From Opitutia bacterium (GTDB taxonomy: Bacteria; Verrucomicrobiota; Verrucomicrobiia; Opitutales; Opitutaceae): a DNA stretch of 64,000 nucleotides. Below are positions 1 through 64,000 of this stretch, piece by piece. The notes beneath the pieces were generated by a model. The model saw only the letters and a program-made list of their open reading frames with translations. It searched no databases and was not told where the DNA came from. Numbering within the stretch: position 1 is the stretch's first letter; every line of letters begins with the position of its first letter. A program made the position numbers and the translations under genes. The DNA is taken from assembly GCA_016187945.1 (NCBI GenBank), contig JACPIT010000001.1:124001-188000 (forward strand), read 5' to 3'.

Positions 1-708
1 GCCTTGGACTTGTGCAAGCGAGACGCCGGGGCGGAGCTGCGCGAGCATCGTATAAGTGCGCGCCTTGCGGGCCGTGAGCTCGTCCGACGCGGGCTGCAGT
101 AGCGGCATGAGCGTCGCCGGCAGGAAAAGATCGAACGAGAGCGCGTTGTAGCCGCCGCGGAAGTCGGGAGCGGAGACGCCGACGATCGTGAGCGTCTGGC
201 CGTTGAGCCGGAGCGTTCGGCCGACGACGTCGTCGGCGCGATGGAATTGTTTCCGCCAGAAGCCGTCGGAGAGCACGACCACCGGCGCGCCGCCGGGACG
301 GGCGACCTCGTCTGACTTGAAAAAGCGGCCGAGTTGGGCGCGCACGCCGAGAACGTCGAAGAAATTTCCCGAGACAAACTCGCCGTAGACGCGCGCATCC
401 CGCTCCCCATCGCCAAGAGAAAACGAGCGCGGGCGTTGCGCGGCGACACCTGCCAGCGCCGGGACAAGTTCGCGCAGTTCTCGATACTCGGTCCACGAGG
501 TCGTCACCCAGTTGCCGGTGTCGTCCTTGACCTCGAGCGACATCAGGCGCGGCGCCTCGGCACCCGGCAGCGGGGCGAACAGGGCGCTCTTCAGCCAACT
601 GTAGATGACGGTGTTGGCGCCGATGCCCGCACCGAGCGAGAGGACGATGACGGCCGAGAGAAACGGCGTGCGCGCGAGATTGCGCAGGAGGTGGCGAAGT
701 GAACCCAT
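1..708 (-). CDS. ADOP-family FtsX/MacB-type permease, C-terminal part outside window
   Basis: Only the first 236 codons are inside the window; the gene runs off the left edge. The protein starts with a short cytoplasmic segment (LRNLARTPFLS), then a membrane segment ending in the GIGANT motif. A MacB-like periplasmic domain follows, with the family signature around GLFFDVLGVR-like and GVSLAQ sequences. This is the N-terminal pattern of the ADOP (acidobacterial duplicated orphan permease) family, whose members resemble MacB permeases but have no fused ATPase. The ATG at 708 is 17 bases after the stop of the next upstream permease, which suggests one transcription unit of five permeases. Substrate is unknown. 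Confidence 0.85.
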   Translation of the reverse strand, partial: MGSLRHLLRNLARTPFLSAVIVLSLGAGIGANTVIYSWLKSALFAPLPGAEAPRLMSLEVKDDTGNWVTTSWTEYRELRELVPALAGVAAQRPRSFSLGDGERDARVYGEFVSGNFFDVLGVRAQLGRFFKSDEVARPGGAPVVVLSDGFWRKQFHRADDVVGRTLRLNGQTLTIVGVSAPDFRGGYNALSFDLFLPATLMPLLQPASDELTARKARTYTMLAQLRPGVSLAQVQG

Positions 709-725
709 GGCTCGATGCGAGAAGA

Positions 726-3149
726 CTACTCCGCGCGCAGCGCGTCGAGCGGGTTGACGCGGGTGGCGCGCGCCGCGGGGACGAGGCAGGCGAGCGTCGC
801 GACGATCGCGAAGAACGCGGCGACCGCGGAAAACACGAGCGGGTCGAACGGCTGCACTTGATAGAGTCCATCCTGGAGCAGCCGGCTCGCAGCGAACGCG
901 CCGAGGAGGCCGAGGGCGAGGCCGCTGCCGACTTGCGTGGCGCCGGTGCGGAGCACGAGACCGAGAATGCTCGCGGGGCTGGCGCCGAGCGCCATGCGCA
1001 CGCCGATCTCGCCGGTGCGCTGCGTGACCGCATAGGCCATCACCGAGTAGACGCCGACCGCGGCGAGTAGCGCGGCGATCGCCGCGAACGTGAGCAGCAG
1101 GGCCATCGTCACGCGTTGGACGCCGATGGACTGCTCGACGAGCTGCTCCATCGTCTGCGGCTGCGCGACGGCGAGCGTCGGATCGATTTCCTTCACGAGA
1201 CGGCGGAGAACCGGAATGACGGTCGACGCGCTGAGGCCGGGCCGGGCGACGGCCACCACGTTCATGAACGCGCCGGCGCGTTGGAGTGCGGGAATATAGA
1301 TTTCCTCCGGCGGCGGCGCGGCGAGTCCGGCGGCCTTCACGTCGCGGATGACGCCGACGATGCGGTTTTTCGTGGCGGAGTTCGGACCGTTGAGCAGCAC
1401 GTGGTCGAGCGCGGACTCGCCGGGGAAAAGTTTCTTCGCGAGCGTCTCGTTGATAACGATGACGCGTTCACCATCCGCGCGGTCCTGCGCGTTGAAGAAA
1501 CGGCCCTCGAGCAGACGGATGCCCATGGTGTTGAAATAGCCGACGGAGGCGAAGCGCATGTTGGCGAGCGATTGCTTCGTCACGTCGGGAATCGGCCGGC
1601 CCTGCACGGCGAAGGGGGAAATGAAGCCCGCCTGCGTGAGCGGCATGCCGAAGGCGACGCCGCCGCCGGCGAGTTCGGGGGCTTCGTCGATCTTCTGCTG
1701 CAACTGGCGGTAGAATTCGCGGTTCGCCTCGGGCTTGCCGTAGCGCGCGGCGGGCAGATTGATCTGGCCGAGCGCGCGCCCCTCGACGGCGAAGCCGAGC
1801 GCGGAATTTTGGAGCTTGTAGAAACTGAGCACGAGCAGACCGGCGCAGATGAGCAGCGTGAGCGACAGCGCGACCTGCGCGACGACGAGGAAATGCCGGA
1901 ACGCTTTCGCCGCCGTGCCGCCGCCGGCGCCGCGCGTGTTGTCCTTCAGCACGGTGCCGACATCGGTGCGCGACGCCTGCCACGCCGGATAGACGCCGAT
2001 CAGAACGGCGGCGGCGAGCGCCGTGCCGAGCGAGAACGCGAGCACGAGCGGATCGAGCGCGATCTCGTCTGCGCGCGGCAATTGCGGACCGGCGATAACC
2101 TGGATCGCGCGCAGGCTCCACCAGGCAAACAGCACGCCGAGGACGCCGGCTGCGCACGTGAACACGGCGCTCTCGGCGAGGAATTGCCGGATGACTTCCG
2201 CGCGACGCGCGCCGAGCGAGAGACGGACGGCGATCTCCTTTTGTCGCGCGCTCACGCGGGCGAGGAAGAGGTTGGCGATGTTCGCGCAGGCGATGAGCAG
2301 CACCGCCGCGACGGCGCCCGCCAACGTCCAGAATGTGCGATCGAGATTGCCGAGCACCTGCTGCGTCACGGTGCGCAGCTCGTTTTCGTTTTCTGCATCG
2401 ACGTGATTCGGGCGGTCGGCGCGGAACTGCTTCGCCATCTCGTTCACGCGGAGCTGGGCCGTCGGCAGGGAAACGCCCGGTGCGAGACGCGCGATCGCCT
2501 GGTGGACGATGCCGTTGTCGCGATTCGCCTTCGGGAAATACGGCAGATCGGCCGCTTTCGGCACGACGACATCGGTGCCGTTGAACGGCAGCGGGAGATC
2601 GGGCAGCACGCCGACGACTTCGCGGCCCACGCCGTCGATCTGCACGACGCGGCCGAGGATGCGCGGGTCGGAGCTGAAGCGCGTTTCCCACAGGCGGCGG
2701 CTGATCATCGCCACGTTCGGGCCGGCGTCGGAGTCTTCTTCGGCGGTGAAATTGCGGCCGCGGATCGGTTGCAAGCCGAGGATCGGCAGGAAATTCGCGG
2801 TGACGTGCCAGCCGTTCACCTGCTCGGGTTCGCCGCGGCCCTCGGTGAGCGTGAAGCTGTTGCTCGCCGACATCGAGACGTCCTGAAAGACGTCGGTGCG
2901 CTGCCGGTAGAATTCGTATTTCGCCCACGAGAGCGCGGGCGCCTCGAGGTTGCGCGTCGCATTCTTGGCCCAGACGGAGACGAGCGTCTCCGGGTGCGGA
3001 TACGGCAGCGGCCGCAGCACGACGGCCTGCAAAACGCTGAAGAGCGCGGTGCAGGCGCCGATGGCGATGGCCATCGTGAGCACGGCGACAAGCGTGAAGC
3101 CGGGAGTTTTCGAAAGCGAACGGAAGGCGAAGCGGAGATCGGCGAGCAT
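726..3149 (-). CDS. ADOP-family ABC transporter permease (orphan)
   Basis: A protein of 807 residues with the full ADOP layout: first membrane helix near residues 18-45 (AIAIGACTALFSV), a MacB-type periplasmic domain to about residue 250, an FtsX domain around 265-400 (LLIACANIANLFLARVSAR), a second periplasmic domain, and a C-terminal FtsX domain ending in RATRVNPLDALRAE. The duplicated FtsX core matches two MacB units in one chain. I chose the ATG at 3149 because MLADLRFAFRSL matches the start of every paralogue here; the open frame extends 29 codons further upstream into non-conserved sequence. It follows the permease ending at 3243 by 93 bases. Confidence 0.92.
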   Translation of the reverse strand: MLADLRFAFRSLSKTPGFTLVAVLTMAIAIGACTALFSVLQAVVLRPLPYPHPETLVSVWAKNATRNLEAPALSWAKYEFYRQRTDVFQDVSMSASNSFTLTEGRGEPEQVNGWHVTANFLPILGLQPIRGRNFTAEEDSDAGPNVAMISRRLWETRFSSDPRILGRVVQIDGVGREVVGVLPDLPLPFNGTDVVVPKAADLPYFPKANRDNGIVHQAIARLAPGVSLPTAQLRVNEMAKQFRADRPNHVDAENENELRTVTQQVLGNLDRTFWTLAGAVAAVLLIACANIANLFLARVSARQKEIAVRLSLGARRAEVIRQFLAESAVFTCAAGVLGVLFAWWSLRAIQVIAGPQLPRADEIALDPLVLAFSLGTALAAAVLIGVYPAWQASRTDVGTVLKDNTRGAGGGTAAKAFRHFLVVAQVALSLTLLICAGLLVLSFYKLQNSALGFAVEGRALGQINLPAARYGKPEANREFYRQLQQKIDEAPELAGGGVAFGMPLTQAGFISPFAVQGRPIPDVTKQSLANMRFASVGYFNTMGIRLLEGRFFNAQDRADGERVIVINETLAKKLFPGESALDHVLLNGPNSATKNRIVGVIRDVKAAGLAAPPPEEIYIPALQRAGAFMNVVAVARPGLSASTVIPVLRRLVKEIDPTLAVAQPQTMEQLVEQSIGVQRVTMALLLTFAAIAALLAAVGVYSVMAYAVTQRTGEIGVRMALGASPASILGLVLRTGATQVGSGLALGLLGAFAASRLLQDGLYQVQPFDPLVFSAVAAFFAIVATLACLVPAARATRVNPLDALRAE

Positions 3150-3242
3150 GAAGAAAGGCCAGAGAGGCGAGTGAAAAGTAGTGAGTTGAGAACAAGGGGG
3201 CGGCCGGTAGATCGCTCGTCGCCCATCGCTGGTCATCGGGTA

Positions 3243-5648
3243 TTATTCGGTGCGGAGCGCGAGCATGGGATCGACTTGGGCGGTTCGGCGCGCGGGCAGC
3301 CACGCGGCAAAGCCGCAGACGGCGACGACGACCGCGCTCACTCCGAGCAACAGCAGCGGATCGCGCGGGTTGCTCTCGAAGAGCAGGCTTTCGAGCACGC
3401 GGCCGGCTCCGAAAAATGCGAGCACGCCTGCGCCGAGCCCGAGCGCGACGGCGGGGAAATACTGACGCACGACCGTCCGCGGCAGCGACGCCGGCTCGGC
3501 CCCGAGCGCGAGGCGCACGCCGAATTCCCTGCGCCGACAGGCGACCGCGTAGGCGACGATGCCGTAGAGGCCGAGAGCGGTGAGCGCGGTGGCCACGCCG
3601 GCGAAAGAAGTCGTCAGGGCGGTCTGGAACCGTTGCGGCGCCACCGCGCCGGCGGCGATCGCCTCGAACGGGCGCGTCCACGCGATGGCGACGTCGGGAT
3701 CGGTAGCCTGGATCGCACGGCGAAGCGTGGCGGCGGACGGCAGACTCGCGCCGCGCGGACGCAGCACCAGCCGCGCCCGATACGGCGGCCAATCCGTGTA
3801 GAGGCGGTAGAGCGTCGGCGCGGGCTGCCGGTCTGCGTCGGCGCGCACATCGGCGACGACGCCGACGACCGTGGTTTCGGTTTGGCCATCGCGCGTGATG
3901 CGGCGACCGACGGCGTCCTGCTTCGGAAAGAGCGTTTGGGCGAGCGACTGCGAGAGAATGACGGCGTCGTGGCCACGGTCGCGCGGATCGAGCGTGCGGC
4001 CGGCGAGGATCGGCAGGCCCAACGCGCGGAAGTAGTCGCTGCTGACGAAACGGATGTTCGCTGCAGGACGTTCCGCGGGCGCGCGGCCGTCGCCGAGCAC
4101 CCAGATTTTGTCGATCCACGTTTCGCCTTGAAGCGGCAGCTGGTTGGTGAGCGCCGCGGATTCGATCTCAGGCGACTCGGCGAGCCGCTCCAGCAAGCGC
4201 GCGTAGAACTGACTGCGTTGCGCGTCGGCCGAGTATTTTTCTCCCGGCAGGATCACCTGCGCCGCGAGCACGTGTGTCGCGCGATAGCCCGGGTCGACCC
4301 GCAGCAGACGCGAGAAACTCTGGATGAGCAGCGCCGCGCTCGCGAGGAGCACAAAGCTCAGCGCGATCTGCACCGCGACGAACGTGCGGTGTTTGCGGTC
4401 GGTGCGGCCGCCAGCGACGGCACGCGCGTGGTCGATCGCCGCGCCCGGCGGCTGCGCGGCGAGTTGCCAGGCGGGAACGATTCCGGCGAGCAGGCCGCAC
4501 AGGGCGGCGAGACCGAGCGCGAATCCGACGATGCCCGGGTCGAGCGCCACTTCGCCGACGCGCGGCAGGTTGGCCGGCGCGAAACGCGGCAGCGCGGCCA
4601 CCGCGTAGTTCGCGAGCAGCAAGCCCAGCCCACCGCCGAGCGCGGCGATCGCGAGCGGTTCGAGCAGCGCGAGGCGAAACACACGCTCGCGACTCGCACC
4701 GAGCGCGACCCGCAGGGCGATTTCGCCACGGCGCCGCTCGGCGCGGGCGAGAAGCAGCCCGGCGAGATTCACGCAGCCGATGAGCAACACGGCGCCGACC
4801 GCGCCCATCAGCAGCCAGAGTCCGGTGCGACTCTGGCTCACGATGCTCTCGTGCAGCGGCGTGAGAAAACCGCGGAGCTCGGCGGACTCGCCGGCGTCGC
4901 GCGCGATTTCGGCGCCGAGCGTGTCGAGTTCGCGCGTGGCGGCGGCGGCGTCCACGCCGGGCGCGAGTCGGGCGAAGACGGCGTAGTTGTGGCGGCCCCA
5001 CTTTTCGGCGAGCTCCTCCGGCGCGAAAACGAGCGGCTTGATCAAGTCCGGCCCCGCGTAGCCCGCGGGAGCGATTCGCAGCGCGTCGAGCGCGACGACT
5101 GGCGGCAACACACCGATGATCGTGTGCGGCACACGATCGAGCGTGACGGTGCGGCCGAGCACCGCGGGATCGGCGTGAAATCGTGCGCGCCAAAGCCGAT
5201 CCGACAGCACGACGACTTTCGACGCGGCGGCGTTCTCCTCCGCCGCGGTGAACCCGCGTCCGAGGCTCGGTTGGATGCCGAGCGTCGGCAGGAAGCTGGC
5301 CGTCGCTTGCGTGAGCGCGACGGGCGTGGCGCCGTCGGCGTCGTTCAACGCGACGAGGCTCGGGCTGGCGATTCCGAGTCCGGCGAACGAGCGCGCGCGT
5401 TCGTGCCAGACCTGGTAATGGGCCGCGTTGGCGGGCAGCGGCTGCGACGTGATCGAGGGAGCGAGTTCACGGATCGTCACGAGACGGTCGGGCTCCGCCA
5501 GCGTGAGCGGACGCAGCAACACCGCGTCGAGAATCGAAAACATCGCGGTGCCCGCGCCGATGCCGAGCGCGAGCGTGGCGACGGCGACGAGCGTGAAGCC
5601 CGGTGCTTTTGCGAGCGAACGAAAGACGAAACGGAGATCGGCGAACAC
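3243..5648 (-). CDS. ADOP-family ABC transporter permease (orphan), GTG start
   Basis: A protein of 801 residues with the ADOP architecture. It shows ATLALGIGAGTAMFSILDAV in the first membrane helix, a MacB-like periplasmic domain, an FtsX block (LLIGCVNLAGLLLARAERRR), and a C-terminal FtsX block ending RRTAQVDPMLALRTE. No ATG fits the conserved N-terminus; the GTG at 5648 gives VFADLRFVFRSLAKAPGF, which aligns with the paralogues, and starting further upstream would run into the preceding gene's stop at 5740. It is the third of five consecutive permeases. The terminal motif RRTAQ replaces the usual RATR. Confidence 0.88.
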   Translation of the reverse strand: MFADLRFVFRSLAKAPGFTLVAVATLALGIGAGTAMFSILDAVLLRPLTLAEPDRLVTIRELAPSITSQPLPANAAHYQVWHERARSFAGLGIASPSLVALNDADGATPVALTQATASFLPTLGIQPSLGRGFTAAEENAAASKVVVLSDRLWRARFHADPAVLGRTVTLDRVPHTIIGVLPPVVALDALRIAPAGYAGPDLIKPLVFAPEELAEKWGRHNYAVFARLAPGVDAAAATRELDTLGAEIARDAGESAELRGFLTPLHESIVSQSRTGLWLLMGAVGAVLLIGCVNLAGLLLARAERRRGEIALRVALGASRERVFRLALLEPLAIAALGGGLGLLLANYAVAALPRFAPANLPRVGEVALDPGIVGFALGLAALCGLLAGIVPAWQLAAQPPGAAIDHARAVAGGRTDRKHRTFVAVQIALSFVLLASAALLIQSFSRLLRVDPGYRATHVLAAQVILPGEKYSADAQRSQFYARLLERLAESPEIESAALTNQLPLQGETWIDKIWVLGDGRAPAERPAANIRFVSSDYFRALGLPILAGRTLDPRDRGHDAVILSQSLAQTLFPKQDAVGRRITRDGQTETTVVGVVADVRADADRQPAPTLYRLYTDWPPYRARLVLRPRGASLPSAATLRRAIQATDPDVAIAWTRPFEAIAAGAVAPQRFQTALTTSFAGVATALTALGLYGIVAYAVACRRREFGVRLALGAEPASLPRTVVRQYFPAVALGLGAGVLAFFGAGRVLESLLFESNPRDPLLLLGVSAVVVAVCGFAAWLPARRTAQVDPMLALRTE

Positions 5649-5739
5649 AGGTGGAAGCGATGGGGTGAGGAGGAGAAGCGATGAGTTTTGACGGCGGGCG
5701 GCGAAAAGATCACTGGCGCTCAGCGCTCGCCGCCGCGGC

Positions 5740-8238
5740 TTATTCCGAGCGCAGCGCAACCATCGGATCGACGCGCGTGGCGCGCAGAGCGGGCACGAAG
5801 CAGGCGACCGTCGCCACGGCGGACAGCAGCAGGATAACGAAGCCGTAGATCGTCGGGTCGAAGCGATCGACGCCGAAGAACAGACCCGAATACGCGCCGG
5901 TGAACCAGACCACGAGCGCGAGCGCCGAGAGCAGACCGATCGCGAGACCGAGGCCGAGCTGACGCCCGCTTTGACCGAGAACCATCGCGACGATCTGGCG
6001 ACGGTCGGCGCCGAGCGCCATGCGGACGCCGAACTCCTGCGTGCGCTGGCTGACGGAGAACGCCATCACGCCGTAGACGCCGACGGCGGCGAGCAGCGTG
6101 GCGACACCGCCGAAGAGGCTGAACATCGTTGCGAGAATTTTGTTTTGCGCGAGAAACTCGTCGTGGCTCTGGCGCGGCGTGCTGACGAAATAGAGCGGCA
6201 GGTTCGGGTCGACGGCGGCGACGGCCTTGCGCAACGCGGCGTCGATCGCGTGGGGCGAGCCGCCGGCGGGACGCGCGAGAATCGTCGCGAAGGGTGGGGT
6301 GATGACGTTCAGTGGAATGAACATGCCGACCGTGTTTACCGTCGGGCTGAAGGGCGGAGCGAGCATGACGGTGTCGTGTGTCACGCCGACGATCGTGCGC
6401 CACGGACCGGAATTTCCGGCGGCGAACGGGCGCACCTTGCGGCCCAGCGCGGCGGCGGGACTGCCGAAATTGCGCATCGCAAAAGACTCGCTGACGACAG
6501 CGACCGGCTGGCGCGCGTCGTTGTCGTCGAGCGTGAAACCGCGTCCGGCGACGAGCTTGAGGCCGAGCGTGTCGAAGTAGCCTTCGCTGACGTTTTCAAA
6601 CGAGCCCTGCGGACGGTCGCGCTCGGTAGCGTAGGCGACGCCCTCGACTTCGTAGGGGCCGTTGCCGCCGGTGATCATGCGGAACCGCGACGTCACTGCG
6701 GCCGACGAAATGCCCGGCGTGGCGCGGAGCTGGCGCAGGACACGCTCGTAGAATTTCTTGCGGTCCGCCTCGGTCGGATAGTCGTCGGTCGAGAACAGGC
6801 CGACGCGCGCGCTGAGCACGGCGCCGGTGTCGTAGCCGTAGTCGATGCGCTGCTGGTTGACGACGGAGCGGATCACGAGCGTGGAGAGCACCAGCAGCGC
6901 GCAGGCCAGGCCGATCTGGCTGATGACGAGACCGCGCGTCATGGCATTTGCCGCGCGGCTGGTGTTGCCGCGGCCGGCGTCCTTGAGCGCGTCGGTGGCG
7001 TTGGCGCGCGAAGCGAGGAGGGCGGGGAGCAGTCCCGAGGCGATGGCGGCGAGCGAGGCGATGCCGGCAGTGAAGGCGAACACGCGCGGATCGACGACGA
7101 AGTGAATCCAGAACGGCGGCGGCGGTTGCTGGATCGCGAGCGCGGCGTTGAAGAAATCGATCGCGGAGACCGAGAGCACGACGCCGGCGAGCGCGCCGAG
7201 GCCGGCGAGCAGGACGTTTTCGGTCAGCATCTGGCGCACGAGCCGGCCGCGCGTGGCGCCGAGGGCGTTGCGGACGGCGAGCTCCTTGTGGCGCAGCGTC
7301 GTGCGGGCAAACTGCATGTTCATGACGTTCACGCAGGCGATGAGGAGCACGCCGACGACGGCGCCGAACATGATGTAGAGCATCATGCGCTGATTGCGAC
7401 CGACGAAATTCTGGATCAGCGGGCGAATCGACGCCTCGGTGAAGAGCTTGTTCGTGTCCGGGTAAAGGCTGGCGAGGCGGGCCGCGATGCCGTTCCACTC
7501 GTAGCGAGCCTGGTCGAGCGACACATCGGGCTTGAGGCGCGCAAGGATGCCGACGTTCGGCGCGGCCGCGAGGCCGAGGCCGGCGGCGACTTGGAAATTT
7601 CGCGCGGGCGGTGCGAAGGTGTTGAAGAGCGGCAGCCAAATCTGCTCCTGCTGCGGGAAGGCGAAGCCCGCCGGCATCACGCCGACGATCGTGGCCGCGC
7701 GACCGTTGATGCGCACGGCTTGCCCGAGAATGGTGGGGTCGCCGTTGAACTCGCGTTGCCAGACCGCATGGCTGATGAGCGCGACGCGCGGCGCCTCGGG
7801 CGTGTTGTCGGCCGCGGTGAAGTCGCGCCCCATCGCGGGCCGCACGCCGAGCACGGAGAAGAAGTTTTCCGTGACGTAGGCGCCTTGGAGGCGCTGCGGC
7901 GCGTGCTGGATCGTGATGTTGACCGTCGAGAGATTCAGGTAGGCGGCGAGACCGGAGAACGATTGCTGCTGATCGCGCAGCTCGAGGTAGTCGGCGGGCA
8001 GGAGGCCCGTGGTGACGTCCGGCGGCTGTTTTGGGTCGCGCCATTGCAGATCGACGAGTTGCTCCGAATGTGGGAACGGCATGCCGCGCAGGAGCACGCC
8101 GTCGATGACGCTGAACATCGTGGTGACGCCGGCGATGCCGACGCCGAGAACGAACAGCGCGAGCGCGCAGAAGGACTTTTCCTTGAGCAGCGCCCGCGTG
8201 CCGACGCGAATATCCTGGAAGAAGGCTTCGAGTATCAT
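5740..8238 (-). CDS. ADOP-family ABC transporter permease (orphan)
   Basis: An 832-residue protein starting MILEAFFQDIRVGTRALL. The N-terminal phrase FFQDIRVG is shared only with the permease directly upstream (8274-10793), so these two form a closely related tandem pair. The order is membrane helix, MacB-like periplasmic domain, FtsX block (LLIACVNVMNMQFARTTLRH), second periplasmic domain, and FtsX block ending RATRVDPMVALRSE. The open frame continues upstream to 8973 but the extra sequence is Arg/Ala-rich antisense-frame noise over the neighbouring gene. A 35-base gap separates it from the upstream permease. Confidence 0.92.
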   Translation of the reverse strand: MILEAFFQDIRVGTRALLKEKSFCALALFVLGVGIAGVTTMFSVIDGVLLRGMPFPHSEQLVDLQWRDPKQPPDVTTGLLPADYLELRDQQQSFSGLAAYLNLSTVNITIQHAPQRLQGAYVTENFFSVLGVRPAMGRDFTAADNTPEAPRVALISHAVWQREFNGDPTILGQAVRINGRAATIVGVMPAGFAFPQQEQIWLPLFNTFAPPARNFQVAAGLGLAAAPNVGILARLKPDVSLDQARYEWNGIAARLASLYPDTNKLFTEASIRPLIQNFVGRNQRMMLYIMFGAVVGVLLIACVNVMNMQFARTTLRHKELAVRNALGATRGRLVRQMLTENVLLAGLGALAGVVLSVSAIDFFNAALAIQQPPPPFWIHFVVDPRVFAFTAGIASLAAIASGLLPALLASRANATDALKDAGRGNTSRAANAMTRGLVISQIGLACALLVLSTLVIRSVVNQQRIDYGYDTGAVLSARVGLFSTDDYPTEADRKKFYERVLRQLRATPGISSAAVTSRFRMITGGNGPYEVEGVAYATERDRPQGSFENVSEGYFDTLGLKLVAGRGFTLDDNDARQPVAVVSESFAMRNFGSPAAALGRKVRPFAAGNSGPWRTIVGVTHDTVMLAPPFSPTVNTVGMFIPLNVITPPFATILARPAGGSPHAIDAALRKAVAAVDPNLPLYFVSTPRQSHDEFLAQNKILATMFSLFGGVATLLAAVGVYGVMAFSVSQRTQEFGVRMALGADRRQIVAMVLGQSGRQLGLGLAIGLLSALALVVWFTGAYSGLFFGVDRFDPTIYGFVILLLSAVATVACFVPALRATRVDPMVALRSE

Positions 8239-8273
8239 CGTGGTGCGGGGAGGGGAAAAACGGGCGCGGGCGG

Positions 8274-10793
8274 TCACTCCGCGCGCAGCGCGATCATCGG
8301 ATCGACGCGGGTGGCGCGGCGGGCGGGGACGAGCACGGCGAGGAAGGAAACGACCGACAGCAGCAGGGCGACCGCGATGTAAGTCGGCGGGTCCGACGGC
8401 TGGATTTGCAGGAGGAACAGCCCTTGCGAAATCTGGGTGCCGGCGGCGAGAGCGGCCGCGAGCGCGCCGCCGAGGCCGACGAGGAGGCCGATGCCGAGTT
8501 GCCAGGCGCCCTGGCGGAAAACCATGCCGAGCACCTTGCTCGCGTCGGCGCCGAGCGCCATGCGGATGCCGAATTCCTGCGTGCGCTGGTTGACCGAGAA
8601 GCTTTGCACGCCGTAGAGGCCCGCGGCTGCGAGCACGACGGCCACGACGCCGAACACGCTGAACATCGCCGCGATGATGCGGTTTTGCCCGAGGAAACCG
8701 TCGAACGACGTCTTCGGCGTCTCGACAAAATACGGTGGCAGATTCGGATCGATGCGTTGCACGACCCCGGCGACGGCACGAGCGAGCGATTCGCCACGCA
8801 GGCCGCCGCGAGGCTTGGCGACGATCGTGCCGAACTGCGGTGCCTGCGCCTGCGGTGCGGCGGGGCCGAACGCGGTCGCGAAGAACGGCACGTAGAAACC
8901 GGCGTTGTCGTTCTGCGTGTTGAAAACGGCGAGCATGCGCACGTCGGTCACGACGCCGACGATGCGGCGCCACGGGCCGGCATTAGAGCCGTTGGGCGCG
9001 GTGGTGCGGAAGCGGCGGCCGACGGCGCTCTCGTTGCCGAAATGCTTTTTCGCGAACGTCGCGTTCACGACGGCGACGGGGTCGCGCTGGTCGGAATCCT
9101 CGTCGGTGAGATAGCGGCCTTCGACGACCTTCTGGCCCATCGTGGCGGCGAAATCGGCGCTGACGTTCTCCGTTTGCGCGATCGTGCGGTCGCTGTCCTT
9201 CGCATATTGCTTGCCCTCGATCTCGATCGGCCCCTGGCCGGAGAACACCATGCGGAAGCGTCCGGTGAGCGCTGCGGACTCGAAGTCGGGCGTCGCGCGG
9301 AGTTCGCGCACGAGTTTTTCGTAGAACGCCAGGCGCATCTCGTTGTTCGGATAATCGCCTTCCATCAGCCCGAGTCGCGCGCCGAGGAGGCCGCGGGTGT
9401 CGTAGCCGTAATCGAGATTCTGGGCGCGCAGGATCGACTGCACCTGGAGCAAGCCTGCGACGAGCAACACGCTCGTGACGACGATCTGAAACACGACGAG
9501 CGCGCGTGTGATGAGTCCGATCGCGCGACCGGTCGTGCCGCGGCCGGAGTCCTTGAGCACTTCGGTGGCGTTGGCGCGCGAGGCCATCCACGCGGGCAAG
9601 AGGCCGGAGGCCACGGCGGCGACGACGGTCGCTACGACCACGGCGAGCAGGACTCGCGGCTCGATGTCGAACGTCATCCACGACGGAATCGGATTCGCGA
9701 GATTCTTGGCGGCGGCATTGAGCATGTCCGTCGACCAAAACGAGAGCGCGACACCGAGTGCCGCGCCGATCGACGCCAGCAGCAGGCTCTCGGTGAGCAT
9801 CTGGCGCAGCAGGCGCACGCGACCGGCGCCGAGCGAGGAGCGGATCGCGAATTCCTTGCTCCGCAGCGTCGCGCGGGCGAACTGCATGTTCATGACGTTG
9901 ACGCACGCGATGAGCAGGAGGCCGACGCAGAACGCGAGCATCGTGTAGAGCGTCTGCTTGATCTGCGGGCCGGTGAACGACTCGATCGCGGGCCGCACGT
10001 AGCCCATCGAAAATTGCTTGTTCGTGTCGGGGAACTGCTGGGCAAAACTCTTCGCGATCGCGTCGATTTCGTCCTGCGCCTGCGCGATCGACACGCCCGG
10101 CTTCAGCTTCGCGATGATGGCGACGAAGTTCACGCCGCGGTCGTTGCGCGGGCGCGGCGGGAAGGAGGAGTTGACCGGAATCCAGAGCTGCTCGTTGTTC
10201 GGAAACTGAAATTTCGGCGGCATGATGCCGACGACCGTGGCCGACGTGCCGTTCACGCGGACCGGTTTGCCGATCACGGCCGGGTCGCCGCCGAAATCGG
10301 ATTTCCAAAGCGCGTCGCTCAGGATGACCGCCTTATCGACGCCGGGCCGGTCCTCCTCGGGCAGGAAGTCGCGACCGAACGCCGGCTTCACGCCGAGCGT
10401 GCGGAAGAAATCCCACGAGATGTAGCCGCCGGTGTAGCGGCGCGGCTGGCCTTGGTAAGTGACGTTGACTGTCGAGCCGTTGAGATAGCCGGTGAACGCC
10501 TCGAACGACTTCAGGCCCATCTCGCGGAGCTCCTTGTAGTCCATCGTCGTCATCCGCGCATTGAAGTTGCCCGGCTGAAAATTCGTCGGGTCGACGAGTT
10601 GCACGTCGACGAGCCGATCGGAGTCGGGAAATGCGAAGCCTCGCAGCAGCACGCCGTTCACGACGGCGAACTGCGTCGCAACGCCGCAAATGCCGAGGGC
10701 GAGCACGGCGACGGCGAGCGCGCAGAAGCCCCGTTCTTTGACGAGCACGCGCAGGCCGACGCGGATGTCCTGGAAAAATGACTCGAAAAACAT
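8274..10793 (-). CDS. ADOP-family ABC transporter permease (orphan)
   Basis: An 839-residue protein beginning MFFESFFQDIRVGLRVLV. It has the first membrane helix, the MacB-type periplasmic domain, an FtsX block (LLIACVNVMNMQFARATLRS), a second periplasmic domain, and a last FtsX block ending RATRVDPMIALRAE. It is the first permease of a five-gene run and starts only 13 bases after the stop of the TPR/propeller gene, so the two are probably co-transcribed. The second FtsX region uses the variant YGVQSFSVNQRTQEFG, as in its tandem neighbour. Confidence 0.92.
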   Translation of the reverse strand: MFFESFFQDIRVGLRVLVKERGFCALAVAVLALGICGVATQFAVVNGVLLRGFAFPDSDRLVDVQLVDPTNFQPGNFNARMTTMDYKELREMGLKSFEAFTGYLNGSTVNVTYQGQPRRYTGGYISWDFFRTLGVKPAFGRDFLPEEDRPGVDKAVILSDALWKSDFGGDPAVIGKPVRVNGTSATVVGIMPPKFQFPNNEQLWIPVNSSFPPRPRNDRGVNFVAIIAKLKPGVSIAQAQDEIDAIAKSFAQQFPDTNKQFSMGYVRPAIESFTGPQIKQTLYTMLAFCVGLLLIACVNVMNMQFARATLRSKEFAIRSSLGAGRVRLLRQMLTESLLLASIGAALGVALSFWSTDMLNAAAKNLANPIPSWMTFDIEPRVLLAVVVATVVAAVASGLLPAWMASRANATEVLKDSGRGTTGRAIGLITRALVVFQIVVTSVLLVAGLLQVQSILRAQNLDYGYDTRGLLGARLGLMEGDYPNNEMRLAFYEKLVRELRATPDFESAALTGRFRMVFSGQGPIEIEGKQYAKDSDRTIAQTENVSADFAATMGQKVVEGRYLTDEDSDQRDPVAVVNATFAKKHFGNESAVGRRFRTTAPNGSNAGPWRRIVGVVTDVRMLAVFNTQNDNAGFYVPFFATAFGPAAPQAQAPQFGTIVAKPRGGLRGESLARAVAGVVQRIDPNLPPYFVETPKTSFDGFLGQNRIIAAMFSVFGVVAVVLAAAGLYGVQSFSVNQRTQEFGIRMALGADASKVLGMVFRQGAWQLGIGLLVGLGGALAAALAAGTQISQGLFLLQIQPSDPPTYIAVALLLSVVSFLAVLVPARRATRVDPMIALRAE

Positions 10794-10806
10794 GACGTGG
10801 AGGGGT

Positions 10807-12126
10807 TCAGAGGGTGACCGAGAAAATGAAAACGTCGCGCGGCGCCGGCGTGGCGGTCGGCGACTCGAAAAGATTCCAACCGGCGTTGCCGACGACGTAG
10901 TAACGCCCGTCGTGCAGCCAGCCGCCCGCGAGATCGTCGAGACGCGGCTGCGCGGCGGCGAGCGCGGTCGCGGTCCGCGCTTCGCCGGCCTCGTCGAGGT
11001 CGATGCGCAGGACGCGGGACGGCGCGACGCCGTTCTGCACGGCGACAAGCGCGCGGCCGGTGCAGCGCAGATCGTCGATGCCGAAGAACGTCGCGTTGAC
11101 TGGCGCGCGGAGGAGGCGCGGCGCCTTGCTCGCTACGTCGATGCGCCAGATGCCGTTGGCGTAATCGGCGACGTAGAGCGCGCGACCGTCGGCGGAGAAC
11201 GCGAGGCCTTGGAGCGAAGCGAATTGGTCGCTTTCGAGCCACGCGTCGGCTTGCGTGGCGCCGGGTGCGACTCGCCAGATGACTGGCGCAACGCTGTCGG
11301 TTGCGAAGACACTGCCGTCCGCGGCGAGCGCGAGGCTGCCGAGCACGTGCGAGCGCTCGGGCGCGGAAAGTTGCAGCGCGCGAACGAACGCGCCGTTGGC
11401 GAGATCGTATTCGGCGAGAAACGCCCGGCCTTGCTCGGCGGCGCTGGCATTTTTCACCTCGGGCGCAGCGGCGACGCCGGCCCAGAGCCGGCCGTGCTGT
11501 TCGTCGAGAGCGATACTGAAAACACCGAGCAGACCGTCGCGCACGCTCGAAAATTCGCGCAGCGTGCCGTCGGCTTCGCGCGTCCAGATGCAGCGATTGC
11601 GCACGTCGGCAAAGAACCAGCGACCGTGCGAGTCGGCGACGGCGGTCTCGATAATGCCATCGCGCGCGGGCAGGGTGAACGCGAGCTCAGCGCGGCCCTG
11701 CGGTGTGGCGTTGGCGGCGAACTTGGCGCAGAGCGCGGGCCACGTCGGGGCGGAGGAGAGCGGAGCGAGCGCGGGGTCTTTTGCCGGATCGAACGCGAAA
11801 CCGATGCGGGCGAGATTTTCGAGCGCGGCACAGGCGGCGTGGGCGTGCTGTGCCGCGACGTTGACGCGCGCGATCTCGAGCAGCAGGCGCGGATAATCCG
11901 GGCGCAGGGCGCGCGCGGCTTCGAGTTTTTCGAGGGCGACATCGAGCTGTCCGGCCTTTTGCGCCGTGGCGGCGTCGCGGAATAGCAGGCGCGTCGGCGG
12001 CTCGGCCCACAGCGCTATCGTGACGGCGCAGGCGACGATCAGGGTCAGCAAGACGCGCGTGTGGACGCGGAAATGGAGCGAGTGCGTGGCAAAAAGCACG
12101 CGGGCATTTTGCATCCTTTGTGCCAA
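10807..12126 (-). CDS. Exported TPR plus beta-propeller (SMP-30/NHL-like) protein
   Basis: A protein of 439 residues. A hydrophobic segment at about 24-41 (VLLTLIVACAVTIALW) looks like a signal peptide or anchor. Residues 45-110 carry TPR-like helices (QKAGQLDVALEKLEAARALRP). From about 130 to the end there are repeated strand motifs typical of SMP-30/gluconolactonase or NHL propellers (GLAFSADGRALYVADYANGIWRID is the clearest repeat, given here in part as ADGRALYVADYANGIWRI). It lies 13 bases upstream of five permeases, which suggests a periplasmic or outer-face partner. No catalytic role can be assigned. An internal ATG at residue 5 is an alternative start. Confidence 0.75.
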   Translation of the reverse strand: MAQRMQNARVLFATHSLHFRVHTRVLLTLIVACAVTIALWAEPPTRLLFRDAATAQKAGQLDVALEKLEAARALRPDYPRLLLEIARVNVAAQHAHAACAALENLARIGFAFDPAKDPALAPLSSAPTWPALCAKFAANATPQGRAELAFTLPARDGIIETAVADSHGRWFFADVRNRCIWTREADGTLREFSSVRDGLLGVFSIALDEQHGRLWAGVAAAPEVKNASAAEQGRAFLAEYDLANGAFVRALQLSAPERSHVLGSLALAADGSVFATDSVAPVIWRVAPGATQADAWLESDQFASLQGLAFSADGRALYVADYANGIWRIDVASKAPRLLRAPVNATFFGIDDLRCTGRALVAVQNGVAPSRVLRIDLDEAGEARTATALAAAQPRLDDLAGGWLHDGRYYVVGNAGWNLFESPTATPAPRDVFIFSVTL

Positions 12127-12406
12127 GGCCAGCGCGCGGCTCTACGCGCTGGCGCAAAGTGGTTTAGGCAAATCGTCTCACGGCCACGCGCCGCGCGCTG
12201 CTCTGAAACCGAAATTATGGCGTCCCACGAATGGGATGGGCGGAGTAGCCGAACCGGTGGGGGTTCATCGATGCGGCGGCGCCAAAACCGGAACGGCGGT
12301 ATGATATCGCCCCTCCCTGCACGCGATGCGGCCCGGTCGGGCAGGTGCGACGGGACCACTCCGACGAGAGATCAACGTCGGGGCGTAAAGCCCCTCCCAC
12401 CGAAAA
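12127..12406. other. Intergenic region with hairpins and a GGGGC-TAAA-GCCCC repeat arm
   Basis: This 280-base gap separates the DUF4097 pair from the propeller gene and contains no credible gene. It has a perfect 9-bp stem (GCCAGCGCG at 12128-12136 and CGCGCTGGC at 12145-12153) just upstream of the propeller start. It also contains a hairpin GGGGCGTAAAGCCCC at 12380-12394 followed by TCCCAC. The latter resembles the repeat arm at 28446-28468. Confidence 0.5.
12376..12400. repeat. REP-like hairpin (GGGGC-GTAAA-GCCCC-TCCCAC)
   Basis: A 5-bp GC stem closes on a GTAAA loop and is followed by TCCCAC. The same layout with GCGGC/GCCGC arms occurs at 28446-28468. Reverse-complemented it reads GTGGGAGGGGCTTTACGCCC, the style of extragenic palindromes seen in high-GC bacteria. 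Confidence 0.55.
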
Positions 12407-13165
12407 CTACTTGGCCGCACGCAAGCTCAGGCCGCCGTTGACGGAATCGAGCACGACCTCCGCGCCGCCGCCGTTCACGGTGCCGTTGAGGTGGCGCCGG
12501 CCGGATCTGGCGATGGTGATCGGGTAATCGCACGAGATGCTGCCGTTCACCGAGTCGGCCTTGAGGGTGAACGCGGCGTCGGCCGGCAGCGTGGCGGTGC
12601 AGGAACCGTTCACGGTATCGAGCACGATGCGGTCGGTCGGGGAAATCTTCGCAAATGTGGCGCGAATGGAGCCGTTGACGGTGTCAAAGCGGCCGCCGGC
12701 GGCTAGGCCATCGGCTTCGATCGAGCCATTGACGGAGTCGAGATCGACATAACCCGTCACGCCGCGAACGGAGACGTCGGCGTTCACCACGTCGATTTTC
12801 TTGAGCGAGGCGCCGGCGGGGACGCGGAGTTTGTAGCGAACTTCGGCGCGGTTGAACGAGAGCGAGAACCACTTCTTCTCCAGCTTCGTCTTGATCGCGA
12901 TACGAGCAGGCGAGGCGTCGACGACGATCTCCATGCGTTTCAGACCGGCCTCGTCGGAGGCGATTTTTTCGGCTTCGACGCTGATCTCGTTTTTGTCCCA
13001 GCCGACGATCTCGACGGTGCCGTTGACGCTGTCGAGCGACACCGTGCCGTCGGCGTTGAGCGGGTAGGTTTGCGAAAATTTCTCCGTGACGGTGGCAAGC
13101 GCCGCGCTGGTGAGCGCGACGGCGGCGAGAAGGACGGCGGGGAGGCGAAGAGCGGAGGAGGTCAT
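12407..13165 (-). CDS. DUF4097-type exported repeat protein
   Basis: A protein of 252 residues. A signal peptide is clear at residues 1-23 (LPAVLLAAVALTSAALA). The mature part carries a repeated strand motif DSVNGT, DSVNGS, DTVNGS, DSVNGS, DSVNGG about every 20 residues, typical of the DUF4097 beta-solenoid family. An early block VEIVGWDKNEISVEAEKIA is shared with the neighbouring paralogue. Function in the family is unknown. It lies 59 bases downstream of that paralogue and probably shares its transcript. The start ATG at 13165 was chosen because the signal peptide begins there; upstream codons are low-complexity. Confidence 0.82.
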   Translation of the reverse strand: MTSSALRLPAVLLAAVALTSAALATVTEKFSQTYPLNADGTVSLDSVNGTVEIVGWDKNEISVEAEKIASDEAGLKRMEIVVDASPARIAIKTKLEKKWFSLSFNRAEVRYKLRVPAGASLKKIDVVNADVSVRGVTGYVDLDSVNGSIEADGLAAGGRFDTVNGSIRATFAKISPTDRIVLDTVNGSCTATLPADAAFTLKADSVNGSISCDYPITIARSGRRHLNGTVNGGGAEVVLDSVNGGLSLRAAK

Positions 13166-13208
13166 GTGGGAGAATGGAAAGGGGACGCGCGGGTTCTTCG
13201 ACGCCGCC

Positions 13209-13222
13209 CGAAGACCGGCGCT
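13209..13222. repeat. Possible solo arm of the TAGCGCCGGTC repeat family
   Basis: The sequence CGAAGACCGGCGCTA next to the stop of the DUF4097 gene matches one outer arm of the inverted repeats at 51463-51531 and 57975-58064. No second arm is visible nearby, so this may be a remnant or chance similarity. Confidence 0.3.
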
Positions 13223-13224
13223 AA

Positions 13225-13998
13225 TTAAGAGCGGGCGCGGATGGAGAGCGAGCCGTTCATCGAGTCGAGCGAGAGCGAACCTTCGCCCTTGCCGAGCGAT
13301 CCGCGGAGCGAGCGGCGCGAGGATTTTTCGAGCGTCATCGGCAGATCGCTGGAAACGCGGCCGTTCAGCGACGAGGCTACAACGTGGGCGTTGGCGTCGG
13401 CGGGCACGAAGACCTCGCACTGGCCGTTCATCGTATCGACGCTGACCTTCTGTCCGGCGGCGAGGCGGTCGAACGAGGCCACGATCCGGCCGTTCATGGT
13501 GTCGAGTTCGGCGTCGCCCACGAGGCCGACGGCGCGGATGCGGCCGTTCATCGTCTCGAGTTTCACGTGAGCGCGAACGTTCTCGGTGGAGATGTTGGAG
13601 TTCATCGCGTCGACCTTGAGGCGCGCGAGCTGGGCGGGGACGCGGATCGTGTAGCGGACGGCGCCGAAGCTGTCGCCGTGCCGGCGCCACCAGGACTCGT
13701 CGTCGCGCTTATGGTGCTTGGTCTTGACGGAGACGTGGTCGGCGGAGGCATCGACGACGATTTCGATCTTCTTGAGGTCGTCGCCGTCGCGGGCGGATTT
13801 CTCGGCCTCGATGCTCACCTCGGCTTTGTCCCAGCCGACGATTTCGACGTCGCCGTTCAGGTTGGTGACCGACACGGTGCCGTTCGCGGACAACGGGTGC
13901 GTTTGGCTGAATTTTTCCGTCACTTTCGCCGAGCCGGCGGTGACGAACAGGGCGGCGGCGACGAGGAGCGAGGGCAGGCGGAGCGAGGAGAGCGTCAT
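13225..13998 (-). CDS. DUF4097-type exported repeat protein, paralogue of neighbour
   Basis: A protein of 257 residues starting MTLSSLRLPSLLVAAALF, a clear signal peptide. It shares TEKFSQTHPLSANGTVSV and VEIVGWDKAEVSIEAEK with the protein at 12407-13165, so the two arose by tandem duplication. Its repeats read ETMNGR, DTMNGR, DTMNGQ, SSLNGR, DSMNGS, where the partner mostly has VNGS. A charged insert (KHHKRDDESWWRRHGD) near residue 105 is absent from the partner. It precedes the partner on the minus strand and follows the permease ending at 14196 after a 197-base gap that carries a twin-palindrome repeat. Confidence 0.82.
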   Translation of the reverse strand: MTLSSLRLPSLLVAAALFVTAGSAKVTEKFSQTHPLSANGTVSVTNLNGDVEIVGWDKAEVSIEAEKSARDGDDLKKIEIVVDASADHVSVKTKHHKRDDESWWRRHGDSFGAVRYTIRVPAQLARLKVDAMNSNISTENVRAHVKLETMNGRIRAVGLVGDAELDTMNGRIVASFDRLAAGQKVSVDTMNGQCEVFVPADANAHVVASSLNGRVSSDLPMTLEKSSRRSLRGSLGKGEGSLSLDSMNGSLSIRARS

Positions 13999-14082
13999 GG
14001 CAAAGTGTCGGTTGCTCCCTGAATACCCGCGTCGGCCGGCGAAAGTTACAGGATTCCGCGCATGGGGACGGCCGAAACACGA

Positions 14083-14166
14083 GGTGGAGCGCATTGACCT
14101 CAATGCGCTCGAACGTTCGCTCCGCAGGAGAGGCGCTCGAACGCGTTGAGGTCAACGCGTTCCACC
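14083..14166. repeat. Twin-palindrome extragenic repeat, copy 1
   Basis: Two adjacent hairpins make up this 84-base element. The first has arms GAGCGCATTGA and TCAATGCGCTC around CC; the second has arms GAACGCGTTGA and TCAACGCGTTC around GG. The outer ends read GGTGGA and TCCACC. Two further copies lie at 22272-22354 and 56613-56673. It sits between a permease and the DUF4097 pair. Confidence 0.85.
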
Positions 14167-14195
14167 TTTCAAGCCGATGCCAAGAGCGATACGCC

Positions 14196-16733
14196 TTATT
14201 CCGCCCGCAGGGCTTCGAGCGGGTTCACGCGCGTGGCGCGGACGGCCGGCAGCCAGCAGGCGGCGAGAGACGCGACGGCGAAGGCCACCGCGGCCCCGCC
14301 AAACACGAGTCCGTCGAACGGCGCGATGTCGACGAACAGCGCCGCCATCGCGCGGCCGACGCCGAGCGCGAGCAGAAGACCGCAGCCGATGCCGCTGAAC
14401 GCCACCACCGCGCCCTCGCGCAGGATCATCGTCCGCACGGCGCCGGGCCGCGCGCCGAGCGCCATGCGCACGCCGATCTCGCGCGTGCGCCGGGAAACCG
14501 AGTAGGCCTTCACGCCGTAGATGCCGATGACCGCGACGAGCATCGACGCGACGCCGAAGAATCCGAAGATGTTCGACGCGACGCGCGACAGCCACGCGTC
14601 GACGTTCGATGCGACATGATCGGCGAATGGCTGCACGCCGAACACCGGCAGGCCCGGCGCGGCCTCGCGCACGGCGCGCCGAATCGGATCGAGCGCGGCG
14701 AGGCCGGCGGCGCGGGTGTTGGCCGCGAGGCGCACGTGGAAGAAGGCCTCGTTGCGGAAGCCAGCCGCGAACGGCACGTAAATGTTGCCGCCCTCGTCCT
14801 GCCGATCGAGATCGTCGCGCACGGAACGGACGACGCCGACAATCTCCATCGCGGGTGCGGCGGCGCGGGACGCGGCGTCGTCGGCGTCGGCGAATTGCAC
14901 ACGTTGTCCGAGCGCGTCGCCATCGGGCCAGAGACGCCGGGCGAGCGTCTCGTCGATGACGACGACGGCAGACGCGCCGCTGGCGGACGCCTCGGCGGAC
15001 GTGAACGCGCGACCGCGCACGAGCGGCAAGCCGACGGTGGAAAAATAGTCCGCCGTGACCGCGTTCCAACGACCGGAGTAGGCGCGTCCTTCGGCGGCGT
15101 TCGCGGGTTTCGCGTCTGCGGCCGGCGCGATGCCGGCGCGGCGGACCGCGCGGGTGGAACCGTTCAGTCCGAAAGGCACGATCGCGGCCGTGCTGGCCGA
15201 TTCGACGCCGGGCAACGCGGCGAGCCGCTCGCGGACGGTGGCGAGCAACTGGCGTCCCTGCGTCTCGTCGTAGCCGCCGAGCGCGGCATCGACCTCGACG
15301 AGCACCGTGTGATCCGCCGCCAGTCCCGTCTCGGTGTCGGCCAGACGGAGCGTCATGCGCACGAACAGGCTCGCGGCGACCAACAGCGCGAGCGAGAGCG
15401 CGATCTGCGCGACGACCAGCGGGTGACGCGGCAGCCAGCTCCGTCGAGGCGCGTCGGCATCGCCGCCGACTCCTTTGAGCGCGAGGAACACGTCGGTGCG
15501 CGACAGTTTCAGCGCCGGGCCGAGCGCGAAGCCGAGCGTGGCGAGCAGACAGAACACGCCCGTCGCACCGGCGACGACCGGCGCGGCCTGTTGCGGCAGG
15601 AACAGCGAGATCGGCAGCCGCTGCTCGATGGCGGCGGCGAGCCAGTCGTTGGCGGTGGCGGCGAGAGCGAAGCCGAGCGCACCGCCCCCGAGCGCGAGCA
15701 AGCCGCCCTCGGTGCAGAGCTGGCGCACCAGCCGCGCGCGCCCGCCGCCGAGCGCGAGGCGGATGGCGAACTCCTTGCGGCGCGCGTGACCGCGGGCGAG
15801 GAGCAGACCCGCGAGATTGAGGCAGACGACGAGCAGCATCGCGCCGGACAAACCGAGCATCAGCACGCCCGCGAGCGCGACGGCGGTTTCGTTGCGCGGC
15901 GTGCTGCTCGTGCCGAGACGCGGCACGGGGCCGAGCGCGAGGGTCTTGTCCTTGAACTCGACCGGAAAATCCCGTTCGAGCGCGGCGCCGAGCGCCTGCA
16001 ACGCGCCGCCGGCGGATTCGGGCGCGACGCCCGGAGCGAGCCGTGCGACGAGCACGAGCGGGTAGAAGTCGGCGCGTTCGAGTGTCCGGCGGTTGCCGTC
16101 CTCGCTGCGGGTGTCGAGGAGCGAGTAGACGCCGAGGGGAAAATAGAACTCGGGTCCGACGAGCATCGTCGTGCCGCTGAAACCGTCGGGCGCGATGCCC
16201 ACGATCGTGAAGACGCGCTCGTTGACGCGGACGGTCGAGCCGACGAGATCGGGCGCGAAGCCGGTCTTGCGCCAGAACTGGTAGCTGGCGATCGCGACCT
16301 CGACATTGGCGCCCGGGCGCTCCTCGTCCCCGGAGAAGGCGCGTCCGCGCGCGAGCGGGACGCCGAGCGTGGAAAAATAGTCCGCGCTGACGAGCGCGGC
16401 GAGCGAGCGGCGCGTGACGCCATGCTCGTTCACGCCGACGAGGAGGAATTTTTGCGCGATCACCGACGCGAAGAGATCGGTGCGCGGCGCGATGTCGCGG
16501 TAGAGCGGGTAGGAGAACGCGCGGTAGTCGGCCGGTTCCTTGCGATCCTGCGTGTAGAGCTGGACGACGCGATCGGGCTCCGCGAACGGGCGCGGGCTGA
16601 AGGCGACGGCGTAGGCGACGCTGAACACACCGGTGTTCAGGCCGATGCCGAGCGCGAGCACCGCGATGGCCGCGAGCGCGAAACCGGGCGAACGAGCGAG
16701 CAGGCGCAAACCGAGTCGGAGATCTTGGAGCAT
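14196..16733 (-). CDS. ADOP-family ABC transporter permease (orphan)
   Basis: An 845-residue protein starting MLQDLRLGLRLLARSPGF. It has a first membrane helix (GIGLNTGVFSVAYAVAF), a MacB-like periplasmic domain, an FtsX block (LLVVCLNLAGLLLARGHARR), and a final FtsX block ending RATRVNPLEALRAE. It is very similar along its whole length to the upstream gene 16790-19384, and the last ~240 bases of the two are nearly identical. The ATG at 16733 aligns with the paralogue's start; the frame is open further upstream but not conserved. Confidence 0.92.
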   Translation of the reverse strand: MLQDLRLGLRLLARSPGFALAAIAVLALGIGLNTGVFSVAYAVAFSPRPFAEPDRVVQLYTQDRKEPADYRAFSYPLYRDIAPRTDLFASVIAQKFLLVGVNEHGVTRRSLAALVSADYFSTLGVPLARGRAFSGDEERPGANVEVAIASYQFWRKTGFAPDLVGSTVRVNERVFTIVGIAPDGFSGTTMLVGPEFYFPLGVYSLLDTRSEDGNRRTLERADFYPLVLVARLAPGVAPESAGGALQALGAALERDFPVEFKDKTLALGPVPRLGTSSTPRNETAVALAGVLMLGLSGAMLLVVCLNLAGLLLARGHARRKEFAIRLALGGGRARLVRQLCTEGGLLALGGGALGFALAATANDWLAAAIEQRLPISLFLPQQAAPVVAGATGVFCLLATLGFALGPALKLSRTDVFLALKGVGGDADAPRRSWLPRHPLVVAQIALSLALLVAASLFVRMTLRLADTETGLAADHTVLVEVDAALGGYDETQGRQLLATVRERLAALPGVESASTAAIVPFGLNGSTRAVRRAGIAPAADAKPANAAEGRAYSGRWNAVTADYFSTVGLPLVRGRAFTSAEASASGASAVVVIDETLARRLWPDGDALGQRVQFADADDAASRAAAPAMEIVGVVRSVRDDLDRQDEGGNIYVPFAAGFRNEAFFHVRLAANTRAAGLAALDPIRRAVREAAPGLPVFGVQPFADHVASNVDAWLSRVASNIFGFFGVASMLVAVIGIYGVKAYSVSRRTREIGVRMALGARPGAVRTMILREGAVVAFSGIGCGLLLALGVGRAMAALFVDIAPFDGLVFGGAAVAFAVASLAACWLPAVRATRVNPLEALRAE

Positions 16734-16789
16734 GGGAAAGTTCGCCGCGGATGGCGCAGCGGGACCGGCGGGTGGGGGAAGCGCGGCGG

Positions 16790-19384
16790 TTATTCCGCGC
16801 GGAGCGCGTCGAGCGGGTTCACGCGGGTCGCGCGCACGGCCGGCAGCCAGCACGCAGCGAGCGACGCGATCGCAAACGCCACCGCGGCGCCGCCGAACAC
16901 CCACGCGTCGAACGGCGCGATGTCGACGAACAGCGCCGCCATCGCGCGCCCGACGCCGAGCGCGAGCAGAAGACCGCAGCCGATGCCGCTGAACGCCACC
17001 ACCGCGCCCTCGCGCAGGATCATCGCGCGCACTGCGCCAGGTTGCGCGCCGAGCGCCATGCGCACGCCGATCTCACGCGTGCGCCGTGAAACCGAGTAGG
17101 CCTTCACGCCGTAGATGCCGACGACGGCGACGAGCATCGAGACGAGTCCGAAGAAACCGAACAGCGCCGAGCCCACGCGCGTCATCCACGCTTCGAGGTT
17201 CGACTCCATGTGCTGCCGAAACGTTTGCACCGAAAACACCGGCAACCCGGGCGCGGCTTCGCGCAGGGCGCGACGGACCGGATCGACGAGCGCGGCGGCC
17301 GCGGCCGGCGTATCGACGGCGGGCCGGAGATGGAAATGGACGTTGCTCTGAAAACCCTGGGCGAACGGCACGAAGATCGTCGTGCCCGGCTGCTTCTCGC
17401 CGAAGCTGGCGCGCGTCGACTTCACGATGCCGACGATCTCGACGGTGCGCGAATCGCCGGCGCGGGCGGCGATGTCCTGCTGCTCGCCGATGCCGCCGCT
17501 GTCGCTCGAAGCCGCGCGCTTCGCGTCGGCTTCGGCCCACTGGAGGCGCTGGCCGAGCGCATCGCCGTCGGGCCAGAGTTTGCGCGCGAGCGCCTCGTCG
17601 ACGATCGCCACCGGCGGCGTGCCGGCGCCTTCGGTTTCAGCCGCGGTGAAGGCGCGGCCGCGAAGCAGCGGGATGCCGAGCGTCGCGAAATAGTCCGCGC
17701 CCACCGAATTCCAGCGCGCGCGAAACGCCAGTCCTTCCGCCGCGGTGGCGGGCTTGGCTTCGGGGCTCGGATTCACGCCCGCGCGTTGGACGGGGCGGTC
17801 GATGTTGACCATGCCGAACGGGACGATCGCACCGATCGAGGCGGACTGCACGCCGGGCAACGCGGCGAGGCGTTCCTGCACGGCGCGGTAGAGATTGCGG
17901 CTCTGCGCCTCGTTGAAGCCGCCGAGGCTCGAGTCGAGTTCGGCGACGATGGTGTTGTCGGCCTGAAAACCGGTTTCGCTGTGCGTGAGGCTCAGCGCCA
18001 TGCGCACGAACAGGCTCGCTGCCACGAGCAACGCGAGCGAGAGCGCGATCTGCGCGACGACCAGCGGGTGCCGCGGCAGCCAGCGACGGCGCGTGCCGCC
18101 GGCGTCTTCGCCAGCCTGGCCCTTGAGATCGGTGAGCACGTCGGCACGCGACAATTTGAGCGCGGGCCCGAGGGCGAAGAACAGTGTCGCCAGCAGGCAA
18201 AACGCGACGCTGGCCCCGACGATCGCGGGCGAGAGATTCGACGACAGGACGAGCGTGATCGGCAACCGCAGCGTGAGTGCGGCAGCGAGCCAGTCGTTCG
18301 CGGTCGCGGCGAAAACGAAGCCGAGTCCGCCGCCGGCGAGCGCGAGCAAGCCGCCTTCGACGCAGAGCTGGCGCACGAGTCGCGCGCGTCCGCCGCCGAG
18401 CGCGAGGCGGATCGCGAACTCCTTGCGCCGCGCCTGGCCGCGCGCGAGCAGCAGTCCGGCGAGGTTCAGGCAGACGACGAGCAGCACCGCGCCGGACATG
18501 CCGAGCAGCACGACGCCGAGCAGCGCGATCGTCGTCTCTTCGCTGGGCGAGGTGCTGGTGCCGAGTCGCGGCAGCGTGCCGAGTGCGACAGTCTTCTCCT
18601 TGAACTCGACCGGGAAATTCCGCTCCAGGCCTACGCCGAGCGCGTCGAGAGCGGCGCTGGCCGACGCGCGCGAAACGCCGTCGGCGAGACGTGCGACGAT
18701 GAAGAGATTGTAGCTGTCGGCGCGCTCGAGCGAGCGCCGCTTCGCGACGGCCTCGAAGTCGTTGCTCAGGCTGTCGAACAGGCTCAGCGGGAAATAGAGT
18801 TCGGGGCCGAAGAGCATCATCGTGCCGCTGAAACCCTCCGGCGTGATGCCGACGACGGTGAAAAGACGTTCGTTGATGCGCACGGTCGAGCCGACTAGGT
18901 CCGGTGCGAAGCCGGTCTTGCGCCAGTATTGATAGCTCGCGACGACGACGGTGGCGTTCGCGCCCGGGCGCTCTTCCGCCGGCGTGAAGGCGCGGCCTTG
19001 GAGCAGCGGGACGCCGAGCGTGGCGAAATAGTTCGCGCTCACGATCGCGGACAGCGAGCGGCGCGTCTGACCTTTTTCGCCGATGCCGACCATCGTCAGA
19101 TTATGCGCCATCACGCTTGAGAAGAGATCGGTGCGCGCGGCGATGTCGCGGTAGAGCGGATACGAGAAAGCGCGGTAGTTCGTCGGCTCCTTGCGATCGT
19201 GCGTGTAGAGCTGCACGATCTGCTCGGGCCGGGCGAACGGGCGCGGGCTGAACGCGAGCGCGTAGGTGAGGCTGAACACGGCGGTGTTCAGCCCGATGCC
19301 GATCGCGAGCACGGCGATGGCTGCGAAAGTGAAGCCGGGGGATTTGGCGAGGAGACGGAGGCCGAAGCGGAGGTCTTGGAGCAT
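16790..19384 (-). CDS. ADOP-family ABC transporter permease (orphan)
   Basis: An 864-residue protein starting MLQDLRFGLRLLAKSPGF. Domain order is as in the other permeases: helix with GIGLNTAVFSLTYALAF, periplasmic MacB-like domain, FtsX block (LLVVCLNLAGLLLARGQARR), second periplasmic domain, FtsX block ending RATRVNPLDALRAE. It carries an insert of about 15 residues (SSDSGGIGEQQD) in the second periplasmic domain that its near-twin downstream lacks. A 56-base gap separates the two genes. Confidence 0.92.
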   Translation of the reverse strand: MLQDLRFGLRLLAKSPGFTFAAIAVLAIGIGLNTAVFSLTYALAFSPRPFARPEQIVQLYTHDRKEPTNYRAFSYPLYRDIAARTDLFSSVMAHNLTMVGIGEKGQTRRSLSAIVSANYFATLGVPLLQGRAFTPAEERPGANATVVVASYQYWRKTGFAPDLVGSTVRINERLFTVVGITPEGFSGTMMLFGPELYFPLSLFDSLSNDFEAVAKRRSLERADSYNLFIVARLADGVSRASASAALDALGVGLERNFPVEFKEKTVALGTLPRLGTSTSPSEETTIALLGVVLLGMSGAVLLVVCLNLAGLLLARGQARRKEFAIRLALGGGRARLVRQLCVEGGLLALAGGGLGFVFAATANDWLAAALTLRLPITLVLSSNLSPAIVGASVAFCLLATLFFALGPALKLSRADVLTDLKGQAGEDAGGTRRRWLPRHPLVVAQIALSLALLVAASLFVRMALSLTHSETGFQADNTIVAELDSSLGGFNEAQSRNLYRAVQERLAALPGVQSASIGAIVPFGMVNIDRPVQRAGVNPSPEAKPATAAEGLAFRARWNSVGADYFATLGIPLLRGRAFTAAETEGAGTPPVAIVDEALARKLWPDGDALGQRLQWAEADAKRAASSDSGGIGEQQDIAARAGDSRTVEIVGIVKSTRASFGEKQPGTTIFVPFAQGFQSNVHFHLRPAVDTPAAAAALVDPVRRALREAAPGLPVFSVQTFRQHMESNLEAWMTRVGSALFGFFGLVSMLVAVVGIYGVKAYSVSRRTREIGVRMALGAQPGAVRAMILREGAVVAFSGIGCGLLLALGVGRAMAALFVDIAPFDAWVFGGAAVAFAIASLAACWLPAVRATRVNPLDALRAE

Positions 19385-19576
19385 GGGAGGGAGGAAACGG
19401 CAACGAGCGTGAAAGTGCGCGGCGGGCGAGCGGGGTGGCTAAGCTCCAAGCTCCAACATCCAAGCTCCAAGAAACCTCCAAACGCCGAGCGCGGGAGGGA
19501 GTCGGGAGAGGAGATTTCGGTGTTGGTGTTTCATTGGGGTTTGGAGCTTGGAGCTTCCCGCGGCTGCGCCGCGGGT
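19385..19576. repeat. Inverted repeat of AAGCTCCAAGCTCCAA type
   Basis: The gap between two permeases holds the tandem unit AAGCTCCAAGCTCCAACATC from 19440 followed by another CCAAGCTCCAAG. It also holds the inverse TTTGGAGCTTGGAGCTT near 19539-19555, about 70 bases later. The arms could form a long hairpin at the RNA level. AT content is higher than in the flanking genes. Confidence 0.7.
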
Positions 19577-22144
19577 TTATTCGGCGCGTAGCGCCGTTGT
19601 CGGGCTGACGCGGGTGGCGCGGCGGGCGGGGAGGAAGCAGGCGGCGAGCGTCGCGGTCGTGAGCGCGAGCGTCGCGACGCCGAGCGCGATCGGATCGGCG
19701 GGGCTCACGCGGTAGAGCACGCTCGCGAGCACCTGGCCGACGAGGAGCGAGAGCACGAGACCGAGGGCGACCGACACGGCGGTTTGCAGCGCGCCTTGTT
19801 TCATAATGAGGCCGAAGACGTCGCTGCGGTCCGCGCCGAGGGCGATGCGGATGCCGATCTCGCGCGTGCGGCGCTCGACGGCGTAGGCTTTCACGCCGTA
19901 GACGCCGACCACGGCGAGCGCGAGGGCGATGACGCCGAAGAGGCCGAAGAGCACGGCGCCGAGGCGCACGATCCAGAGCGTGATGCTGCGCTCGAGCAGG
20001 GCGGTGAACGGCATGAGTTGAAGGAGCGGCAAGGCGGGATCGACGCGCCGCAGTTCGGTGCGGAGCGTGGCGAGTGCGGCGAGGACGGCTTGCGGATCCT
20101 GCGTGGCGACGCGGGTGGCGAGGTAGACGCTGGCGTTGTAGCGCTGGGCGAGCGGGAAGTAGACGCGGCGCGCGGGACCGGCGCTCTGGTTGTCGGTGAG
20201 GTCGTGGCGATGCGCGGAGCAGATGCCGACGATTTCGAGTTCGTTCACGGAGCCGTCGGTGGGCGGCTGGGTGAACTTTACGCGTTGGCCGAGCGCGTCG
20301 CCGTTCGGGAAAAGTTTTTGCGCCATGCCTTCGTCGATGATGACGACCTTCGGCGAGTTCTTGTCGCGCGCCTCGGTCTCGGTGAAGTCGCGGCCGCGGA
20401 GAATTTTCACGCCGATGGCGCCGAGGTAGCCGGGCGTGATGCCGGCTTCGACGCCGCTCGCGCCGGGGCGCGGGGCTTTCGGATCGGTCGTCACGGGCAT
20501 CGGTTCGCTGGCGGGCATGAGGCGCGTGGCGTTGGTGATGTTGCCGTAGGGGATGAGCGTCGTGTAGCCGGCGGACGCGACGCCGGGCAGCGCACGCACG
20601 CGGTCGGCGAGGGCGGCCATGCGGCGCAGGCCGTCCTGTTGCGGCGTGTTGGTGAGCGAAAAATCCATTTCGGCGAGGATCGCGCCGCGCGGCTCGAAGC
20701 CGGTGTCGAGGCCGCTGGCTTTCAGCGCGCCGCGGAAGAACAGGCCGGCGCTGAACAGCAGCACGAGCGAGAGCGTCATCTGCGTCATGACGAGCAGGTG
20801 GCGCGGGGCGAAGAAGCGGTTGAAGCGTCCGCTGGCGGCGGATTCGGCGCCGTTGGCCTTGAGATCGGTGACGACGTCGGTGCGCGCGGCCTTGAGCGCG
20901 GGTCCGAGGCTGAAGACGAGCGTCGAGAGCACGCAGAAGACGATCGTCGCCGCGAGCACGCGGCCGTCGGGCGCGAGGCCGCCGGCGAGGGTGAAGTTCA
21001 TCGAGCTGAGCAGCGCGGTGAACGAACTTTCGAGCAGCGTGTTCGACCAATAGCTGAGCGTGAGGCCGGCTGCGCCGCCGAGGAGCGCGAGCAGCAGGCC
21101 CTCGATGAGGAGCTGGCGGACGATCTGGCCGCGGCTCGCGCCGATGGCGAGACGCACGGCCATCTCGCGAGCGCGGGCGGTGCCGCGCGCGAGGAGCATG
21201 TTGGCGAGATTGAGCGACGCGATCAGGAGCACGACGCCGGCCATCGCGAGGAGGAGCGTGGCGAGCAGGCCGATCGAGCCGTCGCTTTCGGGCGTGGTGC
21301 TGATGCTGAATTTGCTCGGCACGGTGAGCTGGAGTTCGCGCGTGCCCTGCGTGTCGGGCGGCTGCAGCGCGGTGAGGCGCTGTTCGAGGACGGGCAAGCG
21401 CGCTTTGGCGGACTCGATCGTGAGGCCGGGGGCGAGACGCGCGTAGACGTTGAGCGTGTAGTTTTTCAGCGCGGCGAGGGCGCGCAGGTCGGTGCCGTCG
21501 CCGAACGCGGCGGCGATTTGGGAGAACACGCCGGTCGGCAGCCAGACCTCGGGCGCGATGAGCGCGCTGACACCCGAGAAGCCTTCGGGCGCGACGCCGA
21601 TGACGGTGTGGGGCTGGTCGTTCACGCGCAGCGTGGAGCCGACGAAATCGGCGCGACCGCCGAGGCGTTGCCAGAGGGAGTAGCTCGCGACGACGACGGG
21701 CAGGTTGGCGTTGGGACGCGTTTCGTCGGCGTTGAAGAAGCGGCCGGCGGCGGGCTTGGCGCCCATGAGCGGGAAGAAAGTGTCGGTCGCCATGAACACG
21801 AAGCTGCGGCGCATCTCGCCCGGCTCGCGGCCGATGCCGGCGAGGGCGAAATTCACGGCGGCGACCTGCGTGAACACGTCCTTCGCCTCGAGGAGCGCCT
21901 GGTATTCGGTGAAGGAGAACTGGCGATAGTCGCGCGAGGCGTCCTTGCGCGCGGAGAAGACGCTCACGACCTCCTGCGGGCGCTCGAGCACGACGGGTTT
22001 AAGCAGCAGGCCGTTGACGAGGGAAAAGATCGCGGAGTTGACGCCGATCGCGAGGGCGAGCGTGACGATCGCGATGGCGGTGAAGCCGGGGCTCTTGACG
22101 AGGAGGCGAGTGGCGAACCGGAGGTCGTGAAGCAGCGTGGACAT
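19577..22144 (-). CDS. ADOP-family ABC transporter permease (orphan)
   Basis: An 855-residue protein starting MSTLLHDLRFATRLLVKSPG. The first helix contains LALAIGVNSAIFSLVNGLLL; then comes a MacB-like periplasmic domain, an FtsX block (LLIASLNLANMLLARGTARA), a second periplasmic domain, and an FtsX block ending RATRVSPTTALRAE. It is the first of three permeases transcribed together toward 14.2 kb. A twin-palindrome repeat and the terminator of the glycine-rich gene lie upstream of its start. It is more distant from the 14.2-19.4 kb pair than those two are from each other. Confidence 0.92.
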   Translation of the reverse strand: MSTLLHDLRFATRLLVKSPGFTAIAIVTLALAIGVNSAIFSLVNGLLLKPVVLERPQEVVSVFSARKDASRDYRQFSFTEYQALLEAKDVFTQVAAVNFALAGIGREPGEMRRSFVFMATDTFFPLMGAKPAAGRFFNADETRPNANLPVVVASYSLWQRLGGRADFVGSTLRVNDQPHTVIGVAPEGFSGVSALIAPEVWLPTGVFSQIAAAFGDGTDLRALAALKNYTLNVYARLAPGLTIESAKARLPVLEQRLTALQPPDTQGTRELQLTVPSKFSISTTPESDGSIGLLATLLLAMAGVVLLIASLNLANMLLARGTARAREMAVRLAIGASRGQIVRQLLIEGLLLALLGGAAGLTLSYWSNTLLESSFTALLSSMNFTLAGGLAPDGRVLAATIVFCVLSTLVFSLGPALKAARTDVVTDLKANGAESAASGRFNRFFAPRHLLVMTQMTLSLVLLFSAGLFFRGALKASGLDTGFEPRGAILAEMDFSLTNTPQQDGLRRMAALADRVRALPGVASAGYTTLIPYGNITNATRLMPASEPMPVTTDPKAPRPGASGVEAGITPGYLGAIGVKILRGRDFTETEARDKNSPKVVIIDEGMAQKLFPNGDALGQRVKFTQPPTDGSVNELEIVGICSAHRHDLTDNQSAGPARRVYFPLAQRYNASVYLATRVATQDPQAVLAALATLRTELRRVDPALPLLQLMPFTALLERSITLWIVRLGAVLFGLFGVIALALAVVGVYGVKAYAVERRTREIGIRIALGADRSDVFGLIMKQGALQTAVSVALGLVLSLLVGQVLASVLYRVSPADPIALGVATLALTTATLAACFLPARRATRVSPTTALRAE

Positions 22145-22271
22145 GGCGAGGCGTGGGTGCGTGCGAGGAAATCCGCGGGACGGATTCCCGGGACAACACG
22201 GCGCGCGCGCGGGAAGTTGCGGAAATTTTTCGGTGGAGCAGGGACCGCGAATGGACTCGAAAGCGCGTCAA

Positions 22272-22354
22272 GGTGGAGCGCATTGACCTCAATGCGCTCG
22301 GACGTTCGTTCGGCGGCGAGAACCGAGAACGCGTTGAGGGCAACGCGTTCCACC
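22272..22354. repeat. Twin-palindrome extragenic repeat, copy 2
   Basis: Same order as copy 1: hairpin GAGCGCATTGA/TCAATGCGCTC followed by hairpin GAACGCGTTGA/GCAACGCGTTC. One base differs in the second arm (GGGCAACG instead of GGTCAACG). The ends read GGTGGA and TCCACC. It lies between the glycine-rich gene's terminator and the permease start. Confidence 0.85.
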
Positions 22355-22432
22355 ACGGCCGGCCGAACGCGCGAGTCCCGGTGCAATCTCGGCGGAGGTG
22401 GAACTCTCGCCACGAAGGTTGCGACCGCGGGC

Positions 22433-22475
22433 AAAAATGGCAGGGGCGCCTCACGGGCCAGCGAGACGCCCCTGC
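22433..22475 (-). terminator. Rho-independent terminator after the glycine-rich gene
   Basis: Read on the minus strand, a stem GCAGGGGCG.CTC (22463-22475) pairs with GAG.CGCCCCTGC (22440-22452) around a 10-base loop and is followed by a T-rich run (complement of AAAAA at 22433-22437). It lies about 50 bases past the stop at 22524. Confidence 0.8.
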
Positions 22476-22523
22476 TTTCCGATCGAGTGACGTGGCGCGT
22501 CGTCGGAAAACGGTCGGCGAAAT

Positions 22524-23342
22524 TCAGGTCGTTTCGCGGCGATCCCGCCGCGAGGGCGACGTGGTATCGTGGGGCGGCGTGCGGAAGGCTTCGGCGAGAC
22601 AGATCGAGACCGTGCCGTGGCCGCTCTGAAAACCGGGTGTGTTGAGTTGGTTCGCGCCGGCGTTGAACGAGCCCCCGCCGCCGCCCGCGGGGCCCATCTC
22701 CGTGCCGCCGCCGCCGCCGCTGTAGCCGCCGCCGCCGCCCGAGCCGTGGCCGAAAAACGAGCCGCCACCGCCACCGCCCCAGCCGCCGTCACCGCCGTGA
22801 AAGCCGCCGTAGTTGGCGCCTTCGCCGCCGCTCCAGTGGGCGCCGCCGCCGCAATGCGTCGGCAACGAGCCGCGCGCGCCGATGCCGCGCCAGCCAGCCC
22901 CGCCGCCGCCGCTGTAATGGAAATTGGCGACATCGGTCTGGCCGCCGTAGCCATCGGTGCCGCCCTCGCCGCCGCCCACGCCGCCGTCGGCGGTGATGCG
23001 ACCGTCGCTGCCGCCGCCGCCGCCACCGCCGCCCGCCGCGAGCAGCGGAAACGCCGGGCGCGCCCCGCTGTCCGCGCAACGCCACACGAACGACCCGCCG
23101 CCGCCGCCACCGGCTGCGTGTGCGGGTTTCACGCCGGACTCGCCGCGCTGGCCGACGACGATATTCAGCCGCTCGCCGGCGAGGAAACGAAACAGTCCGC
23201 GCACACGCGCGCCCTTGCCGCCCGGGCCTCCACCCGCGCCGCCCTGCGCGCCACAGGCCTCGATGACGTAGAGGCCGTCCTCGGGCACGACGAAGGTTTG
23301 AACGTGGCGCAGGGCAGGAAAAACGAGGAGCTGGGAGTTCAT
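22524..23342 (-). CDS. Glycine-rich protein with ALK/LTK-like Gly-rich domain
   Basis: A protein of 272 residues. Residues 1-25 contain MNSQLLVFPALRHVQTFVVP with no signal peptide. From residue 18, FVVPEDGLYVIEACGAQGG starts a domain resembling the glycine-rich domain of ALK/LTK receptors and its bacterial relatives. A glycine-dominated stretch with long Gly runs and spaced Trp/His/Tyr follows to about residue 240. The C-terminal tail is charged (TSPSRRDRRETT). The ATG at 23342 was preferred to an upstream one because the conserved domain starts just after it. It has its own terminator and stands apart from flanking genes. Export route and function are unknown; the fold suggests a structural or surface role. 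Confidence 0.72.
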   Translation of the reverse strand: MNSQLLVFPALRHVQTFVVPEDGLYVIEACGAQGGAGGGPGGKGARVRGLFRFLAGERLNIVVGQRGESGVKPAHAAGGGGGGSFVWRCADSGARPAFPLLAAGGGGGGGGSDGRITADGGVGGGEGGTDGYGGQTDVANFHYSGGGGAGWRGIGARGSLPTHCGGGAHWSGGEGANYGGFHGGDGGWGGGGGGSFFGHGSGGGGGYSGGGGGTEMGPAGGGGGSFNAGANQLNTPGFQSGHGTVSICLAEAFRTPPHDTTSPSRRDRRETT

Positions 23343-23469
23343 GCCGGGGAATCGCGGAAGGTGACAGGTTGACCGGCGCACCCGACCGAACGGGGCGTCG
23401 AGTGCACATGCGCGATTCCGCGGCGAAAGGGGCCACGGCATTTCCGCGCAAGCGGCAAACTGCGCGGAA

Positions 23470-23498
23470 AATGAAAAGGCCGCTCATTTGAGCGGCCT
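23470..23498 (-). terminator. Rho-independent terminator
   Basis: A perfect stem AGGCCGCTC (23477-23485) and GAGCGGCCT (23490-23498) with an ATTT loop. On the minus strand it is followed by TTTTCATTTT. It ends the gene at 23524-24024. Confidence 0.9.
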
Positions 23499-23523
23499 CG
23501 AAAATGCCGAAATGCGAGGAGAG

Positions 23524-24024
23524 TTACTCGTCGATCTCGATTTCGACCAGCGGATCGATCAACCCGATGTTTCCCGTGGCAACTTCCTGCACGACGATGA
23601 AGAACTCGAAGCTGTCGTTGCGTGTGGCGCGGCAGTGGAAGTTGACGGTGTTGCCGGAGACTGCGCGGCTGGCGAATGTGTTTTCACCGGACGGATCCTT
23701 GGCGGCGGTGGTGGGGGAGCCGAGTTGTTGGAACGAGACGCTGAGGGGGCGATAGGCACGGCCGTCGCTGGAGGCGATGGTGATCTCGAAATCGGTTGCG
23801 GTTTTGCAGACGAAGGTGGGCATGCTTTCGCGGGTTACGAGTCGGACCGTCGGGTGAGGCGTCATCGCCACATCGGCGTCAACGTAACTGGTGGTGGTTG
23901 CCACAGCCAGCGGGCGGAATTTGGTGATCGTAAGCGTGGCTTTCACGACTTCGCCGGCTTGAATGAGCGCGGGAGTGAGGGCAAGAAACGCGAGGGCCGC
24001 AATGCGTAGGAGGAATGTTCTCAT
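23524..24024 (-). CDS. Small exported protein with C-terminal NIGLIDP motif
   Basis: A protein of 166 residues of a family I do not recognise. Residues 1-23 (MRTFLLRIAALAFLALTPAL) form a signal peptide ending at QAG. The mature part looks all-beta, with alternating hydrophobic residues and a Cys pair (FVCKTATDFE and FHCRATRND). The C-terminus IVVQEVATGNIGLIDP followed by an acidic tail is almost identical to that of the gene at 24201-24653, while the rest is strongly diverged. The transcript has its own terminator, and its leader region contains a hairpin and an 11-G tract. Only this member of the pair has a signal peptide. Confidence 0.7.
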   Translation of the reverse strand: MRTFLLRIAALAFLALTPALIQAGEVVKATLTITKFRPLAVATTTSYVDADVAMTPHPTVRLVTRESMPTFVCKTATDFEITIASSDGRAYRPLSVSFQQLGSPTTAAKDPSGENTFASRAVSGNTVNFHCRATRNDSFEFFIVVQEVATGNIGLIDPLVEIEIDE

Positions 24025-24060
24025 GAGTAGCTTTCGATTTTGGGTTTCGCGAGTGGCCCA

Positions 24061-24121
24061 ACCACCGGGAGTCGGTGGTAACCCGCGCACGCAGCTTGCC
24101 CGATTTCAGCGGGGGGGGGGG
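24061..24121 (-). promoter_or_regulatory. Leader hairpin and 11-bp poly-G tract upstream of a small exported protein
   Basis: A 7-bp stem ACCACCG/CGGTGGT with a GGAGT loop lies at 24061-24079, about 37 bases upstream of the start codon at 24024. A run of eleven G (24111-24121) lies 87 bases upstream of that start. Such tracts can vary in length by slipped-strand mispairing and so alter promoter spacing, but they are also error-prone in sequencing. Confidence 0.35.
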
Positions 24122-24146
24122 CAAGCGATTTTTGGCGAGGACGCGC

Positions 24147-24175
24147 AAAAAGACCGACCTCTAGGGAGGTCGGTC
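24147..24175 (-). terminator. Rho-independent terminator
   Basis: A perfect 10-bp stem GACCGACCTC (24152-24161) and GAGGTCGGTC (24166-24175) with a TAGG loop. On the minus strand it is followed by five T (complement of 24147-24151). It closes the kinase plus small-protein transcript. Confidence 0.92.
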
Positions 24176-24200
24176 AAGGCGCCAGTTCGGGGGACAGAGA

Positions 24201-24653
24201 CTACTCGTTGATTTCGATTTCGATCTCTGGATCGATCAACCCGATGTTTCCGGTGGCTACCTCCTGCACGAGGATGACGTAGCTATAGTCGATATTGTAG
24301 TAGTCCGGATCGCAGGAGCAGATGACGGTGGCCTGGCCACCGGTCGGGTCGCGCTCGACCTCAACGCCGGGAAATTGCAGGCGTCCGGCACCGCCGTTTG
24401 GATTCACAAACGAGAATCCAATCAGGACATAGTCGGAACTCGGTAGTTGGTATGTGAGACAGACACTCCCGTCGTAGCCTGCAGGCACCGTGATGACGAT
24501 CTGCTCGCCGTCGCCAGAAAAAACAGGGGTCTGCGGTTGCGGCGAGGTGTTGATGGGCGCAGCGATGGTGGCGTCGATCGACGGGCTCTCGGCGATGGTG
24601 CCGTTCATCGGCACGAATTGATTGATGGTGAGTTGGACGGTGGCGGTATACAT
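24201..24653 (-). CDS. Small beta-rich protein with C-terminal NIGLIDP motif, no signal peptide
   Basis: A protein of 150 residues. MYTATVQLTINQFVPMNG begins without a signal peptide. The middle has Pro/Ser-rich and beta-rich sequence with a Cys pair (VICSCDPDYYNIDYS). The end VQEVATGNIGLIDP plus an acidic tail matches the neighbour at 23524-24024. Function is unknown. It starts 16 bases after the kinase stop at 24670 and is followed by a strong terminator, so the kinase and this protein are almost certainly one transcript. That makes it a candidate kinase-linked partner or output protein. The start at 24653 was chosen because upstream codons lie within the kinase reading frame. Confidence 0.75.
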   Translation of the reverse strand: MYTATVQLTINQFVPMNGTIAESPSIDATIAAPINTSPQPQTPVFSGDGEQIVITVPAGYDGSVCLTYQLPSSDYVLIGFSFVNPNGGAGRLQFPGVEVERDPTGGQATVICSCDPDYYNIDYSYVILVQEVATGNIGLIDPEIEIEINE

Positions 24654-24669
24654 GGGACGGACAGGTTGA

Positions 24670-27462
24670 CTAAGGGTTGAGGCGCAGCGTGCTAGCTGCG
24701 TCAGGATCAATCGGCCGGTAGCCGCAACGCTTGAGCGTTGCAACCAACGGCCGGGCGGAATCTTCACGGCCGAGTAGCACCAGGGCTTGCGCGAGCGGAT
24801 CGAGCACGCGCCAATCGCGCGAGCTAGTCGCGCGGGTTTCAAACATCGTGACTACCTGGAGCCAGCTTCTCCTTGATATCTCCGTGTGTCCCGCCCGCTC
24901 CTCAATGCGTCCATTGAGCAAGCACGCGCGCGCAAATTCGCCTTCGATCGTGCTGTCAACGTTGGCTCCTGCGGTAAGCGGCGCTAGCAGGGAGATCGCG
25001 CGTTTGGTCAAATCCAAGCCCTCATTCGGTGGACACTCTGGCGATCGCGCTTCCGTGAATAGTGCCAACGCCAAGCAACGCAAAAGCGGGCGCGATTTCG
25101 GCTGCTGGACCACGAGTTCGTCGATTTGCAGGCGCAGCATCCTAATTGCAGCAAAAGTTCGAGGCCGTCCTTGGAATGCGAGCAAAGTGTCCCGCTCCAG
25201 TTGCATCGTCAGCCTAACAGACGACCACTGCTGGTTTCCTGGATCCGATAGAGGGTCGGAAGAGAGTAATCCGATTGCCTCCTCAAGGTGCCCCATCGCC
25301 TCTTCCGGCTGTCCGGTGATCGATAGAACCCGTGCGATATGCCCATGACACTCGGCCAAACGGTAGCTCCACTTAGCGACGGCGCTTTGCTCGCTGCGCA
25401 ATGCGCCAAGACGCGCCGCCATATCACTGTAGTCTCGTAGAGCCTCTCGGTAACGGCCGTCCTTTTCGGAAACGGAGCCTAGCCACCCGATCACTTCAGC
25501 GAGTTTCCCTTTTATTGTTGAGTCAGTAGGATTGCTCGCGAGCTGTTCGCCTAATATTTCGCGCTCCGCGCGGAAGCCCTGTTCGGCGGCCGCAAGTTCG
25601 TTGGCGTCATAGTCGGCGACTGCTAGATTCCACCTTCCCGCGACGACTTCCGCTATGGCACGGCGGGTTGGACCTTCGAGCGCATGGAGCGCGAGAGCGG
25701 AGTCGCGGTAGCGCGTGAGCCATGCTCGCGTCGTCGCGAAATCTCCGCGGCGGCGGGCGGCGAAGCCGATCCAGAATTCTGCCTGCGCGCGCTCGAAGAG
25801 CATGTCGGCGTTCGCCGGATGGCGGGTGACGAGCGCGGCGGTGCGCTGGTAGGCCGTCTCGAAGGCGCGCACGGCGTCGTCGTAGCGCGCTTCGTCGAGG
25901 CGGATCTCGCCGATCTGCGTGAGCGCGCGGGCCTGTTGGTTGAGCGCGGTGTCGGTGAGGTCTTTCGGGTCGAGCGCGGCGAAGTGCGCCATGGCTTTGT
26001 CGCCGACGGCGTCGAGCAGGCTGAGTTTGCCGATCTTCTTCAGCTCCGAGCGGAAATCGCCGAGCATGAACGTGAGCAGCGACTCCGCTTGCTCCTGGCG
26101 GCGCTGGGCGTCGGCGCGCGCGACGGCTTCGGCGCGTTGGGCGGCTTGCGCGGTGTCGCGCTCGGCGCGGGCGACGGCTTCGGCGCGGCGCGCGCGGTCG
26201 GCTTGGACGAGGCTGACGATGGTGCCCGCGACGAGCGAGAGCGCCACGGCCGCGCTGGCGCCGACGGCGAGCCGGTGGCGCGAGACGAATTTCCGCGTGC
26301 GGTAGAGCGCGTCGGGCGGGCGCGCGGTGACGGTTTCGCAGCGCAGGTGGCGGCGGACGTCCTCGGCGAGTTCGTGGGCGGTGCCGTAGCGACGGGCGCG
26401 GTCCTTCTCGAGGCAGCGCATCACGATCCAGTCGAGATCGCCGCGGAGGACCGAGGTGAGTTGCACGGACGCGGCGCCGCGGAGGCGGGCGACGGTGTCG
26501 CGGTCGACGGCGGCGAGGGTGGCGAGGCGCGTGGAGGGGCGCGGCGGGTCGACTTCGCGGATGATGCGGCGGATCTCGGCGACGCCGGCCTGGAGGAGCG
26601 ATTGGGGGTCGTAGGGCGGCCGGCCGGCGAGCAATTCGTAGAGGAGGACGCCGAGCGAGTAGACGTCGCTCCGCGTGTCGATGTCGAGGTCGCGCGCTTC
26701 GACTTGCTCGGGGCTCATGTAGGCGGGCGTGCCGACGAGTTGGTCGAGCTGCGTGACGAGCGTGTGTTGCGCGAGGCGGCCTTGGGTGGCCTTGGCGATG
26801 CCGAAATCGATCACCTTGGGCATCGGCGTGCCGTCGTGCATCGCGACGAGGATGTTCGACGGTTTCACGTCGCGATGGATGATGCCCTTTTGGTGCGCGT
26901 GCTGGATCGCGAGGCAGACGCGGGCAAAGAGATCCAGGCGCTGCTCGGTGGTGAGGCGGTGCTCGTCGCAAAAGCGCGTGATCGGCAGGCCGTCGACGAA
27001 CTCCATCGCGAAAAACGGCCGGCCGGTGGCGGTCGCGCCGGCGTCGAACACGCGGGCGATGCACGGGTGGTCCATCAACGCGAGCGCCTGCCGCTCGGCC
27101 TCGAAGCGCGCGATGACTTCGCGCGTGTCCATGCCGAGCTTGATGACTTTCAGCGCGACGTGACGGCGGAGCGGCTCGGTTTGCTCCGCGAGGTAGACGA
27201 CGCCGCAGCCGCCTTCGCCGACGCGGCGGACGAGCGCGTAGGCGCCGATGCGGTCGCCGATCTTCTCTTCGGGCGACTCGGGGCGGGGGACGGCGGGTTG
27301 AGCGAGAAAATCGGCGCGCGCGACGGCGTCGGCCGCGAGCAGCGCCTCGACGCGGACGCGTTGTGCCGGGTCGTCGGCGCACGCGCGGTCGAGGAACGCG
27401 GCGCGTTCGGCGAGCGGGAGGTCGAGGGCGTCGGAGAAGATTTCGTCGTCGGGGCGGTTCAA
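24670..27462 (-). CDS. Ser/Thr protein kinase with transmembrane segment and TPR-like C-terminus
   Basis: A protein of 930 residues. The kinase domain starts at about 75: glycine loop VGEGGCGVVY (81-90), catalytic lysine 105 in VALKVIK, HRDVKPSN at 197-203 with Asp198, DFG at 219-221 and SPEQ at 250-253. All catalytic residues are present, so it should be active. A membrane segment near 400-420 (LAVGASAAVALSLVAGTIV) separates the cytoplasmic kinase from a coiled-coil (repeated RAEAVARAERDTAQ) and TPR-type helices to the end. This is the usual layout of kinases paired with the ECF sigma factors of Planctomycetes and Verrucomicrobia. The paired sigma gene is directly upstream. The ~500-residue C-terminal part has a lower-GC stretch (24.7-25.7 kb). 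Confidence 0.95.
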   Translation of the reverse strand: MNRPDDEIFSDALDLPLAERAAFLDRACADDPAQRVRVEALLAADAVARADFLAQPAVPRPESPEEKIGDRIGAYALVRRVGEGGCGVVYLAEQTEPLRRHVALKVIKLGMDTREVIARFEAERQALALMDHPCIARVFDAGATATGRPFFAMEFVDGLPITRFCDEHRLTTEQRLDLFARVCLAIQHAHQKGIIHRDVKPSNILVAMHDGTPMPKVIDFGIAKATQGRLAQHTLVTQLDQLVGTPAYMSPEQVEARDLDIDTRSDVYSLGVLLYELLAGRPPYDPQSLLQAGVAEIRRIIREVDPPRPSTRLATLAAVDRDTVARLRGAASVQLTSVLRGDLDWIVMRCLEKDRARRYGTAHELAEDVRRHLRCETVTARPPDALYRTRKFVSRHRLAVGASAAVALSLVAGTIVSLVQADRARRAEAVARAERDTAQAAQRAEAVARADAQRRQEQAESLLTFMLGDFRSELKKIGKLSLLDAVGDKAMAHFAALDPKDLTDTALNQQARALTQIGEIRLDEARYDDAVRAFETAYQRTAALVTRHPANADMLFERAQAEFWIGFAARRRGDFATTRAWLTRYRDSALALHALEGPTRRAIAEVVAGRWNLAVADYDANELAAAEQGFRAEREILGEQLASNPTDSTIKGKLAEVIGWLGSVSEKDGRYREALRDYSDMAARLGALRSEQSAVAKWSYRLAECHGHIARVLSITGQPEEAMGHLEEAIGLLSSDPLSDPGNQQWSSVRLTMQLERDTLLAFQGRPRTFAAIRMLRLQIDELVVQQPKSRPLLRCLALALFTEARSPECPPNEGLDLTKRAISLLAPLTAGANVDSTIEGEFARACLLNGRIEERAGHTEISRRSWLQVVTMFETRATSSRDWRVLDPLAQALVLLGREDSARPLVATLKRCGYRPIDPDAASTLRLNP

Positions 27463-27544
27463 AGGCGGGGCGCGAAGGACGCGAGAGAGGTTGGGCGTGC
27501 TCTCATGCGCAGATTTTCAGCGAAAGGGGACAGAGGCAGAGGAT

Positions 27545-27696
27545 TTGCCCACGAAACACACGAAGAGACACGAAAGCGCGTCGCGGTTCAGCACGATGCG
27601 ACGCGAGGGAACTCGGGCTAGGGCTTCCGCTGCGGACCGAAGCTTAGAGAGACGGAAACCTTTCGTGTCATTTCGTGTGTTTCGAGGGCAAAATTT
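27545..27696. repeat. Inverted repeat of ACGAAACACACGAA type between kinase and sigma genes
   Basis: The left arm TTGCCCACGAAACACACGAA (27545-27564) continues as GAGACACGAAAG. The right arm near 27660-27692 is its inverted copy (CTTTCGTGTCATTTCGTGTG then TTTCGAGGGCAA). The arms are imperfect and are separated by about 85 bases. The element fills most of the gap between two genes expected to act together. Confidence 0.75.
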
Positions 27697-28271
27697 CAGC
27701 CGCGCAGGCGTGTGACTTCGTTGAACAGCCAGGCGCGGGCGTAGGCCCAGTCGCGTTTGGCGGTGCGGTGCGAGATGCCGAGGGTGTCGGCGGCTTCTTC
27801 GAGGGTGAGGCCGCCGAAATATTTCAGTTTCACGAGTTCGGCTTTGCGGGCGTCGTGACGGGAAAGGGCTTCGAGGGCGTCGTTGACGAGAAGGAGTTCG
27901 TCGTCGGTGGTCGGCGCGGCGAGGTCGAAGCCGGTGGCGTCGGCGCTGACTTTCGTCGCGCCGGCGCCGCGGCGGGCGGCGTTTTTGCGGCGGGCGTTGT
28001 CGATGAGGATGCGGCGCATGCTCTCGGCCGCGGCGGCGAAGAAGTGGCGGCGGTTGGCCCACGCCGGCTGAGCGTCGCCGCCGAGGCGCAGCCAGGCTTC
28101 GTGCACGAGCGCGGTGGGCTGCAGCGTGAGGCCGGCGGATTCGCGCGCGAGCTTCGCCGCGGCGAGGCGGCGAAGCTCATCGTAGACGAGAGCCAGCAGT
28201 TCGGCGGGCGTCGCAGAGGCAGGCAGCTCAGACGGAGGCAGCGGATCGGCGGGATTCACCGGGCGCGACAC
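27696..28271 (-). CDS. ECF-family RNA polymerase sigma factor (TIGR02999-like)
   Basis: A protein of about 191 residues. LVYDELRRLAAAKLARE and LQPTALVHEAWLRLGGD form sigma region 2; FFAAAAESMRRILIDNARRK is the linker typical of the TIGR02999/SigZ-like ECF group; KLKYFGGLTLEEAADTLGIS with HRTAKRDWAYARAWL is region 4 with its helix-turn-helix. The GTG at 28271 gives the usual family length; an ATG at 28349 would add 26 non-conserved residues derived from repeat sequence. It is paired with the Ser/Thr kinase gene downstream, which in related bacteria is a common sigma regulator arrangement. Confidence 0.88.
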   Translation of the reverse strand: MSRPVNPADPLPPSELPASATPAELLALVYDELRRLAAAKLARESAGLTLQPTALVHEAWLRLGGDAQPAWANRRHFFAAAAESMRRILIDNARRKNAARRGAGATKVSADATGFDLAAPTTDDELLLVNDALEALSRHDARKAELVKLKYFGGLTLEEAADTLGISHRTAKRDWAYARAWLFNEVTRLRG

Positions 28272-28350
28272 TGGAGCGCGCTGTGCGCGGGCTAAACTAA
28301 AAAATGCCGATCGGCCGTCGATCGCGAGCGCCGGAGCGCGGCATTGCAAA

Positions 28351-28468
28351 CGGTTGGGCCGACTTCAGCCGGTCCGAGAACGTATGATTGCGGTCGCGCT
28401 TTGGGGCCGGCTGGAGTCGGCCCTACGTCGAACTGACGACGCGAATCGCGGCGTAAAGCCGCTCCCAC
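28351..28468. repeat. Compound palindromic repeat (GGGCCGACTTCAGCC arms and GCGGC-TAAA-GCCGC hairpin)
   Basis: Arm GGGCCGACTTCAGCCGG at 28356-28372 is inverted as CCGGCTGGAGTCGGCCC near 28407-28423. A separate hairpin GCGGCGTAAAGCCGCTCCCA follows at 28448-28467. The second hairpin matches the one at 12376-12400. Together they fill the gap between the sigma gene and the DGQHR gene. Confidence 0.7.
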
Positions 28469-28493
28469 AGCGGCGACTCGCCGCCGGCGCTCG

Positions 28494-29624
28494 TCAGCCG
28501 CGGCCGCGGGTCGGGATGGCGGCCCACTTCGAGAGTTCGCGGTGGAGCTTCGTCACGCGCTCGACCTGACCTTTCGAGGGGAAACGCTCGTAGAAGCCCT
28601 CGTTGCGGAATTGTGCGATCTGCTCCGTCCACGGCGCGAGGCGTGCGGCCCAGCGATCGACGCGGCCGTCGGCGGGCTCGGCATCGGCGGCGCTGAGGTC
28701 GGCGCAGACGCGCAACATGGCTTTCAGCGCGACGGGTTTCGTGACCATGTAGCCGCTGTTGCCCCACGCTTCGCCCCAGACGCGCGCGGCGGCTTTGAGG
28801 AAGTCGCGGACTTGCTCGTAATAGCGGAGCGCGGCGCGCTTGTCGGTGCCGGCGGGCTCGATCTCCTTCCACGCGAGTTTCACCCAGCGATGGATTTCGT
28901 TAAAAAGTTCGGCCTGGAGAATCCATTTTTCCTGCTTGGAGCGGCCGCCGAGACGGTTGATGCGGTATTGGAGCGGGCTGTCGTCGGCGCGGTAGAGCTG
29001 CTCGGCGATGTGGGCGGCGAAGCGGCGGTCGGGCTCGGCCCAGGAGACGCGTTCGTAGAGGTCGATGAGATGGCTCTTGTTGATGCGCGTCGGCGTGGAG
29101 TTGATGATGACGAACATCTCCGTCGCGAAGTCGTCGCTGCGTCCGTCGAAGATCACGCAGGGCACGTTGATGTTCTTCGCCTCCTCCGGATGCGTGCGCA
29201 TGTAGAATTCGAGGGCGGCGAGCCGGTGCTGGCCGTCGATGACGAGGAATTTCTCCGCGGGCTCCTGCAATTTGCCGATGCCGGAACCGTCGCTCCACGC
29301 GTCGAAGCCGAGCGTCTGCGGCGTGAAGAGCAGCACGGTGCCGGGGATCGGCGGCTGCGTGACGGCGGTCTCGTAGAAATTGCGGATCGCGCGAATTTTC
29401 GGGCGCGACATCTCGCGCTGGAACGCCTGGTCGCTGCGCTCGACGCGCGCGATGAATTGCGCGACGTCGTCCTCGGCGGGCAACTCGTCGGGCTTAATCT
29501 GCGCGCCGGCCTCGTCGTAGAAGCGGCTGATGAAGCGGATTTTTTCGAGGAGGCGGTCGGACGGGTAGGAGGCGAAGTAGAAGCGGGCGTCTTTCTGGCG
29601 AATTTGAGTGGCGATGAGGCTCAT
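28494..29624 (-). CDS. DGQHR-domain (DndB-like) protein
   Basis: A protein of 376 residues. The signature DGQHRLAALEF is at 130-140, and INSTPTRINKSHLIDLY (174-190) is also shared by the family. DGQHR proteins include DndB, the regulator of DNA phosphorothioation, and others in defence-type islands; this one is alone, with no dndCDE or restriction genes in the window. The ATG at 29624 gives MSLIATQIRQKDARFYF, consistent with family starts. The neighbours are small unrelated genes. A DNA-modification or defence role is possible but cannot be shown from this context. Confidence 0.85.
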   Translation of the reverse strand: MSLIATQIRQKDARFYFASYPSDRLLEKIRFISRFYDEAGAQIKPDELPAEDDVAQFIARVERSDQAFQREMSRPKIRAIRNFYETAVTQPPIPGTVLLFTPQTLGFDAWSDGSGIGKLQEPAEKFLVIDGQHRLAALEFYMRTHPEEAKNINVPCVIFDGRSDDFATEMFVIINSTPTRINKSHLIDLYERVSWAEPDRRFAAHIAEQLYRADDSPLQYRINRLGGRSKQEKWILQAELFNEIHRWVKLAWKEIEPAGTDKRAALRYYEQVRDFLKAAARVWGEAWGNSGYMVTKPVALKAMLRVCADLSAADAEPADGRVDRWAARLAPWTEQIAQFRNEGFYERFPSKGQVERVTKLHRELSKWAAIPTRGRG

Positions 29625-29753
29625 GGGAAGGCGAGGGCGGGTTGAGGAAAGCGCGCCGGGAACCGCGGCGCGCTTCGGATAATACCGATCCGACTCCGGC
29701 CGGCAAGTGACGTTCCGGGAGAATCTGCGTGGCGCGGCGTTTTTCGCCGCGGT

Positions 29754-30086
29754 TCAGTAATCGGCGGGCTCGTCGCGCGCGTGGATTTGGGCGGCGTCGA
29801 CGGCGAAGAGTCGCTCGTGGCCGTCGTAGGGCTGGAGTTCGTGCAACGCGAACTCGACCCGGCCGGCTCGCGCGAGCGGGAGCGCGGCGAGGTGTTCGCG
29901 GGCCGAGACGTAGCTCGGACATTCGAGGATCAGAACCGCGTGACGTTCGGGCGTGGTGAACCAGATTTCGCGAACGACGCCGGATTTTTGCAGATGCCAG
30001 ACGGCGGCGGCTTCCTGGCGGAGCAAGTCGGCCAGGTCGGACCGCGGAAGGACGGGGAGTTCCCGTTCGAGAGCGAGGTAACGCAT
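29754..30086 (-). CDS. Muconolactone isomerase/YciI-like dimeric alpha-beta barrel protein
   Basis: A protein of 110 residues. The pattern MRYLALERELPVLP, VREIWFTTPERHAVLILECP, and a late ALHELQPYDG is typical of small ferredoxin-like dimeric barrel proteins related to muconolactone isomerase. No aromatic degradation genes are nearby, so the enzyme activity is not implied. The gene is 35 bases after the VOC gene and likely belongs to the same run. Confidence 0.65.
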   Translation of the reverse strand: MRYLALERELPVLPRSDLADLLRQEAAAVWHLQKSGVVREIWFTTPERHAVLILECPSYVSAREHLAALPLARAGRVEFALHELQPYDGHERLFAVDAAQIHARDEPADY

Positions 30087-30121
30087 ATGGAAAAGGGCGG
30101 ACGGCGAACGAAGCGGCCGGT

Positions 30122-30514
30122 TCAGCTCGGCGGCGGCGGCGGCGCGGAGCCGAAGGTGCCGTCAGCGCGCCGGTGCAGCAGGATCGTGTTGCCGTCAGGA
30201 TCGCGAATCTCGAAGGCCCGGCAGACGCCGTAGTCCTGCGGCGCTTGGAGAACGGTCGCGCCGCACGCGATCAAGCGCGCGTGCGCCGCATCGATGTCGT
30301 CGACGGCGAGCGCCAGCTTAGCGCGGCTGGCGGCCGGCGCGGAGGCGGCGCCGCCTTGGAGGACGAGGGTGACGTTGCCGCAGTCGAACTCCGCCCAGCG
30401 CTCGGGTTCTCCGTAGGTTTCGAGACGCAGGCCTAGCACGTCGCGGTAGAAGGCGACGGCGGGGGCGATCGCCCCGACCGGGTGGAGAATGAAATCGACA
30501 CCGCGAATTTTCAT
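30122..30514 (-). CDS. VOC-family (glyoxalase/bleomycin-resistance fold) protein
   Basis: A protein of 130 residues. It begins MKIRGVDFILHPVGAIAPAV, and FYRDVLGLRLET is the canonical VOC motif. It ends with AFEIRDPDGNTILLHRR, which carries the conserved metal-ligand region, followed by a Pro-rich tail. Substrate cannot be inferred. It follows the DUF3788 gene by 25 bases on the same strand. Confidence 0.88.
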   Translation of the reverse strand: MKIRGVDFILHPVGAIAPAVAFYRDVLGLRLETYGEPERWAEFDCGNVTLVLQGGAASAPAASRAKLALAVDDIDAAHARLIACGATVLQAPQDYGVCRAFEIRDPDGNTILLHRRADGTFGSAPPPPPS

Positions 30515-30539
30515 GAGACGGCGCTGGCTGGCGCGGCGG

Positions 30540-30959
30540 TCAGTTGGCGGCCTTGATGGTCGCGAGCTGCCGCAAGGCGCGCAGGCTGCGCGGGGATTTC
30601 ACGACGAGACGCAGGCCGGTGCCTTCGGGATATTTCGGCGCGCCGTCGAGAGCGGCGACGACGGCGCGCGGCAGCTTGGCGGCGCGTGCCGCGGCGACGG
30701 CTCGCGCGCCGAGGATGAAGAGTGCCGCGAATTCGCCGCGGCCGGGCGAGAGCCAGACGATCGTGCGCTTTTTCTTCAGCATGCGCAGCGACCAGCCCCA
30801 CTTGGGCGAGTGCGTTTTCCAGACCTGCGAATCCGCGATCTTCTCGCGCACGAGGGTGGCGCGAAATTCGTCCCAGACGAATTTCGCGGAGCCAAGCGCG
30901 ACGGCGACGCCGGCCTCGGTGGGAGGCACCGGGCAGTTGACGAACGCGTTCTCGGGCAT
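30540..30959 (-). CDS. DUF3788-like protein
   Basis: A protein of 139 residues. The block WKTHSPKWGWSLRMLKKKRT followed by IVWLSPGRGEFAALFILG matches DUF3788, a family of small proteins of unknown function often found near regulators. It starts 7 bases after the stop of the TonB-domain gene, which suggests co-transcription with the permeases upstream. Confidence 0.7.
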   Translation of the reverse strand: MPENAFVNCPVPPTEAGVAVALGSAKFVWDEFRATLVREKIADSQVWKTHSPKWGWSLRMLKKKRTIVWLSPGRGEFAALFILGARAVAAARAAKLPRAVVAALDGAPKYPEGTGLRLVVKSPRSLRALRQLATIKAAN

Positions 30960-30966
30960 GGCGAAA

Positions 30967-31395
30967 TCAGGACGAGGATTGCGGAGGTTTCGCGGCGGCG
31001 GACGGTTTGAACGACAGCTCGACGGTCATCTGCGTCCACACGGGTTTCTTGTTCGCGGCCATGCGGCCGGGCTCGAATTTCCATTGGGAGACCGCCTCGA
31101 CCGCCGCGGTGGCGAAGGCGGCGGGCGGGCCGAACATCGCGGAGGCGTTGCGCACCGTGCCGTCGGCGGCGACGAGGAACGCCACGTAGATCCGGCGCTC
31201 GCGGGTCTCGTCGACTCCGACCGGATAGACCGGCTCGACGCGCTGGACCAGTTGCGGCGGCACGTGGTCGGGCTCGGGCGTGGGCATCGGCGGGAACGGC
31301 ACAGGGTCCGCGGCGCGGAGCAGTGACGCCGTCGCGGCGAGCAGCAGGGCAAATACCGCGGCGAGGCCGCGGGTCGGGTGGGAGGTCGAGTTCAT
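30967..31395 (-). CDS. Exported TonB C-terminal domain protein
   Basis: A protein of 142 residues. A signal peptide is clear (GLAAVFALLLAATASLLRAA, residues 9-28). Then RVEPVYPVGVDETRERRIYV and VSQWKFEPGRMAANKKPVWT form a TonB C-terminal domain. The long Pro-rich linker and the retained N-terminal anchor of a classical TonB are missing, so this is probably a soluble or lipid-free periplasmic TonB domain and not an energy transducer. It lies 26 bases after a permease stop. Confidence 0.8.
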   Translation of the reverse strand: MNSTSHPTRGLAAVFALLLAATASLLRAADPVPFPPMPTPEPDHVPPQLVQRVEPVYPVGVDETRERRIYVAFLVAADGTVRNASAMFGPPAAFATAAVEAVSQWKFEPGRMAANKKPVWTQMTVELSFKPSAAAKPPQSSS

Positions 31396-31421
31396 GATGG
31401 GAGAGAAAGCGGTTGGCTCGC

Positions 31422-33845
31422 TCACTCGGCGCGCAGCGCCTCGATCGGGTCGACCCGCGTCGCCCGCCAGGCCGGGAGCCAGCACGCCAGCACGGCGATG
31501 AGCGCGAGCAGCCCGCACACCGAGCCGAGCACCACGGGATCGAGCGGATGCACGCCGTGCAGAAACGCCGTCAGCAAACGCGTGACCGCGACCGTGAGCA
31601 AAAGACCGACCGCGATGCCGAGCGCAGCGAGTCGCAGACCTTGACCGAGCACGAGCCGGAGCACCCGCCCCGGGGCGGCACCGAGCGCGAGGCGCACGCC
31701 AAATTCCTGCACGCGCTGGTTCACGGAATAAGCCATCACGGCGAAAACTCCCATCGCAGCGAGCAGCAAGGCGACCGCGCCGAGCAGCAGGAGGATCGTC
31801 GAGGCCAGCCGTTGTCCGAAGAACGCACCCTGCACATGCGCGGTCATCGGCATCGAGCCCCAGAGGTCGACGCCGGGATCGAGTTCGCGCACGGTGCGCC
31901 GCACCGCGCCGGTGGCGGCCGCCGGATCCTGGCGCGTGCGCACGCAGAGACTCAGATCGAGGTCGGGGACGTATTGCGTGTAGGGCAGGTAGAAGAACGG
32001 CCAGGCCGCTTCGTCGAGCTTGTTGTATTTGCCGGCCTTCGCGACGCCGACGACGGTGCGCCACTCGCCGGCGACGCGGAGGCGACGGCCGACTGCGTCC
32101 TGCCCCGGCCAGAATTTCCGCGCCAAGTGCTCGTTGACGATCGCGACGCGTGGCGCCGCGCCGTCGTCCGTGAGTCTGAAATCGCGACCGGCCACGAGCG
32201 GGATTTGCAGCGTCGCAAAGTAGCGCGGCGAGATCACGGCATACTCGTAGGTCGGATTTTCGCCCGGCGCGCGCACGTAGCCCTCGACGTCGATGCCGTG
32301 GCCTTTGCAACCGGCGAGGCCGAGCGGCAGCCAGCTCGCGAAACTCGCCTCCTCGATGTCTGGCAATCCGGCCACGCGCTCCTGCAACTGGCGGTAGAAG
32401 ACGCGGCCCGTCGCTTCGTTGTAGCCGTTCATGCCGAGCTGGAGGCCGGCGATCAGCACGCCGTCCGGGTTGAATCCGAAATCCGCCTGCCGCGCGCGAC
32501 GCAGCCCTTGCAGGCAAAGCCCCGCGCTCACGAGCAGGACGAGCGCGAGCGCGATCTCCGCGATCACGAGAGCGCTGCGGACGCGATGATGCGCCGGCCC
32601 GCTCATGCCGGAGCGGCCGCTTTCCTTGAGCGTGTCGTAGAGCCGCGGTCGCGTCGCCTGCCACGCGGGCACGAGTCCGAAACCGAGGCCGGCGACGAGC
32701 GTGAGGACCAGTGCGGCGACGAGCGTGTCGCCATGCAGCCCGCTCGCGAGCGCGACGGGGATTTGCACCGGCGGAACAAACCACGCGAGACCCTCGATCA
32801 TCCAACTCGCGAGCAAGGCGCCGGCCGCGCCGCCGAGCAGCGCGAGCACGACGCTTTCGATCAGCAGCAAGCGGACGATGCGCGCCCGGCTGGCGCCGGC
32901 GGCGAGCCGGATGGCGATTTCCTTTTGCCGCGTCGCCGCGCGAGCCAGCAGGAGATTGGCGACGTTTGCCGCGACGATCAGCAGCACGCCGAGGCTGACG
33001 ACGAGCAGGAGTTTCAGCGGCGCGCCGAGCACGGCCTGGGCGCCATAAGGGCAATCGGCGTAGTCGACGACGCGATGGTGCACGCCGCGGTTCGTCTGCG
33101 GAAAGGTCTCGGCGAGGTGCGCGTCGAGTGCGTCCACCGCCGCCTGCGCCTGCGCGAGCGTGACGCCCGGCTGGAGGCGCAGGGCGTTGTGGAAACCGCG
33201 GGCCTGGCGCGAGGTGATGAAACCGCGGTTCCAGTTCGCCACCTCGCTCACCATCGACACCGGCGCCCAGAATTCGCAGCTCACGCCGGTCATCGTGCCG
33301 GAAAATTCCGCCGGCACCACGCCGACGATGGTGAACGCGTGGCGGTTCAGATCGACTGTGCGCCCGATGACCGACGGATCGGCGTTGAACGCGCGGCGCC
33401 ACAGTGTCTCGCGAATGACGAGCACGGGATTGCCGCCGGGGCGTTGGTCCTCATCGGGCAGAAAGGTGCGGCCGTGCAGCGGGCGCACGCCAAGCAGGTC
33501 GAAGAAATTCGCCGGCGCCAACTGGCCAAAAATCCATTGCGGCGTGCCGTCGACGAGCAGCGACGCGGGAGAAATCTGCGTCGCGACGCCACCGAAGAAC
33601 ACGCGGTCGAGCGCCGCGAAGTCGCGCAGGTCGAGATTGGAGACGTTGCCGCCGCCCTGATTCGACACCAAGGCGACGAACCCGCTGGGGGCCGCGACGC
33701 CCGGGATCGGCCGCAGCAACACCTGCCGCACCCAACTGAGGACCGTGGTGTTTGCGCCGATGCCGAGCGCGAGCGAGAGGACGACGACGGCGGTGAAGCC
33801 GGGAGACTTGGCGAGCGAACGGAGCGCGTAGCGGAAATCTTGCAT
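31422..33845 (-). CDS. ADOP-family ABC transporter permease (orphan)
   Basis: An 807-residue protein starting MQDFRYALRSLAKSPGF. It has a first helix with LALGIGANTTVLSWVRQVLL, a MacB-like periplasmic domain, an FtsX block (LLIVAANVANLLLARAATRQ), and a last FtsX block ending RATRVDPIEALRAE. It heads the run permease, TonB domain, DUF3788, VOC. A 223-base gap without other features separates it from the permease at 34069-36471. Confidence 0.92.
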   Translation of the reverse strand: MQDFRYALRSLAKSPGFTAVVVLSLALGIGANTTVLSWVRQVLLRPIPGVAAPSGFVALVSNQGGGNVSNLDLRDFAALDRVFFGGVATQISPASLLVDGTPQWIFGQLAPANFFDLLGVRPLHGRTFLPDEDQRPGGNPVLVIRETLWRRAFNADPSVIGRTVDLNRHAFTIVGVVPAEFSGTMTGVSCEFWAPVSMVSEVANWNRGFITSRQARGFHNALRLQPGVTLAQAQAAVDALDAHLAETFPQTNRGVHHRVVDYADCPYGAQAVLGAPLKLLLVVSLGVLLIVAANVANLLLARAATRQKEIAIRLAAGASRARIVRLLLIESVVLALLGGAAGALLASWMIEGLAWFVPPVQIPVALASGLHGDTLVAALVLTLVAGLGFGLVPAWQATRPRLYDTLKESGRSGMSGPAHHRVRSALVIAEIALALVLLVSAGLCLQGLRRARQADFGFNPDGVLIAGLQLGMNGYNEATGRVFYRQLQERVAGLPDIEEASFASWLPLGLAGCKGHGIDVEGYVRAPGENPTYEYAVISPRYFATLQIPLVAGRDFRLTDDGAAPRVAIVNEHLARKFWPGQDAVGRRLRVAGEWRTVVGVAKAGKYNKLDEAAWPFFYLPYTQYVPDLDLSLCVRTRQDPAAATGAVRRTVRELDPGVDLWGSMPMTAHVQGAFFGQRLASTILLLLGAVALLLAAMGVFAVMAYSVNQRVQEFGVRLALGAAPGRVLRLVLGQGLRLAALGIAVGLLLTVAVTRLLTAFLHGVHPLDPVVLGSVCGLLALIAVLACWLPAWRATRVDPIEALRAE

Positions 33846-34068
33846 GCTGGTGGCGAGCGGGCCGAACCAGCGTGGAATAGTTCGAGGGCCGCAGAAGGGT
33901 TAGCGGAGATCGACGGAAGTGTCGACTATTTGGTCGCACCCGGCTCTGCATCGCGCATGCCAGCGCGCCGCGGCGGCGCGTCTCAGAGCGAAACGCCGGA
34001 AAACGTCCGCCGCGCAACGCGCCGGACATTCCCGGAAACCCAAAGCTGATTTCCCGTAATCGGGACGC

Positions 34069-36471
34069 CTACTCGGAGCGGAGCGCTTCGACGGGATTGA
34101 TGCGGGTGGCGCGGTGCGCGGGGAGCCAGCTCGCGACGAGGCCGATCGTCAGCAGCACGACCGAGACGATCGCGAGGCTCGGCACGTCGAAGGCCGAGAC
34201 GCCATAGAGCACGCTGCTCATCAATTTGCCCAAACCTGCCGCCGCGAGCAGGCCGACGCCGAGTCCGATGAAGGCGAGGCGCAGGCCTTGGCCGAGCATG
34301 AGTTGACGCACGGCGCCGGCGGTGGCGCCGAGCGCCATGCGCACGCCGACTTCGCGCGTGCGCTGGGCGACGATGTAGCTGAGCACGCCGTAGAGTCCGA
34401 TCGCCGCGAGCAGCAGCGCGATGCCCGCGAACACCGCGAGCAGGCGAAGCATCACGCGCTCGTTGGTGACGGACTGGTCGAACAATTCGTCCATCGTGCG
34501 CAAGGCGAAGACGGGGAGCGTCGGTTCCAGATCGTGCATCGTCCGCCGAATCGCGGCGGCGAGCGACGCCGGGTCTTGCTGGGTGCGAAGCACGAAGCTC
34601 ACGACCGTCGGCGGCGTGCGGCGATACGGGTAATAGATTTGCACACGCGTGTCCTGACCGAGGCCATAGTTCTGCACGTGGCCGACGACGCCGACGATCG
34701 TGGAGTAGGCGGGCGGCTGGCCCGGCATGCCGAAGTTCACGCGTTTGCCGACCGGATCCTGGCCGGCGAAGTGCGTTTCGGCGAACTTGGTGTCGATGAG
34801 GATCGTGCCGGGATCGTCGGCCTTCTCCTGATCGGTGAACGTGCGGCCGCGCAGCAGCGGAATGCGCATCGTCTCGAAATACGCGGCGCTCGCCGCGTTG
34901 TTTTCCGTCGACGGGCGCTTGCCGGGACCGGGCTCGGGCTCGCCTTCGATGAGGTAGGAAGTCTGGTTGCCGCCGCCGGAGAGCGGCAGGGGATTGGTGA
35001 GTGCGACGTGCGTCACACCGGGCAAACGGCCGAGCTCCGCGAGTGCACGATCGATGAGCTGGGCGCGTTTGGCGGCGTCCTGCCAGTCGCGTCCCGGCAT
35101 CACGTAGCCGAAGCTGACGATGCGCTCGGTCCTCAGGCCGAGGTCGGCGCGGTAGAGGTTGTAGATCGTGCGCATCATGAGGCCCGAGGCGAAGAGCAGC
35201 ATGAGCGTCAGCGCGAACTCGCCCGCGACGAGCACGGAGCGCCAGCGGGCGTTGACGGCGCTGCCGCTGCGGCCGCCGGCGGCGAGCGCCTCGTTGAGGT
35301 TGACCTTCGTGCCGGAGAGCGCGGGCACGAGGCCGAAGAGCACGGTGGTGCCGACGCCGATCAGCGTCGAGAGGCCGAGCACGGTGAAATCCATCGCGAC
35401 CTGCGTGACGAACGGCGAATTGGCGGGGATCAGGGTCTTGATGCCCTGCATGACGCCGTAACCCGCGAGCAGACCCAGTGCCGTGCCGGCGAGGCCGAGC
35501 AGCAGGCTTTCCGTGAGCACGAGGCGGATCAACCGGCTGCGCGCGGCGCCGAGAGCGGAGCGCACGGCGAATTCCCGCGAGCGCACGGCGGCGCGGGCGA
35601 GGAGGAGATTCGCGACGTTGGCGCAGGCGATGAGCAGGACGCCGAGCGCGGCGGCGAACGAGATCCACACCGCGCCGCGCTGCTGGCCGACGACGCGATC
35701 GACGAGCGTCTGCATGTTCACGGAGTTGCCGGTGTTCGATTGCGGGTATTGCTCCTCCAGTTGCTTCGCGACGGCTTTCATGTCCGCTTGCGAGGCCGCG
35801 AACGAGACGCCGGGCTTCATCCGGCCGATGCAGTAGAGCCCGGGATGGCTGCCGCGCTGCGTCATCGAATCGCCGTTGAGACCGAGCGGCACCCAGACGT
35901 CGGGCCCGTTGGTCGGAAAACGGAAATCCGCCGGCATGACGCCGACGACGGAATAGATTTCGCCGCTCAGCGTGATCTTCGCGCCGAGCACATCGGGACG
36001 CGCGCCGAGCGAGGTTTGCCAGAAACGCTCGCTGACCAGCGCGACGCGCTCGGCGCCGGGCTTGTCCTCGTCGGCGCGGAACCAGCGGCCGAGCTTCGGC
36101 GCGACGCCGAGGGCGGGGAACATGTCGGCGGAAAACATGCCGCCGGTGACGCGTTCCGTTTCGGCGGCGCCGACGTAGTTGAACGCCTGGCCGCGAAACG
36201 CACCGAGGTGCGTGAAGCTCTTCTGCCGCTCGCGCCAATCGAGGTAGTTGGGGTAGGAGACCGACATGTTCGGCACCTGCTGCGAGTATTCGCCCATGAA
36301 CACCAGCTCCTGCACGCGCGGCAGCAGGAGCGGTTTGAAGAGGAGAACGTTCAGGAAACTCAACACGCCGGAATTGGCGCCGATGCCGAGCGCGAGCGTG
36401 ACGATGGCGATGAGCGAAAAGACCGGGGTCTTGAGGAGCGAGCGCAGGGCGAACTTCAGATCGGAGAGCAT
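34069..36471 (-). CDS. ADOP-family ABC transporter permease (orphan)
   Basis: An 800-residue protein starting MLSDLKFALRSLLKTPVF. It has a first helix with GIGANSGVLSFLNVLLF, a MacB-like periplasmic domain, an FtsX block (LLIACANVANLLLARAAVRS), and a terminal block ending RATRINPVEALRSE. It is the most upstream permease of the cluster and faces the divergent hydrolase gene across a 271-base region that must hold both promoters. The frame is open 118 codons further upstream but the conserved start is at 36471. Confidence 0.92.
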   Translation of the reverse strand: MLSDLKFALRSLLKTPVFSLIAIVTLALGIGANSGVLSFLNVLLFKPLLLPRVQELVFMGEYSQQVPNMSVSYPNYLDWRERQKSFTHLGAFRGQAFNYVGAAETERVTGGMFSADMFPALGVAPKLGRWFRADEDKPGAERVALVSERFWQTSLGARPDVLGAKITLSGEIYSVVGVMPADFRFPTNGPDVWVPLGLNGDSMTQRGSHPGLYCIGRMKPGVSFAASQADMKAVAKQLEEQYPQSNTGNSVNMQTLVDRVVGQQRGAVWISFAAALGVLLIACANVANLLLARAAVRSREFAVRSALGAARSRLIRLVLTESLLLGLAGTALGLLAGYGVMQGIKTLIPANSPFVTQVAMDFTVLGLSTLIGVGTTVLFGLVPALSGTKVNLNEALAAGGRSGSAVNARWRSVLVAGEFALTLMLLFASGLMMRTIYNLYRADLGLRTERIVSFGYVMPGRDWQDAAKRAQLIDRALAELGRLPGVTHVALTNPLPLSGGGNQTSYLIEGEPEPGPGKRPSTENNAASAAYFETMRIPLLRGRTFTDQEKADDPGTILIDTKFAETHFAGQDPVGKRVNFGMPGQPPAYSTIVGVVGHVQNYGLGQDTRVQIYYPYRRTPPTVVSFVLRTQQDPASLAAAIRRTMHDLEPTLPVFALRTMDELFDQSVTNERVMLRLLAVFAGIALLLAAIGLYGVLSYIVAQRTREVGVRMALGATAGAVRQLMLGQGLRLAFIGLGVGLLAAAGLGKLMSSVLYGVSAFDVPSLAIVSVVLLTIGLVASWLPAHRATRINPVEALRSE

Positions 36472-36742
36472 GGGGGGCGTGGGTTGAAGGGGAGTTCGTC
36501 GGCCAGCGCCGCGGCCCGATCGGGCACGCGACCATCCCGGAGCGCCACGGGGCGCGACGGGCGAGTGTTGTGCGAAAGAACCCGGAAAACGCGCCGCGGT
36601 TACAACATTCTTGCGACCGACGTGCAGTCGCGTCCGACCAATCGGCGCGAGGCCGCGACGGAACGCGAGGCCACTTTGACAGCCTTGCGGCTCGCGCGGC
36701 CCGGCGAGCGCGACAAGCATCGCGCGCTCACCCCGTTTCCTC
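36472..36742. promoter_or_regulatory. Divergent promoter region
   Basis: The region lies between a minus-strand permease and a plus-strand hydrolase and contains no credible gene. I could not identify a specific promoter or operator. Confidence 0.4.
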
Positions 36743-37852
36743 ATGCGTTCCCCCGTCGCTCTGCTTTTGTTGCTCTGGACGAGCTTCCTCGCCCTGCACG
36801 CCATCGAAATCGCGCCGCTCGCCACCGGCCCCTACGCCGTGGGCAGCACGAATTTCGAGGCCGACGAGCCGAAGGACGCCCCGATGCAGGACTACCTGAT
36901 CGCGACCGGCGGCTGGCTCAGCCGCGAACGCTACGTCGCGCAGTTGTTGAAACATCCGGACGCGGTTTTCCGCACCGAGGCGAAGACGACGAAAGGGGAG
37001 GCGTTTCCCGTCGTGTGCTACGTGCTCTATCCCACGCCGACCGACAACCCGCGCGCCGCCTACACTTTCCCCTACGCGAACACCGGCGACAACGTCTTCC
37101 CGCACATGCAGCGTCCCGGCGAGAAACCGCTCTTCGCCGAACCGGGCCGGCGCTGGCCGGTCGTCCTCGCCTCCCACGGCTACAACGCGCACGGACTCTG
37201 GGAGGTCGACCGCTGGAAGCGCCTCGCGTCGCACGGCTACATCGTCGTGAGCATCTTTCACGGCGACGGCCGCCAGGGCTGGGGCGAGAATCACGAGCGA
37301 CGCCCTCTCGCGGTGAAAGCCGTGCTCGATCGCCTGCTCGGCGATCCCGATTTCGCCGCCGCCATCGACGCCGAGCACATCGGCGTGTCCGGCTCGAGCT
37401 TCGGCGCCTACACGATCCTCGCTTGCCTCGGCGCGAGCGATCCCGCGACCGGACGCGCCGAGTATCTCGACCCGCGTTTGAAAGTCGGCGTCGCCCTCGT
37501 GCCCTACGCCGGCGGCAACATGGGGAAATTTCCTTTCGGCGAAAATTTCGCCGGCCTGCGCACGATGACGAAACCCTACCTGGCCCTCTACGGCGGCGAC
37601 GATCGCGCCGACTACGTCGTCGCCACCACGGCACGCTGCGGCGGCGAGACGATGGCCGTCGTGCTGCCGGGCGAGAAACATCTTCTGAGCAAGGACGCTT
37701 GGAACGACGTGCCGACGTGGGAGATTCTTTTCTTCAACGCCTGGCTGAAGAACGACGCCAAAGCTCGCGAGCTCCTGGCCGGCGATCTTCACGTTCGCGG
37801 CGGCGTCGACGACCACCTCACGCACCGCAACGGCCACGCCGTCGCCCGATAG
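36743..37852 (+). CDS. Exported alpha/beta hydrolase (PAF-acetylhydrolase/dienelactone hydrolase-like)
   Basis: A protein of 369 residues. MRSPVALLLLLWTSFLALHA is a signal peptide. The nucleophile elbow is GVSGSSFGAY (G-x-S-x-G form GSSFG), LALYGGDDRADYV carries the likely acid residue, and PGEKHLLSKDAW the likely catalytic His. The oxyanion loop is PVVLASHGYNAHG. The closest family looks like the PAF-acetylhydrolase-type lipases/esterases. Substrate unknown. No Shine-Dalgarno site precedes the ATG. Confidence 0.85.
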   Translation: MRSPVALLLLLWTSFLALHAIEIAPLATGPYAVGSTNFEADEPKDAPMQDYLIATGGWLSRERYVAQLLKHPDAVFRTEAKTTKGEAFPVVCYVLYPTPTDNPRAAYTFPYANTGDNVFPHMQRPGEKPLFAEPGRRWPVVLASHGYNAHGLWEVDRWKRLASHGYIVVSIFHGDGRQGWGENHERRPLAVKAVLDRLLGDPDFAAAIDAEHIGVSGSSFGAYTILACLGASDPATGRAEYLDPRLKVGVALVPYAGGNMGKFPFGENFAGLRTMTKPYLALYGGDDRADYVVATTARCGGETMAVVLPGEKHLLSKDAWNDVPTWEILFFNAWLKNDAKARELLAGDLHVRGGVDDHLTHRNGHAVAR

Positions 37853-37973
37853 CTGATTTTCGCCGTGGAGCGCCGGTCGGCGGCAAGCGCGGTCCGGATC
37901 GCGCGTCGTGGTTCGTTGAATCGGGGAACCCGATCAAATCGCATCGTTCTCAACCCCAAACCCAAATCCACGC

Positions 37974-38420
37974 ATGTCCACGAATACCGTCCGCCTCCAC
38001 CGCATCCTCCGAGCCGCGCCCGAAAAAGTCTACCGCGCGTTCGTCGACGCCGACGCTCTCGCCAAATGGCTGCCGCCTTACGGCTTCACCTGCAAAGTCC
38101 ACCAGTTCGACGGCAAAGTCGGCGGCACCTTCAAGATGTCGTTCACGAATTTCACCACCGGCAAGTCGCACTCCTTCGGCGGCACCTACCACGAACTCGT
38201 CCCCGGCCAGCGCGTGCGCTACACCGACAAATTCGACGACCCGAACCTGCCCGGCGAAATGTCGGTGACCGTCGCCCTCAAACCCGTGCTCTGCGGCACG
38301 GACATGAGCATCGAACAATCCGGCATCCCCGCCGCGATCCCGGCCGAGATGTGCTACCTCGGCTGGCAGGAGTCGCTCCTCCAGCTCGCGCAAGTCGTCG
38401 AGCCGGACATCCCGCAGTAA
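37974..38420 (+). CDS. SRPBCC/AHSA1-family protein
   Basis: A protein of 148 residues. LHRILRAAPEKVYRAFVDAD and LAKWLPPYGFTCKVHQFD are the usual opening of activator-of-Hsp90-ATPase-1-like START-fold proteins. GTDMSIEQSGIPAAIPAEMC and GWQESLLQLAQVVEP are the closing helices. Such proteins bind small hydrophobic ligands; the partner is unknown. It lies 121 bases after the hydrolase on the same strand. Confidence 0.88.
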   Translation: MSTNTVRLHRILRAAPEKVYRAFVDADALAKWLPPYGFTCKVHQFDGKVGGTFKMSFTNFTTGKSHSFGGTYHELVPGQRVRYTDKFDDPNLPGEMSVTVALKPVLCGTDMSIEQSGIPAAIPAEMCYLGWQESLLQLAQVVEPDIPQ

Positions 38421-38521
38421 CGCGCCGCGCGACGCTGCGTGCAGCACGACGTCGAGCGCGCCCGACCAAGGGCGCGCAGTCAGGGCGTGACGTCGCGCAG
38501 TTTCCGGTGTCCGCTGTCGGC

Positions 38522-39241
38522 ATGGGCACCGGCGGATTCACACCAGCGGAAGAAAAAATCCATTACGCGACGGCGGACACGATGCGCCGCAAGCTCGCGA
38601 AGGTGCGCGATCCGCGCGAATTGCTCGCAGCGGTGCGTGGGGCGTTCGCGGGTTTCGAGCGCGCCTACGCGTCCGCCCCTGCGGCGGCGCGCGCGGCGGT
38701 CGTCTGCCGGGCGGGATGCGGCACCTGCTGCCACAACGACGTCGCCGTGCAGGCGCACGAAGTTCTGATCGCGGCGGAGCACATCCAGAAAACCTTTCCA
38801 CCAGTCGAACTCGAGGCACTGATCGCGCGCGCCGCGGCGCACCGCGAGGCCTACGCCGCCAAACGCGATCGGCCCGCCGGGCCGCGACCGCAGACGCCGT
38901 GCGTGCTGCTGCGCGACGGCAGTTGCTCGATCTACGAGGATCGCCCGGAGATTTGCCGCGCTTACCACAGCAACAACGTCGCCGGTTGCATCGAAAACCT
39001 CGCGGTCGGTTACGAGCAGGTGAACGTGAAGATCGAAGGCCTGCGCGGGCGGATGTTCGCGGTGATGCTCGGGATCGACGCGGCCGTGGAGGAGGCGGGC
39101 TTCGACGCGCACGCCTACGATTTCGGCTCCGCACTGCACGAGGCGCTCACGAACAGCCTGTGCGCGATCCGTTGGCAGCGACGCGAGACGGCGTTCCCGG
39201 CGTCGTGTTGGGAGACTTCCGAGGAGCCGAGCGACGTTTAA
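38522..39241 (+). CDS. YkgJ-family cysteine-cluster protein
   Basis: A protein of 239 residues. CRAGCGTCCHNDVAV, then CVLLRDGSCSIYEDRPEICR and a later Cys at NNVAGCIEN make up the eight-Cys-type zinc/iron-sulfur cluster motif of YkgJ proteins. Function of the family is unclear. The ATG at 38522 was chosen because the cluster-family sequence begins after it. The stop TAA falls within the TTTAA target site of the MITE inserted directly after the gene, so the coding sequence is intact. Confidence 0.82.
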   Translation: MGTGGFTPAEEKIHYATADTMRRKLAKVRDPRELLAAVRGAFAGFERAYASAPAAARAAVVCRAGCGTCCHNDVAVQAHEVLIAAEHIQKTFPPVELEALIARAAAHREAYAAKRDRPAGPRPQTPCVLLRDGSCSIYEDRPEICRAYHSNNVAGCIENLAVGYEQVNVKIEGLRGRMFAVMLGIDAAVEEAGFDAHAYDFGSALHEALTNSLCAIRWQRRETAFPASCWETSEEPSDV

Positions 39242-39395
39242 CCTAAATTCCGCAGAAAATTAACCACTGATGAATGAGCAGGCCGAGAAGCGCGGCGTGA
39301 GGTCGCTCACCTGCCAGTGGGGGATCGCGGCGATGCAAGTCTGCTTCGATGATTGCCCATCAGTGAAAATCAGTGGTTCAACGGCGCTTTCTAGG
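39242..39395. mobile_element. MITE-like element A (154 bp) with 5-bp target duplication TTTAA
   Basis: It is flanked by TTTAA at 39237-39241 and 39396-39400. The left end CCTAAATTCCGCAGAA is identical in its first 16 bases to that of element B at 45520-45692. The right end reads TTCAACGGCGCTTTCTAGG, inverse to the left in its outer bases. Inside, AACCACTGATG near the left end is mirrored by CAGTGAAAATCAGTGGTT near the right end. No ORF is present. Confidence 0.8.
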
Positions 39396-39653
39396 TTTAA
39401 GCGAACGCATGCGCGGAAGAGCGCCTGCGAATAGCGCGAAGGGTCGCGAATTCGGAATGCGAAAACGCCGCGCCGGTGCGGGCGACTCCGGCTCAGCGCG
39501 TCGCGACCGTGATGCCGGGACCGATAATCGTCGTGCCCGCGGTGCGGTTCATGAGTCTCACACCGCTGGCACTCTGCGGAAAACGACGGCTCTTGGCGAC
39601 GGCGTGAGGCTCGTTGGGGGATCGGATCGCTCGCGCATTTCGTGGAGAAGAGA
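39396..39653. other. Region without recognisable gene
   Basis: The 258 bases between the MITE and the VOC gene show no credible gene or repeat. On the minus strand a short tail ...RTAGTTIIGPGITVATR is readable near 39493-39550 but no N-terminal part or start was identified. Confidence 0.4.
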
Positions 39654-40091
39654 TCACTTCTTCCCGGCGCAGTTGAACATCCACTTCACGCCGAATTTGT
39701 CCGTAAGCGTGCCCCAGTAGGCGCCCCAGAACATGTCTTGCAGCGCCATCTCGATCTTGCCGCCGGCGGCAAGTGCAGCGAAGAGCCGGTCGGTCTCGGC
39801 GCGCGTATCGGGCTCGAGGTTGATGTAGACGTTGTTGCCGATGTTCACCGTGAAGCCCATCGACGGCGGCGCATCGGAGCCCATGAGCACGTGGCCGCCG
39901 ATCGTCGGGAGCGCGACGTGCATGACGAGTTGCTTGTCGGCGTCGGACAGCGCGGGGGCGCCCGGGCAGGGCGGGCCGTCCGTGAACCGCATGATCGGAC
40001 CGGCGAAGTCGGTTTTGAAAACCGACTTGTAGAAAGTGAACGCCGCTTCGGTGTCGCGGGCGAAGTTCAGGTAGGTGGTGACGCGAGCCAT
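39654..40091 (-). CDS. PhnB-like VOC-family protein
   Basis: A protein of 145 residues. MARVTTYLNFARDTEAAFTF and YKSVFKTDFAGP open a PhnB-type domain, and MALQDMFWGAYWGTLTDKFG and VKWMFNCAGKK close it. The last block is the PhnB-specific signature. Function of this group is not established; no phosphonate genes are near. The ATG at 40091 was preferred because the family begins there, though the frame is open much further upstream. Confidence 0.88.
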   Translation of the reverse strand: MARVTTYLNFARDTEAAFTFYKSVFKTDFAGPIMRFTDGPPCPGAPALSDADKQLVMHVALPTIGGHVLMGSDAPPSMGFTVNIGNNVYINLEPDTRAETDRLFAALAAGGKIEMALQDMFWGAYWGTLTDKFGVKWMFNCAGKK

Positions 40092-40409
40092 CGGGAGGGA
40101 GGAATTGGAGGTTGATGTTGGCGCGGCAGGATGCCGTTCCGATACCTTGACGGACGAGTTCGACGCCGACGGACACGGCTGCGCTCGATTCGCGAAGGAA
40201 ATCGTGCGGTCGCGTCCTCGATCCGTCCGAGCCATGGAAAAATATCCCGGCGACGCATTGTGCTTGGCGGCAGAGCGTTCATGCGCGATGGCACGCCGCC
40301 TCGGAGAATTTCTGAAAGAAGAGGCAGACGCGGGCCGTTCCCCACGCGCAGGCTGCCCGGGCCAGAGCATCTTGCTACCTCAACCTCAAAACCCACGGAG
40401 GATAGCGAA
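40092..40409. promoter_or_regulatory. Divergent region between VOC and subtilase genes
   Basis: This 318-base region must contain promoters for both flanking genes. It also holds a possible 59-codon reading frame (40234-40413) that overlaps the subtilase start. No other feature was found. Confidence 0.4.
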
Positions 40410-40413
40410 ATGA
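40234..40413 (+). CDS. Possible small upstream ORF overlapping the subtilase start (unproven)
   Basis: A frame of 59 codons starts at the ATG 40234 (MEKYPGDALCLAAERSCAMA). Its TGA overlaps the subtilase ATG as ATGA, the arrangement of translationally coupled genes. It has no recognised domain and its composition resembles other non-coding frames here, so it may be chance. Confidence 0.25.
   Translation: MEKYPGDALCLAAERSCAMARRLGEFLKEEADAGRSPRAGCPGQSILLPQPQNPRRIAK
40397..40401 (+). promoter_or_regulatory. Shine-Dalgarno site of the subtilase gene
   Basis: GGAGG lies 8 bases before the ATG at 40410. A good site is unusual in this window and supports the chosen start over the longer open frame upstream. 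Confidence 0.75.
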
Positions 40414-43148
40414 GTTCGTCGTTCGATCACCCCACGTTTGGACCTTGTGAGCCAATACCCGGATTGCTGGCAATCCGTTGGAAGACATCCCTGAGTCGCG
40501 AAAAACTCGCGGAAGCCCTCAACGCCCACTCGCTGCGGCCCTCGGCCGCCGAGGCGCGTCCCAAATCGCCGAGCCGGCGCGACCCCACCGGCGCCACGGT
40601 CAACCAATCCACCACGCTCTCCTGGGCGACGACGACGGGCACGTTCGCCGAGGCGGCGAGCCGGCTCGCGGGCAACGACGATGTCGCCTGGACCTCGCCC
40701 GTCTACCGGGCGCGCAACGCGAGCGGCGGGGAGCGCTCCTACTTCGCCGTCGATCCGACGGTGCTGATCCTCAGTTCCGCCGCGGCGAATGCCGTGGACG
40801 TGACCGCCCTCGACGCCTCCCTCGCGCCTGACGAACAACGCACGCGTCTGATGAAGGGTTTCACCGTCTACACCGCGCCGAACGGCAACGCTCCCGAACT
40901 CGCCGGACGCTTGCGCGACCTCGCCGCGCTGCGCGGTCTGCCCAACGCCGTCAGTCTCCAGAACCTCCCGTATCTCGCGCCCACGGCAGGTTGCGGCTGC
41001 AGTGGCGGCGGCGGAACTCTCGCGCAGCCGGAACACGTGCACTGCGGCGTGGCGCTCGCCCCGCACACGCCGAACGACCCGCTTTTCGCCCAGCAATGGG
41101 GTCTGCAGCGCATCAACGCGCCGAGCGCCTGGCCGATCACGAATGGCGATCCCAACATCGTGATCGCCGTCCTCGATCAGGGCGTCGACCTCACGCATCC
41201 CGACCTGAATCTCTGGCCCATTTCCTACAGCACGATCACGCACACCTACGACGGCAGTTCGGTCGGCAATCACGGCACGGCGTGCGCGGGCATCATCGGC
41301 GGAAAGATGGACAACGCCGCCGGCGTCTCGGGCCTGGCCTCCGGCTGTCGCGTCATGGCGATCTCCACGAACTTCGCTGACACCGAGGTCGCGGAGGGCC
41401 TTTATTTCGCCGCCGACAACGGCGCCCGCGTCGTCAGCATGAGCTTCGGCGTTTATCCCTCATGGATGGTCTGGAACTTCGCGATCATCGAGGCGGCGCT
41501 GCAATACTGCGCCGACAAAGGCGTCGTGCTCGTCGCCGCCACCGGCAACGAGAACCTCGGCGTCGCACGGTTTCCCGCCACCGATCCGCGCACGATCGGC
41601 GTCGGCGGCTCCAATCGCGACGACGTCCGCAAGAGCGTGGGCGATGCCTCAGCCGAGAACTGGTGGGGCGCCTGCTATGGCCAGGACGTCGATGTCGTCG
41701 CTCCGTGCCTCGAAATCCCCACCACCGACCGCCTCGGCGGCCTCGGTTACACGGGCACCGACTACGATCCGACATTCAATGGCACATCCGCCGCGACGCC
41801 GCACGTCGCCGCCGTCGCGGGCCTGATCCTGAGCGTGAACCCGGAGTTGAGCGCCACCGCCGTCTGGAAGATCATCGGAGAGACGACCGACAAGATCAAC
41901 GCGGGCAACTACGTCTACGCGCCGACGCCGGGAAAGCCCTACGGCACCTGGACGGCGGAAGTCGGCTACGGCCGCATCAACGCCGAACGCGCGCTGCTCG
42001 CCGCCGGCCGTTGCCGCGAGCGCTGCGGATCGGAGGGGCCTTGCGAGGTGCATCCGCCGCGCCCCGAGCCGTGTTGCGTCAGCCCCTGCGATCCGCCGTG
42101 GCGGCGCGACGAGCAGTGCATGATCTGGTATGAGAACAAATACTTCTCGGTTCCCCTCAACGAGGAGGGGCGCGGCACCGGTTTGCTCCAGTTCCGCGTC
42201 ACCTACGAACACCGGATGTGCCTGCTCGGAAAACAGCACGGCCCGCTGCTGTTCACGACGACGTTGCTGCCCGGCGAAACGATCCGGCTCTACCACAGCG
42301 AACGCTATCGCCGCATCACCTCGACGCAGCAGCGTTACTCCGTCCAAACGACGTTCATGCAGTTCCTCTCCACCGTCCACCAGTCGCGGATGTCCAACTC
42401 CGTCGATTTGCTGAACGATCGCCTCGTCAACATCAAGGGCTCGCAGTCCGCCTCGGTGGGCGGCGGCGTCTTCCTCGGCATCTTCAGCCTCGGCGGCGGC
42501 GCCGAGGAATCGACCTCGCTCTCGGTGACGAGCCACACGGCGCTCGCCGTGCACAGCGCGTCGGACACGTTCAACCAATCGATCCATCAGGCCTCGCAAC
42601 TGACGCGCGCCGAGCGCTCCATGGTTGTCAGCACCTACGAGGAACGCGAGACGCAGGACACCTCCGTGCGCACGCTGCACAACGCCAACGAGTGCCGCGC
42701 CGTCACGTATTTCGTGCGGCAGGTGATGGAGCTCTACGCCGTGGCCACGCGCGTCTCGGACGTGTCCTATCGCATCCTCGCGAACGCCGTTCCGCCGGAC
42801 TGGCACCGCCTGGACGACCTCGGATGGCTGCCCAACGCGACCCAGCAACACGTCGCCAAGATCGCCCGACTGCTGCCACGCGTGGGCCAGGTCACCGAAC
42901 AGCCGCGACCGTTGTCGCTTCCGACCGACGGCGTGGTCTACGACCCGGAACTGGCGCATTGCTGCTCGTGCGAACCCGAGCGCGCGGCGGCCATCGGCAT
43001 CCGTCTCGAAAAGGAGAAGGCCGAGGCGTTGAAAGCCTGCCTCGAGGCGCAGTTGCTCCAGGTCGAGCTCGCGCGGCGGCAAAAGCTGCTGCAGCGAGGC
43101 GAACTCGCGCCGTTCGCGCCGGTCGTGGAGCCCGCGCCCGGCGGCTGA
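40410..43148 (+). CDS. Subtilisin-like serine protease with large unrecognised C-terminal region
   Basis: A protein of 912 residues. Residues 1-200 are a non-conserved N-terminal part without a signal peptide, ending in a Cys/Gly-rich segment (GCGCSGGGG). The S8 catalytic domain spans about 225-530: Asp256 in AVLDQGVDL, His288 in GNHGTACAGIIGG, oxyanion Asn380 in AATGNENLG, Ser460 in FNGTSAATPHVA, so the triad is complete. A Cys-rich linker follows (CRERCGSEGPC, PCCVSPCDPP, residues 535-570). The final ~340 residues are unrecognised, with GETIRLYHSERYRR, a Gly/Ser-rich GVFLGIFSLGGGA, and a helical C-terminus (RLEKEKAEALKACLEAQLLQ). A DUF1842 gene lies 277 bases downstream on the other strand. 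Confidence 0.9.
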   Translation: MSSSFDHPTFGPCEPIPGLLAIRWKTSLSREKLAEALNAHSLRPSAAEARPKSPSRRDPTGATVNQSTTLSWATTTGTFAEAASRLAGNDDVAWTSPVYRARNASGGERSYFAVDPTVLILSSAAANAVDVTALDASLAPDEQRTRLMKGFTVYTAPNGNAPELAGRLRDLAALRGLPNAVSLQNLPYLAPTAGCGCSGGGGTLAQPEHVHCGVALAPHTPNDPLFAQQWGLQRINAPSAWPITNGDPNIVIAVLDQGVDLTHPDLNLWPISYSTITHTYDGSSVGNHGTACAGIIGGKMDNAAGVSGLASGCRVMAISTNFADTEVAEGLYFAADNGARVVSMSFGVYPSWMVWNFAIIEAALQYCADKGVVLVAATGNENLGVARFPATDPRTIGVGGSNRDDVRKSVGDASAENWWGACYGQDVDVVAPCLEIPTTDRLGGLGYTGTDYDPTFNGTSAATPHVAAVAGLILSVNPELSATAVWKIIGETTDKINAGNYVYAPTPGKPYGTWTAEVGYGRINAERALLAAGRCRERCGSEGPCEVHPPRPEPCCVSPCDPPWRRDEQCMIWYENKYFSVPLNEEGRGTGLLQFRVTYEHRMCLLGKQHGPLLFTTTLLPGETIRLYHSERYRRITSTQQRYSVQTTFMQFLSTVHQSRMSNSVDLLNDRLVNIKGSQSASVGGGVFLGIFSLGGGAEESTSLSVTSHTALAVHSASDTFNQSIHQASQLTRAERSMVVSTYEERETQDTSVRTLHNANECRAVTYFVRQVMELYAVATRVSDVSYRILANAVPPDWHRLDDLGWLPNATQQHVAKIARLLPRVGQVTEQPRPLSLPTDGVVYDPELAHCCSCEPERAAAIGIRLEKEKAEALKACLEAQLLQVELARRQKLLQRGELAPFAPVVEPAPGG

Positions 43149-43336
43149 ACCGGCGAAAAGAAATAAAACGGAGTGCCGGCGCGGCGAAAGCCCGCCGGCG
43201 CTTCTGCGTTTGCCCGTCGTTTGGGCGCCGTGCCCGTGCGAGTGCGCTCGCTCACCTCGCGCCCGACACGACCGCGCCCGTGGCGGACACGGCGTGCGAC
43301 GCCGGAGAAGTTGCCGCGATGCTTCGCGACGGGACA

Positions 43337-43373
43337 AAATAAAACCCGGCGCACGCAGGCTGCGCCGGGTTGG
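43337..43373 (-). terminator. Rho-independent terminator of the DUF1842 gene
   Basis: A perfect 11-bp stem AACCCGGCGCA (43345-43355) and TGCGCCGGGTT (43363-43373) with a 7-base loop. Read on the minus strand it is followed by TTTTATTTTG. It ends the gene at 43426. Confidence 0.9.
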
Positions 43374-43425
43374 GGGAACCAGAGCGGCGACGCTCGGCGC
43401 GTCGCCCTGCGGGATTCGTCACTCG

Positions 43426-43839
43426 TCAGTTGGCGGGCGTGACGGGGACGTTCTCGACGTTGTGGTTGAAGTAGCTGAAGCCGCCGCGGCCGTTCCACGC
43501 GTTGTCGATCGCGAGGTGCGCGGAGAAGTCCGCGAGAAAACTGCCGATCGCGGGCGGCGGCACCGAGTAGACATACTGGCCTTGGAGCGCGACGATCTGC
43601 GTCACCGGGCCCAGGCCCGTCTTCCGAATCACGCCGTGGACATTCGGGATGACAACGCGGTTCTGGGGCGGGGCAATCGCTTGCGTGATCTCGACGGTGC
43701 CGGAGACCGAGCCGGTCGAGGGCACAACGACGAGGCTGTAATGCATGATCGGCGCGCCGGGCGTGCCGACGTTCCCGACGGTTCCGCGGGCGAGGTAGGC
43801 ACCGATGAGGGTGCTGGGTTGTTCTGCGACAGTTGACAT
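43426..43839 (-). CDS. DUF1842-domain protein
   Basis: A protein of 137 residues starting MSTVAEQPSTLIGAYLARGT. The block NVGTPGAPIMHYSLVVVPST, with GTVEITQAIAPPQNRVVIPN and a late IDNAWNGRGGFSYFNHNVEN, matches DUF1842, a small beta-sandwich-like family of unknown function. No signal peptide. It is convergent with the subtilase gene and has its own strong terminator. The pairing may be functional or just proximity. Confidence 0.82.
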   Translation of the reverse strand: MSTVAEQPSTLIGAYLARGTVGNVGTPGAPIMHYSLVVVPSTGSVSGTVEITQAIAPPQNRVVIPNVHGVIRKTGLGPVTQIVALQGQYVYSVPPPAIGSFLADFSAHLAIDNAWNGRGGFSYFNHNVENVPVTPAN

Positions 43840-44152
43840 GAGGATTTTCAGTTGGGGTCCTACTCGTGTGGCTTTTCGGATACGCCCCGTTTTTCGGTGG
43901 TTGCTGGACTCCACACTACCCAAGCGTGAAACGAGACGCCGACGTGCCATGCCGGAGCACTGGCGTTTGTAACCCTGACCGCCAAACCGGTCCGCGCCGC
44001 CGTGTCGTTCGATTGTTCGCCTCGCGAAAGAACCGCATCGCGGGGTGGCGGTGCTCGCACCGGAATCGGTCCCGAGTCGGTGACGCGCCGTTCGTGCGTC
44101 GGGAAAACGAGGATGGAATTTTGCGCGGCAGCCCGCTTACCTCGCCGCAATC
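43840..44152. promoter_or_regulatory. Divergent region between DUF1842 and MFS genes
   Basis: This 313-base intergenic stretch contains no credible gene. It must hold the promoters of the two flanking divergent genes; I could not assign boxes. Confidence 0.4.
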
Positions 44153-45319
44153 ATGTCACGTGAGCGCGCGGCCGGGTTTCTGCTCGTCATCATCTACCTC
44201 GGCTTCATCAGTCTCGGGCTGCCCGACGGCACGCTCGGCGTCGCCTGGCCGGCGGTGTATCCGGAACTCCGGCTGCCGGTCGGTCTGGCCGGCGTGTTGA
44301 TGCTCGTCGGCACACTGCTGACGGCGACGGCGGGATTCTCCAGCGGCTGGGTCGTGGCGCGCTTTCGCACGGGGCCGGTCCTCCTCGTCAGTTGCCTGCT
44401 CACCGCGAGCGCAATGCTGCTCCTCTCGCGCACGCAGAGTGCTTGGATGTTGTTCGCGGCCGTGGTGCCGCTCGGCTTGGGCGCGGGCGCGGTCGACGCG
44501 GGGCTGAACGGCTATGTGGCGCGGCACTATTCCGGACGACACATGAACTGGCTGCACGCGTGCTGGGGCATCGGCGCGACGACCGGCCCGCTGCTGATGG
44601 GTCGGGCACTCGCCACGGCGCACGGTTGGCGCGGGGGATACCTCTGGATCGGTTTGATTCAACTCGGGCTGACCGTGCTGTTCTTCGCGACCCTGCGGCT
44701 CTGGGAAAAAGTGCCGGCGCACGCGGCGACGGGCGCAAACGAGACGAGCGCGACCGCGCCGACGCGTGCCGCCAACTCGCCCGAAGGCTGGCTCTCGGCG
44801 GCGATCTTCATGCTCTACACCGGCGCAGAGATCAGCATCGGGCTTTGGGCCGGAACCATTCTTGTCGCCGAGCGAGGACTCACGCCCGAGCGCGCAGCGC
44901 TCTGGGCGGCGGGCTACTACGGCGCAATCACGACGGGGCGCGTCGCGGTGGGCTTCATCCACGGTCGCTGGACCAACCGGACGCTCGTGCGCGCGGGCGC
45001 GTTGCTCGCGCTCGTCAGCGCGCTCGGTTTCGCCTGGGGCGGCTCGGGTGCGCTCGCGGCCACCGCGCTCGCGTTGATCGGACTCGGATTCGCGCCGGTG
45101 TATCCGGGATTGATGCACGAGGTTCCGCGTCGCTTCGCGCCTGGAGCCGTGCAGACGGTCATCGGTCGCCAGTCCGGCGCAGGCGCACTCGGCGCGGCGG
45201 TTTTCCCGGCGGTGGCGGGCGCGATCGCCCAGCAATCGGTCGGCCGAGTCATCGTCCTCGCGATCGGACTGATCGTGGTTCTGGGGCTGGCGATCGCGTG
45301 GCTGGATCGGCGGACTTGA
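44153..45319 (+). CDS. MFS transporter
   Basis: A protein of 388 residues with about twelve hydrophobic segments. The first is GFLLVIIYLGFISLGLPDGT. GWRGGYLWIGLIQLGLTVLF and GFAPVYPGLMHEVPRRF are typical of sugar/fucose-type MFS proteins. The central cytoplasmic loop (residues 185-205) is short and charged. Substrate unknown. The ATG at 44153 directly opens the first membrane helix; no Shine-Dalgarno site is visible. Confidence 0.88.
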   Translation: MSRERAAGFLLVIIYLGFISLGLPDGTLGVAWPAVYPELRLPVGLAGVLMLVGTLLTATAGFSSGWVVARFRTGPVLLVSCLLTASAMLLLSRTQSAWMLFAAVVPLGLGAGAVDAGLNGYVARHYSGRHMNWLHACWGIGATTGPLLMGRALATAHGWRGGYLWIGLIQLGLTVLFFATLRLWEKVPAHAATGANETSATAPTRAANSPEGWLSAAIFMLYTGAEISIGLWAGTILVAERGLTPERAALWAAGYYGAITTGRVAVGFIHGRWTNRTLVRAGALLALVSALGFAWGGSGALAATALALIGLGFAPVYPGLMHEVPRRFAPGAVQTVIGRQSGAGALGAAVFPAVAGAIAQQSVGRVIVLAIGLIVVLGLAIAWLDRRT

Positions 45320-45429
45320 GAATAGGATCCGATACGACTCATAGGACGGATGGGGCGGATTCGGGCTTAAGCGCGCAGGTGCGCATGGCTGAGGTAGTGA
45401 CACGGGCCGCTACACGTGGAGACATCGCC

Positions 45430-46228
45430 ATGGCCCAGAATTCGTCGGAAGGTTTTTTGCTGCCGCGGGGCAATTACCGGGAGCTGCTATCGTTTCGAAA
45501 GGCGGAGGTGGTGTATGATCCTAAATTCCGCAGAAGAACTCACCACGGATTGCACAGATTACACGGATGGAATTATTTCAGGAAAACTTTCTCTCCATTT
45601 TCGTTCACCTGCTGGGTGAAGCGGCTCCGCTGCCGAAGTCTTGAACTATCCGTGCCATCCGTGAATCCGTGATTTCAACTGCTGATTTTAGGATGATCTC
45701 GCCCGGGTATTCTGCGCGCGCTTTCTCAAGCGAGGCGATCGCACGACCGATCAGATGGTGCAGGCGGCGCGCTCCGGAAAGCAGAACATCGTTGAGGGTT
45801 CGAGAGCCGCGCGCACATCTACCGAGATGGAGATCAAACTCACCAATGTGGCGCGGGCGAGCTTGGACGAGCTGCTGAACGATTACGGCGATTTCCTGCG
45901 CAACGAGCGCGCGGCCTGGGACAAGAATTCTCGTGAAGCGCGCTATGTGCGGCGGCTCGGCGGCAAGCCGGAGATGACGTTCGAGGATATCCGTGAATTC
46001 GCGGAGACGCGGCCGGGATCCGTGATGGCGAACATCGCGCTTTGCCTGATCCACCAAGCGAACTTCCTGCTCGATCGCCAACTGCTGCGGCTGGAGCAGG
46101 ATTTCTTGAAAGAGGGCGGGTTGCGCGAGCGGATGATGCGGGCGCGGTTGGAGAGCCGGAGAAAAGGACAGATCCTAAAGGACACAGGGGCCTATAGGAT
46201 CTATGGGATAACGATCAGCGGCGCGTGA
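45430..46228 (+). pseudogene. Four-helix-bundle suffix-domain protein gene, disrupted by a MITE insertion
   Basis: Codons 1-30 (45430-45519) give GFLLPRGNYRELLSFRKAEV ending VVYD. The frame resumes at 45698 as LARVFCARFLKRGDRTTDQM and continues through MVQAARSGKQNIVEGS and LTNVARASLDELLNDYGDF to 46228. The two parts fit the four-helix-bundle suffix family; the joined product would be 206 residues. The 173-bp element B plus its 5-bp target duplication adds 178 bases, which shifts the frame and brings in stops. Removing them restores GTG TAT GAT CTC GCC exactly. The C-terminal part could still be translated from the internal ATG at 45755. Confidence 0.85.
45520..45692. mobile_element. MITE-like element B (173 bp) inserted in a gene, target duplication ATGAT
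   Basis: It is flanked by ATGAT at 45515-45519 and 45693-45697. The left end CCTAAATTCCGCAGAA matches element A; the right end TTCAACTGCTGATTTTAGG mirrors the left end in CCTAAA/TTTTAGG. Internally CACGGATTGCACAGATTACA (45544-45563) has an inverted counterpart CCATCCGTGAATCCGTG (45656-45672). It has no transposase gene, so it must be moved in trans. Confidence 0.88.
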
Positions 46229-46241
46229 AACGCCACCCGCT

Positions 46242-48569
<2,328 letters not shown>

Positions 48570-48764
48570 TCAAAGGCTTTTCCCACGCGTCCCTTGTTCA
48601 GAGGCGCGGGTGATATTTTCGAGCCTCGCTCGTTAAGGCGGGCTGATGGGGCGAGCCTTTGGCCGCGTCGAAATGCAGGGCCGAAACGCGTGCGAATAGG
48701 AGCGCCGCCACCACGACGCGCAGGCCGGGACCGAAGCCCAGCGCCCGTGGAGTTCCCCGGCGCG

Positions 48765-51383
48765 TCAGGTGCTCCCGATCGGCCCCACACTCTCGAAACG
48801 CAGCACCGGTGCCGCCACCGCGCGAGAGGCGGCGAGGGAAACAGTGAAGCACGCTTCCCAGTCGTTCAGGCCGTCGGGATCGACGAGCACTTGGGCGATT
48901 CGCCAGACATCTCCGTCTTCTGCGAGATGCGTGTTGAGCGCGGAGCGGCCCTCCGGATCGAGACGGAAACGACCGCGCGCGTCGAAGTAGGCGTGGAAGG
49001 TTTTCTCGATGCGGCGGGCTTCGGCGAGGCGCGCGGCCTCGGGCGAAGGTTGCGCGGGATCGGTGGGGCCACCGTCTGGGAGTTCGCGGCCGGCCCAGCG
49101 GTCCGGCCCTACCTCGAGCCGAGCCGCCGCGGCATCCCAATCGCGCGAGGCGACGTCCTGCAGAAAACCGAGCACGTCGATGCGCACGAGCCGCTTGAAT
49201 GCCGCCGCGTCGCGCGTGACGTCGAACGTGGTCGGGCGTGCGGGTTTGTCGGCGGTCTCGGCGGCGACGAACTCCGGGTTGCGCAGGCGCTCCCATTCCT
49301 CGAGCAGGCTGGAGTCGATCGCGCGGATGAGTTCGCGGAAGTAGTCCTCCATTTCCACGACGGCCTCCGTCTTGAACGACTCGGGCACGGTCTGCGACAG
49401 CACCTTGAACGTCTGCATCAGGTGACGCAGCAGCAGGCCCTCGCCGCGTTCGAGGCCGTATTCGCGGATGTAGTCGGCGAACGACTGGTAGCGCTCGAAC
49501 ATCTCGCGCGCGATCGACTTCGGCCGGACGTTCTCCTGCTCGATCCACGGGTGCGCGGCGGCGAAGGCGTTGAAGGTGTCGTAGAGGAACTCGCGCTTCG
49601 GCTTCGGGTGCTCGGTGATTTCTTCGAGCTTTTCCATGCGTTCGTCGTAGGGCACGCCGGCAGCCTTCAACTCGAGGAGTTTCGCCGTCTTCAGTTTGTC
49701 GACCTGCTTGCGGAGAATCTGGTCGGGATCTTCGACGATCGCCTCGCACAGCGTCAACACGTCGAACGGATAGTCCGCGCTCTCGCGGTCGAGCAGCGGC
49801 AGCGTGTCGATGAGGTAGAGCGAGAGTGCTTGGTGGAGAGAGAAATCGTCCTGCAGTTCGACGTTCACCTGGAGGCGCCGACCACTGAGCTGACGCGGAA
49901 TGATCTTCACGATCTGCCGGTCGATCAGCGCGCGGAAGAGCTGCCAGCCGCGGCGGCGCAGGGCGTTTTTCTTCGTCGGCGTCTCGTGGCAATCGCCGAT
50001 GAGCTTCTGCATCGCACGGCAGCCGTCGGCATCGCGGCTGAGCACGAGCAGCAGCATCCCGTGCGTGACGCTGAAGCGCGACACGAGTTCTTCGGACGGC
50101 GCTGTCATCAGGCGCTCGAAGGTCTTCGCGTCCCAACTCACCGTGCCTTCCGGCGCGCGCGCTTTCACCAGTTTCTTTTTCTTCGCGGGATCGGCGGCGG
50201 CTTTCTCCTCGGCGCGCTTGTTCTCGATGACGTGTTCGGGCGCTTGGACGACGACGTAGCCCTTCGCGTCGTAGCCGGCGCGGCCGGCACGGCCGGCGAC
50301 CTGGCGGAAATCGCGGACGTTGAGCACGGCGGCTTTCTGGCCGTCGTATTTCCAGAGCTGCGTGAAGACGACGGTGCGGATCGGGACGTTGATGCCGACG
50401 CCGAGCGTGTCGGTGCCGCAGATGAGCTTGAGCAGGCCTTTCTGCGCGAGCTGTTCGACGAGGATGCGGTATTTCGGCAACAGGCCGGCGTGGTGCACGC
50501 CGATGCCGTGGCGCAACCAGCGCTTCATCTCGCGGCCGTAGGGGCTGTTGAATTTCGCGCGCTCCAACTCGGTCGCGAGCGAGGCCTTCTCGTCCTTCGA
50601 GCAGATGTTGAGGCTCATCAGCGCTTGCGCGGCTTCGGAGGCGGCGCGTTGCGTGAAATGCACGAGGTAGATCGGCGCGCGTTCGGCGGCGAGAAGGTCG
50701 GCGATTTTCTCGGCGAGCGGCGTCTCGGAGTATTCGAATTCGAGCGGCACCGGCCGGCGGTCGCTGCGCACGGTCGTCGTCGGCGCGGCGGTGAGCTTCG
50801 TGAGTTCGCGTTCGAAGAATTCCGTCGAGCCGAGCGTCGCCGACATGAGCAGGAAGCGCGATTGCGGCAGCGTGAGCAGCGGCACTTGCCAGGCGTAGCC
50901 GCGCTCAGCGTCGGAGTAGTAGTGGAACTCGTCCATGATGACCGCGGCGATCTCCGCGCGGTCGCCGCGGTGCAGCGCCATGTTGGCGAGAATTTCCGCC
51001 GTGCAGCAGAGGACGAGCGCCTGCGGGTTCACGGAGGCGTCGCCGGTCATCATGCCGACGTTCTCCGGGCCGAAGTCGCGGCAGAGGCTGAGGAATTTTT
51101 CGTTCACCAGCGCCTTGATCGGGCAGGTGTAGACGGAGCGCTGGCCGGCGCAGAGCGCTTTGAAATGCAGCGCGGCGGCGACGAGCGATTTGCCGGAGCC
51201 GGTGGGCGTGTTGAGGATGACGTTGTGGCCGGCGAAAAGTTCGAGGATCGCCTCCTCCTGCTCCGGGTAGAGCGAGATGCCGCGCGCGCTCATCGCGGCG
51301 AGAAACCGGTCCAGCACCGCGTCGGGAACGGTCAATCCCGGTGTGGGGGCGAGGGGAGCGGTGGCGGTCGGCGGCAGCGACAT
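48765..51383 (-). CDS. Ski2-like DEAD/DEAH helicase with DUF3516 C-terminus
   Basis: A protein of 872 residues. Walker A TPTGSGKS is at 59-66, the motif II box DEFH at 151-154, LLMSATLG is motif III, and [20 protein letters not shown] motif VI. The region after ~500 matches the DUF3516 domain of bacterial Ski2-type helicases. It probably acts on RNA or DNA structures; exact role is unknown. A repeat of the TAGCGGCGGTC type lies just before its start, between it and the next helicase gene. Confidence 0.92.
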
Positions 51384-51462
51384 CGCTCCAGCACGACGCC
51401 TCGCCGAACGCGAGACAAGCTCCGAGCGGGACGCTCAGGGCTCATCTCAGTTTCTTGCATCC

Positions 51463-51531
51463 TGTAGCGGCGGTCTGTGACCGCCGACTGAGTGGGCGAT
51501 GCGTTCTCGGCGGGCATAGACCGCCGCTACA
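51463..51531. repeat. Inverted repeat of the TGTAGCGGCGGTC type
   Basis: Left arm TGTAGCGGCGGTCTGTGACC (51463-51482) and right arm reading CGGCGGGCATAGACCGCCGC then TACA (51508-51531) are inverted copies. The same family occurs at 57975-58064 with a CGCCGGTC core. It lies between two convergently placed helicase transcription units on the minus strand. Confidence 0.8.
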
Positions 51532-51555
51532 AGAAGGTGATATGCGCTCGGACGC

Positions 51556-52968
51556 TCAGCGACGGCGCGGACGGAACGGCACGCGCGGCACCAGCGGAAA
51601 GAGTTCCTTCGGCTCGTCGGCAACGTTGAAGACCTTCGGGCGAGATGCCGAGGGCGGCGCGGCGAGCGGACGCCGCTGGGACGCACTGGGCGGCGGAGCG
51701 GATGGCACGGGCGCGTCGGGGTTTTGTTGCGCGGCGAGCTTGGCGCGGAGCTTGTCCTTTTTGTTCGGCCGCTTGCCCTTGATGCCGCCGGTGGGGTTGG
51801 GCGTGGGCACTTCCAACTCGACCGGTTCGAAACCGGCAATCTGTTCGCGCTCGAGCTGCAACCCATGGCGCTTCTCGATCAGCCGAAAATGCGCGTGCGT
51901 GTCGGCGGTGACGAAGCTGATCGCGACGCCGCTCTCGCCGGCGCGGCCGGTGCGGCCGACGCGGTGCACGTAGTCGGTGGGCGAGCGAGGAAGATCGTAG
52001 TTCACGACGGCCGGCAGTTCCGCGATGTGCAGCCCGCGCGCGGCGACGTCGGTCGCAACGAGCACTTGGAGTTGGCCGGCCTGGAACGCGGCGAGATTGG
52101 CGGTGCGGGCACCCTGGCTGAGTTCGCCGTGGAAAGGCTCGGCGCGGAGACCGGCCTTCTGCAGTTTGTCGGCGACGTGTCCGGCGGTGTATTTGGTCGC
52201 GACGAACACGAGCACGCGCGACCAGCCGTGGGTTTGGATGAGGTGACGCAGGAGCTGCGTGCGTCGTGGGCGATCGACTTCGATGGCGCGCTGTTGGATC
52301 GACGCGACGGGCGCGGAGGACTGCGTCGGCGCGGCCTCGGCTTGCAGGCGCACGGGATCGCGCAGCAGTTGCGCCACGAGCGTCTCGACCGCGGGCGGGA
52401 ACGTCGCGGAGAAAAGCAGATTCTGGCGGCGCGCTGGCAACAGACCGACGATGCGCGCGAGTTCGTCCGCGAAACCCAGGTTGAGAAGCTGGTCGGCCTC
52501 GTCGAGGACGACCGTCTCGACGCGGGAGAGGCGCACGGCGTTGTGGTCGACGAGATCGAGCAAACGGCCCGGGGTCGCGACGACGAGGTCGGCTCCGCCG
52601 CGGAGCGCCATCATCTGGGGATTGATCGAGACGCCACCGAAGGCGACGACGGTTTTGAGCGGCACCCGCAGGTGGCCGCCGTAGGACGCGATCGAGGCGT
52701 CGACCTGCGCGGCGAGTTCGCGCGTCGGCACGAGGATGAGCGCGCGGACGGGAAGCGGCGGCGAGATCGGAACCGCGGACAGCCGCTGAAGCAACGGCAG
52801 CACGAACGCGGCGGTTTTGCCGGAGCCGGTTTGTGCCGAGGCCATGACGTCGCGCCCCGCCAGCACGGCCGGAATCGCCTGCGTCTGGATCGGAGTGGGC
52901 GCAGCATAATCGCGCGCGGCGACAGCACGGACGAGCGCGGGATCGAGCCCGAGAGAGGAGAAAGGCAT
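51556..52968 (-). CDS. rhlE: DEAD-box RNA helicase, RhlE-like
   Basis: A protein of 470 residues. Q motif PTPIQTQAIPAVLAGRDVMA, Walker A AQTGSGKT (46-53), VVLDEADQLLNLGFADEL, LLFSATFPPAVE (motif III) and HRVGRTGRAGE (motif VI) are all present. The C-terminus is a basic, Pro/Ala-rich tail (KGKRPNKKDKLRAKLAAQQN) as in RhlE. It unwinds RNA, often in ribosome assembly or degradosome context. The ATG at 52968 opens MPFSSLGLDPALVRAV, matching family starts. Confidence 0.93.
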   Translation of the reverse strand: MPFSSLGLDPALVRAVAARDYAAPTPIQTQAIPAVLAGRDVMASAQTGSGKTAAFVLPLLQRLSAVPISPPLPVRALILVPTRELAAQVDASIASYGGHLRVPLKTVVAFGGVSINPQMMALRGGADLVVATPGRLLDLVDHNAVRLSRVETVVLDEADQLLNLGFADELARIVGLLPARRQNLLFSATFPPAVETLVAQLLRDPVRLQAEAAPTQSSAPVASIQQRAIEVDRPRRTQLLRHLIQTHGWSRVLVFVATKYTAGHVADKLQKAGLRAEPFHGELSQGARTANLAAFQAGQLQVLVATDVAARGLHIAELPAVVNYDLPRSPTDYVHRVGRTGRAGESGVAISFVTADTHAHFRLIEKRHGLQLEREQIAGFEPVELEVPTPNPTGGIKGKRPNKKDKLRAKLAAQQNPDAPVPSAPPPSASQRRPLAAPPSASRPKVFNVADEPKELFPLVPRVPFRPRRR

Positions 52969-53069
52969 CGCGCGAACATGGACGCAGGTGGCCGCTGAAC
53001 ACAAGACGGCGTGCGCCCCGGACCTACCCGCGCATGCGCTTCCTCTGGCGCGACGGCATGCCGGCGCGG

Positions 53070-54989
53070 CTAAGCCAATCGCGACATGCGGCGGTTCGAT
53101 TCCGGAAAATCCACTCCCATCGCGAACCAGACAAGCAAGCCGATCGGCACAGCGGCCGCGGCGGCGAGGAAATTGAAACCCGACGCGGCTGGAACGTTCG
53201 GCGTCGCCACCGCGCTCAGGCCGATGCCAACGAGGAAACAGCCGAGCGCGAGCCATTGATAGATGGGCAGCCCGGCGATGCGGACCGTCTGCGGCTCGCC
53301 GCGGTAGGCTTCTTCCACGAATCGCGCGCACGTGCTGAGGAGCAAATAGGCGCCGACGATCAGGCCGGTTTCGGCGCGCTCCCACCACAGCCGCGCGAGC
53401 AGGCCGACGATCGCGACGTTGCCGAGGATCGAATAGAGCGGCGTCGGGTAGATCGGCACGCCGGCAAGTTTCGCGAGCTTGCAGACCCGCGAAAGCGGCT
53501 GACGGTAAGCGATGCCCCAGAGCGGTTCCGCCGCGGGCCGACCGTGGCAACAGCCTTGCGCGAGACAACGCAGCCGGCCGATCGCCTGGATGACGGGAGC
53601 GGCGACCGCGTAAGCCGCGCCGATTTCCCAGCCGTGGCCGCTCCACGCGTGCACGAGCAGCACGCCGAGCGCGCCGCCGAACAAGCCGCCGAAATAACCG
53701 AACGGGCGCGAGAGCTGCGACGAGGCTTCGAGCCATTGCCCCCACGCGCCCGCGCCGAGCAGCGCGCAGAGCGCCACGAAAGCGACTTCGCCGACGAAGG
53801 CGCGACCGAGTAACGAGCCCGCGACGGCGACACCGGTCGCCGCGGCGAGCCCGACGTAGGCCCCGTGATTGATGATGCGCACCGGACCGATGCGCCAGTC
53901 GCGCCAAAAATTCGCGACGCGCTCGCTCGCGTTCCGCAGCAGTCGCCAGAGCGCGAGGCGACGACGCACGGCGCGGAAGACCAGCAGTCCCGCGAGCACA
54001 TCGAGCGACGAATGAGCGCCGGTCGTGACGCAACTCACCACGATCGCGACCGCGACCGTCACTGCGGCCGGTTTCCCGATTCGCTGCCTCCAGGGCGCGA
54101 TGGTGGCGAGCGCCCAGAAAACGTGAAACGACGGCAGAGCGCAGGCGTTCGTATCGAGGTCGCGGTCAGCTCCGAGTGCGGCGCCGAGGAAGCTGGAGAG
54201 ATCGACGGCGCGAGGCGTGGCCACGAAGGGAAACGCCAGAAAACACCAGCCGATGATCGCCGTCGCCCACAGGGCGCTCGCGGTGAATTCACGCAAGGCG
54301 GACTGCGTGCGCGCGACGAACGGCGCCGCGCCGATCCAGGCGTAGGCGCCGAGATAGAACACGGCGGAGGATTCCCACACCGGCCAATTCCGCTCGAACG
54401 GCAGCATCGTGTCCACCGGCACGCGCCCCGCGCCGATGACGGCACACGCGCGATAAACGATGAACCACGCCCCGAACGCGAGGAACACCGCCGCGAGACG
54501 CCCCGCGAGCGACGGGGCGTCCTCGCGATTCGCCGGCAGCGCAAGCCACGGCGTGGGGCGCGTCGCGCCGAAACGGCGTTGCAGATCGATGCGCTCGTAG
54601 CCGATCACCAGAGCCACCAGCGCGAGCCACACGACGGGAGTCACGATCCAGAGGCCGCTCGCACTTCCCGCGAAAACCGCCGCGCCCGGCACCGCCAGCG
54701 CGAAGCCGACATAGATCGGATGCGGCACGCAGGCATAGGCGCCGGACGTGACCAGCCGCGGCGGCGGAAACGCGTTCATCGGCAACCCGCCGCCGCGCCG
54801 CCACAGATCCCACATGGCGCGGAGCATCAAGGCCACACCGATCGCCGCCACACTGCCGCCGATCAGCGAAGATTGGAGCCGCGGAAGGTAAAGATGCGCG
54901 TCGAGGCGTCCCGCCCACCAGGCCAGCAGCAACGGCACGCCGACGCAGAACGCGACACCATAGAGGAGACGACCGAGAAGCGGGTTCAT
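53070..54989 (-). CDS. Membrane fusion protein: PEMT/ICMT-like methyltransferase, PAP2 and Lgt-like domains
   Basis: A protein of 639 residues rich in membrane helices. Residues 40-140 match the isoprenylcysteine/phospholipid methyltransferase group (TSGAYACVPHPIYVGFALAV at 81-100). Residues 180-340 are PAP2-like: LPSFHVFWALATI (His289) and TTGAHSSLDVLAG (His326, Asp330). Residues 425-620 resemble prolipoprotein diacylglyceryl transferase: FGYFGGLFGGALG, GRLRCLAQGCCHGRP, YPTPLYSILGN, VEEAYRGEPQ. I know of no family that joins all three. Its start overlaps the upstream gene's stop (ATGA), so they are translationally coupled. Role: possibly modification of an exported lipid or lipid-linked substrate. 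Confidence 0.85.
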   Translation of the reverse strand: MNPLLGRLLYGVAFCVGVPLLLAWWAGRLDAHLYLPRLQSSLIGGSVAAIGVALMLRAMWDLWRRGGGLPMNAFPPPRLVTSGAYACVPHPIYVGFALAVPGAAVFAGSASGLWIVTPVVWLALVALVIGYERIDLQRRFGATRPTPWLALPANREDAPSLAGRLAAVFLAFGAWFIVYRACAVIGAGRVPVDTMLPFERNWPVWESSAVFYLGAYAWIGAAPFVARTQSALREFTASALWATAIIGWCFLAFPFVATPRAVDLSSFLGAALGADRDLDTNACALPSFHVFWALATIAPWRQRIGKPAAVTVAVAIVVSCVTTGAHSSLDVLAGLLVFRAVRRRLALWRLLRNASERVANFWRDWRIGPVRIINHGAYVGLAAATGVAVAGSLLGRAFVGEVAFVALCALLGAGAWGQWLEASSQLSRPFGYFGGLFGGALGVLLVHAWSGHGWEIGAAYAVAAPVIQAIGRLRCLAQGCCHGRPAAEPLWGIAYRQPLSRVCKLAKLAGVPIYPTPLYSILGNVAIVGLLARLWWERAETGLIVGAYLLLSTCARFVEEAYRGEPQTVRIAGLPIYQWLALGCFLVGIGLSAVATPNVPAASGFNFLAAAAAVPIGLLVWFAMGVDFPESNRRMSRLA

Positions 54990-55753
54990 TGAAAGCGCAC
55001 GAATTCGTGAATCGCCCAGCCGTCCGTCGGTGTGCCGTCGTCGGCGCGCAAGGTCGCGCGTGAGCACCATTTGGTTTCCTCGTAAGCGCGAATCTGCGCC
55101 GGCAGCCAGCGCGCGACGCGTGGCCAGCGGTGGAAAACCGTCTCGTCGAGGCGGCCGCTGCGCAGCACGCGCCGCGAGGTGAAATCGATCCGCCCTTCGC
55201 GCCAGACGACGGCATCGGGCGAAACGGCGTGCAATTCGCGCGACTGTCCGCCGTGCCAGAGCCAGTTGCGTTGCGTGTCGTGTTCCCAGGCGATCCAGAC
55301 GACGCTCGTCTCGGCGTTGACGAAGCGCCCCCAGTGCAGCGAGTCGATCGGCAGATGCCAGGGCGCGATCGTCATCCGTATCCGTTCGGCGTAACCCAAA
55401 CCCTGGAACTGCCGCTCGCCGACGCGCAACGTCACCTGAGCGCGCGGCGCGAAATTTTCCCACGACACGGCGCCGCTCGCGCCCGACCACAGGGTCTGCG
55501 CGATGGGTTGCGTCTGACTGCGCCAAATGCCGGAAACGGCGAGCGTCGGGCAATTCCATTGCCAGGCGCCGTCGACGAGAGCGGGGAGTTTGCCGCGCAG
55601 TGTGCGGATCTGCGTCGGCGGCTCGTTCTCTCCCGGCCCCCACATCAACAGCGCGGCCGGCGAGAGCGGCAATCCGACGCCCGCGAGTTTCGTGGCGTAG
55701 CCGATGCATCCGCTGCCGTCCGCACACACGACGTCGAGATAGAATTTCTCCAC
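54986..55753 (-). CDS. Unrecognised protein coupled to the membrane fusion gene
   Basis: A protein of about 255 residues with no signal peptide and no membrane helix. The sequence is beta-rich with many Trp (WGPGENEPPTQIRTLRGKLP, HWGRFVNAETSVVWIAWEHD). The pattern faintly resembles the lipocalin-like CrtC/AttH fold, but I am not sure. The GTG at 55753 (VEKFYLDVVCADGSG) was preferred because the ATG at 55801 overlaps the possible start of the divergent gene. Its TGA overlaps the ATG of the fusion gene, so it likely works with that membrane enzyme. Confidence 0.6.
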   Translation of the reverse strand: MEKFYLDVVCADGSGCIGYATKLAGVGLPLSPAALLMWGPGENEPPTQIRTLRGKLPALVDGAWQWNCPTLAVSGIWRSQTQPIAQTLWSGASGAVSWENFAPRAQVTLRVGERQFQGLGYAERIRMTIAPWHLPIDSLHWGRFVNAETSVVWIAWEHDTQRNWLWHGGQSRELHAVSPDAVVWREGRIDFTSRRVLRSGRLDETVFHRWPRVARWLPAQIRAYEETKWCSRATLRADDGTPTDGWAIHEFVRFQ

Positions 55754-55857
55754 GTTCAAGCGACCGAGCTTCCCACGGCCGGCACGAAATGGGAATCCCA
55801 TTCCACGGCAGGAAATCGCGCCTCGCGTCCGCGGGGCGGTTCGCTTGCGTCGAGGGC

Positions 55858-56592
55858 GTGAGTCGAGAAATGTGTTACCGCTGCTTCTGGCCGAAGGCGC
55901 TGTGTTGGTGCCCGACGTTGCGCGCCATGCCGACGCGGACGCGTTTCGTGTTCCTGATGCATCCGAAGGAATTCAAGCAGGAGAAGGCCAACACCGGGCG
56001 GCTGACGCGGCTTTGCCTCGAAAACAGCGAGCTGATCATGGGCCTCGGCTTCGATAGCGACCCGACGGTGCAGGCGCTGATCGCCGATCCGAGCAATTTC
56101 CCCGTGCTACTCTATCCGGGGCACGAGGCGCTGAATCTGTCGACCGCGAGCGTGGGCAATGTTGACGCGTTTCGGGAGCGGCTCGGCGCGCGACAACTCG
56201 TGGTCTTCCTGCTCGACGCCACCTGGGCCGGCGCGCGGAAAATGCTGCGACTGAGTCCGAACCTGCAGCGGTTGCCGCGCGTGATGTTCACGCCGACCGC
56301 CCCGAGCCGCTACGTGATCAAACAGCAGCCGCAAGAAGGCTGCCTCTCGACGCTCGAAGCCACGCACGAGCTGCTGCTCGCGCTCGAGCGCAGCGGCCTG
56401 GACGCGTATCCGGACCAGGCGCAACTGCTCGACGTCTTCGCGCGCATGCAGGACTACCAGCTCAAGTGCGCGGCCGATCCGGAGCGGCCGGGCTATCGGC
56501 GTCGGGCTTACAGCGCGCCGGAGGAGCGTGTCGGGCCGCGCGGACGCAGCGGCGAGCGCCGACAGAATTATCTGAAACGGCCGCTCGGGTGA
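55858..56592 (+). CDS. DTW-domain tRNA-uridine aminocarboxypropyltransferase
   Basis: A protein of 244 residues. CYRCFWPKALCWCP is the family's Cys cluster, and LLDATWAGARKML carries the DTW (here DATW) motif. VMFTPTAPSRYVIKQQPQEG and LSTLEATHELLLALE are further family blocks. DTW enzymes add the acp group to uridine in the tRNA elbow using SAM. The GTG at 55858 gives the usual start; an ATG at 55789 would extend into the divergent gene's start region. Confidence 0.88.
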   Translation: MSREMCYRCFWPKALCWCPTLRAMPTRTRFVFLMHPKEFKQEKANTGRLTRLCLENSELIMGLGFDSDPTVQALIADPSNFPVLLYPGHEALNLSTASVGNVDAFRERLGARQLVVFLLDATWAGARKMLRLSPNLQRLPRVMFTPTAPSRYVIKQQPQEGCLSTLEATHELLLALERSGLDAYPDQAQLLDVFARMQDYQLKCAADPERPGYRRRAYSAPEERVGPRGRSGERRQNYLKRPLG

Positions 56593-56612
56593 CGGCGTGC
56601 GAATTCCTTACG

Positions 56613-56673
56613 GGTGGAACGCGTTGACCTCAACGCGTTCGTGCGATGAGCGCATTGAGGTCAATGCGCTCCA
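56613..56673. repeat. Twin-palindrome extragenic repeat, copy 3 (inverted order)
   Basis: Here the GAACGCGTTGA/TCAACGCGTTC hairpin comes first and the GAGCGCATTGA/TCAATGCGCTC hairpin second, separated by 7 bases; the element is in the opposite orientation to copies 1 and 2 and shorter. It lies between convergent DTW and S4 genes. Confidence 0.85.
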
Positions 56674-56675
56674 GC

Positions 56676-56903
56676 TCAGCCGCGGACGACGAGCGTCTGG
56701 CCGTTGTAGCTTACGCGATCGCCGGGGACGATTTTCTTGCCGCGCTGCGTTTCGGTCGCGCCGTTGAGCGAGACCTGGCCGGCGCCGATCACTTGCTTCG
56801 CCTCGCCACCGGTGCCGACGAGGCCGCCGAATTTCAGCAGTTGGGCGAGTTCGATCGAATCGCCGCGAATCGCCACTTCCGTGGACTTGGATTGGTCCGC
56901 CAT
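56676..56903 (-). CDS. S4-domain RNA-binding protein
   Basis: A protein of 75 residues. IELAQLLKFGGLVGTGGEAK, QVSLNGATETQRGKKIVPGD and RVSYNGQTLVV make a single S4 domain, as in the YbcJ/YaaA type. It starts 2 bases after the FKBP stop, so the two are co-transcribed. Target RNA unknown. Confidence 0.85.
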   Translation of the reverse strand: MADQSKSTEVAIRGDSIELAQLLKFGGLVGTGGEAKQVIGAGQVSLNGATETQRGKKIVPGDRVSYNGQTLVVRG

Positions 56904-56905
56904 GG

Positions 56906-57238
56906 TCAGCCGATCTTCAGCAATTCGACTTCGAACACGAGAGTCGCGTTCGGCGGTATGGCGCCGGGGAAGCCGCGCGCGCCGTAGCCGAGGTGCGGGG
57001 GGATCGTGAGCTTCACCTTGTCGCCGACCTTCATCGTCGCGACGCCCTGATCCCAGCCGCCGATCACCTGGCGCATGCCGAGCGCGAACGTGAACGGCTC
57101 GTCGCGATCGCGCGAGCTGTCGAACTTCCGGCCGTCGGTGAGCCAGCCCGTGTAGTGAACGGTCACGAAATCGCCTTTCTTCGGCGACGGACCGCTGCCG
57201 GCGGTGAGAACTTCGATCTGCAAATCGGAGGTGGACAT
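56906..57238 (-). CDS. FKBP-type peptidyl-prolyl isomerase
   Basis: A protein of 110 residues. [37 protein letters not shown] and [20 protein letters not shown] match the FKBP domain; the length equals a single domain. No signal peptide, so it is cytoplasmic. The internal ATG at 57238 was chosen because the domain begins there ([11 protein letters not shown]). Confidence 0.92.
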
Positions 57239-57315
57239 GCGGCGACGTTGGGCGAAAGCGCAGGCGAGACAAGAAGCGACTTGCGCCGTCCGGGCGTAAT
57301 ACATAGTTTTACCGC

Positions 57316-57543
57316 ATGATCAAACGCATCACCAAGGTCGGCAACTCGCAGGGCATCATGCTGGACGCGGCTATCATGGATTTGGCGCGCCTGAAAGTCG
57401 GCGACGAGGTGAACCTCACCGTGCACGAAGGCGGCGCGATCTACCTGACGCCGGTGCGGCCGGTGGTAACGCCGGAGGAGGTCACGGCAACGATCAAAGG
57501 GGTCATGAAGGACTACCAGCGCACGATGCGCCGCCTCGCATGA
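57316..57543 (+). CDS. AbrB/MazE-type antitoxin
   Basis: A protein of 75 residues. [20 protein letters not shown] is the SpoVT/AbrB swapped-hairpin DNA-binding start; [20 protein letters not shown] completes the fold; the C-terminus ([16 protein letters not shown]) is the likely toxin-binding helix. Its stop overlaps the Doc start (ATGA). Such antitoxins usually repress their own operon; the divergent FKBP gene shares the short 77-base promoter region, where TAATAC (57297-57302) could be part of a -10. Confidence 0.88.
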
Positions 57544-57977
57544 GCGCCGCGAATGAGGAGTGCTTCCACCTGACGGTGGAGATCGTTGAGGAGATTCACG
57601 CCGCAGCGATTGCCGATTTCGGCGGGTCCGACGGGTTGCGCGATCGCGCACTGCTGGAGTCAGCGGTCGCAGCTCCGCAAGCGACTTACGGCGGCGATTC
57701 GGTGTATGCCGATGTGCCGGAAATGGCCGCCGCCTACTTGTTTTATCTTTGCCGCAATCATCCGTTCATCGACGGCAACAAGCGCGCGGCGCTCGGTGCG
57801 TGTCTGGTTTTTTTGCGCCTGAACGGCATCCAGCCAGCACCAGACGGGCCAGAGTGGGAAGCGCTCACGCTCGATGTCGCGGCCTCGAAGCTCGATCGCG
57901 ACGCGACGACGGCGCGCCTGCGCGCGCTGCTGCCCGGTCCCAAAAAACCGAAGCCGCGCGCGAAGCGGAAGAAGTAG
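57540..57977 (+). CDS. doc: Doc-type (Fic family) toxin
   Basis: A protein of 145 residues. HPFIDGNKRAA (74-84) is the Fic/Doc active-site motif with His74 and Asn/Lys/Arg in place; IADFGGSDGLRDRALLESAV is the usual N-terminal Doc block. Doc phosphorylates EF-Tu. The antitoxin is AbrB-like; classical partners are Phd, so the pairing is non-classical though known. A Lys/Arg/Pro tail (GPKKPKPRAKRKK) is extra. The TAG stop (57975-57977) is the first three bases of the repeat that follows. Confidence 0.9.
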   Translation: MSAANEECFHLTVEIVEEIHAAAIADFGGSDGLRDRALLESAVAAPQATYGGDSVYADVPEMAAAYLFYLCRNHPFIDGNKRAALGACLVFLRLNGIQPAPDGPEWEALTLDVAASKLDRDATTARLRALLPGPKKPKPRAKRKK

Positions 57978-58064
57978 CGCCGGTCTGTGACCGGCGGGCT
58001 TGATTTGGTGCGCGAGTCTGACTGCGAACGAGTGTTCGTGGTCGCCGGTCGGAGACCGGCGCTA
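57975..58064. repeat. Inverted repeat (TAGCGCCGGTC arms) whose ends provide both flanking stop codons
   Basis: Left arm TAGCGCCGGTCTGTGACCGG starts with the TAG of the Doc gene. The right arm ends CCGGTCGGAGACCGGCGCTA, whose complement TAG is the stop of the minus-strand EamA gene. Each arm has an internal hairpin. A related element is at 51463-51531. Confidence 0.85.
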
Positions 58065-58967
58065 CCCCAGCAGCGTGAGCGCGATGCCGGCGAGCACGCC
58101 GAGCACGGCGGGGAGTTTTTGCAGGCCGTTCTTCTCGCCGAAGAGCCACAAGCCGCCGGCGAAGGCGACGAGCGTGCTGCCGCGGCGCAGACTCGACACG
58201 AGCGAGACGAGCGCGTCGGGATTGCGCAGGGCGTCGAAATAGAGGAAATCCGCCACGAGCAAGCCGAACGAAATGACGAGGATGCTCCAGCGCCAGTGGA
58301 AAACGTTGCGCTGCCAAAGCCGGAATTTCCACGCGAGCGCGAGCGGCAGAAAGAGCAGGGCGAGGTAGATCGCGAACCATGCCTGCACCGTGGCGGCGGT
58401 GAAGCCTTGGCGGCCGAGCAGGAATTTGTCGTAGAGCCCGCTCAGCGCGCCGGTGAGCGTGCCGCCGACGAGCCACCAGATCCATTTGTCGCGATGGAAA
58501 TGAATGCCCTCGCGCGCGCCGGCGAAGCCGAGACCGACGAACGACGCGAGCGTTACCGCGACGCCGAGCATTTCGAGACCGCTCGGACGCTCGCCGAGCA
58601 CGAGCAGCGCGCCGAGGAGCGTCCATACGGGACCGGTGGCGCGGATCGGCGAGGCGATCGACACCGGCAGATGTTTCACGGCGAAGTAACTGCAGACCCA
58701 CGACACGCCGACGATGAGCGATTTCAGAAAAATCTGAAAATGCTGCACGCCCGTCATCGGTGCGACGTGCAGAATCGCCGGCAACGCGCCACCGCCGGAG
58801 CCGGCACGATCGATCGCGATCAGCGCGCCCCAGACGGTGGCGCTGCAGAGGTTCGCGAAGAAGAGGACGGGCAGCACGGCGTTGTCGCGCACGGCGTGTT
58901 TCGTCCCGAGGTCGTAGAGACCGAGGAAGAAGGCCGAGAGCAGCGTGGCGGCGACCCAGGGGATCAT
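58062..58967 (-). CDS. EamA/DMT-family transporter
   Basis: A protein of 301 residues with about ten membrane helices. IPWVAATLLSAFFLGLYDLG opens the first; IRATGPVWTLLGALLVLGER (residues 104-123) and SSLRRGSTLVAFAGGLWLFG are EamA repeat signatures. Substrate unknown. The ATG at 58967 begins the first helix. The TAG stop is inside the end of the repeat at 57975-58064. Confidence 0.88.
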   Translation of the reverse strand: MIPWVAATLLSAFFLGLYDLGTKHAVRDNAVLPVLFFANLCSATVWGALIAIDRAGSGGGALPAILHVAPMTGVQHFQIFLKSLIVGVSWVCSYFAVKHLPVSIASPIRATGPVWTLLGALLVLGERPSGLEMLGVAVTLASFVGLGFAGAREGIHFHRDKWIWWLVGGTLTGALSGLYDKFLLGRQGFTAATVQAWFAIYLALLFLPLALAWKFRLWQRNVFHWRWSILVISFGLLVADFLYFDALRNPDALVSLVSSLRRGSTLVAFAGGLWLFGEKNGLQKLPAVLGVLAGIALTLLG

Positions 58968-59052
58968 GGGCTGGCGTTCGTGGGCAGCCCGCTTGCGGGC
59001 GCGGATTGGGCGCGCGCGAGCGCGCTGGCCCACGGAGCTGCGTGGGCCGCGC

Positions 59053-61401
59053 TCACTTCTTCTTGTTCAGCGCGGCCGAGAACCAGTCGGAGTTGAGCGA
59101 TTGGTTGGACTTCGGGAGCGGGGCGGGGGCGCGATTGAAACCGCCTCCGCCGCCGGGACGCGGGCCGTTGCCGCCACCGGGGCGGGCGCCGGCGGTTTGC
59201 GGCGTGCGCGGGCCGAGCTGCGGGTTGCTGCGCATCGAGAGGGCGATACGGTTGCGCGGCAGATCGACCTCGGTCACGGTCACCATGACTTTCTGGCCGG
59301 GCTTCACGACCTCGGCGGGCTCTTTCACGAAGGAGTCGGCGAGCTGCGAGACGTGCACGAGGCCGTCCTGGTGAACGCCGACGTCGACGAACGCGCCGAA
59401 CGCCGTGACGTTCGTGACGATGCCGGGGAGTTTCATGCCGGGCTTGAGGTCCTCGGGTTTGCTCACGCCTTCCTGGAAACTGAACGCTTCGAACTTCTCG
59501 CGCGGGTCGCGGCCCGGTTTGGCGAGTTCGGCGAGAATGTCCTTAAGCGTCGGCAGGCCGACTTCGGCCGTGACGTAGCTCTCGAGCTTGATGCGCTTGC
59601 GGAGTTTCTCGTCGCGCATGAGGTCGGCGACGGTCGCGCCGAGATCGGCGGCCATTTTCTCGACGAGCGCGTAACGCTCAGGGTGCACGGCGCTCGAATC
59701 GAGCGGGTGCGCGGCGTCGCGAATGCGGAGAAAGCCCGCGGCCTGTTCGAAGGCCTTCGGGCCGAGGCGCGGGACTTCGAGGAGCTCGGCGCGTGACTTG
59801 AAGGCGCCCTTCTCGTTGCGGCGCGCGACGATCGCGGCGGCAGTGGCGGCGTTGAGGCCGGAGACGTATGAGAGGAGCTGTTTCGAGGCGGTGTTCACCT
59901 CGACGCCGACGCCGTTGACGCACGAGACGACGCGGTCGTCGAGCGAGCGCTTGAGGGCGGACTGGTCGACGTCGTGCTGGTATTGGCCGACGCCGATGGA
60001 TTTCGGGTCGAGCTTCACGAGTTCGGCGAGCGGGTCCATCAGACGGCGGCCGATCGAGACGGCGCCGCGGACGGTGAGATCGTGATCGGGGAACTCTTCG
60101 CGCGCGACTTCGCTGGCGGAGTAGATCGACGCGCCCGACTCGTTGACCATCACGACGGGGATCGACGGCGGCAGGCCGAGCGTGCGCACGAAGGCTTCCG
60201 TCTCGCGGCCGGCGGTGCCGTTGCCGATGGCGATGGCTTCGACTTTGAAGAACTCGACGAAGCCCTTGAGCTTGTCCTTCGCCTCGGCGGGCGAGCGGTC
60301 GGGGAAGATGACGTCGTTGTGCAGGAGCTTGCCCTGGCGGTCGAGCAGCACGGTCTTGCAGCCGGTGCGGAAGCCGGGGTCGATCGCCATCACGGCGCGC
60401 TGGCCGAGCGGCGCGGCGAGGAGGAGTTCGCGGAGATTTTCGCCGAAGACTTTGATCGCAGCCTCGTCGGCGCGCTTCTTCGACTCGATGCGCATCTCGG
60501 TCTCCATCGCAGGCGCGAGGAGGCGCTTGAACGCGTCCTGGGCGGCGAGGCGGACTTGCGCGGCGGCCGGCGAGGTGTTTTTCGCGAAGTGCAACTCGAC
60601 GACGGCCTGCGCGGCGAGCTCGTCGGGCAACGTGACGCGCATGATGAGGAACGACTCGTTCTCGCCGCGGCGCATGGCGAGGATGCGGTGCGACGGAGCC
60701 TTGGCGAGCGGTTCGCTCCAATCGAAGTAGTCCTTGAACTTCGCGCCCTCGGTTTCCTTGCCATACATCACTTTCGAGGAAACGACGGCCTGCTCCCGGA
60801 AAATCGTGCGGAGCTTCTCGCGCACGGTGGCATCGTCGCTCATGCGTTCGGCGAGGATGTCGCGCGCGCCGGCGAGGGCTTCGTCGGCGGTCTCGATCTT
60901 GCCTTTGGTGTTCTTGCCGTCGTCGAGGGTGTATTCGTGGCCGACGAGCGCGGCGGCCGCGGCGGCGATGTCGCTCGCCGGGTCTTGCGTCCAGATGAGT
61001 TCGGCGAGGGCTTCGAGGCCTTTCTCCTTCGCGATGGTGGCGCGGGTGCGCTTTTTCGGACGGAAGGGCAGGTAGATGTCCTCGAGCTGGGTGAGCGTGT
61101 CGGCGGCGCCGAGGGCGGCTTTGAGCTGGTCAGTGAGGAGATTGCGCTCCTGAAGGGAAGCGATGATCGCGCCGCGGCGGGCGTCGACCTGCTCCATGCG
61201 TTCGAGGCCGTCGCGGATGGCGGTGACCTGCACCTCGTCGAGTTCGCCGGTCACCTCCTTGCGGTAACGCGAGATGAAGGGCACGGTCGCGCCGCCTTTG
61301 AGGAGCTGCGCGGTCGAGGCGACCTGATGCACCTTGAGTTTCAGTTCCTCCGCGAGGCGGAGCACGTGGTCGGGATTGGGAAGATCCGGAGTGGCGGACA
61401 T
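59053..61401 (-). CDS. tex: Tex family transcription/RNA-binding protein
   Basis: A protein of 782 residues. The N-terminal Tex domain contains ATVPFISRYRKEVTGELDEV; the YqgF-like region reads VMAIDPGFRTGCKTVLLDRQ; the helix-hairpin-helix is SYVSGLNAATAAAIVARRNE; the S1 domain is at about 655-725 (VTNVTAFGAFVDVGVHQDGL). After S1 there is a Gly/Arg/Pro-rich tail of about 50 residues. Tex binds RNA and supports transcription and translation fidelity. Complete and canonical. Confidence 0.96.
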   Translation of the reverse strand: MSATPDLPNPDHVLRLAEELKLKVHQVASTAQLLKGGATVPFISRYRKEVTGELDEVQVTAIRDGLERMEQVDARRGAIIASLQERNLLTDQLKAALGAADTLTQLEDIYLPFRPKKRTRATIAKEKGLEALAELIWTQDPASDIAAAAAALVGHEYTLDDGKNTKGKIETADEALAGARDILAERMSDDATVREKLRTIFREQAVVSSKVMYGKETEGAKFKDYFDWSEPLAKAPSHRILAMRRGENESFLIMRVTLPDELAAQAVVELHFAKNTSPAAAQVRLAAQDAFKRLLAPAMETEMRIESKKRADEAAIKVFGENLRELLLAAPLGQRAVMAIDPGFRTGCKTVLLDRQGKLLHNDVIFPDRSPAEAKDKLKGFVEFFKVEAIAIGNGTAGRETEAFVRTLGLPPSIPVVMVNESGASIYSASEVAREEFPDHDLTVRGAVSIGRRLMDPLAELVKLDPKSIGVGQYQHDVDQSALKRSLDDRVVSCVNGVGVEVNTASKQLLSYVSGLNAATAAAIVARRNEKGAFKSRAELLEVPRLGPKAFEQAAGFLRIRDAAHPLDSSAVHPERYALVEKMAADLGATVADLMRDEKLRKRIKLESYVTAEVGLPTLKDILAELAKPGRDPREKFEAFSFQEGVSKPEDLKPGMKLPGIVTNVTAFGAFVDVGVHQDGLVHVSQLADSFVKEPAEVVKPGQKVMVTVTEVDLPRNRIALSMRSNPQLGPRTPQTAGARPGGGNGPRPGGGGGFNRAPAPLPKSNQSLNSDWFSAALNKKK

Positions 61402-61463
61402 GCGAGTGAACTGCCGAGTTCAGCACCCGCGAAAACGCCAGCAAGGGGAAAGTCCCCGCGGCG

Positions 61464-61840
61464 TTATTTTGCTCGCGTGGCTTTGCGTCGCGAGGCAGGT
61501 GCGGTTGCGCGCGCGGCACGCAGGGTGCGGCGACCGTAACCGGGCCAGCGTTGGCGCGCGGCGGCGAGCAGCGGGTGCGCGTCGGCTGTAATCTCGGGCG
61601 GCGGATCGGGCCGAGCTTCGCGCCGAGCGCGAGCACGCAGGAGGCGGAAGAAGTTGGCCCGCGGCTCCTCAGGTTCGTTGAGGCGGAGGAGGTGCGTGAG
61701 GTAGCGACCGCCATTCACGGAGAACATGAAATCGTCGGACGTCTCGTCGTGCCAGCGGCGGTAGTATTCCGGACGTTGGAGCGAGTGGAACGAGCAGTTG
61801 ATCTCGACGGTGTGCACCTGACGCAAGGCGCGTCGCTCGC
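61464..61840 (-). pseudogene. Decayed DUF72 gene
   Basis: Reading the minus strand, QVHTVEINCSFHSLQRPEYY and RRWHDETSDDFMFSVNGG are clear DUF72 core, then LLRLNEPEEPRANFF. An extra C after the last TTC shifts the frame; with it removed the sequence continues ASCVLALGAKLGPI, as in intact DUF72. The N-terminal third (WRG.FYP region) is missing and the C-terminal half is unrecognisable. It is therefore a fragment between Tex and GAF. Confidence 0.7.
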
Positions 61841-62584
61841 TCAATCCGGTGCGGAGGTGTCGCGATCGGACGGCGACGGGGGCGGGACGAGGCCGCCCGT
61901 GACGGTGCGAAAGGCGTCTTCGGAAATGCCATGGCTGACATCGAGTCCGAAGCGGTCGTGGAGGTAGGCTTCGATCGAGAGCCACTGGCCGTTGTGCCAG
62001 AGTCGGCGCGTCCAAGCGCACATGCGGACGGGCGTGCCGCGTTGGGCGATGAAGGGCGAGGCGCTGTTCTTCAGCTCGTCGATCTCGCGCAACGCGCGCA
62101 CGGCTTCGAGCCCGGCGCACGTGGCGTCGGCGAGGGCCTGGAGCCAGTCAACCGTGGCGCGATCGGGTTCGCGCGGTTCCGCCCAATAAACGCCGATCGC
62201 GCCGAACGGCTCGCGGCTGCGGATCGGCACCATCACCAGCGAGCGCACGAAGGTGGCGCGATAGGCGTCCTGCGGCACGCGCACATCCGTGCGCACGTCG
62301 GGGATCACGACGGCGGCGCGATGCTGCATCGCCCAACCGCTGACGCAGTGCGCCATCGGAAAGCGGCGCCCTTTCCAAAGCGGGGCGATGGCGTCCTCGT
62401 CGACGTAGTAGCACAGATCGCCGTCGGGCAGGACGAAGCTCGCGCCATCGGCGTTCGCGCCGACGCGCGCGGTGTGTTTCACGATCTCGACGATCTCGCT
62501 GACGGTCCGGCAAGTCGACAGGCGTTGCACCGCGTCGATGAGCAGACGCGCGCGATCCTCCGCAGGCGATAAGGTGACGGGCAT
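61841..62584 (-). CDS. GAF-domain protein
   Basis: A protein of about 247 residues. Residues 10-165 form a GAF domain: LIDAVQRLSTCRTVSEIVEI, GANADGASFVLPDGDLCYYV, RSLVMVPIRSREPFGAIGVY. The C-terminal 60 residues (AWTRRLWHNGQWLSIEAYLH, SHGISEDAF) match a short motif with SHGI often found at the ends of sensor or regulator proteins. No output domain is visible. The ATG at 62584 was chosen; another ATG is at 62599. Confidence 0.82.
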   Translation of the reverse strand: MPVTLSPAEDRARLLIDAVQRLSTCRTVSEIVEIVKHTARVGANADGASFVLPDGDLCYYVDEDAIAPLWKGRRFPMAHCVSGWAMQHRAAVVIPDVRTDVRVPQDAYRATFVRSLVMVPIRSREPFGAIGVYWAEPREPDRATVDWLQALADATCAGLEAVRALREIDELKNSASPFIAQRGTPVRMCAWTRRLWHNGQWLSIEAYLHDRFGLDVSHGISEDAFRTVTGGLVPPPSPSDRDTSAPD

Positions 62585-62703
62585 TGCGCTGGGGAACACC
62601 GGAAAGATACCTCCTTTCCTCGAGTCGCGATAGAGGGAAATCGGGATTTCTTCCCGATGGCGGATTTTTGCGGCTGGTGTGGTGCGCCGCCCGACACGGC
62701 GGC

Positions 62704-63183
62704 TCAGGCAACCACCGCGATCTGGTTCTCCGCTTTTCGCCCGCCGACGTCGAGCAGCAGCACGTCGCCTTGCTTGCGGCCCAGCAACTGGCGGCCGAGC
62801 GGCGACTGCGGGGTGACGACCATCACGGACCCGCCGTCCACGGCCACCTCGGTGCCACCGGCGCGCGGGCCGATGAAGTAGCGGGATTTACCCGCCTTGC
62901 CTTCGAGCGTGACGAGCGCGCCGAGGCCGATCGGGTCGGCGGCGGCGAAATCGCGGACGGGGAGCACGCGAAATTGCGCGACGGCCTGTGCGGCTTCTTC
63001 GGCGGCCTTCGACTGGCCGTGGGCGAGGTAGGAGGCCTCGAGGCCGCGCGTGTCGTATTTGTCCTCGGCCTTATTCTCGTCGTCCGTCGCCTCGGCGTGC
63101 GTGGCGAGGGCGGCTTGGGTCATCGCTTCCAACTCGGCAGTGAGGTGGGCGAGGAGTTGATCGAGCAGAGCGCGTTTGGTCAT
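62704..63183 (-). CDS. GreA/GreB-like transcription factor
   Basis: A protein of 159 residues. The N-terminal half is helical (LTAELEAMTQAALATHAEAT) and acidic, and the C-terminal domain has SVMVVTPQSPLGRQLLGRKQ followed by GD, the GreA/B C-domain signature. It likely binds the RNA polymerase secondary channel. It is shorter in the coiled-coil than classical GreA, and similarity there is low, so cleavage activity is uncertain. Confidence 0.8.
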   Translation of the reverse strand: MTKRALLDQLLAHLTAELEAMTQAALATHAEATDDENKAEDKYDTRGLEASYLAHGQSKAAEEAAQAVAQFRVLPVRDFAAADPIGLGALVTLEGKAGKSRYFIGPRAGGTEVAVDGGSVMVVTPQSPLGRQLLGRKQGDVLLLDVGGRKAENQIAVVA

Positions 63184-63216
63184 GCGGGAAGTCGTGGGGC
63201 GACGGCGGGGAAATTT

Positions 63217-64000
63217 TCAGCGCGGTTCGTCGCCGTAGATCGCGACGACGGGCGGCTGGCCGGCGATGTGGTAAGCGCGATACATGCCTTCGGAGTTGAA
63301 ATCGGTCATCACGTTGCCGCGCGCATCGATGCCGATCACGCCGCCGTCGCCGCCGAGTTTGGCGACTTTGGCGAGGGTCGCGGCGGCGGCGGCGCGCAGG
63401 TCTTTGCCCTGGTATTCCATCTGGGCGGAGATGTCGTGCGCGACGACGCTGCGGATGAAAAACTCGCCCCAGCCGGTCGAGCTGACGGCGCAGGTGGCGT
63501 TGTTGGCGTAGGTGCCGGCGCCGATCACAGGGACGTCGCCGACGCGGCCGAATTTCTTGTTCGTCATGCCGCCGGTAGAAGTGCCGGCGGCGAGGTCGCC
63601 GTGCTGGTCGAGCGCGGCGCAGCCGACAGTGCCGTATTTTTGCTCGCGCTTGAAGTGCTCGTCGCGGAGTCCACCGGGCGAGGCGGGACCGAGGGGGACG
63701 GAGGCGGTGCCGTTGTCTTTCTTGGCTTCGAGTTGCTTGGCGCGCTCGAGCTGTTGGCGGCGAAAATCGGTTTGGAAATACTCGCGCGGCGTATGCTCGT
63801 AGCCGAGTGACTCGGCGAATTTCTCCGCGCCGTCGCCGATGAGGAAGACGTGCTTGGATTTCTCCATGACGTCGCGCGCGAGGTGCAGCGGGTTTTTGAT
63901 GTGTTGCACGCCGGCGATGGCGCCGGCTTGGAGCGTGGCGCCGTTCATGATCGCGGCATCCATCTCGCAGAAACCGTCGGCGTTGAGCACGGCGCCCTTG
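63217..64000 (-). CDS. Isoaspartyl peptidase/L-asparaginase (T2 family), N-terminus outside window
   Basis: The 260 visible codons run off the right edge. The nucleophile region KYGTVGCAALDQHGDLAAGT has the catalytic Thr (GTVG). STGGMTNKKFGRVGDVPVIG and ANNATCAVSSTGWGEFFIRS are the substrate-binding blocks. KGAVLNADGFCEMDAAIMNG is the start of the conserved alpha-subunit part. The precursor should self-cleave at the Thr. The first ~60 residues are not seen. Confidence 0.92.
   Translation of the reverse strand, partial: KGAVLNADGFCEMDAAIMNGATLQAGAIAGVQHIKNPLHLARDVMEKSKHVFLIGDGAEKFAESLGYEHTPREYFQTDFRRQQLERAKQLEAKKDNGTASVPLGPASPGGLRDEHFKREQKYGTVGCAALDQHGDLAAGTSTGGMTNKKFGRVGDVPVIGAGTYANNATCAVSSTGWGEFFIRSVVAHDISAQMEYQGKDLRAAAAATLAKVAKLGGDGGVIGIDARGNVMTDFNSEGMYRAYHIAGQPPVVAIYGDEPR

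Follow-up and report, generated by a model that had tools for sequence, protein, structure and literature searches.

AttH, 25-phosphosteroid lyase and the Diels-Alderases are enzymes or binders of hydrophobic compounds. For the AttH family, one study proposes a role in lipid transport (PMC2954199), and another names H239, W241, Y266 and D268 as the catalytic residues of CrtC (PMC4717167). For Lgt of Escherichia coli, a mutational study reports that the mutants it tested at Y26, H103 (including a change to Tyr), G145, E151 and R143 have no activity (PMC4728403). Among open-licence papers we found none that mentions PAP2 alongside prolipoprotein diacylglyceryl transferase, none that uses "Lgt-like" together with paralog and diacylglyceryl transferase, and none that links an "inverted topology" to diacylglyceryl transferase; the names ICMT and Lgt co-occur in one annotation survey.

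Here we describe a two-gene unit that encodes relatives of these proteins, found in a stretch of 64,000 nucleotides (the window) from the draft genome of an Opitutia bacterium (GCA_016187945.1, contig JACPIT010000001.1; genome G000 below). We propose, with a probability of roughly 0.4, that the pair forms a cassette, not characterised before, for the transfer and tailoring of a lipid group. Its domains, the folds of its predicted models, the recurrence of the pair and the conservation of its residues are directly supported. The features of the unit are as follows.

53070..54989, minus strand: three-domain membrane protein (the fusion), 639 residues; open reading frame and translation with an ATG start, and Pfam
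54567..54863, minus strand: PEMT/ICMT-like methyltransferase (MT) domain, residues 43-141; Pfam PF04191 just above cut-off, and conservation counts of its residues
53976..54320, minus strand: PAP2_3 (Aur1/sphingomyelin-synthase-like) domain, residues 224-338, with H289, H326 and D330; Pfam PF14378 and VIA
53214..53885, minus strand: Lgt-fold domain, residues 369-592; Pfam PF01790, VIA and a profile match to 5azb
54986..55759, minus strand: partner, predicted soluble double-lipocalin (AttH/CrtC-fold) protein of ~260 residues; AlphaFold2, fold matches and a CrtC profile match
54986-54989, minus strand: ATGA stop/start overlap of the fusion and partner genes; sequence

The first-pass annotation had described a single chain with three domains, a PHP(I/L)Y motif and both catalytic histidines of PAP2, coupled by an ATGA overlap to the gene upstream, and each of these features is present. 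From the N to the C terminus, the fusion exceeds the Pfam cut-offs of PEMT (29.0 bits, cut-off 25, a match that is barely above it), PAP2_3 (42.5, cut-off 27) and LGT (70.1, cut-off 24.9), and the ICMT model gives 20 bits, under its cut-off of 24. The MT domain carries H90-P91-x-Y93 within PHPIY (residues 89-93), E132 and the motif RGGGLPMN, and the Lgt-fold domain carries R472-x-R474-C475-x4-C480-C481-H482 together with R556, E560 and R563. The AlphaFold2 model of the fusion has a pLDDT of 87.0 and a pTM of 0.89, and is weak (<50) at residues 71-75, 423-427 and 633-639. Sequence searches of the PDB with the whole fusion, as a single sequence or as a three-row profile, gave no match. The ATGA junction is also found in L034, L035, L039 and L046. 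The open reading frame of the partner opens at ATG 55801, but TTG 55759 or GTG 55753 (the latter being where the first-pass annotation ends the pair) is the likelier start, as homologues begin near residue 15 of this frame.

The unit is rare yet widely scattered among distant bacteria. Among 141 genomes of the genus, family and order of the window (its own included), the full-length fusion occurs in three (G000, G003 and G054) and damaged copies in two (G038 and G028). When an 84,980-species collection was scanned, 59 candidate stretches came up and 14 of them were confirmed as loci of the unit; the scan used two peptide patterns of the MT domain, so members lacking them were missed. These loci are three Opitutae-type or verrucomicrobial records, Akkermansia glycaniphila, Anaeromyxobacter, Candidatus Sulfotelmatobacter, Polyangiaceae, Myxococcaceae, two other Deltaproteobacteria, a Planctomycetia, Hymenobacter, a Gemmatimonadetes whose contig ends within the Lgt-like part, and a remnant, L047; phylum names that go beyond the record titles are those we take to apply. 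Two of them, L034 and L046, are apparently the records of G054 and G003. With a profile of the partner, sequences used to build a profile matching it by construction, hits were obtained in 5 of 384 genomes of the class of the window (its own and one damaged copy included). In the phylum to which a myxobacterial member belongs, 10 of 195 genomes gave a hit, and in the Hymenobacter family 2 of 150. At an E value of 0.01, Pfam recognises PEMT in all 14 aligned members (window included), and LGT and PAP2_3 in 13 each. No plasmid copy was found by tblastn in 72,556 plasmid records (E 1 for the partner, 0.001 for the fusion).

The two genes are closely linked. Of 23 loci with a three-domain protein, two of them cut or shortened (L043 and L040), 22 have the partner directly upstream in the same orientation. 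The fusion led us to 14 of these loci, counting the window, and 13 of the 14 have the partner so placed; nine were reached through the partner and are thus linked by selection. The exception is Hymenobacter montanus (L045), where the partner is on another contig; a relative in the same family (L127) has both genes side by side. Ten genomes of the myxobacterial phylum have the partner, nine with an adjoining three-domain protein and one in a split form. In 21 genomes, distances between fusions and between partners show a modest correlation (r 0.37), a value that one of 2000 permutations attains, and the two trees agree in their broad groups. The first-pass annotation had suggested a search for the same pair in other genomes, and since this pair recurs in other phyla, its association goes beyond chance. 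The same architecture and gene order across phyla also rule out a chance open reading frame or an annotation artefact.

L032, L033 and L047 carry damaged versions of the cassette. Decaying copies are seen at L033:5068-6344 (internal loss in the fusion), L032:5107-6145 (fragmented pair) and L094:4217-5091 (MT-only remnant). At L125:847-5823 the partner occurs twice in tandem with a truncated first copy of the fusion, which is either a duplication or an assembly artefact.

A wider conserved operon was not found. We clustered neighbouring open reading frames of 100 residues or more by blastp in 16 of 22 loci, setting aside duplicates (L034 and L046), damaged loci (L032 and L033) and short ones (L050 and L051), and no other protein cluster occurs in more than 3 of the 16, ORF shadows aside. 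The remaining clusters are such shadows, pairs, or synteny between closely related genomes in at most 3 loci. The Pfam-annotated neighbours in the window (DEAD helicase, DTW, FKBP, EamA and Tex) do not point to lipids, and those elsewhere vary between loci (mostly unannotated ORFs, those picked in 17 loci being listed only). The DTW-domain gene (55843-56592, putative start) is divergent from the cassette and adjoins it in G003 too.

The sole annotated context that hints at lipid metabolism is the split cassette of genome G593 (L126:4316-11939). It combines an MT-LGT protein that lacks PAP2, the partner, and, as a protein of its own, PAP2 joined to an ABC-2 permease-like part, and therefore the parts stay together even when unfused. 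It is flanked by genes for a fatty acid desaturase and a PLP enzyme, and by a fatty-acid-hydroxylase family gene. These three proteins and an ORF of L093, named hydroxylase-like by eye, were rejected as regular neighbours, since phmmer found only the proteins themselves, apart from loose His-box matches.

The partner is, according to its AlphaFold2 model (pLDDT 94.2, pTM 0.90), a double-lipocalin protein of the AttH/CrtC/Diels-Alderase fold. VIA matches of this type range from Z 17.7 to 21.5, including the Diels-Alderases Fsa2, CghA and Phm7 (19.9-21.5), AttH NE1406 (2ich, 18.6 over 231 residues), 25-phosphosteroid lyase (18.4) and kievitone hydratase (17.9), with the next row in the list at only 7.9. 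In hhalign, a profile of the partner aligns with a profile of seven CrtC sequences at a probability of 85.6 (E 5.6e-6), compared with 34.3 for one CrtC alone and 0.2 for two unrelated pairings; all seven come from plasmid records, where six carry an annotation as hydratase or dehydrogenase of the CrtC pathway and one carries none. In this alignment, onto which CrtC numbering was transferred via the conserved H-x-W and Y-x-D, partner residues W102, Y125 and E127 fall at CrtC Trp241, Tyr266 and Asp268. W102 and Y125 are present in 24 of 24 rows and E127 in 23, the remaining one having Asp. The position of CrtC His239 is V, L, I or T in all 24 rows, and never His.

The first-pass annotation had called the partner unrecognised and perhaps lipid-binding. 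Pfam indeed gives no match for the window protein (E 10) and one weak match among 13 members (E 0.043), and the lipocalin-type fold is in keeping with the second suggestion, but the protein is now recognisable by its AttH/CrtC fold. The lack of a Pfam match is uninformative, because an annotated CrtC sequence gave none either. Profile and sequence searches of the PDB with the partner returned nothing meaningful (best E 0.15). By eye, no signal peptide is visible in the homologues, whose first element is a polar strand, so the partner is probably cytoplasmic. Compared with CrtC, AttH, the Diels-Alderases and 25-phosphosteroid lyase, the partner shares the double-lipocalin fold and keeps the Trp, Tyr and acid of the CrtC centre, but it is about 260 residues long, has neither a Pfam match nor the CrtC His, and, in the genomes covered, occurs alongside the membrane protein or a remnant of it.

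The likeness to CrtC raises the strongest rival explanation, in which the pair modifies an isoprenoid such as a polyprenyl, carotenoid or quinone tail. PAP2 would dephosphorylate it, the CrtC-like partner would hydrate or eliminate at a double bond, the ICMT-like domain would methylate, and the Lgt-fold domain would hold or transfer the isoprenoid. The alignment with CrtC and the match to 25-phosphosteroid lyase are consistent with this explanation, as is a match of the PAP2 model to PgpB (Z 9.5), described in that match as a C55-PP phosphatase. However, the CrtC His is missing from the partner, and no isoprenoid gene was recognised among the incompletely annotated neighbours of the cassette. 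The fold also does not fix the substrate, because the top matches are Diels-Alderases. We consider an isoprenoid substrate unlikely on this evidence.

The PAP2 domain suggests another possibility, namely that the pair exchanges sphingolipid or phospholipid headgroups, with the Aur1-like domain as the main enzyme and the others as accessories. The best fold matches of this domain are indeed IPC synthase (9vj4, Z 12.2 over 203 residues, rmsd 3.6, below the level of about 13 that the fold tool advises for helical bundles) and the sphingomyelin-synthase-related protein SMSr (8ijq, Z 11.8); its profile reaches AUR1 at E 0.16 only. It shares with both the PAP2 core with H289, H326 and D330, but it is bacterial and part of a larger chain, and its centre is complete in 20 of 23 rows, one or more of the residues being absent from L042, L122 and L124. 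Both trees group these three Myxococcota members into one clade, and all three retain the partner and the Lgt-like core, which makes PAP2 look accessory and headgroup exchange a poor candidate for the main reaction.

The MT domain resembles the PEMT/ICMT membrane methyltransferases in its HPxY and conserved Glu and in passing the PEMT Pfam cut-off, and differs by its own RGGGLPMN motif. In the window it has PHP where ICMT has RHP, and one Glu where the family usually has EE. For this domain as for PAP2, sequence support beyond Pfam is weak, its profile reaching ICMT chains at E 0.06; the fold search with the fusion model listed no match for this domain, which says nothing against the assignment. 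The motif is intact in 21 of 23 rows (Q replaces H90 in L130, and part of the domain is absent from L123). Since the PAP2 centre is incomplete in three rows and the MT motif damaged in two, not every step can be obligatory. R472, C475, C480, C481 and R556 of the Lgt-like domain, and the Trp, Tyr and acid of the partner, have no exception wherever the region is present. The Lgt-fold domain and the partner are thus the unvarying core. This invariance of polar residues at catalytic places argues against mostly non-catalytic domains serving as a lipid carrier or a scaffold in membrane stress, an explanation that could account for the incomplete PAP2 and MT centres and would agree with the transport role proposed for the AttH family (PMC2954199); we think it improbable.

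The Lgt-fold domain model superimposes on E. coli Lgt (VIA match to 5azb, Z 17.7, rmsd 3.4, 233 residues), and Lgt is the sole PDB match of its profile (5azb, E 2.3e-8). In the alignment it retains R143, R239, E243 and R246 of Lgt as R472, R556, E560 and R563, as well as G142, G150 and G154. R472, C475, C480, C481 and R556 are kept in all 22 rows that hold the region, and E560 and R563 in 21 of 21. In contrast, H103, G145, N146, E151 and E202 are replaced by F, R, C, C and S in the window, and the equivalents of H103, G145 and E151 are F/Y433, R474 and C480 in 22 of 22 rows. The candidate position for Y26, residue 375, lies outside the HMMER alignment and is His in 18, Tyr in four and Ile in one of 23 rows, the window having His. 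The NCBIfam Lgt equivalog models score far below their cut-offs on the fusion (47.4 against 334 bits, and 24 against 118.9 bits). The Lgt-like domain of the first-pass annotation thus falls short, in part, of the test set in that annotation: it is upheld by Pfam and by fold, but the equivalogs fail and H103, G145 and E151, essential in Lgt, are replaced, and so the domain has the fold of Lgt without qualifying as one.

Five standalone non-canonical Lgt-family paralogues (L102, L104, L105, L106 and L107) occur in relatives that all have a strong Lgt too. L102:2425-3228 carries GCFLAGCCYG, and so the CC variant is not exclusive to the fusion; L104-L107 carry GCF-x2-GLDD or GLED variants of the signature. 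None of the five has GRLRC-x4-CCHG.

A canonical lgt was not found in G000, where the fusion is the only LGT-family match and signal peptidase II is present. In 91 of 94 other relatives, there is an LGT match far stronger than that of the fusion (best E 4e-27 or lower), and G003 and G054 carry the fusion plus such a match. G000 likewise lacks glgC, the gene that flanks lgt in the relative G007, and this points to a gap in the assembly. We believe that the missing lgt is probably a draft gap and possibly a loss. The canonical lgt of G054 (L034:3996-4871) has the same orientation as the cassette and is some 2.4 kb away from it.

The predicted orientation of the Lgt-like domain is also opposite to that of Lgt. 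Over 21 rows (L040, L043 and the split L126 set aside), K/R density is higher in the predicted inside loops of the fusion in every row (0.141 inside, 0.051 outside), with loop limits taken from the AlphaFold2 model, a weak guide near residues 71-75 and 423-427. For the Lgt-like domain only (linker and tail excluded), loops on the active side have 0.131 K/R against 0.025 on the opposite side, again in 21 of 21 rows. The bias is reversed in 11 canonical Lgts of relatives (0.080 against 0.236), which are those scored among 30 fetched loci (18 did not yield the required motifs and one was skipped), with loop limits set by motif distances. Helix 344-361 of the fusion should not span the membrane because it is too polar (Kyte-Doolittle mean -0.29, five charges). 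Counting helices from an assumed cytoplasmic MT site, with this helix not crossing, places the PAP2 site in the periplasm and the Lgt-like site in the cytoplasm. Charge and connectivity thus both predict that the active side of the Lgt-like domain faces the cytoplasm. The replaced residues and the fusion to two further domains set it apart from Lgt, and so would this predicted orientation.

The weakest alternative, a genuine prolipoprotein diacylglyceryl transferase whose phosphatidylglycerol donor is supplied by the fused enzymes, would fit the LGT Pfam match, the fold Z of 17.7 and the sole LGT-family match in a draft genome with signal peptidase II, but the replacements in all 22 rows, the strong separate LGT of other relatives and of fusion carriers, the joint absence of glgC and the predicted orientation make it very improbable.

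We therefore return to a cassette that transfers and tailors a lipid group, for which each reaction step and the lipid are inferred from family knowledge. In the central step, the Lgt-fold domain would move a glyceryl- or isoprenyl-type lipid group to a non-lipoprotein acceptor, using the retained Arg/Arg/Glu centre (R472, R556 and E560) and the invariant Cys cluster. The MT-like domain, with HPxY and E132, would methylate the product on the same, cytoplasmic, face, and the partner, with its Trp and Tyr-x-Glu centre, may extract the tail of the same lipid or alter it by hydration, elimination or isomerisation. The Aur1-like PAP2 domain may strip or swap a phosphate or phospho-headgroup on the periplasmic face, a step that can be lost. 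A more specific version, which we regard as doubtful, is that a flipped Lgt-fold transferase (C-x4-CC in place of the Asn/Glu of Lgt, and without the HGGL His), the methyltransferase and the CrtC-like enzyme make a membrane lipid not yet described, such as a methylated glycerolipid with an ether or thioether linkage. The new pathway for modifying and transferring a lipid group, suggested in the first-pass annotation, is thus kept as the best guess, and true Lgt chemistry is not supported.

If this proposal is correct, it would provide a function for Lgt-family proteins that match the lipoprotein-transferase model without the essential residues of Lgt, and the pair would represent a compact, portable lipid-modifying unit. 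If the predicted orientation holds, it would mean that the Lgt fold can turn over in the membrane and be put to use on its opposite side.
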